Shown: piece by piece, positions 1-28,396 of the stretch | Layout: every line of letters begins with the position of its first letter | How positions within the stretch are numbered: position 1 is the stretch's first letter | Virus record (IMG/VR): IMGVR_UViG_3300035670_001020 | Location: 1 to 28,396 of that record | Strand: one strand, 5' to 3' | Source of the DNA: a virus | Length of the DNA: 28,396 nucleotides | Notes under the pieces: generated by a model | What the model saw: only the letters and a program-made list of their open reading frames with translations | What the model was told of the DNA's origin: nothing | The model's database searches: none | Position numbers and translations under genes: made by a program

Positions 1-2
1 AG

Positions 3-836
3 GCATTATTCAGTTCTGCCAAGGCGACGATGCTCAACACGACCGCCGCCGAACTGGACTTCGTAGAATCCCGCCGCTTTATCCGCGATGAGATCTGCTC
101 TGCCTTTGGCGTACCACCTCCGATGGTTGGCAACTATGAAAAGGCAACGCTGGCGAACATAGAGACCGCTCGCCAAATCTTTTGGCGCGACACCATGATT
201 CCCGTCCTGGATAAGATCTCGGGAATCCTCAACCTTCAGCTGGTCGCCGAGTACGGTTCCGAGCTGCGTCTGCGTTATGACCTATCGCAAGTAGATGCGT
301 TGCAAGAAAACTACACCGAGAAGGTCAATAACGCTCGGGGCTTGTGGAGCATGGGCTTACCGTGGAATGAGATCAACCGTCGCCTGGAGATGGGCTTTGA
401 GGACATAGAGGGTGGCGAGATCGGATACCTACCCGCTGGACTCCTGCCGACGAATTACGAGGAAACCGCAGACCCGCTAGATCCGACCGTGGCCAAGAGC
501 CTGGCCTTCGGTCAGAAGCAGGACAACATTCCTCCACAGAGTGCAAGAACAGAAGCCGAACGTGGCCTAGAGTGGCGCAGGGAATACAACCGAGGCGGCA
601 CAGAGGTGGGTGTAGCCAGGGCGAGAGACATTGCTAATGGCGCGAATCTATCGGATGACACTATCGGTAGGATGGTTTCTTACTTTGCCCGCCATGAGGT
701 AGATAAGCAGGCAACTGGTTGGAACCCAGGAGAAGAAGGGTATCCATCTGCGGGTAGGATCGCTTGGGCTTTATGGTCTGGCGATCCAGGCAGAGCTTGG
801 GCAGAGAAACGCTGGAAGCAGATCCAGGGCGATTAA
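3..836 (+). CDS. Phage portal protein, HK97 family (5' end outside window)
   Basis: The reading frame is open from the window edge, so this is the C-terminal part of a longer gene; the first ATG at 30 is internal. Portal proteins form the dodecameric ring at the capsid vertex through which DNA is packaged and ejected. The stretch ESRRFIRDEICSAFGVPP followed by ENYTEKVNNARGLWSMG and GLPWNEINRR is typical of the HK97-type portal stem and crown region. The last ~95 residues (from about RTEAERGLEW to WAEKRWKQIQ) form a separate Trp-rich module with GGTEVGVARARDIANG and GRIAWALWSGDPG. I know this module as an appendage of phage head proteins, function unclear. Its stop overlaps the next start (TAATG). 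Confidence is high for portal and moderate for the exact subfamily. Confidence 0.88.
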   Translation, partial: ALFSSAKATMLNTTAAELDFVESRRFIRDEICSAFGVPPPMVGNYEKATLANIETARQIFWRDTMIPVLDKISGILNLQLVAEYGSELRLRYDLSQVDALQENYTEKVNNARGLWSMGLPWNEINRRLEMGFEDIEGGEIGYLPAGLLPTNYEETADPLDPTVAKSLAFGQKQDNIPPQSARTEAERGLEWRREYNRGGTEVGVARARDIANGANLSDDTIGRMVSYFARHEVDKQATGWNPGEEGYPSAGRIAWALWSGDPGRAWAEKRWKQIQGD

Positions 837-1537
837 TGCTGACCGTCGTAACTTGGCTCTGGCGGCAACCTAGACGACAAATCTTTTACCGACCGGCTCA
901 TGTCGAAGCATGGGCCAACATGGTCTCTAGGAACCTCACAATCCCTCACCGACTGCTTTGTATTACCGACCGACCTCAGGATATAAGCAAAGACATTCCG
1001 ACCTATAAGCTCTGGGATGCGCCAAGCGTAGTGAACCCCAATTGGGGCATAACCCGTCCACAATGCTATGTCAGGCTTAAAGCCTTTTCCGAGGAGATCC
1101 GAGAAGTCTTAGGCGATAGGTTCGTTAGCATTGATCTCGATTGCGTTGTTACTGGCAACCTAGACAAGACGCTAGGCAGAACCGAGGATTTCATAATCAA
1201 TGCGGGCGAAACCAAGCGCAATACATACAACGGCTCGATGTGGATGATGAACACCGGCGCAAGGCGCAAGGTCTGGGATCAGTTCGGGCAAGAAGGAATC
1301 ATGCGGGCGCTCAAGAACGGATACATGGGTTCCGATCAGGCCTGGATCAGGGAATGCCTTGGGCCAGACGAGGCCAAATGGCAAGCCCCAGAGGTCTGCT
1401 CGTTCGTTCGCGTTCGCACCATCCCGCATTGGACGCCAGAAGCCACCAATACATCTATAGTCTTTTTTCAGGGATCTATAAAGCCTTGGGATGCTATCGC
1501 TCAAAAAATGCCGTGGGTAAAGGCCAACTACAAATGA
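836..1537 (+). CDS. Glycosyltransferase-like protein (GT-A fold, GT8-like)
   Basis: A 233-residue protein starting at the ATG that overlaps the portal stop by one base; a longer open frame from 764 would run inside portal and is not used. It has a DxD motif (D100-L-D102 in SIDLDCVV), the usual metal and nucleotide-sugar site of GT-A transferases. It also has YNGSMWMMNTG around 128 and GSDQAWI near 176, both reminiscent of GT8-type enzymes. Such enzymes transfer a sugar from a nucleotide donor to an acceptor in the cytoplasm. It is the first of three consecutive glycan-type genes placed between portal and head morphogenesis. The acceptor is unknown: it could be a capsid protein or a host surface glycan. 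Family is inferred from motifs only. Confidence 0.7.
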   Translation: MLTVVTWLWRQPRRQIFYRPAHVEAWANMVSRNLTIPHRLLCITDRPQDISKDIPTYKLWDAPSVVNPNWGITRPQCYVRLKAFSEEIREVLGDRFVSIDLDCVVTGNLDKTLGRTEDFIINAGETKRNTYNGSMWMMNTGARRKVWDQFGQEGIMRALKNGYMGSDQAWIRECLGPDEAKWQAPEVCSFVRVRTIPHWTPEATNTSIVFFQGSIKPWDAIAQKMPWVKANYK

Positions 1538-2199
1538 ATCTACTTATCGTCGGCTTTAATAGATCGTTCTCCCATTGCTGGCCTAGCATCCAGGAAAAAT
1601 GGCTACCGCATACCGACAAGGTCTTCTATTGCGTATCCCGCACCAAGGGCGCGGTCAAGAACGAGCGCAGCGGTGAGGATGGCCAAGGCGAGTGGGATCT
1701 CGGTATAGACGCATCTGCGGGCTTGTATCTCGACCAGGCTTATGTAGACGAGCAATGCGCCAAGACCTATAAGATCGCGCTCAATGCAGGCGTGTGGCAA
1801 CGCTGGACACCAGAGACCCTACATAATCTGGTGCGCTATCTCTATGTAATCAGTCGTGCGGCTTGGTTCGTACCGGCAGAAAGAACTGCGGTCATACGCT
1901 GCGATATGCTCCACCACGACGACATAGATCCAGGAACGGGCAACATCTTTCCCGCATGGCATAACTGGGCAGGGCTAAACGATAGGGTTGCAATCCTAGA
2001 GCCAGACGCACTCCAGGCTTATCTGAGGCGGTACGAGCGAATCAAAGAGTACATCGGCAAGGGCAATCAGCTGCACTCCGAGCGATTCCTAAAGTGGGCG
2101 ATGGGTGACTTTTACTATGTAAAGGTCGACGGTATGAAATGCTCTAGGGTCCGCGTAGGCGGCAGAGTCAAAGAAGAAAAATTTGAGAGGGGCAGATGA
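1534..2199 (+). CDS. Hypothetical protein, possibly glycan-related
   Basis: A 221-residue protein whose ATG overlaps the upstream stop (ATGA), indicating translational coupling; an extended frame from 1141 lies inside the previous gene. It begins MNLLIVGFNRSFSHCWPS, like the first beta strand of a Rossmann-type fold. It contains acidic and aromatic motifs (RCDMLHHDDIDPG, FPAWHNWAGLNDRVAI) of the kind seen in phage and bacterial glycan-processing proteins. I cannot assign a family with certainty. Its position between two glycosyltransferase-like genes, with overlaps on both sides, suggests a role in the same pathway, for example as a divergent transferase. No signal peptide or membrane segment is evident. 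Confidence 0.6.
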   Translation: MNLLIVGFNRSFSHCWPSIQEKWLPHTDKVFYCVSRTKGAVKNERSGEDGQGEWDLGIDASAGLYLDQAYVDEQCAKTYKIALNAGVWQRWTPETLHNLVRYLYVISRAAWFVPAERTAVIRCDMLHHDDIDPGTGNIFPAWHNWAGLNDRVAILEPDALQAYLRRYERIKEYIGKGNQLHSERFLKWAMGDFYYVKVDGMKCSRVRVGGRVKEEKFERGR

Positions 2200-2897
2200 A
2201 TCTCATATACGCCTATTACGAAAACGGCGGGATGCTAGATCGGCAAATACAAGAGTGGGAGTCTTACGCGCCAGAGGTAAAGCAAAAGCTCCAGATCTTT
2301 ATGGTCGATGACGGTAGCCAAAACGATCCAGCCGTAAACCATCTCAAGCCCGTTGGCTTCCCGATCCACTTATACAGAGTGATCCCTAATTTAGTCTGGA
2401 ATCAGACCGGCGCGAGAAACCTGGCCATGCACAACGCCACAGAGGACTGGTGCATGATGATGGATATGGACTGCCTGCTGACCGTAGACCAGGCTCAACT
2501 TCTGATCTCGGGTCCGTGGCGATCCCGTCGGTTCTATATGCCCCAGGCCGCAAACTATCAGGGCGTAATGGAGCATCAGCACCCGAACTGCATCCTTGTC
2601 GAGCGCAATGTTTTTTGGGAATCTGGCGGCTACGATGAAGACTTCCAAGGATGGTATGGATCAGACGCACCATTTAAGGCTGCTCTATCTCGGGTAGCGA
2701 AGCGAGTGGACACCAACATCTTTCATATCCGCAGGGTCAGACGCGAAGACATAGCAGATGCCTCTACCCGCGAATGGGGCAGGAAGGGGACCGAATACCA
2801 CTCGATGAAGAATCCGGTCTTGCGGGCCAAGAGAAAGACGGTATATAAAGCAGAGAACCCACTACGGTTTCCCTGGGAGAAGGTGTGCGTTATATAA
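2196..2897 (+). CDS. Glycosyltransferase family 2-like protein
   Basis: A 233-residue protein starting at an ATG that overlaps the previous stop (ATGA). GT2 hallmarks are visible: VDDGS at 37-41 (nucleotide binding), TGARNLAMHN after the loop near 70, DMD at 90-92 in the position of the DxD metal site, and GGYDEDFQGWYGSD around 144-157, matching the usual acceptor-side G-G-x-D/E-D motif. GT2 enzymes transfer a sugar from a UDP- or GDP-sugar. There are no membrane segments, so it is probably cytosolic. It is the last of three glycan-type genes inserted between portal and the MuF-like gene, and its 3' end overlaps that gene by 13 bases. A late-transcribed role modifying virion proteins or cell-surface glycan is inferred. 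Confidence 0.8.
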   Translation: MNLIYAYYENGGMLDRQIQEWESYAPEVKQKLQIFMVDDGSQNDPAVNHLKPVGFPIHLYRVIPNLVWNQTGARNLAMHNATEDWCMMMDMDCLLTVDQAQLLISGPWRSRRFYMPQAANYQGVMEHQHPNCILVERNVFWESGGYDEDFQGWYGSDAPFKAALSRVAKRVDTNIFHIRRVRREDIADASTREWGRKGTEYHSMKNPVLRAKRKTVYKAENPLRFPWEKVCVI

Positions 2898-4591
2898 CCG
2901 GCAAAAACAGAAGGCGAGAGGTTGCGCTCCAGGGCGCACTCTTGGACCGTATGGCCGCAAGGTTCCAGCGATCTATGGCCAGACAATTGTCCGCAGCCTA
3001 CCGCGCAGGGCTAAAACAATTCGAGCAAGACGGTGGAAGCTCTGGGATAGATTCCGCAATAGATCCTTTCGAGATTCGCCTGACCGCAACCATAAGCACA
3101 GAGGCCCGAGAGATCATTAAGACCTTTGGCGAACGGATCGCGGGCGAGAGCAAGATGCTCAAGAAGGATGTGGGCGACGATCCTTTTGAGGAAGCCTTAA
3201 AGCAATATATTAGAACTTACGGAGTGCAACACGCGGAACTAATAAACCGCACGACCAAGGAACAGCTAAAGAAACTGATTGAGGCAGGAATAGATGAGGG
3301 GCTGGGTACAGAAGCGATTGCTCGCAATATACAAAAGCAAATCCCATCTATTGCGCGATACAGGGCAGCGACTATCGCCAGGACAGAAACGCACACGGCG
3401 GCGAATGTTGGCTCACAGGCGGCTGCGGAAGCCACGGGACTAGCCCTTATAAAAGAATGGGGCGCGGCAGAAGACGAGCGCACCCGAGAAACACACGCCG
3501 AGGCAGATGGCCAACAGGTTCCGATGGACGGATTATTTTCGGTGGGTGGTTACGATCTACGATTCCCAGGCGATCCTTCTGGCCCACCAGGTGAGACCAT
3601 TAACTGTTTCACAGGTGACACCTTAGTCAGCTTCCAAAGCTGCAAAAAAGCCTTTAGAAGCCTCTACACAGGCGAGATGATCACCATTGAGACTTCCGCT
3701 GGCTATAAGCTCACCGGAACCCCTAATCACCCCGTAATGACGGACCGTGGATTTATTCGCCTCGATGAGGTCGATCATTTGACTAATCTTTTCTGCTGCC
3801 CGATGGAGCAGAACTTTGTTGGCGATCTTGATGTAAAACACGTTCCATCCACCTTTGAGCAAGTATTCAATGCGCTTTCTATAAAATTTATGGGTATGCG
3901 GGTGGCTGGGGTTGACGTGAATCTCTATGGCAGATCGCCCAATAGCCAAGTCGATGTTGTAAACGTCGAAAGCAAGCTGAGGAATACATGGTTTGCCAAG
4001 ATCAGCAAAAGCAAGCCCAAACTCTTTCTCAAGGCTTCCAACCTTTGCAAGGGATCTTTGCTTGGTAATGGCTTGCTTAACAGAAGACTCCCAATGAAAC
4101 TCTTTGGGTTTACTTCTAATAGATTGATTGGCTTTCTCAACTTGCTTCTTTCTTTGCGCCTCAGTCATCTGAGACCATTTCAGTTTTTCAGATTCGCTCT
4201 GGTTCCGAATTGCAACGCCAGCCTTTACAAGAGCAATTCTTATCGCAGTTCTTCCGACTCCAAGCCGATTAGCGACTTCATTTTCACTAACACCAGACAA
4301 ATAAAGGTCAACGGCTTTTTGACCAATAACCTCATAAACAAACTTGCGCCGTTTGATTCCGAGCTTTCTACAGTTAGAAAAAACCCAAGCCTGACTAGCG
4401 TTGAACTCTTTCATGATCTGAGGAATAGGAAGACCCGCCATGTACATCTCGACAAGCCTGTTTTGATCAAAAGATTTTTTAGCCATGAAACCCCCGTTTA
4501 CACGCTAGAAACAAATGAAGGCGCATACAACGCTGGGGGCATTATCTCACAGAACTGCCGGTGCGTTCAATTATTCCTTGCCGCTGATTGA
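2885..4591 (+). CDS. Head morphogenesis (Mu gpF/SPP1 gp7-like) protein interrupted by an intein
   Basis: A 568-residue precursor, starting at GTG with GGAG five bases upstream. Residues 1-240 and 558-568 make up a 251-residue minor head protein after removal of residues 241-557. Extein features typical of the family are the helical segment with ARTETHTAANVGSQAA, then EWGAAEDERTRETHAEADG, and the reconstituted NCRCV motif near the C-terminus. Such proteins join portal and capsid during assembly and may be ejected with DNA. The intein sits before the first Cys of NCRC, so the ligated product depends on splicing. The gene follows the glycosyltransferase block and precedes the prohead protease, normal for HK97-type heads apart from the inserted glycan genes. 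Extein Leu codons include TTA and CTA; the intein has none between its L7 and its block F. Confidence 0.9.
   Translation: MRYITGKNRRREVALQGALLDRMAARFQRSMARQLSAAYRAGLKQFEQDGGSSGIDSAIDPFEIRLTATISTEAREIIKTFGERIAGESKMLKKDVGDDPFEEALKQYIRTYGVQHAELINRTTKEQLKKLIEAGIDEGLGTEAIARNIQKQIPSIARYRAATIARTETHTAANVGSQAAAEATGLALIKEWGAAEDERTRETHAEADGQQVPMDGLFSVGGYDLRFPGDPSGPPGETINCFTGDTLVSFQSCKKAFRSLYTGEMITIETSAGYKLTGTPNHPVMTDRGFIRLDEVDHLTNLFCCPMEQNFVGDLDVKHVPSTFEQVFNALSIKFMGMRVAGVDVNLYGRSPNSQVDVVNVESKLRNTWFAKISKSKPKLFLKASNLCKGSLLGNGLLNRRLPMKLFGFTSNRLIGFLNLLLSLRLSHLRPFQFFRFALVPNCNASLYKSNSYRSSSDSKPISDFIFTNTRQIKVNGFLTNNLINKLAPFDSELSTVRKNPSLTSVELFHDLRNRKTRHVHLDKPVLIKRFFSHETPVYTLETNEGAYNAGGIISQNCRCVQLFLAAD
3623..4486 (-). 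CDS. Putative homing endonuclease encoded antisense inside the intein
   Basis: A 287-residue protein on the strand opposite the intein. Residues 16-44 (IPQIMKEFNASQAWVFSNC) and 62-90 (SENEVANRLGVGRTAIRIAL) are two helix-turn-helix segments. Residues 110-140 are basic and probably a linker. Residues 150-222 match the Vsr/DUF559-like nuclease fold: E153 or E155, D179 in YNIDLAI, E188-I-H190, H196, R203, R205 and GGWNVFYIKI. This combination resembles the EDxHD homing endonucleases found with phage introns and inteins. Residues ~225-287 are antisense to intein blocks A and B and are probably a non-conserved tail; the stop is the complement of the TTA codon for intein L7. ATG is preceded by GGGGG four bases upstream. 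It presumably cleaves intein-free alleles of the head gene; that is inference. Confidence 0.82.
   Translation of the reverse strand: MAKKSFDQNRLVEMYMAGLPIPQIMKEFNASQAWVFSNCRKLGIKRRKFVYEVIGQKAVDLYLSGVSENEVANRLGVGRTAIRIALVKAGVAIRNQSESEKLKWSQMTEAQRKKQVEKANQSIRSKPKEFHWESSVKQAITKQRSLAKVGSLEKEFGLAFADLGKPCIPQLAFDVYNIDLAIGRSAIEIHVNPSHPHTHKFYRKRIEYLLKGGWNVFYIKIANKVLLHRAAEKISQMIDLIEANKSTVRHYGVIRGSGELIASGSLNGDHLACVEASKGFFAALEAD
4491..4495 (-). promoter_or_regulatory. Ribosome-binding site of the antisense endonuclease
   Basis: On the minus strand, GGGGG lies four bases before the ATG at 4486 (GGGGGTTTCATG). The same arrangement (GGGGGTTTT then ATG) precedes the unrelated plus-strand gene at 20182, so this phage seems to accept it as a Shine-Dalgarno sequence. 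On the plus strand these bases encode Thr-Pro just before intein block F. Confidence 0.5.
4541..4570 (-). promoter_or_regulatory. Candidate sigma-70 promoter for the antisense endonuclease
   Basis: Reading the minus strand, TTGAAC (complement of 4565-4570) is followed after 18 bases by GATAAT (complement of 4541-4546), a 4/6 and 5/6 match to consensus. Transcription would begin near 4534 and give a leader of about 48 bases before the endonuclease ATG. The boxes lie in DNA encoding the end of the intein and the first downstream extein residues. Support is only pattern matching. Confidence 0.33.
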
Positions 4592-4616
4592 TTAAATACG
4601 GCGCAGGGGTTATATT
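4588..4616 (+). promoter_or_regulatory. Weak candidate promoter before the prohead protease
   Basis: TTGATT (4588-4593), a 17-base spacer and TATATT (4611-4616) lie in the 31-base gap between the head morphogenesis gene and the protease gene. The start site would fall at or next to the protease ATG, giving an almost leaderless mRNA, and no good Shine-Dalgarno is seen there. It could be chance in an AT-rich gap. Confidence 0.25.
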
Positions 4617-4622
4617 TTCGAC

Positions 4623-5414
4623 ATGGATGAAGACGAACTCATAAGCGCCTGTATAGCGGGCAAGATTGGCGAGGGCTGGGATCAAGACCAAGCCGTTGCT
4701 GCTTGCTTAAATATGGCCGCAGAGGGAACTCTTAAAAAGGCTAAGAAAATGGAAACCAAGGCTCTGAAGTTCAACGAAAGCCAGATCGACATGGACGAGC
4801 GCACCTTCAAAGGGTACGCCTCAACCTTTAATAACGTCGATGAGGTTGGCGACATTATCGAGTCTGGCGCATTTACCAAGACGATCTCTGAGCGCGGTCC
4901 TAACGGAACCAAGCAGATCAAGGTTCTATGGCAACACTCCGAGCCGCTAGGGATGCCGACCATGATGGTCGAGGATTCCAAGGGATTGTATGTCGAGGGC
5001 AAGATCAGCAAGACGCGCCTGGGCGACGAGGCCCTAGAGCTTATGCGCGATGGGGTAGTAGATAAGATGAGCATTGGATTTTCTATCCCTGGCGGCAAGT
5101 CCGAGTGGGATCAGAAGCGCAATGCGCGAATCATCCGTGAGGTGAAGCTCTTCGAGTTTTCTCCCGTTACTTTCCCCGCTAATGAGATGGCCACCATCGA
5201 TGGCGTAAAGAACTTAGAAGGCATGATCGCTCTGGCTAAGAGTGGTCGTACCTTATCCCCCGAGAATCTAGCCAAATTGCAAAGCGTGTATCAGCAACTC
5301 AAGACATTGTTGGAGGCAGAGCCGGAGATCACTCAGCCCGATAGTGTAGACATCGACCCGATTATTCAGTCGATTAAACAGCTGCAAACCTTTGCCTCAA
5401 CCCGACTTTACTGA
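4623..5414 (+). CDS. Prohead protease, HK97 gp4-like (peptidase family S78/U35)
   Basis: A 263-residue serine protease that trims the capsid scaffold domain and itself during prohead maturation. Residues ~47-200 are the protease domain: GYASTFNNVDEVGDII, VLWQHSEPLG with the expected catalytic His105, and VVDKMSIGFSIPG with the expected catalytic Ser150. LFEFSPVTFPANEMATI marks the end of the fold. An N-terminal extension (residues 1-45, LISACIAGKIGEGWDQDQAVAAC) precedes it, as in some phage proteases. An internal ATG at 4749 would remove the extension, so the start is less certain than the frame. It lies directly before the capsid gene, the classical HK97 order. Confidence 0.92.
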   Translation: MDEDELISACIAGKIGEGWDQDQAVAACLNMAAEGTLKKAKKMETKALKFNESQIDMDERTFKGYASTFNNVDEVGDIIESGAFTKTISERGPNGTKQIKVLWQHSEPLGMPTMMVEDSKGLYVEGKISKTRLGDEALELMRDGVVDKMSIGFSIPGGKSEWDQKRNARIIREVKLFEFSPVTFPANEMATIDGVKNLEGMIALAKSGRTLSPENLAKLQSVYQQLKTLLEAEPEITQPDSVDIDPIIQSIKQLQTFASTRLY

Positions 5415-5427
5415 AAGGAAGTCCAAA

Positions 5428-6660
5428 ATGGATATCAAAGAACTCAAAGGTCATTTTGACCAAGCCGCTAGCGAGATGACCGCTCTGGTTACTCGCCAGT
5501 CCGAAGAAATCAAGAAGTACGGTGAGACCACCGAAGCCACGGGTAAGCGCATTGCTGACCTTGGCAAGACCATCGACGCTATCCAGGGCGATGTTAAATC
5601 TTTCGACGAGCGCCTCCAAGCGACCGAGAAGAAGATGAATCATCCTGGCTACGCTGCGCCCGTCCAGGCCAAATCCCTTGGTCAGATGTTCGTAGAGTCC
5701 GAGGAGTTCAAGTCGGCTCAAGCTCGTGGCCTGCGCCAAACCGGTTCGGTAAACCTTCAGGGTTCGTTCTTCCGCAAGGACATCAGCAACGCTACCGCAT
5801 CGGCTGGTAACCTGATCCAAGATATGCGCCTGCCTGACATCTATCGTCAGTCTGGTGGTGATCGCGAAGTCCACATCCGTGACTTTATGAACGTCGGACA
5901 AACCTCCGAAGGTTCTATCGAGTTCATGGTTGACGACACCGCTAGCCCCCCGATGGCCGAGCCGCAGTACGCTTCCCAATCTGGTGCTACCGAACTCGTT
6001 GCCAAGAAGGTTTCTAACTGGACCTTTGACCTGACGACGGTTCCTGTACGGACCCTGGCTCACTATGTCGTGGCTTCCCGCCAGATCCTGAACGACGTTC
6101 CCCGTCTGCGTTCTTATGTCGACAACCAGCTGCGCTATGGTCTGGCTCTCGAAGAAGATGCTCAGATCCTCTACGGTACGGGCACGGGCGGCGATCTCAC
6201 CGGCATCATGACCAACGCTTCCATTCAGAACGCTGGCGGCGTGGCAACGGGCGATACGCTCCTTGACCACATTCGCAAGGCAATCGCTCTTGGCCGCGTG
6301 GCTGAGTACGCCATGAACGGTATGCTTCTGCACCCGACCGACTGGTCGAGCATCGAGCTTCTGAAGGGCAACGATGACCATTACTTGTGGGTCACGGTTC
6401 CCAACGGTGGCGAGCCTCGCTTGTGGCGTGTGCCGGTCTATGAGACCACGGCTATCAACCAGGGCGACTTCCTGGTCGGTAACTGGACTCTGGCCGCACA
6501 GCTTCTCGACCGTGAGCAGGCCACCCTGCGGATCGCCGAGCAGCACGACGACCTCTTTGTCAAGAACGGTGTAGTGATTCTTGCCGAGGAGCGCGTAGCC
6601 CTGACGGTCTTCCGTCCTAAGGCGTTTGTGAAGGGTTCTTTTGATCCTGCTTCGACCTAA
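5428..6660 (+). CDS. Major capsid protein, HK97 fold
   Basis: A 410-residue protein. The ATG at 5428 has AAGGA eight bases upstream, better than the in-frame codon at 5392 inside the protease gene. Residues 5-70 are a charged coiled coil, the delta/scaffold domain removed by the upstream protease; cleavage is likely between about 75 and 105. The body shows features of the family: IEFMVDDTASPPMAEP (E-loop region), SNWTFDLTTVPVRTLAHYV, SRQILNDVPRLRSYVDNQLR and ALEEDAQILYGTGTGG. The end is EERVALTVFRPKAFVKG. Codon use is strongly biased (few rare Leu or Ser codons), as expected for the most abundant virion protein. That bias also leaves a 390-codon antisense frame open. Confidence 0.95.
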   Translation: MDIKELKGHFDQAASEMTALVTRQSEEIKKYGETTEATGKRIADLGKTIDAIQGDVKSFDERLQATEKKMNHPGYAAPVQAKSLGQMFVESEEFKSAQARGLRQTGSVNLQGSFFRKDISNATASAGNLIQDMRLPDIYRQSGGDREVHIRDFMNVGQTSEGSIEFMVDDTASPPMAEPQYASQSGATELVAKKVSNWTFDLTTVPVRTLAHYVVASRQILNDVPRLRSYVDNQLRYGLALEEDAQILYGTGTGGDLTGIMTNASIQNAGGVATGDTLLDHIRKAIALGRVAEYAMNGMLLHPTDWSSIELLKGNDDHYLWVTVPNGGEPRLWRVPVYETTAINQGDFLVGNWTLAAQLLDREQATLRIAEQHDDLFVKNGVVILAEERVALTVFRPKAFVKGSFDPAST

Positions 6661-6869
6661 TGCTGGTCAGGCTTAAAATCAGAAGCACCCTGGGTTCTGC
6701 TGGGGAGATCGTAGAGGTCTCCTCTAGCAGAGCGCAAGAGTTAAGTCGGGCGGGTTTGGCTTACGAGGTCAAGCCCGTCCAATATGAAACAAAGACTGTT
6801 GAGCCGACTAAGAAGCGAGGAAGGCCGAAGAAATGGAACAGTACCGAACAGTCGTCCTCCCCGCAGTAA
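6660..6869 (+). CDS. Small protein with AT-hook-like tail
   Basis: A 69-residue protein whose ATG overlaps the capsid stop (TAATG), so translation is probably coupled to that of capsid. The first 45 residues (VRLKIRSTLGSAGEIVEVS, then SSRAQELSRAGLAYEV) look like a small beta-rich fold of the kind found next to capsid genes. The tail KKRGRPKKW contains the RGRP core of AT-hook DNA-binding peptides with flanking lysines. The 3' end overlaps the connector gene by 37 bases. No family assignment is certain; a head-associated role is suggested by position alone. Confidence 0.65.
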   Translation: MLVRLKIRSTLGSAGEIVEVSSSRAQELSRAGLAYEVKPVQYETKTVEPTKKRGRPKKWNSTEQSSSPQ

Positions 6870-7438
6870 GAAGCCCAGTCTCCACAAGCGAGCTAGGTGC
6901 ATGGCTTCGCTTAGATTCCGAAGAACAAACCAGCCTGGTCCTGCCCATACTCCTAGAGGCAGCGACCAAGACGGCTATGGATTTCTGCAACCGGTCTTTC
7001 CTAGAGCAGACCGTTCGCGTTCGCTACGATGGATTCCCAGGCTGGGGTACAGAAACCAAGGGACTAGATGCCCTTAACCGCCAGCCGTTCTACTGGATCA
7101 CGCTCCCCTATACGCCTCTCATCTCTGTAGATGAGGTTCGCATCATCGATGAGGATGGTGACTCAGAGATCGTACCGGCGACAGACTACGAGGTAGATCT
7201 GCCTGGTGGCCGCATCAACTTTAAGAAGTTCTTTCCAGCCTTCTCGGATGACGAGATTCTAGAGATCGAATACACCGCTGGGTATGGAACAGAGGGCTGC
7301 GACATTCCCGCAGGCATCAAGATGGGCATTATGAAGATCGCCGCCTGGTCTTATGAGCATCGCGGGGATTGCGATCCTGCAAGCCAGCCGGCGCAGTTCA
7401 AAGAACTTCTGGCCTATAAGGTAATGGACCGCTTGTGA
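6833..7438 (+). CDS. Head-tail connector protein (HK97 gp6/YqbG-like)
   Basis: A 201-residue protein. The start VSTSELGAWLRLDSEEQTSLV, followed by ATKTAMDFCNRSF, is the signature helical bundle of gp6-type connectors, which form a ring under the portal. The middle (PYTPLISVDEVRI, EVDLPGGRINFKKFF) and the Gly-Tyr-rich EYTAGYGTEG segment before the C-terminal helix match the longer versions of the family. Its start lies inside the upstream small gene in another frame, and its stop overlaps the next GTG start. Order and overlap fit a head-completion operon. Confidence 0.88.
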   Translation: MEQYRTVVLPAVRSPVSTSELGAWLRLDSEEQTSLVLPILLEAATKTAMDFCNRSFLEQTVRVRYDGFPGWGTETKGLDALNRQPFYWITLPYTPLISVDEVRIIDEDGDSEIVPATDYEVDLPGGRINFKKFFPAFSDDEILEIEYTAGYGTEGCDIPAGIKMGIMKIAAWSYEHRGDCDPASQPAQFKELLAYKVMDRL

Positions 7439-7773
7439 AGTGCTGCGATCTGACCGCTGGAATGCTTCGCCATTCCGTGACCATCCAGAGGCTTAATCGC
7501 ACTCCAGATGGGGCGGGCGGCTGGACGAAGGATTGGGAAACCATCCTCACCACTAATGCCTATATACGCGTTACAGGCGGCACAGAGCAGAACAGCCAGG
7601 ACAGACTCAACTGGATACAACGGCAGTTCGCCTATATCCGGTATAGCCCGCTGGTGCAGGCTCGAGATCGATTGGTATTCCAGGGCAAGAACTATCAGAT
7701 CCGCAACCTCAACAATGTCGAGTTCCGCAACAAGTACCTCGAGCTTGACCTGGAATCTGGGGTAGCAACGTGA
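7435..7773 (+). CDS. Head closure / head-tail joining protein
   Basis: A 112-residue protein starting at GTG within GTGA, overlapping the connector stop. LRHSVTIQRLNRTPDGAGGW is the characteristic beginning of the phage head-tail joining family (SPP1 gp16-like). LVQARDRLVFQGKNYQIRNLNNVEFRNKYLEL is the conserved end, quoted here only as a region (residues ~75-106). Members are small beta-barrel proteins that plug the connector and receive the tail. Position directly after the gp6-like gene supports this. Confidence 0.85.
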   Translation: MKCCDLTAGMLRHSVTIQRLNRTPDGAGGWTKDWETILTTNAYIRVTGGTEQNSQDRLNWIQRQFAYIRYSPLVQARDRLVFQGKNYQIRNLNNVEFRNKYLELDLESGVAT

Positions 7774-8201
7774 GAATAAGCGCATCTACTACCGGCGGCG
7801 AGCAAGTGATCCGCAACCTTCAGAAATACGGAGACGAGCGGGAGCGCAAGGTCCAAGCGGTAATAGACCTGACTGCTCAGTTAGTGCGTACTGACGCCAT
7901 AAAGAGCATGAAGTCTTCACCGGCAACGGGAAACACATATTATCGTCGCACCATCAAACATACAGCCTCCTCCTCGCCTAACCCGCCGCGCATAGATACG
8001 GGTCGCCTAGCCAACTCTGTAAAGGCGTTAGTCGGCAAGCTAGAGGCTTTTGTGGGAACAGAGGTAATCTACGGGCTTTACCTTGAAACTGGAACGGAAA
8101 AAGGTGGCAAGGAAGCAATAAGTCCTCGTCCTTGGCTATTCCCAGCCTTTGAACGGCAGCGGAGGAACTTTGTAAACCGTCTGCGAAAGGCAATGCAATG
8201 A
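7770..8201 (+). CDS. HK97 gp10-like neck/tail completion protein
   Basis: A 143-residue protein starting at GTG (overlap GTGA with the previous gene). The family pattern is present: a N-terminal helix ending in DLTAQLVRTDAIKSMKSSP, then PRIDTGRLANSVKA, then VIYGLYLETGTEKGG and ISPRPWLFPAFERQR. Proteins of this family complete the head-tail interface. The C-terminal basic helix (RRNFVNRLRKAMQ) is usual. Its stop overlaps the next start. Confidence 0.87.
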   Translation: MRISASTTGGEQVIRNLQKYGDERERKVQAVIDLTAQLVRTDAIKSMKSSPATGNTYYRRTIKHTASSSPNPPRIDTGRLANSVKALVGKLEAFVGTEVIYGLYLETGTEKGGKEAISPRPWLFPAFERQRRNFVNRLRKAMQ

Positions 8202-8617
8202 ACGCAGAGCTAGAGATACAGAAGGCCATCTATGATGTTCTGGCAAATGACTACACCCTATCTAATATGGTTACTGGTGTCTATGACTCCGTCCCGCAGG
8301 CAGAAGACGCAGGATCGGATGTAGCGTTTCCTTATGTGACCATCGGAGACGATACGGCTCTGGACTGGAACACGGACACCAGCAACGGCAAAGAGGCGAC
8401 GATCACGGTGCATTCCTGGTCGCGCTATCGTGGCCGGTCAGAGGTAAAAGAAATACAGGGCGCAATATATGAGGCTTTGCATCTAGCGAATATCCCCGTG
8501 CAGGGCTACAATCTAGTGGAATGTTGGTCGGAGTATTCGGAAACATTAGTAGACCCCGATGGCTTGACCAGGCATGGTGTACAGCGGTTCCGACTGATTA
8601 TTGATAAGGAGATTTGA
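8198..8617 (+). CDS. Tail terminator-like protein (DUF3168 type)
   Basis: A 139-residue protein with an ATG overlapping the previous stop. ELEIQKAIYDVLANDYTL, FPYVTIGDDTALDW and ATITVHSWSRYRGRSEVKEI followed by IYEALH are characteristic of the DUF3168 family, which caps the tail tube and sets the head-tail junction. Length and position between the gp10-like gene and the major tail protein match this role. Confidence 0.83.
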   Translation: MNAELEIQKAIYDVLANDYTLSNMVTGVYDSVPQAEDAGSDVAFPYVTIGDDTALDWNTDTSNGKEATITVHSWSRYRGRSEVKEIQGAIYEALHLANIPVQGYNLVECWSEYSETLVDPDGLTRHGVQRFRLIIDKEI

Positions 8618-8619
8618 TT

Positions 8620-9009
8620 ATGGCTGCGGCTTCTGGACGAGAACTAAAGATTCTCAAAAACAATGTGGTGATTGCTGGGGTCCGCACTAAGACCGTGGCC
8701 ATCGCTGGTGCGCCTGTAGATGTAACGACCGACGACGATTCGGGCTTTCGTACCATGCTCGATGAGGCCGGTACTTATACCATCGACCTCTCTGTTGAAG
8801 GCGTGACCAAAGACCAGGTTCTTCTCGACATCATCGGCGCAGCTGGCTCTTATATGCTGACCGACATTACCGTCGAATTTCCTGATGGCGCAAATATCTC
8901 GGGCGATTTCTTCTTGGCTTCCTTTGAGCAGTCTGGCGAATATGCAGACGCGGTGACCTTCTCCGCTTCGCTGCAATCGTCTGGTGGTTGGACTTACAAC
9001 GCCAGCTGA
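8620..9009 (+). CDS. Major tail (tube) protein
   Basis: A 129-residue protein. The ATG at 8620 has AAGGAG eight bases upstream and is preferred to the TTG at 8614. It is beta-rich, with GRELKILKNNVVIAGVRT at the start, DVTTDDDSGFRTMLDEAGT in the middle and GDFFLASFEQSGEYADAVTF before the end. This pattern is seen in TP901-1-like tail tube proteins, which stack in hexameric rings. It sits immediately before the chaperone pair and tape measure, the standard place for the tube gene. Its stop overlaps the next ATG (TGATG). Confidence 0.85.
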   Translation: MAAASGRELKILKNNVVIAGVRTKTVAIAGAPVDVTTDDDSGFRTMLDEAGTYTIDLSVEGVTKDQVLLDIIGAAGSYMLTDITVEFPDGANISGDFFLASFEQSGEYADAVTFSASLQSSGGWTYNAS

Positions 9010-9362
9010 TGAATATATTCGAGGACGTATCTCTTACCTGGAATGGGGTCGAGCATAAGATAGAAGCAGGCAAGATCATGGGCGCGATTGCCGTAATAGA
9101 AGAAGTCGTGACCCTGCAAGAGCTTGCGGAATATGCAACAACTGGCAAGACCCCACTCAGTAAGCTAGCAATGGCGTTTGGTTCGGTTCTTAGGTACGCA
9201 GGAGCAAACGTCAAGGATGAGGAAGTGTATGCGGGGATGTTCCAAGGGGCGGGCCAGAACTCAGCAATCCAGAGTCTTTCTGTCCTGCTCTCGATGATGA
9301 TCCCGCAGACGGTAGTAAAGACCCCAAAGGAAGAAGCCGCGCCAACGGGCGGCAGCAATTAG
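9009..9362 (+). CDS. Tail assembly chaperone, short form (gpG-like)
   Basis: A 117-residue protein, ATG overlapping the tube gene stop. VSLTWNGVEHKIEAGKIMGA and VVTLQELAEYATTGKTPLS resemble GTA gp10-type chaperones. Such chaperones coat the tape measure protein before tube polymerisation. The gene lies just before the tape measure, and a -1 slippery heptamer occurs near its 3' end, so a fraction of ribosomes probably make the longer form described below. An in-frame TTG at 8988 is inside the tube gene and has no ribosome-binding site. Confidence 0.82.
   Translation: MNIFEDVSLTWNGVEHKIEAGKIMGAIAVIEEVVTLQELAEYATTGKTPLSKLAMAFGSVLRYAGANVKDEEVYAGMFQGAGQNSAIQSLSVLLSMMIPQTVVKTPKEEAAPTGGSN
9323..9353 (+). 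promoter_or_regulatory. Programmed -1 ribosomal frameshift signal
   Basis: CCCAAAG (9323-9329) fits the X-XXY-YYZ heptamer exactly in the zero frame (acC CCA AAG). Six bases later comes a GC-rich hairpin: GCCGCGCC (9336-9343), loop AAC, GGGCGGC (9347-9353), with one bulged G. Slippery site, spacer and stem-loop match the standard architecture, and the gene position is where tailed phages use it (lambda G/GT). Confidence 0.82.
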
Positions 9363-9514
9363 TCAAGGAGTCTTATAAGGTCGCCGTTGGTGCGTGGGGC
9401 ATACAGCCTTCGGAGTTCTGGCGTATGCACCCAGCAGAGTTTTGGTGGCTAGTAGATGCAAGGTGTCCACCACAAGAGGACAAATGGGAATCTTTGTATA
9501 GGATGCTGACATGA
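9329..9514 (+). CDS. Tail assembly chaperone, -1 frame extension (gpGT-like C-terminal part)
   Basis: After slippage at 9323-9329 translation continues in the -1 frame to TGA at 9512-9514, adding 61 residues to the first 107 for a 168-residue protein. The extension contains VGAWGIQPSEFWRMHPAEFW followed by WLVDARCPP. Its duplicated P-x-E-F-W motif is characteristic of second chaperone domains in phages and gene transfer agents. The frame has no good initiation codon of its own: the only ATGs fall inside or after the motif. Frameshifting is therefore the best explanation. It overlaps the tape measure start by four bases (ATGA). Confidence 0.8.
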   Translation, partial: GRSRANGRQQLVKESYKVAVGAWGIQPSEFWRMHPAEFWWLVDARCPPQEDKWESLYRMLT

Positions 9515-11340
9515 GTGAGATCGGAGCGTTAAGCGTAAGAATTGGCGCAGACACCGCCGATCTAACCAAAGGTCTGAACCAGGCCAAGGATGGCATCAAG
9601 TCTTTCGAGGATGCCAGCGATAAGCTAGGAAGCACACTAAAAAGCCTCTTTGCCGTTATCTCTGTCGGCGCAATAGCGGGGTTTACTAAGCAGGTCATAG
9701 ACGCGGCAGACGCGCTAAACGACCTTTCTGAGCGCACAGGCATATCTGTAGATGAGCTTTCCCGTCTGCAATATGCGGCGCAATTGTCCGATGTCTCCTT
9801 GGGGGAACTACAAGGAAGCCTAAACGCTCTCACCCGCAACATGAGCGCAGCCTCGATGGGTACGGGTGAGGCAGATCAGGCATTCAAACTCTTAGGCATA
9901 AGCTATAAGACGGCCACAGGGGAACTTAGAAATTCCAACGAGGTATTGCTAGACCTCGCAGACGCATTCTCTCAGTTTGAGGATGGCGCGAATAAAAACG
10001 CTCTAGCCCTTGCCATATTCGGCAAGTCGGCCACAACCATGATCCCGCTGCTCAATCAAGGCAGAGATGGGATCAAGGGCATGGGCCAGGAGCTTGATGC
10101 TCTAGGTGGAACGATAACCCCAGAAGCCGCTAGAGCCGCTGGTGAGTTCAATGACAACCTAGATCGGATGCGGGTTTCGTTGCGTGGCGTGACGATGGCA
10201 TTTGCCAACGAATTATTGCCAATGTTGACAACATTTACCAACCAGATCCTTATAGCCCAGAAAAACGCCTTATCGTTCTTTGACAAACTAGAACTTGGCA
10301 TTCGATCACCATTTAAGAACTACCAAGAACTTATAAAGAGCATCGACAAAGAACTAGAAGGATTTACCGGCAGAGAAAATACTAGGGCAGCACAATCTCG
10401 AGTCGCGTCTCTGCAACGGCAGCGGGCCTATTACGTTGAGCTTGCCCAACTGGAAGCATTAGGAAAAGCAGGATCGGATGTATTCGATCGGCATCTGCGT
10501 CAAACCACTACAGGCAAGAAGGCTGCGCCGATATTGGTAGACCCGAACGCCACAAAGGTAGAACGCGACGTAATGAACGAGCACGTTATCGCCTACCTAG
10601 AGATGCAGCAGAAGATTCGCGAAGAACAAGAAAGATACCGAGAGCAACTCCAATCTAGGGTTGAGTCTGTAAGACAAGGCTTACTAGATGAGCGAACTGC
10701 CATCATAGAAGACGAAGCAGAAAAGAGAAAGATCCTAGACGAAGCAAATGCAATCGGCTTAATGTCAGACGAAGCCCACGCGCAGGCAAGGATCGAACTC
10801 GAGCAACAAACGCAAGACCGATTGAACGAGATTCGCAAGCGCAGCATGACGGAACTAGAGAAGTTCCAGCAGATGAGCTATGCGAATCAAGTAAAGACTG
10901 TCTCTCAATCTCTTATCCAGATGACACAAGCTGTTACCCGCGAAAGCCGAGCGATGTTCAACATCAACAAGGCAGCGAGTATTGCTAACGCCATCGTCTC
11001 TACCTATGAGGGTATCAACAAGGCTTTGTCTGCCTACCCGCCCCCGATCTCTTTTGCTATGGCTGCGGCGCAGGCTGCGGCTGGCTTTGCCAATGTGCGA
11101 GCCATTGCCTCTCAGCAATTCGGATCTGCTACTGCCGCCCCTTCTGTATCAGCTGCAACGCCCGTCGGTGCGACCGCGGTTTCTCCTGTCGCTGCTGCTG
11201 GTGGCGGTGGTGGCGGTGGTGCTGGCCAAGTAGTGACAATCAACCTTACAGGTGAGATATTCGGTCGTGAGCAGGTGCGCGGTCTTATCGGACAAATAAA
11301 TGAGGCCATCTCTGATGGTGCGGTACTGAGGTTGCAATGA
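9511..11340 (+). CDS. Tape measure protein
   Basis: A 609-residue protein, ATG overlapping the chaperone extension stop. GALSVRIGADTADLTKGLNQ is a typical tape measure start. A hydrophobic stretch (SLFAVISVGAIAGF) follows, then ADALNDLSERTGISVDELS and the ALAIFGKSATTMIPLL region of lambda-like tape measures. Residues ~365-465 are a charged coiled coil. The C-terminus holds a hydrophobic Ala-rich segment (~485-530) and Gly-rich linkers before REQVRGLIGQINEA. The tape measure sets tail length; at roughly 0.15 nm per residue a tail near 90 nm is expected. That figure is inferred from the general rule. It also passes into the host envelope during ejection. Confidence 0.93.
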   Translation: MSEIGALSVRIGADTADLTKGLNQAKDGIKSFEDASDKLGSTLKSLFAVISVGAIAGFTKQVIDAADALNDLSERTGISVDELSRLQYAAQLSDVSLGELQGSLNALTRNMSAASMGTGEADQAFKLLGISYKTATGELRNSNEVLLDLADAFSQFEDGANKNALALAIFGKSATTMIPLLNQGRDGIKGMGQELDALGGTITPEAARAAGEFNDNLDRMRVSLRGVTMAFANELLPMLTTFTNQILIAQKNALSFFDKLELGIRSPFKNYQELIKSIDKELEGFTGRENTRAAQSRVASLQRQRAYYVELAQLEALGKAGSDVFDRHLRQTTTGKKAAPILVDPNATKVERDVMNEHVIAYLEMQQKIREEQERYREQLQSRVESVRQGLLDERTAIIEDEAEKRKILDEANAIGLMSDEAHAQARIELEQQTQDRLNEIRKRSMTELEKFQQMSYANQVKTVSQSLIQMTQAVTRESRAMFNINKAASIANAIVSTYEGINKALSAYPPPISFAMAAAQAAAGFANVRAIASQQFGSATAAPSVSAATPVGATAVSPVAAAGGGGGGGAGQVVTINLTGEIFGREQVRGLIGQINEAISDGAVLRLQ

Positions 11341-12128
11341 TCGTCATACAAAGCGGATACAGCCCCACCATACCTCTTACCCATTCTCGGATAGGGCATA
11401 GCACCATCACGCGCACAGGGACCGCTACGGCTTCGTCTACGGCCACAGGATTCTCTGCCGATGCCCCGCTAAATGGCTTGACCTACGAATACTGGAAGCC
11501 GACTTCTCTGCCTGCAACTTGGGCTGTAGACGCGGGAACCTCTACGGCGGTCAACTATTGCGGGATCGCCGCGCATACCTTGGGAAGCTCAAGCTCGACG
11601 GTAACGGTGCAGTATTCCACCGACAACTCTAGCTGGACGACCGTAGACTCTACGACTCCGACGGATGACTCCCCGATCTTCTTCCTCTTTACTTCTGTCT
11701 CTGCTCGCTACTGGCGCATCTCTATATCTGGATCGGTTGCTCCTGCTGTCGGCGTGGTCTATTTCGGGACTAGCCTGGATATGCAGAGACCTTGCTACTC
11801 AGGTCTAAACCCCATCAACTTCTCCCGCGAAACGGTGATTCGCACGAATCGCTCGGAGGGTGGGCAGTTCCTTGGGCGGTCAATCATTCGCCAAGGCTCG
11901 AGTATGAGTGTTGGCTTTAGGCATCTGGACTACTCTTGGTACAAGACGAACTTCGACCCGTTCGTTGAGGATGCTTTGCGCTATCCGTTCTTCTTTGCCT
12001 GGAGGCCGCTGGGCTACCCAGAGACGATTGGACTGGTTTGGACTACAGAGGACATAAAGCCCAGCACGATGGGTATAAGGGATCTGGTCGAGGTTTCTTT
12101 CGGCATGGTGGGGCTGGCAATTGAGTGA
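11337..12128 (+). CDS. Minor tail protein, distal-tail-like, with discoidin-like domain
   Basis: A 263-residue protein overlapping the tape measure stop (ATGA). Residues ~30-150 resemble an F5/8 type C (discoidin-like) beta-sandwich: GLTYEYWKPTSLPATWAVD, VNYCGIAAHTLGSSSSTV, WTTVDS and ARYWRISISG. Such domains often bind carbohydrates. The C-terminal third (RTNRSEGGQFLGRSIIRQGS, then FFAWRPLGYPETIGLVW and LVEVSFGMVGLAIE) looks like the part of distal tail proteins that caps the tube. Position between tape measure and hub fits. The family is not certain. Confidence 0.72.
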   Translation: MIVIQSGYSPTIPLTHSRIGHSTITRTGTATASSTATGFSADAPLNGLTYEYWKPTSLPATWAVDAGTSTAVNYCGIAAHTLGSSSSTVTVQYSTDNSSWTTVDSTTPTDDSPIFFLFTSVSARYWRISISGSVAPAVGVVYFGTSLDMQRPCYSGLNPINFSRETVIRTNRSEGGQFLGRSIIRQGSSMSVGFRHLDYSWYKTNFDPFVEDALRYPFFFAWRPLGYPETIGLVWTTEDIKPSTMGIRDLVEVSFGMVGLAIE

Positions 12129-14484
12129 GACCACAGAAGGCCGTGAGCCATTCATCGCGGTTCAGATAGACCAAGACTTCTGCACCCGCACCTACGGTGT
12201 AGCACCTTGCACAGCTGCAACACCAGGGAACAAATGCTTTAACACCCTGGCGACTTGCCAAGACACGGCGAACTATGAGAAGGGCGAGCGCACGATCTCG
12301 TTCTGTAAGCCCGCCTCTAATATCCCAAAAAACCAGAACTTGATTCCTAGCGTGGCGTCTGTATCTACCGCACCGACAAAGATCAACCCTACAAATCAGG
12401 ACCGCAATAGTTCTCCGCTAGGCCAAAGGGCTGCGGCAACTATCGTCTTCGATGACCACCCGCACTCCGACTTCTTAGTTGATCCTTATCTATCCGACAG
12501 AAACTATGACCCGCTAGAGCGTGGAACCTTCTGGTCTAAATGGGTCGCAAGAAATCCGTACTATCAGAATCGCCCATTACGCATATACGAGCAGTATTTG
12601 GATGACTATCCAGATATAGAAGTGGTGGGGCAATCTGGTGCTGGAGGATCTACAAGCACGACGATCACGATGCCAAGCGGGTTGAAAAAGAACGATGTGA
12701 TTTTTTTGTTCGCTGGGTGCGACGGTTCAAATCCAAGTTTGCCATCTGGCTATACGAGCGTTGGCGAATACACATCTGGTTTACAGTTTGCCCGCCTTTC
12801 TTATAAGGTGGTCGGAAACACTATAGACACATCCGTGACTTTTACGGGACTGGTTGCAACGGCTGGAATCGTTCTAGTGCTGAGAAATATCGAGCTTTCA
12901 ACAATAAATGTTGTGTCTTCTGGTTTGACTACAGGGATGCCTAACCCGCCATCTCAGTCAACTGTTTTTCAAAACGGTCTTTGTATAGCGGCTGGATTTT
13001 TAGATGATGACAACGTCGCCTCTAGCGTAACTGCTCCCGCTGGATTTACTGATCTCATTACCGCAGAAGCAACGGTTCTCGGGCAGACGGTAATGCTGGC
13101 TAGGCAAGTAACAACCTCCACAACGACAATAGACCCTGCTGCATTTGGTGGAAGCGGAAGCGATTACAACATCGGCTTGACCATAAGCATATCTAGGCCC
13201 ACTTCTTTTTCGTTTGATGCTAACAAGGTAAGGTCTTACTTTATAGATTCCGTACAAGGCCCAGATTCTAATGGCCGAGTTCAGATCGTCGCTAAAGACC
13301 CGCTAAAGCTCGCAGATCGGCAGAAGGCGCAAGTCCCTGCTCCTAGTACCGGAACACTCAGGATCGCCATCAACACCACAGACACGACTATAGACATCGG
13401 TTTGGCGGTGCTTGCTGATTACCCTGCGCCTGGGATCGTTCGTATAGATGACGAACTCATAACCTATACGACCTCTGCCATCACAACGATAAGCAGCGTG
13501 GACTATGTGCGCCTGACCGGAGTTACCAGGGCGACGAATGGATCTATTGCAGACGATCACGATGCCGGAACGCTGGTGCAGATTTGTACCGAGTACGACG
13601 ACGAACCCATTTGGGATGTGATCTATGATCTGCTGACGAACTACGCGGGAATAGATACCTCATTCATTCCTTACTCGGACTGGCAATCAGAAGGGACAGT
13701 CTGGCTTGCCCAGTTCAATGTCTCAGCAATCCTCTCGCAGCCTAAAGGCGTGGGTGAAGTATTAGGCGAGATCCTCCAGCAAGTGCTCTTATACATCTGG
13801 TGGGATGAGCGCGACCAAGAGATCAAGCTCCGCGCCATTCGACCGCTTATCGGTACGGCTCCGACCTTCACCGACGATGCCAACATCATCGAGAACACGG
13901 TCTCGCTGACGACTGATCCTAAGAATCGCGTCTCTCAGATCTGGGTCTACTGGGACCAGAACAACAAAGCCGAGGATGTAGAAAAAGAGAGCAACTACAA
14001 AAAGCTGCGGATTCGTGCCGATCTGGACGCAGAAAGCGCAGAAAAGTATGGCGAATCGCGTGTGAGAAAGATCTATGCCAGGTGGATTCAGAACGATGCC
14101 CAGGCGATAAACCTATCTGCTCGCTTGCTTGGTGCGTCTTTCGAGAACCCGAAGATCCTAAAGCTACGGGTAGACGCTAAAGATCGCGCAGTCTGGACTG
14201 CCGATGTCGTTGATATATTGCACAGGAATATAGTAGATTTCACAGGATCGCCAACGCTTGAGAGGTATCAAGTCTTGAGCGTGGAGGAAGTATTACCAGG
14301 CGAGGTGGTGCAATATGAGATGCAGAGGTTTATCTTCAAAGGTACGCGCTTTGGTTTCTATCAAGACGAGTACGCACCAGACTTTGTATACGCAACCCAA
14401 GACGAGATAGATGGAAATGCGGCTTGGTATTCAGACGAGAACGGGCTTATGCCTGACGGATCATCAGGATGGGAGTATCAATAA
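12121..14484 (+). CDS. Tail hub / tip protein with inserted beta-sandwich domain
   Basis: A 787-residue protein starting at TTG, overlapping the previous gene by 8 bases. The first 65 residues carry five cysteines (21, 30, 39, 46, 62), recalling the Cys-rich hub domain of GTA-like tails. RPLRIYEQYLDDYPD (to ~165) and FIDSVQGPDSNGRVQIVAKD (from ~374) look like one hub domain split by about 200 residues. Those residues begin VVGQSGAGGSTSTTITMPSG and read as a secreted-type beta sandwich. Residues ~430-480 (IVRIDDELITYTT and VRLTGVTRATNGS) and ~640-740 continue the tail-tip fold, with QYEMQRFIFKGTRFGFYQDE near the end. The hub closes the tail and contacts the cell surface; the insert may be an adhesin module. 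Confidence 0.75.
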   Translation: MSETTEGREPFIAVQIDQDFCTRTYGVAPCTAATPGNKCFNTLATCQDTANYEKGERTISFCKPASNIPKNQNLIPSVASVSTAPTKINPTNQDRNSSPLGQRAAATIVFDDHPHSDFLVDPYLSDRNYDPLERGTFWSKWVARNPYYQNRPLRIYEQYLDDYPDIEVVGQSGAGGSTSTTITMPSGLKKNDVIFLFAGCDGSNPSLPSGYTSVGEYTSGLQFARLSYKVVGNTIDTSVTFTGLVATAGIVLVLRNIELSTINVVSSGLTTGMPNPPSQSTVFQNGLCIAAGFLDDDNVASSVTAPAGFTDLITAEATVLGQTVMLARQVTTSTTTIDPAAFGGSGSDYNIGLTISISRPTSFSFDANKVRSYFIDSVQGPDSNGRVQIVAKDPLKLADRQKAQVPAPSTGTLRIAINTTDTTIDIGLAVLADYPAPGIVRIDDELITYTTSAITTISSVDYVRLTGVTRATNGSIADDHDAGTLVQICTEYDDEPIWDVIYDLLTNYAGIDTSFIPYSDWQSEGTVWLAQFNVSAILSQPKGVGEVLGEILQQVLLYIWWDERDQEIKLRAIRPLIGTAPTFTDDANIIENTVSLTTDPKNRVSQIWVYWDQNNKAEDVEKESNYKKLRIRADLDAESAEKYGESRVRKIYARWIQNDAQAINLSARLLGASFENPKILKLRVDAKDRAVWTADVVDILHRNIVDFTGSPTLERYQVLSVEEVLPGEVVQYEMQRFIFKGTRFGFYQDEYAPDFVYATQDEIDGNAAWYSDENGLMPDGSSGWEYQ

Positions 14485-15198
14485 ATGGCAACGTGGACCA
14501 ATGTATTAGATAGCAACCTAGAGCCAGGCGATCCTATACGCTCGGTAGACATTATTGCCATAAAGGACAACACGACCGCATTAGCAGAAGGCGCAAGTGG
14601 CGCACCTGAGATCTATCAGAAGGCAACACAGTTCTCGGCCAAGGCTCAAGTCTTTACTAGCAATGGAACCTTTACGATTCCGACAGGAGTTACGCGGTTA
14701 AAGGTTACTGTTGTTGGTGGTGGTGGAGGTGGTGGAAATAGTTGGCCGTTTTGTGGTGGAGCGCCTGGGGCCGGAGGTGGTGGAGGAGGCACTGCTATAA
14801 AATGGTTAACTGTTACGGGTGGAACTCTTTCAGTAACTGTCGGTGCTGGAGGTGCAGCAACATCTTCTGGTTCAACATCGTCAGTTGCCTCTGGAACTCA
14901 AAGCATAACAACCATATCAGCAACAGGAGGCGCTGCTGGAACTAGTAGTAGTGGTGGTGTTGTACCAGGAGGCGCTGGAGGGTTGGGTTCAAATGGCGAT
15001 CTTAATATTGGAGGGTCTGGAGGATCAGTAGGATTCGGTCTTGGTGGAGAAGGAGGCTCTTCAACATTGGGAGGAGGGGCGCAAGCTCCTTCAGTAACTG
15101 GAGTTGCTGGACGTCCGTATGGTGGCGGCGGTAGCGGCGCTAATTATGCACAATCTTCAGGAGCAGGTGCCGCAGGCGTAGTTATTTTTGAATGGTGA
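14485..15198 (+). CDS. Glycine-rich tail adhesin
   Basis: A 237-residue protein starting at the ATG right after the hub stop. An N-terminal segment (MATWTNVLDSNLEPGDPIRS) that probably anchors to the tail is followed by FTSNGTFTIPTGVTRLKVTV. Long glycine-rich runs then separate short beta strands to the end (GAAGVVIFEW). This layout is common in phage receptor-binding tips; the glycine stretches can form packed polyglycine II helices as in gp38-type adhesins. The specificity loops would be the variable Gly/Ser segments. Codons are simple GGT/GGA repeats, which may favour slippage and rapid variation. Confidence 0.72.
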   Translation: MATWTNVLDSNLEPGDPIRSVDIIAIKDNTTALAEGASGAPEIYQKATQFSAKAQVFTSNGTFTIPTGVTRLKVTVVGGGGGGGNSWPFCGGAPGAGGGGGGTAIKWLTVTGGTLSVTVGAGGAATSSGSTSSVASGTQSITTISATGGAAGTSSSGGVVPGGAGGLGSNGDLNIGGSGGSVGFGLGGEGGSSTLGGGAQAPSVTGVAGRPYGGGGSGANYAQSSGAGAAGVVIFEW

Positions 15199-15203
15199 TA
15201 AAT

Positions 15204-15428
15204 ATGAAAGCACTAATAGCAACTAATGAACAAAGAGAAACTGGCTACCGTGTTGCCGAGGTAGTACCACAAGAAACATTCCACGCAGATATGCCATTGT
15301 TCTGGATAGATTGTTCAGATGAGATTGTTGCGGATCGTTACTGGTTTAACCCTGAGAACAATCAATTCGTGAAGTTCCCAGAGCCAGAAACGACTCAACC
15401 GCAGACCCAAGGAACGCAAGACTTGTGA
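15204..15428 (+). CDS. Hypothetical tail-region protein
   Basis: A 74-residue protein from ATG 15204; an in-frame ATG at 15192 would add four residues, and neither start has a clear ribosome-binding site. It begins MKALIATNEQRETGYRVAEV, continues with MPLFWIDCSDEIVADRYWFN and ends in a Pro/Gln/Thr-rich tail. Small proteins of this shape are frequent between phage tail fibre genes. I cannot assign a function. It overlaps the next GTG start (GTGA). Confidence 0.6.
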   Translation: MKALIATNEQRETGYRVAEVVPQETFHADMPLFWIDCSDEIVADRYWFNPENNQFVKFPEPETTQPQTQGTQDL

Positions 15429-15703
15429 AGTCCATAAACCCGTCTCATTCTTTCACTTATGACGGGGCAACACTCAACATCTATTACGCGAACGCAGGCG
15501 AAGGTCTACCGAAACACGAACACAACTATTCTCATGCGACGATCTGCCTAGCTGGGCAATGCGTAATCAGGAAAGAAGGCAAAGAAAAAAGAATAGATAA
15601 GAACTCTGGTGCGTTTAATTTGCTCGCAAAAGAGTGGCATGAGATTGAGGCTTTGGTTGATAATACGGTATTCGTAAATGTCTTTTCGGAAGGCAAATCA
15701 TGA
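15425..15703 (+). CDS. Cupin-domain small protein
   Basis: A 92-residue single-domain cupin starting at GTG (overlap GTGA). Motif 1 is LPKHEHNYSHATICLAG: H31, H33 and H37 with Gly44; the usual Glu of the cupin motif is replaced by His. Motif 2 is seen as FNLLAKEWHEIEAL with H72. The histidines suggest a metal-binding beta barrel. Cupins range from sugar isomerases to simple binding proteins, so the reaction cannot be read from this. It lies among tail adhesin genes and overlaps the next start, so it is expressed with them. A virion or fibre-processing role is conceivable. Confidence 0.72.
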   Translation: MKSINPSHSFTYDGATLNIYYANAGEGLPKHEHNYSHATICLAGQCVIRKEGKEKRIDKNSGAFNLLAKEWHEIEALVDNTVFVNVFSEGKS

Positions 15704-16038
15704 GTTACCCAAGCCTGCCAGAGTTCAAACGGGGTGATACCTTTGCCCTGACTTGCACCTATAAGACAGATGGAGTCCCGACCTCTATAACGGGCTATAC
15801 CATCCGTTCCCAGATTCGGCAGACCAATAAGACATTGGTAGCCACGCTGACCGCAACACCCGCAAACCAGTCTACAGACCCGGGCGTTTTTACTCTTGCT
15901 CCTGATACCAGCACAGAAGACTGGCCAGTCGAGACTCTCGTTTGTGACATAGAGATAACCCAGAGCGGCGTTATCCGCAGCACGAATACCTTTGCGGTTC
16001 CGATTGTCAGAGACATAACCTTGCCAGCGGGGTCGTGA
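15700..16038 (+). CDS. Small beta-rich tail-fibre-associated protein
   Basis: A 112-residue protein, ATG overlapping the cupin stop (ATGA). The pattern [48 protein letters not shown] and [14 protein letters not shown] is a single immunoglobulin-like or BppU-like beta sandwich. This type of small protein is widespread in phage tail loci next to collagen-like fibres. It probably forms a baseplate or fibre-attachment unit, by position only. Its stop overlaps the next gene (GTGATG). Confidence 0.65.
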
Positions 16039-18107
16039 TGAATACCATCGAGATACAACAACAGAACACCGAGCTAACGGTAGAACTGGGATTAAATGGC
16101 GCACCAGGACCCACCGGACCCACAGGCGCAATTGGACCCACAGGGCCTACCGGACCTCAAGGGCCAACCGGACCCACGGGAGCCGCGTCTACTGTTCCAG
16201 GTCCTACAGGCTCACAGGGTCCTACAGGGCCAACTGGACCGACAGGGCCTACGGGTGCAGCCTCTACAATCCCAGGGCCAACAGGACCCCAAGGATTAAC
16301 TGGGCCAACTGGACCGACGGGACCACAAGGAATCGCAGGTCCTACTGGACCACAAGGTCTAACAGGTCCGACAGGTCCGCAAGGAGCGACGGGTTTAACT
16401 GGCCCAACGGGGCCTACAGGCGCAGCGAGTACCGTCCCTGGTCCTACTGGCCCGACTGGTCCGCAAGGGGCAACTGGACCTACTGGCGCACAAGGACCTA
16501 CAGGAGCAGCCTCGACAGTTCCAGGGCCTACGGGACCTGCTGGGGCAACAGGTGCGGCTGGGCCTACTGGTCCGACTGGACCTGCTTCTACCGTACCAGG
16601 ACCGACCGGACCCGCAGGCTCGACTGGACCTACAGGACCAGCGGGAGCAGTTGGTGCAACTGGACCTACTGGGCCAGCAGGACCTACGGGGTTACAGGGT
16701 CCGACGGGGTTACAAGGTCCCACAGGTGTAGCAGGACCGACGGGCGCAACCGGACCCACAGGACCGGCAGGACCAGGCTTACCTACTGGTGGATTGCCTG
16801 GTGAGTATCTCGTTAAGAATACAAGCACCAACTATGACTTAATCTGGACGGATCGCGCTCACGCAAGCATTCTTAAAGGCTATTGCAAGAACGTCTCTGG
16901 TGGATCATTGCAGAAGGGTACGCCGGTTTATCAGGTCGGGATTGCTGGCTCTGGGTTCACCATAGAGGTAGACGCGGCAGACGCTTCTGATCCTGCCAAA
17001 ATGCCTTGCATCGGTATTCTCGGAGAGGCTCTAGCAGATCAAGCCGAAGGCGAATTAATCCTTCTGGGTGAAATCCAAGGCGTAGCAACCACAGGCTTTA
17101 CTGCTGGCGACGATATTTATGTCGCCTCTGGTGGCGGATATACCAATGTCATGCCGACCGCGACAGGTATTGAGGTTCAGTATCTTGGGATCGTTACCAA
17201 GATCGACAACACTAATGGCGGCGGCTATGTCTTAGGGACAGGCCAGAACGAGACCTTCCGCTATAACTCTACGGTCAGCGGATTTCAGGGCTGGAACGGC
17301 ACAGGCTGGGCGACTATCGGCGCACAGGGACCTACAGGACCAACAGGACCACAAGGGCCTACTGGCGCAGCAAGTACGGTTCCAGGGCCTACGGGTCCAG
17401 CCGGTCCGACTGGTGCTGCGAGTACAGTTCCAGGGCCAACAGGTCCAACAGGTCCAGCGGGTCCTACGGGACCACAGGCAACAGGCTCGGTCACTTCTGT
17501 AGCGATGACCGTCCCGACGGGTTTAAGCGTAACTGGTACGCCCATTACCACAAGCGGGACACTGGCGGTCTCCCTGCAAAGCGGGTATTCAATCCCAACA
17601 ACTGCAAGCCAATCTAATTGGGATACGGCATACACAGACCGACTTAAATGGGATGGTGGCGCAACAGGCTTAAATGCTTCGACTGCCAGAACGTCTTTAA
17701 GCCTAGTGGTTGGTACGGATGTCCAAGCCTATGACGCAGACACAGCGAAGCTCGATGTCGCTCAGTCATGGACAGCGCAACAAACTTTCAAAGAATTAAA
17801 GGATACGGTCTACACCATTTCAGATGGCGCAGGATTCGAGATTGATCCTGCGAATGGATCTATTCAGATCGTTACGTTAGGAGCCGCAAGAACTCCTGCC
17901 GCGACTAACTTTGAGGCTGGCCAGGTGGTGCTGCTTGGTATTGATGACGGTACTGCCTACACAATCACTTGGACAACAGTAAACCCGACCTGGGTCAAAG
18001 CTGGCGGTACTGCTACTGCCCCGACACTAGCTACCTCTGGCTATACTTGGATTTTGTTTTACAAGGTCGGCTCTACGATCTACGGTACTGAGGTCGGTTC
18101 TCCATGA
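16038..18107 (+). CDS. Collagen-like tail fibre protein
   Basis: About 689 residues. ATG 16038 is preferred, with GGGG five bases upstream; GTG 16035 is an alternative. A short N-terminal attachment segment ([18 protein letters not shown]) leads into a Gly-X-Y tract of ~227 residues dominated by [10 protein letters not shown] globular domain follows (from [14 protein letters not shown] to about [19 protein letters not shown]), then a second ~54-residue Gly-X-Y tract and a C-terminal ~210-residue region. That region contains [17 protein letters not shown] and SWTAQQTF, typical of phage fibres. Gly-X-Y tracts form trimeric stalks. AASTVP-like interruptions recur seven times and may act as hinges. 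The globular parts are probable receptor-contact or trimerisation domains. Confidence 0.85.
16098..16778 (+). repeat. Collagen-like Gly-X-Y coding repeat, tract 1
   Basis: About 227 codons of Gly-X-Y, mostly GPT, GPQ and GPA, interrupted five times by AASTVP, AASTIP or PASTVP blocks. Synonymous codons vary from unit to unit (GGA, GGT, GGG, GGC), so the DNA repeat is imperfect although the protein repeat is strong. Confidence 0.9.
17319..17480 (+). repeat. Collagen-like Gly-X-Y coding repeat, tract 2
   Basis: A second, shorter tract of about 54 codons with the same GPT/GPQ/GPA units and two further AASTVP interruptions. It separates the central globular domain from the C-terminal domain of the fibre. 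Confidence 0.88.
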
Positions 18108-19684
18108 ACGTATTAAAGATTGCGGCTAGGGGTTCCGCACCTTCTGGCCCTCCAAATGCTTGGGACTTAGCTTTTGCAAGACTAAAACCAATAAGCGCCT
18201 ATGCCGGAGATGTAACGAAAGCGTTTTATACAGGCAAGTCGTTTGCAACATCTTTGACGGGTAACACCGGCTTATATTTCAAAGATGATGGAACGAAGAT
18301 GTACATTTGCGACAATGGTATTGATGGCGTTCGGCAATTTTCTTTGTCAACTGCGTGGGATGTTACGACTGCATCTGTTGATTCAACCCTGTCTGTTTCT
18401 GCTCAGTCTTCAAACCCAAGAAGTTTGTATTTTTCTCCTGACGGGACAAGGCTTTATCTTGTTGATGTTACTAACGACGAGATTGAACAATACTCTTTGT
18501 CTACAGCGTGGGATGTAAGCACTGGTAGCCATGTTAGAGCGTTTAGTGTATCTGCCCAAGAGACCTCTCCATCTGGTGTCGCCTTCAAAACAGACGGCAC
18601 AAAGATGTATGTCGTTGGTCAATCTGGTGACGATGTTAATGAGTACGATTTATCTACTGCATGGGATATAAGCACCGCAAGTTACTTGCAAAACTTTAGC
18701 GTTGCATCACAAGAGACTGGTCCTGTCGATATAAAGTTTTCAAGCGACGGCACAAAAATGTATGTTGGCGGTTCGTCTGGGGTGGATATAAATTACTACA
18801 CATTAAGCACCGCATGGAATGTCACTACTGCAAGTTTTGTTGGTTCAATTGCTACAGGCGACTCAGGTCAACTTGCCCATTTTGTGCGAGACGATGGTTT
18901 GTATATGTGGACTTGCGGATCAACCTTAGACACGGTTAGGCAGTTTGTTTTTGGAGATCGGTTTACTGTGTCTACCCAAGAGACGAATCCAGAAGGAATG
19001 TTTTTCAAGCCGGACGGAACAAAGATGTACATAATTGGCAGGGCTGGTGATGATGTTAATGAATATGATCTATCAACAGCATGGCTAGTTTCTTCCGCAT
19101 CTTTTGTTCAAAGTTTTTCTATATCAGCAAAAGAAACCGACGCATTTGGATTGTTTTTCAAGCCAGACGGTACTGAGATGTATATTACTGGGATCGTTTC
19201 TGACTCTGTTCATCAATACTCTTTGTCTTCTGCTTGGGATGTAAGCACCGCTTCTTTTACTCGCAGTTTTTCAGTTTCCGCAAAAGAGACCGCTCCAGAA
19301 GATGTATTTTTCAAAGACGATGGTACAAAAATGTATATCATTGGATCGGATAGTGATTCAACACATGAATACACTTTGTCAACAGCTTGGGACATTTCAA
19401 CAGCATCTTTTGCTAGCACCTTTTCTGTATCTTCTCAAGATACAACTCCGCAAGGGATGTTTATTGGCGATGGCGGTTCTAAGTTATATGTTGCCGGTGA
19501 CGTTGGTGATGATATAAATGAATATACATTATCTACGCCCTGGGATATTTCGACAGCAAGTTATGTTCAGAACCTCCCTGTTTTGGCTTTTACAAGCCCA
19601 GCATCAATATACTTTGCAGATGGGTCTTTATTTTTTGTGTTATCTGCTGACGGTGACGCAGTATATACTTTCGAGATCTCGTAA
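18104..19684 (+). CDS. Repeat protein, probable beta-propeller tail adhesin
   Basis: A 526-residue protein, ATG overlapping the fibre stop (ATGA). After ~40 residues it consists of about ten repeats of ~50 residues. The core consensus is F-S-V-S-A-x-E-T-x-P, then F-x-x-DGTKMY, then a Gly/Asp loop, then LSTAWD-[IV]-STAS. Repeat five is degenerate and lacks the LSTAWD element; repeat ten is cut short at the C-terminus. The DGTKMYV strand with an xxY-x-LSTAWD strand is typical of NHL/YVTN-like propeller blades. It follows the collagen-like fibre, so a receptor-binding or glycan-binding head is likely. Its DNA looks more AT-rich than the capsid genes, suggesting separate acquisition. Confidence 0.75.
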
Positions 19685-19693
19685 AGGAAAACC

Positions 19694-20152
19694 ATGTACG
19701 CCTTAATCACAAACGGCATCGCAACCAAGTTCACATACACGATTGGCGATCTGCGCCGTGACAATCCGCAAGTATCTTTTCCCAAGATAATACCGCCAGA
19801 AATTCTTGCAGCTTATGGCATGGTCGAGGTACAGACTCAGGCCACGCCAGACTATAACCCTGCAACGCAGCGAGTACAAACTTCTTATATGCCTGAGTTA
19901 GTCGATGGTGTATGGACGATGACCAAGACTGTGGTCGATAAAGATGCAGACCAGATTGCTGCTGATACTGCGAGCAAGTCTGTGGAGATTCGCAACAAGC
20001 GTAATGAACTCTTGTCTGACAGCGACTGGACACAAGTCTTAGATGCGCCTGTAGATCGCACGACCTGGGCGAATTATCGTCAGGCATTGCGAGACATTAC
20101 AGACCAAGCGGGTTTTCCTTTTTCTGTTGTATGGCCTAGCCAGCCGACTTGA
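19694..20152 (+). CDS. Tail fibre assembly-type protein (Phage_tail_APC-like C-terminus)
   Basis: A 152-residue protein with AAGGA before its ATG, nine bases after the repeat protein stop. The C-terminal ~55 residues (RNELLSDSDWTQVLDAPVDR, then WANYRQALRDITDQAGFP and WPSQP) are the hallmark of phage tail assembly chaperone-type C-terminal domains that accompany tail fibre genes. The N-terminal half (MYALITNGIATKFTYTIGDL) is a small domain often fused to it. It probably assists folding or attachment of the preceding fibre proteins. Confidence 0.8.
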   Translation: MYALITNGIATKFTYTIGDLRRDNPQVSFPKIIPPEILAAYGMVEVQTQATPDYNPATQRVQTSYMPELVDGVWTMTKTVVDKDADQIAADTASKSVEIRNKRNELLSDSDWTQVLDAPVDRTTWANYRQALRDITDQAGFPFSVVWPSQPT

Positions 20153-20181
20153 TAGAATAGAACCTCTTACATGGGGGTTTT

Positions 20182-20826
20182 ATGACTACAAGCACAGGGG
20201 ATGGTGGTAAGCCGTATACAGTAGCAATCGTCGCAATGGGTCCGAGCCGAGAGGACTACATAAAGGAATGTATAGCGCGATCTTCTCGGTTCCAGGTAGC
20301 AGATGAGACCTGGGCGATAAATGCGATGGGCGGGATCATTCAGCATGACCGGCTTTTCGTTATGGATGACTTGCCTTATTTCGCAAAGGTAAGCAGATCG
20401 GAGAACCCTGGACTTGTCGGATATTCCGACTGGTTGCACAAGCATCCTGGTCCGATATATGCCCAGCGAGCCTATCCTGAGTTTCCTGGCGCGGTTGCCT
20501 ACCCGCTAGAGGAAGTCCTAAACACGGTCAAGTATCCGTACATCAACAACACGACGGTGTACGCGATCCTGTACGCGATCTATCTTGGGGTGAAGCACAT
20601 CAAGCTCTATGGCATGGACTTCACCTATGCCAACAACAAGGGCTTTGCGGAGGCCGGTAGAGCCTGCGTCGAGCATTGGCTAAGAGATGCTATCTGGCGC
20701 GGCATAAAGGTCACTATTGCCCCATCATCTACCCTTATGGACCAGATGCAAAACCGTCCGTTGTATGGCTACAGTACGCCGCCGAAGATTACCTATACAG
20801 ACGGGAAGTACAAGGTCGAACAATAG
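20182..20826 (+). CDS. MptE/DUF115-like or sialyltransferase-like protein
   Basis: A 214-residue protein with GGGGG ahead of its ATG. It begins with a Rossmann-type strand and loop (VAIVAMGPSREDY, 14-26). At ~118-149 it has YPYINNTTVYAILYAIYLG followed by VKHIKLYGMDFTYA. The LYGMDF motif after a helix resembles DUF115/MptE-like proteins and GT29/GT42-type sialyltransferase folds. DUF115 relatives are linked to nonulosonic acid transfer to flagella in some bacteria. Here, with three transferase-like genes and an epimerase in the same window, a glycan role is plausible but not shown. No membrane segment is visible. Confidence 0.62.
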   Translation: MTTSTGDGGKPYTVAIVAMGPSREDYIKECIARSSRFQVADETWAINAMGGIIQHDRLFVMDDLPYFAKVSRSENPGLVGYSDWLHKHPGPIYAQRAYPEFPGAVAYPLEEVLNTVKYPYINNTTVYAILYAIYLGVKHIKLYGMDFTYANNKGFAEAGRACVEHWLRDAIWRGIKVTIAPSSTLMDQMQNRPLYGYSTPPKITYTDGKYKVEQ

Positions 20827-20827
20827 T

Positions 20828-20855
20828 TTGCCTGTAATACTTAATGATTTACTAT
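20828..20855 (+). promoter_or_regulatory. Weak candidate promoter before the lysis block
   Basis: TTGCCT (20828-20833), a 16-base spacer and TACTAT (20850-20855) lie in the 59-base gap upstream of the first lysis-region gene. Matches are 4/6 and 4/6, so this could be chance; read-through from the late operon is the alternative. Confidence 0.2.
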
Positions 20856-20885
20856 CTGGGCAGTCTTTTTCCCAGAGGGTGTCGT

Positions 20886-21155
20886 ATGGAATGGCAAACG
20901 GTCATCAACATCGCGCTAGGCACGATGATGTCTCTAATAGGTTGGTTTGCCAGAGAGATCTGGGAGACCATAAAGGATCTGCGTAAAGAGATCCGAGACC
21001 TAGATCAGAAGATGCACCAAGACTTTGTGCGGCGCGATGATTTCAAAGATGCGATGGCCGACCATAAGCGAGATATGCAGCGAGGTTTCGATGAGGTCAA
21101 AGAGCTTATCGGCGCTCTTTTCAAACGGCTTGAACAGAAGCAAGATCGGTCATGA
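20886..21155 (+). CDS. Small membrane-anchored coiled-coil protein of the lysis block
   Basis: An 89-residue protein. ATG 20886 has AGAGGG upstream; an in-frame ATG at 20844 would add 14 residues without a ribosome-binding site. One membrane segment (residues ~5-22, VINIALGTMMSLIGWFA) is followed by a charged helix with heptad spacing (KDLRKEIRDLDQKM, then GFDEVKELIGALFKRLEQK). The layout is like XhlA-type haemolysin/holin-associated proteins. It lies three genes before the endolysin, so a lysis accessory role is inferred. Confidence 0.65.
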   Translation: MEWQTVINIALGTMMSLIGWFAREIWETIKDLRKEIRDLDQKMHQDFVRRDDFKDAMADHKRDMQRGFDEVKELIGALFKRLEQKQDRS

Positions 21156-21158
21156 ACC

Positions 21159-21623
21159 ATGCTCGTCGAACTTGCGGCGGCCAATGCCGCGTTCGCAGTC
21201 ATCAAAGAGGCGATTGCTAACTCTGGTGAGATTGCTAGTGCAGCCCGTTCTGTTATTGATTGGTTCAACGCAAAGAATGATCTACAGAAGAAGGTTGAAG
21301 AAAAGCCCCCAGATCAGCGAAGTGACCTTGAAGAATTTTTCGCTCTTGAGGAACTCAAACGACAGCAGCAAGAGTTAAAAGAACTGATGATCTACAAAGG
21401 CCGACCTGGTCTTTGGAATGACTGGCTAGAGTTCCAAGTAAAGGCTAGGCAGTCTCGAGAAGCAATAGAGCGCGAAAGAATAAGAGCCGCAGCGGAGAAG
21501 AAAAAGAAACGCGGCGAACTACTAGAACAGATCCTGCTAGGCTTTTGGCTAACGGTCCTCGGCTTAGTATTGGCTGGCATTATTATGGGCGCGGTCTGGC
21601 TCTATACGAAAGGCAAAATATGA
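21159..21623 (+). CDS. Hypothetical protein with C-terminal membrane anchor
   Basis: A 154-residue protein. The N-terminus (LVELAAANAAFAVIKEAIAN) is an Ala-rich helix that may insert weakly. The middle is charged coiled coil (EEFFALEELKRQQQELKELM; REAIERERIRAAAEKKKKRG). The C-terminus has a clear membrane segment (residues ~124-149, ILLGFWLTVLGLVLAGIIMG). It is tail-anchored, which is unusual for a holin but seen in phage lysis clusters. It overlaps the holin start (ATGA). Function unknown; its position points to lysis or its regulation. Confidence 0.65.
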   Translation: MLVELAAANAAFAVIKEAIANSGEIASAARSVIDWFNAKNDLQKKVEEKPPDQRSDLEEFFALEELKRQQQELKELMIYKGRPGLWNDWLEFQVKARQSREAIERERIRAAAEKKKKRGELLEQILLGFWLTVLGLVLAGIIMGAVWLYTKGKI

Positions 21624-22108
21624 TTACGCTCCTTACGACTCTTGTCTCCTTCTTGGCTGGTGGTCTGCCCAAGATCCTTGATTTCTTCCAAGACCGGCAA
21701 GATAAGGCGCACGAATTGAACCTTGCCAAGATGCAGACCGAGCGAGAGCTTGCCCTAGCCGCCCAAGGCTTTGCCGCGCAAGCAAGGATAGAAGAGATCC
21801 GAACGGATCAGGTCGCCATACAAGCCCAGTCGGACACGATACAAGCAGCCCTGGCGCACGACGCAAAGATCGGAGAAGGCGCATCGCAATGGGTCGTTAA
21901 TCTGCGCTCGAGCGTTCGTCCCATCGTGACCTACATCTTTGTGCTTGAGCTTGTGCTCATCAACTTCTTAGCGATGTGGTGGGCCATTCGTTCTGGCGTA
22001 GATTTCACGACCGCCTTGGCTCTCGTCTTTACGGATGAGGAAATGCAGATCGTGAGTTCTATTGTCGCGTTCTGGTTCGGAACTCAAGCCTTTGCGAAGT
22101 CGAGATGA
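21620..22108 (+). CDS. Holin, GTA-type with three membrane segments
   Basis: A 162-residue protein from the ATG overlapping the previous stop; a longer frame from 21545 lies inside that gene. The N-terminal hydrophobic segment (ITLLTTLVSFLAGGLPKIL) is followed by a long charged helix (ELNLAKMQTERELALAAQGF). Two further membrane segments come at ~97-118 (SVRPIVTYIFVLELVLINFL) and ~140-157 (IVSSIVAFWFGTQAF). This arrangement and the RSSVRPIVTY motif match the family of three-TM holins first noted for gene transfer agent release. It should permeabilise the inner membrane so that the adjacent endolysin reaches peptidoglycan. Confidence 0.85.
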   Translation: MITLLTTLVSFLAGGLPKILDFFQDRQDKAHELNLAKMQTERELALAAQGFAAQARIEEIRTDQVAIQAQSDTIQAALAHDAKIGEGASQWVVNLRSSVRPIVTYIFVLELVLINFLAMWWAIRSGVDFTTALALVFTDEEMQIVSSIVAFWFGTQAFAKSR

Positions 22109-22599
22109 GCCGCCTACTACCGGAGGCAATCGAGAAGATGAAGCACCACGAAGGGGTGCGGCAGAAGCCTTATTTATGTCCAGCGCATATCTGGACGGTA
22201 GGTGTCGGTCATGTGTTGTATCAGGACCAGATCAAGCTGCCAATGATTCGCAAGGATCAGGAGATGATCCGGCGGGAATACAAACTACAACCAGGCGACG
22301 ACCGCGTTTGGTCGATGACAGAGGTGGACGAGTTACTTGAAAAAGACCTTGCTCATTTTGTTCGCGGGGTGGATCGACTTTGCCCTCTTACTACTGATGG
22401 CCAAAAATCTGCTCTCGTTTCCTTCGCATTTAATGTGGGGCTTGGCAATCTGCAACGCAGTTCTATTCGTATGCGCCATAACCGCAGAGATTACGACGGT
22501 GCGGCAGAGGCGTTTATGATGTGGACGAAAGCCGCAGGAAAAGTATTGCCTGGTCTAGTGCGCCGCCGAGAGGATGAGCGTAGACTGTACTTGTCATGA
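22105..22599 (+). CDS. Endolysin, GH24 T4-type lysozyme (Asp-to-Cys active site)
   Basis: A 164-residue lysozyme overlapping the holin stop (ATGA). The catalytic pattern of the family is E-x8-D/C-x5-T. Here Glu16 (KHHEGVRQ), Cys25 (YLCPAHIW) and Thr31 (TVGVGH) occupy those positions, so this is the Cys variant. SALVSFAFNVGLGNLQRSS and MMWTKAAGKVLPGLVRRRED are the conserved C-terminal lobe motifs (usual NxG and W-x-GL-x-RR). No signal peptide or SAR segment is present, so it needs the holin to reach the periplasm. It cleaves the N-acetylmuramic acid to N-acetylglucosamine bond. Confidence 0.92.
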   Translation: MSRLLPEAIEKMKHHEGVRQKPYLCPAHIWTVGVGHVLYQDQIKLPMIRKDQEMIRREYKLQPGDDRVWSMTEVDELLEKDLAHFVRGVDRLCPLTTDGQKSALVSFAFNVGLGNLQRSSIRMRHNRRDYDGAAEAFMMWTKAAGKVLPGLVRRREDERRLYLS

Positions 22600-22626
22600 T
22601 TACCTCCCCTCCCTGTCACAAGGGTT

Positions 22627-22655
22627 AGCCCCACCTAAGCGTGGGGCTTTTTTTT
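22627..22655 (+). terminator. Rho-independent terminator of the late operon
   Basis: AGCCCCAC (22627-22634), loop CTAAGC, GTGGGGCT (22641-22648), then a run of eight T residues (22648-22655). It is a perfect 8-bp stem placed 27 bases after the endolysin stop, ending plus-strand transcription before the leftward genes. Confidence 0.93.
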
Positions 22656-22659
22656 AGGG

Positions 22660-22714
22660 TTCCTGACCGGCGTTGTCATCGAAACAACCGGCTCTCACCG
22701 ATACCGGCCAGGAA
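22660..22714. repeat. Nested inverted repeat at the convergent gene junction
   Basis: Outer arms TTCCTGACCGG (22660-22670) and CCGGCCAGGAA (22704-22714) pair with one mismatch. Inside, GTTGT and ACAAC flank CATCGAA to form a second small hairpin. The element lies between the late terminator and the SSB stop. There is no T run on the leftward side, so a simple intrinsic terminator for the leftward operon is not evident; it may still stall or protect that transcript's end. Confidence 0.6.
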
Positions 22715-22717
22715 GTC

Positions 22718-23125
22718 TTAGAACGCTGGATCGTCTTCGTATTGCCCGCCAGAAGCCCGCGCATAGTCCTGGGCGGTGTCTTTGCTACCACTACCTTCTG
22801 GTTTACCCAAGAGCGTTAAACGGCCAACCACGATTTCCGTAGAGTAGCGGTCATTACCTTCTTTGTCTTGGTACTTAGTAGTTCTGATTGACCCCTCTAT
22901 GTGGATCTGGGAACCCTTCTTAACATAGTTCTGCGCGACCTCTGCGGCTTGGTTAAAGGCCACGATCTTATGCCATTCCGTGTGCTCTTTCCGATCCGAT
23001 CCTTTGCCTGAGAAGCTCGAGGTGGCCACGGACATATTGGCAACGGGCGTCCCGTCAGAGGTATGCCGAATCTCTGGGTCTTTTCCTAGTCTGCCCAAAA
23101 TGAAAACTTTATTTACTGAACTCAT
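22718..23125 (-). CDS. ssb: Single-stranded DNA-binding protein
   Basis: A 135-residue SSB. The OB-fold signatures are present: SVNKVFILGRLGKDPEIRHT, GTPVANMSVATS, HTEWHKIVAFNQAAEVAQNY, VKKGSQIHIEGSIRTTKYQD and YSTEIVVGRLTLLG. A short disordered linker leads to the acidic tip EDDPAF, like the DDDIPF tail that recruits partner proteins. AGGAGG precedes the ATG. It coats ssDNA in replication and in recombination with the annealing protein encoded at 27788. Its start overlaps the stop of the 38-residue membrane peptide, giving coupled translation. Confidence 0.95.
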   Translation of the reverse strand: MSSVNKVFILGRLGKDPEIRHTSDGTPVANMSVATSSFSGKGSDRKEHTEWHKIVAFNQAAEVAQNYVKKGSQIHIEGSIRTTKYQDKEGNDRYSTEIVVGRLTLLGKPEGSGSKDTAQDYARASGGQYEDDPAF

Positions 23126-23238
23126 TTATTCCTCCAAAACAATGCAACGATGCCACCAACAAAGAACCCGAACGCCATAGGCGCGAAGGCAAAGACGGCC
23201 ATCCAGAGAAGAATGGCCAAAGGCGTTTCCCAATCCAT
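23122..23238 (-). CDS. 38-residue membrane peptide
   Basis: A tiny gene exactly filling the space between the nuclease and SSB genes: its ATG overlaps the nuclease stop (TAATG) and its TGA overlaps the SSB ATG. It begins MDWETPLAILLWMAVFAFAP and continues MAFGFFVGGIVALFWRNK. It is therefore almost entirely hydrophobic with a positive C-terminus, probably one or two membrane passes. No family recognised. The double overlap, spacing and composition make it a real gene rather than noise. Confidence 0.7.
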   Translation of the reverse strand: MDWETPLAILLWMAVFAFAPMAFGFFVGGIVALFWRNK

Positions 23239-23984
23239 TATTTATGTGCGTTCTTGATCTGCCAGAACTCCAAAAGCCTGACGAACATTTCCCACCCGCG
23301 GGCGAGATCTTCTTGAGTCCACTCCACGACCTCTAGGTGGCCAGGAACCGAACGGGATAGAAAGAGGTTCGCGCAGCGTGTTCCCGCGGGCATATTTAAG
23401 CCGGCACGATAGGCGGCAAGCTGCATTAGATGTTCGTCGTAACCCTCGACCTTATCGCCTGGGGCGAAGTCCTTGGTCTTAATATCGACTACGACATTCT
23501 TGCTATGTAGATCGACCTTGCCGCCAAATCCTAGAGGCGAGGCAAAAGATTGCTCGGCAGTCCAGTCCCATGTGCCAAACTTATCCATGAGGATCTTCTC
23601 GGTAGCGATGACATACGGCGCGAAACTAATGTCATAGGATGCCTTCTCATAGTGGCTCTGTACCGCTGCGTGGATTTCCGTACCGCGATCCGCTGCTTTT
23701 ATCGCAGACTCTCGGGAGTCGTCCATCACGCGGGCAAGCCAATCCTTTTCGCCTTCTCCGTCCTGGCGCGGCAAGGTAAGAGCGGCCAGTAAGACTTGCT
23801 CCTGCTTCCATTTCTCAAGACCAGGCTTTGCGGCTACCCCGAGGATCGTAGTCACAGACGGAACCAGATCTAGGGTTCGCGCATCTCGCAAGGTCGTGTT
23901 CCTCTCCTTGCCGTTCTTGCCGACGATCGTATACATCGGGTTGCCTGCGCGGGTATACCAATGCGTGCTTTCTTTGATGCTCAT
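23238..23984 (-). CDS. RecB-like PD-(D/E)XK exonuclease
   Basis: A 248-residue nuclease. RGTEIHAAV (100-108) holds the early His of RecB/Cas4-like nucleases. GFGGKVDLH (152-160, D158), VVVDIKTKDF (164-173, D167 and K169) and HLMQLAAYRAGL (185-196, Q188 and Y192) are motifs II, III and the QxxxY helix. The start VPSVTTILGVAAKPGLEKWK is common in phage members. Such proteins resect DNA ends in partnership with an annealing protein and SSB, both encoded here. AAGGAG precedes the ATG. It heads a leftward unit with the 38-residue peptide and ssb. Confidence 0.87.
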   Translation of the reverse strand: MSIKESTHWYTRAGNPMYTIVGKNGKERNTTLRDARTLDLVPSVTTILGVAAKPGLEKWKQEQVLLAALTLPRQDGEGEKDWLARVMDDSRESAIKAADRGTEIHAAVQSHYEKASYDISFAPYVIATEKILMDKFGTWDWTAEQSFASPLGFGGKVDLHSKNVVVDIKTKDFAPGDKVEGYDEHLMQLAAYRAGLNMPAGTRCANLFLSRSVPGHLEVVEWTQEDLARGWEMFVRLLEFWQIKNAHK

Positions 23985-24003
23985 TTTCTTCTCCTTGGTT
24001 GTA

Positions 24004-24291
24004 CTAGGTTCTATTATACAGGTGTTCTATTGTCATCGCCAATAGATCTAGCTCGGTCAGTTTGTACCGTGTATAGAAGGCTTTCTCGCCCATGCCGTGA
24101 TAGCCAGAATTTCCCCTATGGTGCTCGGGGCAAAGCGGTATGGTGAGGAAGTTACTAGCCCTCTGAGCCATGCCTTGCCCATGTCTAAGGTGATGGATCT
24201 CTGCGGGCGTGTCGTCAAAGCCAAGATGTTTACAGAGGATGCAGCCGATCTCGGCCACACGGTTTAGGTGTTCCTTCTCAGATCTGCTCAT
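24004..24291 (-). CDS. Ref-like HNH nuclease (RecA-dependent nuclease family)
   Basis: A 95-residue protein. Zinc and active-site elements are C17-x2-C20, AEIHHLRHGQGMAQRASNF (H33, H34), IPLCPEHHRG (C54, H57, H58) and GYHGMGEKAF (H65). The order C-x2-C, HH-x2-HG-x-GM, C-x2-HH is that of the P1 Ref family, whose P1 member cuts DNA at RecA filaments. It is a domain-only version. It lies between a recombination exonuclease and an epimerase gene, overlapping the latter by 14 bases. Its 3' end contains the likely promoter and operator of the next leftward unit. Confidence 0.85.
   Translation of the reverse strand: MSRSEKEHLNRVAEIGCILCKHLGFDDTPAEIHHLRHGQGMAQRASNFLTIPLCPEHHRGNSGYHGMGEKAFYTRYKLTELDLLAMTIEHLYNRT
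24013..24042 (-). promoter_or_regulatory. Promoter for the exonuclease-ssb unit
   Basis: On the minus strand TTGGCG (complement of 24037-24042), an 18-base spacer and a perfect TATAAT (complement of 24013-24018) lie within the 3' end of the HNH gene, about 30 bases before the exonuclease ATG. The leader then has AAGGAGAAG before the start, similar to the leader at 27338. Confidence 0.55.
24026..24046. promoter_or_regulatory. Operator-like inverted repeat over the exonuclease promoter
   Basis: TCTATTG (24026-24032), seven bases, CAATAGA (24040-24046): a perfect 7-bp inverted repeat overlapping the spacer and -35 of the exonuclease promoter. The same half-site recurs at the divergent promoter region 27251-27319, which suggests one regulator for both. 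Confidence 0.45.
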
Positions 24292-25207
24292 GGTCGAACC
24301 AGGTCACGAACTTGTCGATCCCTGCCTGTACGGTAGTGGTGGGCGCAAACCAGAACTTGTTTTCTAGCTTCGCGGTATTGGCACAGGTCATTATCATCTC
24401 GCCTTCGTCTGGCTCGCGATAGATCTTCTGCGCCTTCTTGCCGACCCGTTCTTCTATGATCTTTATAAACTCCGAAAGACGGATCATCTGCCCGCCCCCG
24501 ATGTTATAGACCTGGTGGCCGGTAGGCTCATGACCTACTACCCGTAGTATGCCCTCCACAATGTCATCGATATAAGTGAAATCCCTAAACATCCGTTGCT
24601 CATCGTGAACGATGATCGGAAAGCCCTTCTTTATAGATTCGACAAACTTCCACGCTGCCATGTCTGGCCGACCCCAAGGACCGTATACGGTGAAGAACCG
24701 CAAACCCGTCAGGATCATCTGGTGATTCTGCGCATAGGTCTCTGCCATTTTTTCGTTCAGCATCTTGGTCACGCCATACCAGGAGGTTGGCTTCATCTCC
24801 TGGGACTCGCAGAAAGGCGTCGGATTCGCCCCATAAACCGATGACGACGAGGCGTAGATGATAGGTATATCGGAACCTTTGAAAGCCTCCAGAAGCCTGT
24901 AGAAGCCCGTTACATTGCAATGGTAGGTTTGGTCTGGATTGTCTCTGCTGGCGCGCACTCCAGGTTGAGCAGCTAGGTGGATGATCCCATCGTAGTCGTC
25001 TGCAACCCCTGAAATGTTGTCAAGCTCTAGGCGGTGAAAGACGAAAGGCTTGTGGGTCTGTAGATCCTGCAACCGTTTCATCTTTAGCCGCACATCGTAA
25101 TAGGCATTCAGGTTATCTATGCCAACGACCTCGTTGCCTTCCTGAAGCAATCTCTTACTTACCGCGTGGCCGATAAAGCCCGCGCATCCGGTGACTAGGT
25201 ATCTCAT
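24278..25207 (-). CDS. NAD-dependent sugar-nucleotide epimerase (UDP-glucuronate 4-epimerase-like)
   Basis: A 309-residue short-chain dehydrogenase of the extended type. The NAD-binding motif is TGCAGFIG (G7, G10, G13). D31-N32 and HLAAQPGVR with NVTGFYRLLE are typical of UDP-sugar epimerases. The catalytic residues are the Ser run 120-123 and Y144-x3-K148 (WYGVTK). RFFTVYGPWGRPDMA and FRDFTYIDDIVEGI complete the family signature. The closest resemblance is to UDP-glucuronate 4-epimerases. It would make UDP-galacturonate or a similar donor, perhaps for the glycosyltransferases near 836-2897. It lies among replication genes, and overlaps genes on both sides. Confidence 0.88.
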   Translation of the reverse strand: MRYLVTGCAGFIGHAVSKRLLQEGNEVVGIDNLNAYYDVRLKMKRLQDLQTHKPFVFHRLELDNISGVADDYDGIIHLAAQPGVRASRDNPDQTYHCNVTGFYRLLEAFKGSDIPIIYASSSSVYGANPTPFCESQEMKPTSWYGVTKMLNEKMAETYAQNHQMILTGLRFFTVYGPWGRPDMAAWKFVESIKKGFPIIVHDEQRMFRDFTYIDDIVEGILRVVGHEPTGHQVYNIGGGQMIRLSEFIKIIEERVGKKAQKIYREPDEGEMIMTCANTAKLENKFWFAPTTTVQAGIDKFVTWFDHEQI

Positions 25208-25542
25208 TGTGTAGCCCTATCTATTCCACGATTAGATGCTTCTGTTGTCCGCCAAATATCGATCCTTGCCTGGGCTGCGATCAGATGCCATCGGAGCTTT
25301 TCCTCGGTCTCTACAGCTGCTTTCAGACCTTCTAAAAGCTGGAGGTACTCTGGATGCCGATATGCGTCTCTTTCCTGCCCGCCGATGGTCGGCTCTGGAG
25401 AATGAGTCATGAGCATGGACTTCTTGCTCTTGCGAAATTCCTCCAGGTAGACGCGCTCACTCTTGGCTTTAGCAAACTCTTTGGAATATTTGTAGATGTA
25501 CTCGACGGCTTCGTTAGGGTCGATTTTCTTGTCTTGACTCAT
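25204..25542 (-). CDS. Hypothetical helical phage protein
   Basis: A 112-residue protein with AAGGA before its ATG. It begins MSQDKKIDPNEAVEYIYKYS, followed by a basic helix (EEFRKSKKSMLMTHS). A conserved-looking segment RDAYRHPEYLQLLEGLKAAV and EEKLRWHLIAAQARIDIWRT form a second long helix. I have seen similar small proteins in phage replication regions but know no function. It overlaps the epimerase start by four bases, so the two are probably cotranslated. Confidence 0.72.
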   Translation of the reverse strand: MSQDKKIDPNEAVEYIYKYSKEFAKAKSERVYLEEFRKSKKSMLMTHSPEPTIGGQERDAYRHPEYLQLLEGLKAAVETEEKLRWHLIAAQARIDIWRTTEASNRGIDRATQ

Positions 25543-25554
25543 TTTCTATTCCTT

Positions 25555-26034
25555 TTATCTGGCTAGTCTTAAAGAATTTAAGATGCTTCCAAGCTCTACA
25601 GCATCTTTATCCTCTCCGCTTTCTGTTTTCTGCTGCTCTCTCTTATCGCCGCTGATCTCAACTTGCAATTGGCGAATAATCCTATAGCCAAGATTGAATG
25701 GGCTCTCGTCTTCCTTTGGCGCAAAATCTGGCCGACCAGCGTCAATCATTGCTCGCCCAAAATCTTTTAAGGTCTGTTCTCTTTTCTTTGATACAGGTAC
25801 GAGCATCACGGCATAAGCCGCCCGTATAAAGTCGAAGTTCTGGCGAACTAGTCTGGTGATTTCTCCTGTTAGCTTCTCATTGGTCTCCGTATGAAATCCG
25901 CACCAATAACTCGGGTTCGGTGTTGTGGATGTATGCCGGCCATAAGTACCCGCCATCGGGCAACCATGAGCAGAGCATAAAGTCGGACCAACCGCAGGGG
26001 CTGGTGCTGGAAGTTCAAGTTCTTTAGACCGCAT
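25555..26034 (-). CDS. Zinc-finger-containing replication-region protein
   Basis: A 159-residue protein from the ATG at 26034, which overlaps the upstream gene by 11 bases; an extended frame to 26100 runs inside that gene and is not used. Near the N-terminus, C20-x4-C25 and C45-x2-H48 (LCSAHGCPMAG ... YWCGFH) could bind zinc. The rest is helical (ITRLVRQNFDFIRAAYAVML, KKREQTLKDFGRAMIDAG). It follows the initiator-like gene, where a helicase loader or primosome protein is often found, but no Walker motif is present. Function is unassigned. Confidence 0.72.
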   Translation of the reverse strand: MRSKELELPAPAPAVGPTLCSAHGCPMAGTYGRHTSTTPNPSYWCGFHTETNEKLTGEITRLVRQNFDFIRAAYAVMLVPVSKKREQTLKDFGRAMIDAGRPDFAPKEDESPFNLGYRIIRQLQVEISGDKREQQKTESGEDKDAVELGSILNSLRLAR

Positions 26035-26785
26035 GGTATTTACCCTCAATAAGTTTGGCCCAGTTCTGCGGGCGAAGTATCCATTCAAGCTCACACTCAA
26101 AAGCCCGTTGGCCAGGTTTAGGGTTGACCTTGCCCATCAGGAATTTCGATTGCCTGATCCAGTTAAACAGCTTCTCGAAATACTCTAGTCCATCCTGGCC
26201 GCTTGACCACTCCAACCTCTTTGCTGTCTCTCGCCATCGAGCCTTAAGCAAAGATTCCCTGGTGGTGTTCCAGATCCTCACCTCTGGAAGCTCTGGCAAG
26301 ACCTTATGAAATAGATCAATGATCTCTTTGTGAGGGCAGGTCGGGATGCTTCCCGACAAAGAACCTTTAGGTTCTATTGGTTTTAATACTGGTTCTTGGT
26401 TATTGGTTAATGGTTCTTGGTTATTGGTTGGTTGAACGTCCGTTGAACGTGCGCTCAACCGTCGTTCAGCAGACGCTTTACCAGCCTTAGATGCTTGCTC
26501 GCTTTTAGACCTGAACTTTGCGATTTCTTCTTCAGCTCGTTTATTGACCCAGCCATCTGCCTGTAAAACAAAGAAGGTCTGCAAAACGAAAGCGACTTCA
26601 TCTTCCTGGTCGCGCATACCAATCTGCCGAGCAACGGTCGTTATACATTCGTTGAACGGACGTTCGTGTAAATAGTATTCGTCAAGAAGTCTTCTGTATG
26701 CCAGATCCTCTAACAGACTGAGGCTTCTGGTATGGCTAGCGTAATCACCAATATTGAACTGGTAGTAGTGCAAGGCAATCTCCAT
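26024..26785 (-). CDS. DUF1376 (YdaU-like) replication initiator-like protein
   Basis: A 253-residue protein. Residues 1-105 are the DUF1376 domain: LHYYQFNIGDYASHTRSLSL, LEDLAYRRLLDEYYLHERPF and a winged-helix-like remainder. A low-complexity linker (QPTNNQEPLTNNQEPVLKP, 118-136) follows. The C-terminal part (~150-253) has YFEKLFNWIRQSKFLMGK and FECELEWILRPQNWAKLIEG, typical of phage replication proteins. Genes of this type occupy the position of lambda O. As in lambda O, the linker DNA carries iteron-like repeats, so the origin may lie inside this gene. An in-frame stop lies upstream with no other start. Confidence 0.84.
   Translation of the reverse strand: MEIALHYYQFNIGDYASHTRSLSLLEDLAYRRLLDEYYLHERPFNECITTVARQIGMRDQEDEVAFVLQTFFVLQADGWVNKRAEEEIAKFRSKSEQASKAGKASAERRLSARSTDVQPTNNQEPLTNNQEPVLKPIEPKGSLSGSIPTCPHKEIIDLFHKVLPELPEVRIWNTTRESLLKARWRETAKRLEWSSGQDGLEYFEKLFNWIRQSKFLMGKVNPKPGQRAFECELEWILRPQNWAKLIEGKYHAV
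26391..26475. repeat. Iteron-like repeats inside the initiator gene (candidate origin)
   Basis: An 18-bp unit GGTTCTTGGTTATTGGTT occurs at 26391-26408 and again at 26412-26429. It is followed by GTTGAACGT at 26431-26439 and 26442-26450, and by TCAAC in inverted order at 26455-26459. CGTTGAACG recurs at 26650-26658. The repeats encode the NNQEP linker and lie next to an AT-rich stretch, which resembles lambda-type origins inside the initiator gene. Confidence 0.55.
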
Positions 26786-26795
26786 TGGCGCTGAT

Positions 26796-26915
26796 CTATC
26801 CGGTGGAAATTCCGGGAAGCCAGCACCCTGACGGGTAAGAAACGGTCAGATAGACCAGCCCAATAGAGACTGCCATCCGACTTCCAATGCGCTTTCCACG
26901 GCGCAAGAGAATCAT
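26796..26915 (-). CDS. Possible 39-residue small protein
   Basis: A 39-codon frame fills the 133-base gap between the nuclease-like gene and the initiator-like gene. It begins MILLRRGKRIGSRMAVSIGL, continues VYLTVSYPSGCWLPG and has one moderately hydrophobic stretch. It starts four bases after the upstream stop. No strong ribosome-binding site and no recognised family, so it may be non-coding leader. Confidence 0.3.
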   Translation of the reverse strand: MILLRRGKRIGSRMAVSIGLVYLTVSYPSGCWLPGISTG

Positions 26916-26918
26916 ATA

Positions 26919-27230
26919 TCAGAACTCAAAGATTTTGACCTCCCAACGGCCAAATTTATTCTTGGCCCAGCCGTGGACCTCTATCTTCCAGCCTGCCCGC
27001 AATACCGCAGGCCAGTTCTCATGCTCGCTGATCTTTGCAATCCTGGCGGCCATGTTCGACCGGCTCGTTGTCTGCACCCCCAGGGTTAGGGATTCCCCTA
27101 TTGCCAGTATGTCTACGAACCCGAAAAGATCCTGCCTCACCCTGGCAAACGGGTTCCAATGCTCGACGATGGCGGCGGTAAGCCCGCGCTCCCGCAGTAG
27201 AGCCAGGGATCTCTGGGTTGGTGAACTCAT
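26919..27230 (-). CDS. Small PD-(D/E)XK-like nuclease or resolvase-type protein
   Basis: A 103-residue protein from ATG 27230 (AAAGG seven bases upstream); a longer frame to 27278 has no ribosome-binding site and crosses the operator region. It begins MSSPTQRSLALLRERGLTAA, then VEHWNPFARVRQDLFGFVDI followed by LAIGESLTLGVQTTS. D in GFVDILAI and the Q-T-T strand occupy the places of D and (E/Q)-x-K in VRR-NUC/Holliday-junction-resolvase-like folds, but with Thr or Ser where Lys is expected. Many phages encode near-identical small proteins. It is the first gene of the leftward early unit. Catalytic activity is uncertain. Confidence 0.72.
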   Translation of the reverse strand: MSSPTQRSLALLRERGLTAAIVEHWNPFARVRQDLFGFVDILAIGESLTLGVQTTSRSNMAARIAKISEHENWPAVLRAGWKIEVHGWAKNKFGRWEVKIFEF

Positions 27231-27249
27231 AAAGAAACCTTTTCTTTCC

Positions 27250-27278
27250 GCAATAGATCGGTAAAAACATTTTATCAA
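27250..27278 (-). promoter_or_regulatory. Weak candidate leftward early promoter
   Basis: On the minus strand TTGATA (complement of 27273-27278), a 17-base spacer and TATTGC (complement of 27250-27255). The -35 is good but the -10 matches only 3/6. It would transcribe the 27230 gene with a short leader and overlaps one of the repeated boxes. Confidence 0.28.
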
Positions 27279-27319
27279 TAATCTATTGCAAGATCTATTG
27301 TCCTATGTATAATAGATCG
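27251..27319. promoter_or_regulatory. Cluster of four CAATAGATC-like operator boxes
   Basis: CAATAGATCG at 27251-27260, ATCTATTG at 27281-27288, GATCTATTG at 27292-27300 and AATAGATCG at 27311-27319. Two boxes lie in each orientation. They flank or overlap both divergent promoters, and the half-site is shared with the inverted repeat at 24026-24046. This is the layout of a phage repressor-operator region, though no repressor gene is visible in the window. Confidence 0.5.
27286..27313 (+). promoter_or_regulatory. Rightward early promoter
   Basis: TTGCAA (27286-27291), 16-base spacer, perfect TATAAT (27308-27313). Transcription would start near 27320, giving a ~30-base leader with AAGGAG (27338-27343) before the ATG at 27349. 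One operator-like box lies in the spacer and another overlaps the -10. Confidence 0.68.
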
Positions 27320-27348
27320 TGTAGTGCAACCCAATCAAGGAGAAAGAA

Positions 27349-27594
27349 ATGGATGAATTACAGCAACTCAGCAATCACGAACAAGAAGTTCTGGCCGCAA
27401 AGATGGACCGCGCAGCTAGGTACACCAGCGAGACATGGGGCGATATGCAAGTGCGGATCTTCCCGCTGGACAAAGAAGAAATCTTTGTATCGGTACGCAC
27501 CGGCAGCCTAGAGGCCAAGTTCAACCTCAGAAAAGAAGACGCGCTTGACTTTGCAGACCGCCTCATCTACTCCGTCAAGTACCAGTCGATATGA
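27349..27594 (+). CDS. Hypothetical early protein
   Basis: An 81-residue protein, first gene of the rightward early unit, with AAGGAG six bases before its ATG. It starts with an acidic helix (MDELQQLSNHEQEVLAAKMD), then an alternating strand segment (MQVRIFPLDKEEIFVSVRTG) and a final helix (EDALDFADRLIYSVKY). It is compact and probably soluble. No family recognised. It overlaps the next gene (ATGA). Confidence 0.75.
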   Translation: MDELQQLSNHEQEVLAAKMDRAARYTSETWGDMQVRIFPLDKEEIFVSVRTGSLEAKFNLRKEDALDFADRLIYSVKYQSI

Positions 27595-27791
27595 GCCAGC
27601 ACACCTGGATACTTAACGCCCTCAAGAAAGGGCCTATCACGGCCCTGGACGCGCTCAAAGGTTGCGGAAGTATGAAGCTAGCCACCCGCATCTCCGAGCT
27701 AAAACGCCATGGTCATCCGATCATTACAGAGATGGTCTACATAAGCGAGAAGCGGTTCGCCCGTTACAGACTGATAAAGGGGAAGAAATGA
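27591..27791 (+). CDS. Winged helix-turn-helix protein
   Basis: A 66-residue protein, ATG overlapping the previous stop. WILNALKKGPITALDALKGC, then KLATRISELKRHGHPIITEM, is the pattern of the small winged-helix family (HTH_39-like) common in phage early regions; the wing follows as VYISEKRFARYRLI. It should bind DNA. Position as second gene behind the operator-rich promoter makes it a candidate regulator of the early units, though such proteins also occur as replication accessories. Confidence 0.78.
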   Translation: MSQHTWILNALKKGPITALDALKGCGSMKLATRISELKRHGHPIITEMVYISEKRFARYRLIKGKK

Positions 27792-28339
27792 GCAACTACA
27801 CAACGCTGGCCGCAATAGATGTCAGCAAGTACACCGAGAAGAAAGGCCCGCACAAACTCGAATACTTGAGTTGGCCTATCGCGGTTGACTTCTTGATGAA
27901 AGCCGATCCAACTGCGACCTGGGAGTTTCATGAGCCGCAGACCTTCTCCGAGACAATGATGGTCAGCTGCACCGTGACCGCCTTCGGTAAGCGCATGAAT
28001 ATGCACTTGCCGGTGATGGATCACAGCAACAAAGCCATCAAGAACCCGAACTCGTTCGATGTCAACAAGGCGATGATGCGCTGCCTGGTGAAAGCCATCG
28101 CTTGCCACGGACTCGGGATCAGCGTCTATGCCGGAGAAGATCTGCCGACAGAAACGCCAACTCCTATCGACATTACAGACGACCTTATAGCCATAGAAGA
28201 AGCGGGAGACCTAAATGAACTACAGCAGATATTCGCGGTTGCCAAAGAAAAAGCGCGTTCCCACCCCGATGCTTTATCGCGCCTCGTCGCCGCTAAGGAT
28301 AGAAAAAAAGCAATTCTGGGAAGCCTTGGGGGTCAGTAG
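27788..28339 (+). CDS. DUF1071-type (Sak3-like) single-strand annealing protein
   Basis: A 183-residue protein from ATG 27788 (ATGA overlap, GGGGA upstream); a longer frame from 27662 lies inside the previous gene. KLEYLSWPIAVDFLMKADPT, then TVTAFGKRMNMHLPVMDHSN and NKAMMRCLVKAIACHGLG, are the core of the DUF1071/Sak3 recombinase group. That group anneals complementary single strands during phage recombination and replication. The C-terminal ~45 residues are helical and acidic, possibly for contact with SSB. Together with the exonuclease and SSB on the other strand it completes an annealing-type recombination set. Confidence 0.85.
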   Translation: MSNYTTLAAIDVSKYTEKKGPHKLEYLSWPIAVDFLMKADPTATWEFHEPQTFSETMMVSCTVTAFGKRMNMHLPVMDHSNKAIKNPNSFDVNKAMMRCLVKAIACHGLGISVYAGEDLPTETPTPIDITDDLIAIEEAGDLNELQQIFAVAKEKARSHPDALSRLVAAKDRKKAILGSLGGQ

Positions 28340-28394
28340 TCTCTTTATAAGCCTGACAATTCTTTTCCTTTTTGTTCCCGAACTATTGAGGTGA
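28215..28394 (+). CDS. 59-residue membrane protein overlapping the annealing gene
   Basis: A second frame begins inside the annealing gene, with GGAG six bases before ATG 28215, and continues 55 bases past that gene's stop. It has a basic N-terminus (MNYSRYSRLPKKKRVPTPML), then IEKKQFWEALGV, and one clear membrane segment (residues ~39-57, VSSLFISLTILFLFVPELL). The good ribosome-binding site, the continuous frame and a following GTGA at 28391 that could start the next gene all support it. Function unknown. Confidence 0.62.
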   Translation: MNYSRYSRLPKKKRVPTPMLYRASSPLRIEKKQFWEALGVSSLFISLTILFLFVPELLR

Positions 28395-28396
28395 GA

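Follow-up and report, generated by a model that had tools for sequence, protein, structure and literature searches.

A candidate lambda-type replication origin of 11-bp and 7-bp repeats within a phage DUF1376 gene

We describe an element of two adjoining tandem repeats that is probably a phage replication origin of the lambda type, situated inside the gene of its own initiator. The phage is the whole IMG/VR virus record IMGVR_UViG_3300035670_001020, and its 28,396 bases are the stretch of DNA analyzed here (hereafter the window). Computation revealed the repeats, their two non-codon periods, their conservation as DNA, the co-inheritance of the 11-bp repeats (iterons) with the N-terminal domain, a stability minimum at the 7-bp heptads, and the replication-gene neighborhood of relatives. 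The distinctive points of the element are the paired 11-bp and 7-bp codes laid over a coding linker and an N-domain/iteron cassette exchanged at their boundary. No description of such an 11-bp plus 7-bp element was found in the open-licence literature searched.

Results

The element lies in a DUF1376 initiator-like gene

The gene and the two domains that flank its linker are as follows.

26024-26785, minus strand: DUF1376 initiator-like gene (253 aa), containing the element
26519-26770, minus strand: DUF1376 domain, residues 6-89, predicted winged helix (Pfam and AlphaFold model); proposed iteron-binding domain
26027-26350, minus strand: C-terminal domain, residues 146-253, all helical (model, pLDDT 93); proposed helicase-recruiting part

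A sequence-only reading of the window had placed the repeats in a DUF1376 gene, and the PF07120 match bears this out (E 1.6e-22; 80.1 bits against a Pfam gathering score of 30.1). PHROG matches fall on both halves of the protein, with primosomal families on the N-terminal half and replication-initiation and O-like families on the C-terminal half. The AlphaFold model has pLDDT >90 for most of residues 11-100, which form helices plus a beta hairpin, and the best structural neighbors of the DUF1376 domain were mostly winged-helix domains, with modest Z scores of 5-6. A predicted disordered linker of residues about 113-150 is encoded by the repeats. The modeled C-terminal domain resembles phage replisome organizers, and its BFVD matches were named replisome organizer, replication protein and replication initiator. 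A Foldseek search of the PDB with the full protein model returned no significant match, a second structural comparison with the C-terminal model gave no match above Z 2.6, and a PDB sequence search with alignment gave no convincing match. An SSB, a Sak-type annealing protein and a RecA-dependent nuclease are encoded near the element in this phage record. ORF 24278-25207, which stands among phage recombination genes, resembles an NAD-dependent sugar epimerase gene, as judged by eye.

Two repeat modules adjoin in the interdomain linker

The tandem repeats are placed inside the initiator gene, in the linker between its domains. Read 5' to 3' on the sense strand, the linker DNA runs from the 11-bp repeats into a 42-bp heptad array and then into small hairpins.

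26429-26472, minus strand: 11-bp repeat block (lag-11 signal; co-inheritance with the N-domain); proposed initiator-binding iterons
26429-26439 and 26440-26450, minus strand: 11-bp units, sense ACGTTCAACCA and ACGTTCAACGG
26451-26461 and 26462-26472, minus strand: 11-bp units, sense, diverged CGGTTGAGCGC and weak CTGCTGAACGA
26388-26429, minus strand: six-unit 7-bp array (lag-7 signal; codon tests; stability minimum); proposed DNA-unwinding or single-strand element
26388-26429, minus strand: contiguous heptads, in order AACCAAT, AACCAAG, AACCATT, AACCAAT, AACCAAG, AACCAGT
26361-26374, minus strand: small inverted repeat GAACC-TAAA-GGTTC (seen in the sequence; short hairpins are enriched downstream in relatives)
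26340-26357, minus strand: small inverted repeat GTCGGGA-AGCA-TCCCGAC
26650-26658, minus strand: third GTTGAACG copy, within DUF1376-domain coding; a doubtful member

There are at least three 11-bp repeats if the diverged CGGTTGAGCGC copy is included. The units from 26429 to 26461, perhaps to 26472, carry a GTTCAAC core, and the near-palindromic core of the repeats is CGTTCAACG; copies of GTTGAACGT start at 26431 and 26442, and copies of CGTTGAACG at 26441 and 26650. The 42-bp heptad array is G-poor and of the AACCAAK type. Neither 7 nor 11 is divisible by three. Out of all 28,396 bases, the strongest stretches at lag 7 (23/28; next 16) and at lag 11 (17/22; next 13) are these two adjoining blocks. 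The longest exact direct repeat within 60 nt measures 19 nt, whereas 300 codon shuffles of the gene never gave one longer than 10 nt, and a chance origin of the repeats was rejected on this basis.

The sequence-only reading had been built on two 18-bp repeats and further short copies, all of which we recovered. Within the window the exact 18-mers occur only at 26391-26408 and 26412-26429, and they encode linker as had been claimed, with the peptide TNNQEP-L-TNNQEP. The 21-bp spacing from which two helical turns had been read is present, but since the underlying unit is 7 bp it represents three heptads rather than helical phasing. Both 18-mers belong to a separate array of 7-bp units, the weakest duplex of the region, which looks like a melting element. 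The broader proposal of phased iterons in an initiator linker gained good support from comparison with relatives, with the correction that the iterons proper are the 11-bp GTTGAACG-type units and not the 18-mers. The further copy at 26650 does exist, but it falls where the conserved peptide ERP[FL]N is encoded and is indistinguishable from coding constraint.

Both periods recur in relatives

Protein similarity yielded 71 genes, which together with the window gave 72 distinct genes. In those that were long enough, linker DNA autocorrelation was 0.62, 0.60, 0.59 and 0.48 at lags 7, 14, 21 and 28, compared with about 0.26 in the rest of the gene. The array was also present in 72 of 87 representatives (<60 percent alike), and these 72 were used for the lag-11 mean. 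Upstream of the array the mean peaked at lags 11, 22 and 33 (0.46, 0.43 and 0.42, against about 0.25 elsewhere), and in the same 72 representatives these peaks were absent downstream of the array and in N-terminal coding. Lag-7 counts are biased in the 87-representative subset because most of its members were chosen by the 18-mer; lag-7 figures are quoted from protein- or Pfam-chosen sets only.

Thresholds for individual genes were set on 667 flanking coding windows, defined as stop-to-stop frames of >=390 nt on both strands, some of which are not real genes. Among 16 named phages, 12 passed at lag 7, 2 at lag 6 and 6 at lag 11; nine protein-chosen representatives gave 9 passes at lag 7 and 8 at lag 11. 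A set chosen by the Pfam model only comprised 25 DUF1376 genes from 398 Pseudomonadota genomes (25 of 33 Pfam places; 4 without an N-domain profile match, 1 masked and 3 without a locus were left out). Here 9/25 passed at lag 11, 4/25 at lag 7, 6/25 at lag 6 and 3/25 at lag 12, while none of the 25 passed at lags 5, 8, 9, 10 or 13. Both modules (lag 11 plus lag 7 or 6) were found in 5/25 of these genes versus 0/667 controls. Many DUF1376 genes of bacterial genomes are without one or both modules, and neither Rac YdaU nor Acinetobacter phage QH4 has an array over threshold. DUF1376 genes thus commonly, though not always, carry the element. Among seven records compared (six named phages plus the window), the DUF1376 gene held the strongest lag-7 stretch in 7/7 and the strongest lag-11 stretch in 3/7.

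The sequence of the array differs among relatives at the same 7-bp spacing, with units such as AAGCCAG, ACCCAAT and ACACATA, and in Pseudomonas phage AH02 and Bordetella phage IFTN2 the heptads are replaced by 6-bp arrays. At loci L220, L228, L242, AH02 (L208) and IFTN2 (L209), the same or a related 11-bp iteron type is followed by 6-bp arrays of CACAGA, ATACAG or AACCAG; at L224, L232 and L236 the arrays are rich in AAAG. We discarded the idea that the GT-rich strand forms G-quadruplexes, as arrays of the ATACAG and ACACANN kinds are without regular GG runs. DUF1376 genes also occur in three plasmid records of 38-61 kb (NZ_CP124656.1, NZ_CP156790.1 and NZ_CP026617.1), which are possible phage-plasmids.

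The repeats are conserved as DNA rather than as peptide

A DNA-only scan of IMG/VR with the 18-mer matched at least 120 stretches. Among the matches listed, the 18-mer lay inside an open frame in 117/118 loci, the exception (L175) being near a contig end. When the 118 18-mer-bearing proteins were scanned (117 among the matches listed plus the window), 112 matched DUF1376 and 115 a primosomal PHROG. Of its 86 occurrences in the first 80 loci among the matches listed, 63 put the 18-mer in the frame of TNNQEP and 22 in that of PITKN, and in Sinorhizobium phage phiLM21 the 11-mer and the heptad each pass through several reading frames within one gene. The outcome named by the sequence-only reading as speaking against it, with linker residues kept and DNA scrambled, was not what we found; the repeats are conserved at the DNA level, and the reading frame varies.

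Codon usage and a same-peptide control point in the same direction. In 88 protein-chosen genes, TNN[QH] was encoded as ACC-AAT-AAC-CA[AT] in 96/100 cases, and isoleucine in the array was ATA in 50/66 versus 287/1139 elsewhere; both counts are inflated by the relatedness of the genes. A within-gene synonymous shuffle is a weak test because the array holds much of the gene's Asn, Gln and Thr, and it was replaced by the flanking-coding and same-peptide controls. For the latter, KPITKNQ was sought in every possible coding, giving 95 distinct matches among the matches listed from 120 stretches, with DUF1376 membership assigned by an N-domain profile built in this analysis. Among the matches listed, its DNA was within one mismatch of the heptad DNA in 23/23 DUF1376 genes (18 exact) and in 4/72 other genes, and at least one of those four (L370) looks like a cut-off initiator linker. 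Amino-acid selection as the cause of the repeats was rejected on the same-peptide control and codon usage.

The stop-free heptad array matched at least 120 stretches, with 83/90 occurrences among the matches listed in DUF1376 genes; a version with a stop in every sense frame matched 16 stretches, 2 of them with a DUF1376 gene. Because (AACCAAT)n is thus also found in 14/16 stop-version stretches without DUF1376, the heptad array alone is not diagnostic of an origin, and more weight falls on the 11-bp block. Phage contigs without a DUF1376 match (L478, L480-L485, L487-L493) carry perfect (AACCAAT)n arrays of ~28-55 nt; several of these lie just upstream of an ATG, and they may be leader or ribosome-site repeats in a different phage group. 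In L479 (near 4386-4410) and L486 (near 8593-8617), the DUF1376 frame ends at a stop inside a kept heptad array, leaving the N-domain as an apparently separate short protein.

Iterons are inherited with the N-terminal domain

Iteron sequences vary between lineages (CGTTCAACGGA, GTGCACG, ATGCGAACGC, ATGCTTGNGC, GGAACCGGATC) with the 11-bp step kept, and by eye a few groups appear to use a 12-bp step. In 193 genes passing filters, the partial correlation of iteron similarity was 0.48 with the N-domain versus 0.12 with the C-domain. Pairs with the same N-domain and different C-domains (1135 pairs) had an iteron similarity of 0.55; pairs with the same C-domain and different N-domains (89 pairs) had 0.10, compared with a background of 0.12. 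In 18/18 pairs with alike C-domains and unlike N-domains, one of them the window and L003, DNA identity was 47-62 percent over the N-domain and iterons and 71-93 percent over the array. Module swaps break at the 11-bp/7-bp junction. Such co-inheritance is what would be predicted for a replicon-specific site read by the N-domain; it is also expected from simple linkage, because the 11-bp block adjoins the N-domain.

The array is a local stability minimum followed by hairpins

Mean helix stability in 77 genes was about -1.43 kcal per step over the iterons and -1.27 and -1.19 over the array, a local minimum; positions outside the array ranged from -1.31 to -1.45, with stability climbing again past it. 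Base composition of the array sense strand is skewed to about 53-56 percent A and 25-33 percent C, with 4-7 percent G, and the 42-bp array adjacent to the iterons is thus a strand-asymmetric, low-stability A+T-rich stretch of the ~40-bp kind expected at a lambda-type origin. A perfect stem of >=6 bp occurred within 75 nt downstream of the array in 39/97 genes versus 143/2001 control windows (97 of at most 116 genes, the rest being below the array-score threshold or too near the gene end). Among stems of 5 or more, four-base loops were over-represented (37/59 versus 135/568).

Genomic neighborhood

In 9/16 named relatives the adjacent gene is annotated as a helicase, helicase loader, P protein or putative replication protein. 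Family and profile searches recognized no helicase or loader among the neighboring genes of the window. ORF 25555-26100, just downstream of the DUF1376 gene, had no family match and its relative search was empty; in relatives its place often holds a helicase or loader. Farther along, four (C)AATAGATC copies in both orientations lie at 27250-27321 between divergent genes, likely a Cro/CI-type operator region upstream of the leftward operon with the DUF1376 gene. Cumulative GC skew, suggested as a check by the sequence-only reading, decided in neither direction: the minimum lay near the gene in 2/7 genomes (ctTUS972 and Thalassomonas phage BA3) and away from it in 234P9, X14, phiLM21, P19250A and the window; the skew tracked gene orientation and was uninformative.

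Discussion

From these data we infer how binding, melting, helicase loading and initiation might proceed at the element. The DUF1376 winged-helix domain would bind the 11-bp repeats, and since these lie one helical turn apart, several bound copies could stack on one face of the helix. The bound iterons would then strain the adjacent 42-bp A/C-rich heptad array and cause it to melt, a step that leftward transcription through the gene would aid, as in lambda. Finally, the opened heptads might be held as single strands while the C-terminal domain recruits a DnaB-type helicase or its loader.

The closest parallel to this arrangement is the lambda origin, where, according to PMC5043065 and PMC7466680, initiator repeats are followed by ~40 bp of A+T-rich, strand-asymmetric DNA that O binding opens. 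The repeats here likewise separate the N- and C-terminal coding parts of the initiator gene and lie beside an A+T-rich, strand-asymmetric stretch of ~40 bp, in the same order as in lambda, and the C-terminal half of the window protein matches O-like families. The two systems differ in that lambda iterons are 18-19 bp long with inverted symmetry and bind O dimers, whereas the window has 11-bp units, in which the CGTTCAACG core is near-palindromic. In addition, the candidate melting element here is a tandem array of 7-bp (sometimes 6-bp) units, and the N-terminal domain is DUF1376.

Other systems share single aspects of the element. The parS sites of pSM19035, in the portion of PMC9499535 that concerns them, consist of 7-10 WATCACW copies with one dimer of Omega (ParB) per unit, and the heptads resemble them as contiguous tandem 7-bp DNA units. 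However, parS differs in sequence, in its partition function, in its ribbon-helix-helix protein, in lying at promoters and in having no 11-bp module. Here the units have the form AACCAAK, and a predicted winged helix is the candidate for binding, which places the element outside the Omega/parS group. DnaA boxes with the DnaA-trio of oriC offer a further likeness, as double-strand initiator sites beside a short repeat that possibly acts single-stranded; the DnaA-trio is a 3-nt repeat read by DnaA, whereas the candidate single-strand repeat here is 7 nt. In iteron plasmids such as RK2, P1 and F, iterons are about 17-22 bp long and lie outside the initiator gene, unlike the 11-bp repeats inside the gene described here. 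What these plasmids share with the element, according to their treatment in PMC5043065, is helically phased initiator repeats beside an A+T-rich region.

Alternatively, the 11-bp repeats might constitute an autoregulatory operator or roadblock by which the initiator controls its own operon or dosage, with replication starting elsewhere. We consider this unlikely. One-turn repeats co-inherited with a winged-helix domain would fit any cooperative binding site, but an operator leaves unexplained the adjacent low-stability heptads, the downstream hairpins, and why the site would occupy the linker of an O-like initiator instead of a promoter. The array might instead be a recombination joint for swaps of the N-domain and iterons against the C-domain, kept alike through exchange or repeat slippage and having no origin function. 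The rise in DNA identity at the iteron/array junction in 18/18 pairs is consistent with such a joint, as is the occurrence of (AACCAAT)n repeats outside initiator genes; we nevertheless regard it as improbable, given that it accounts neither for the 11-bp repeats nor for the 7-bp units of other sequence and the 6-bp arrays at the same site.

An element acting in RNA, in which the transcript serves as a Rho-loading or translation-tuning site, could draw on the C/A-rich, G-poor composition of the array sense strand. This seems very improbable to us, as an RNA function does not require the 11-bp helical spacing upstream, and the window has no Rfam match. Hardly credible, finally, is the view that the region is only a low-complexity protein linker, its repeats arising from amino-acid selection or chance. 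The repeats do encode a predicted disordered linker, but periods of 7 and 11 do not fit codon length, more than one frame is used to read the units, and the same-peptide control (23/23 versus 4/72 among the matches listed) refutes this view unless something other than a DNA function shaped the codon pattern.

Returning to a lambda-type origin as the preferred reading, we tentatively raise a more specific possibility, somewhat short of an even chance, that the coding linker carries two codes: one of 11 bp, double-stranded and specific to the replicon, which the DUF1376 domain reads, and one of 7 nt, single-stranded and generic. If so, the 11-bp code would evolve and be exchanged with the DUF1376 domain as a cassette, and the 7-nt code, a phage counterpart to the DnaA-trio, would be recognized by a shared factor, for instance the C-terminal domain or the helicase loader. 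A swap of N-domain and iterons at the heptad boundary would then change origin specificity while the helicase-loading machinery is kept.

DUF1376, a family of unknown function mentioned once each in five papers of the open-licence literature searched, gains from this work a concrete and testable role. The signature of 11-bp repeats followed by a 7-bp array could be used to locate candidate origins in many uncultured phage genomes. Moreover, if the cassette idea holds, the iterons and N-domains of many lineages would constitute a data set on how initiators recognize their origins.
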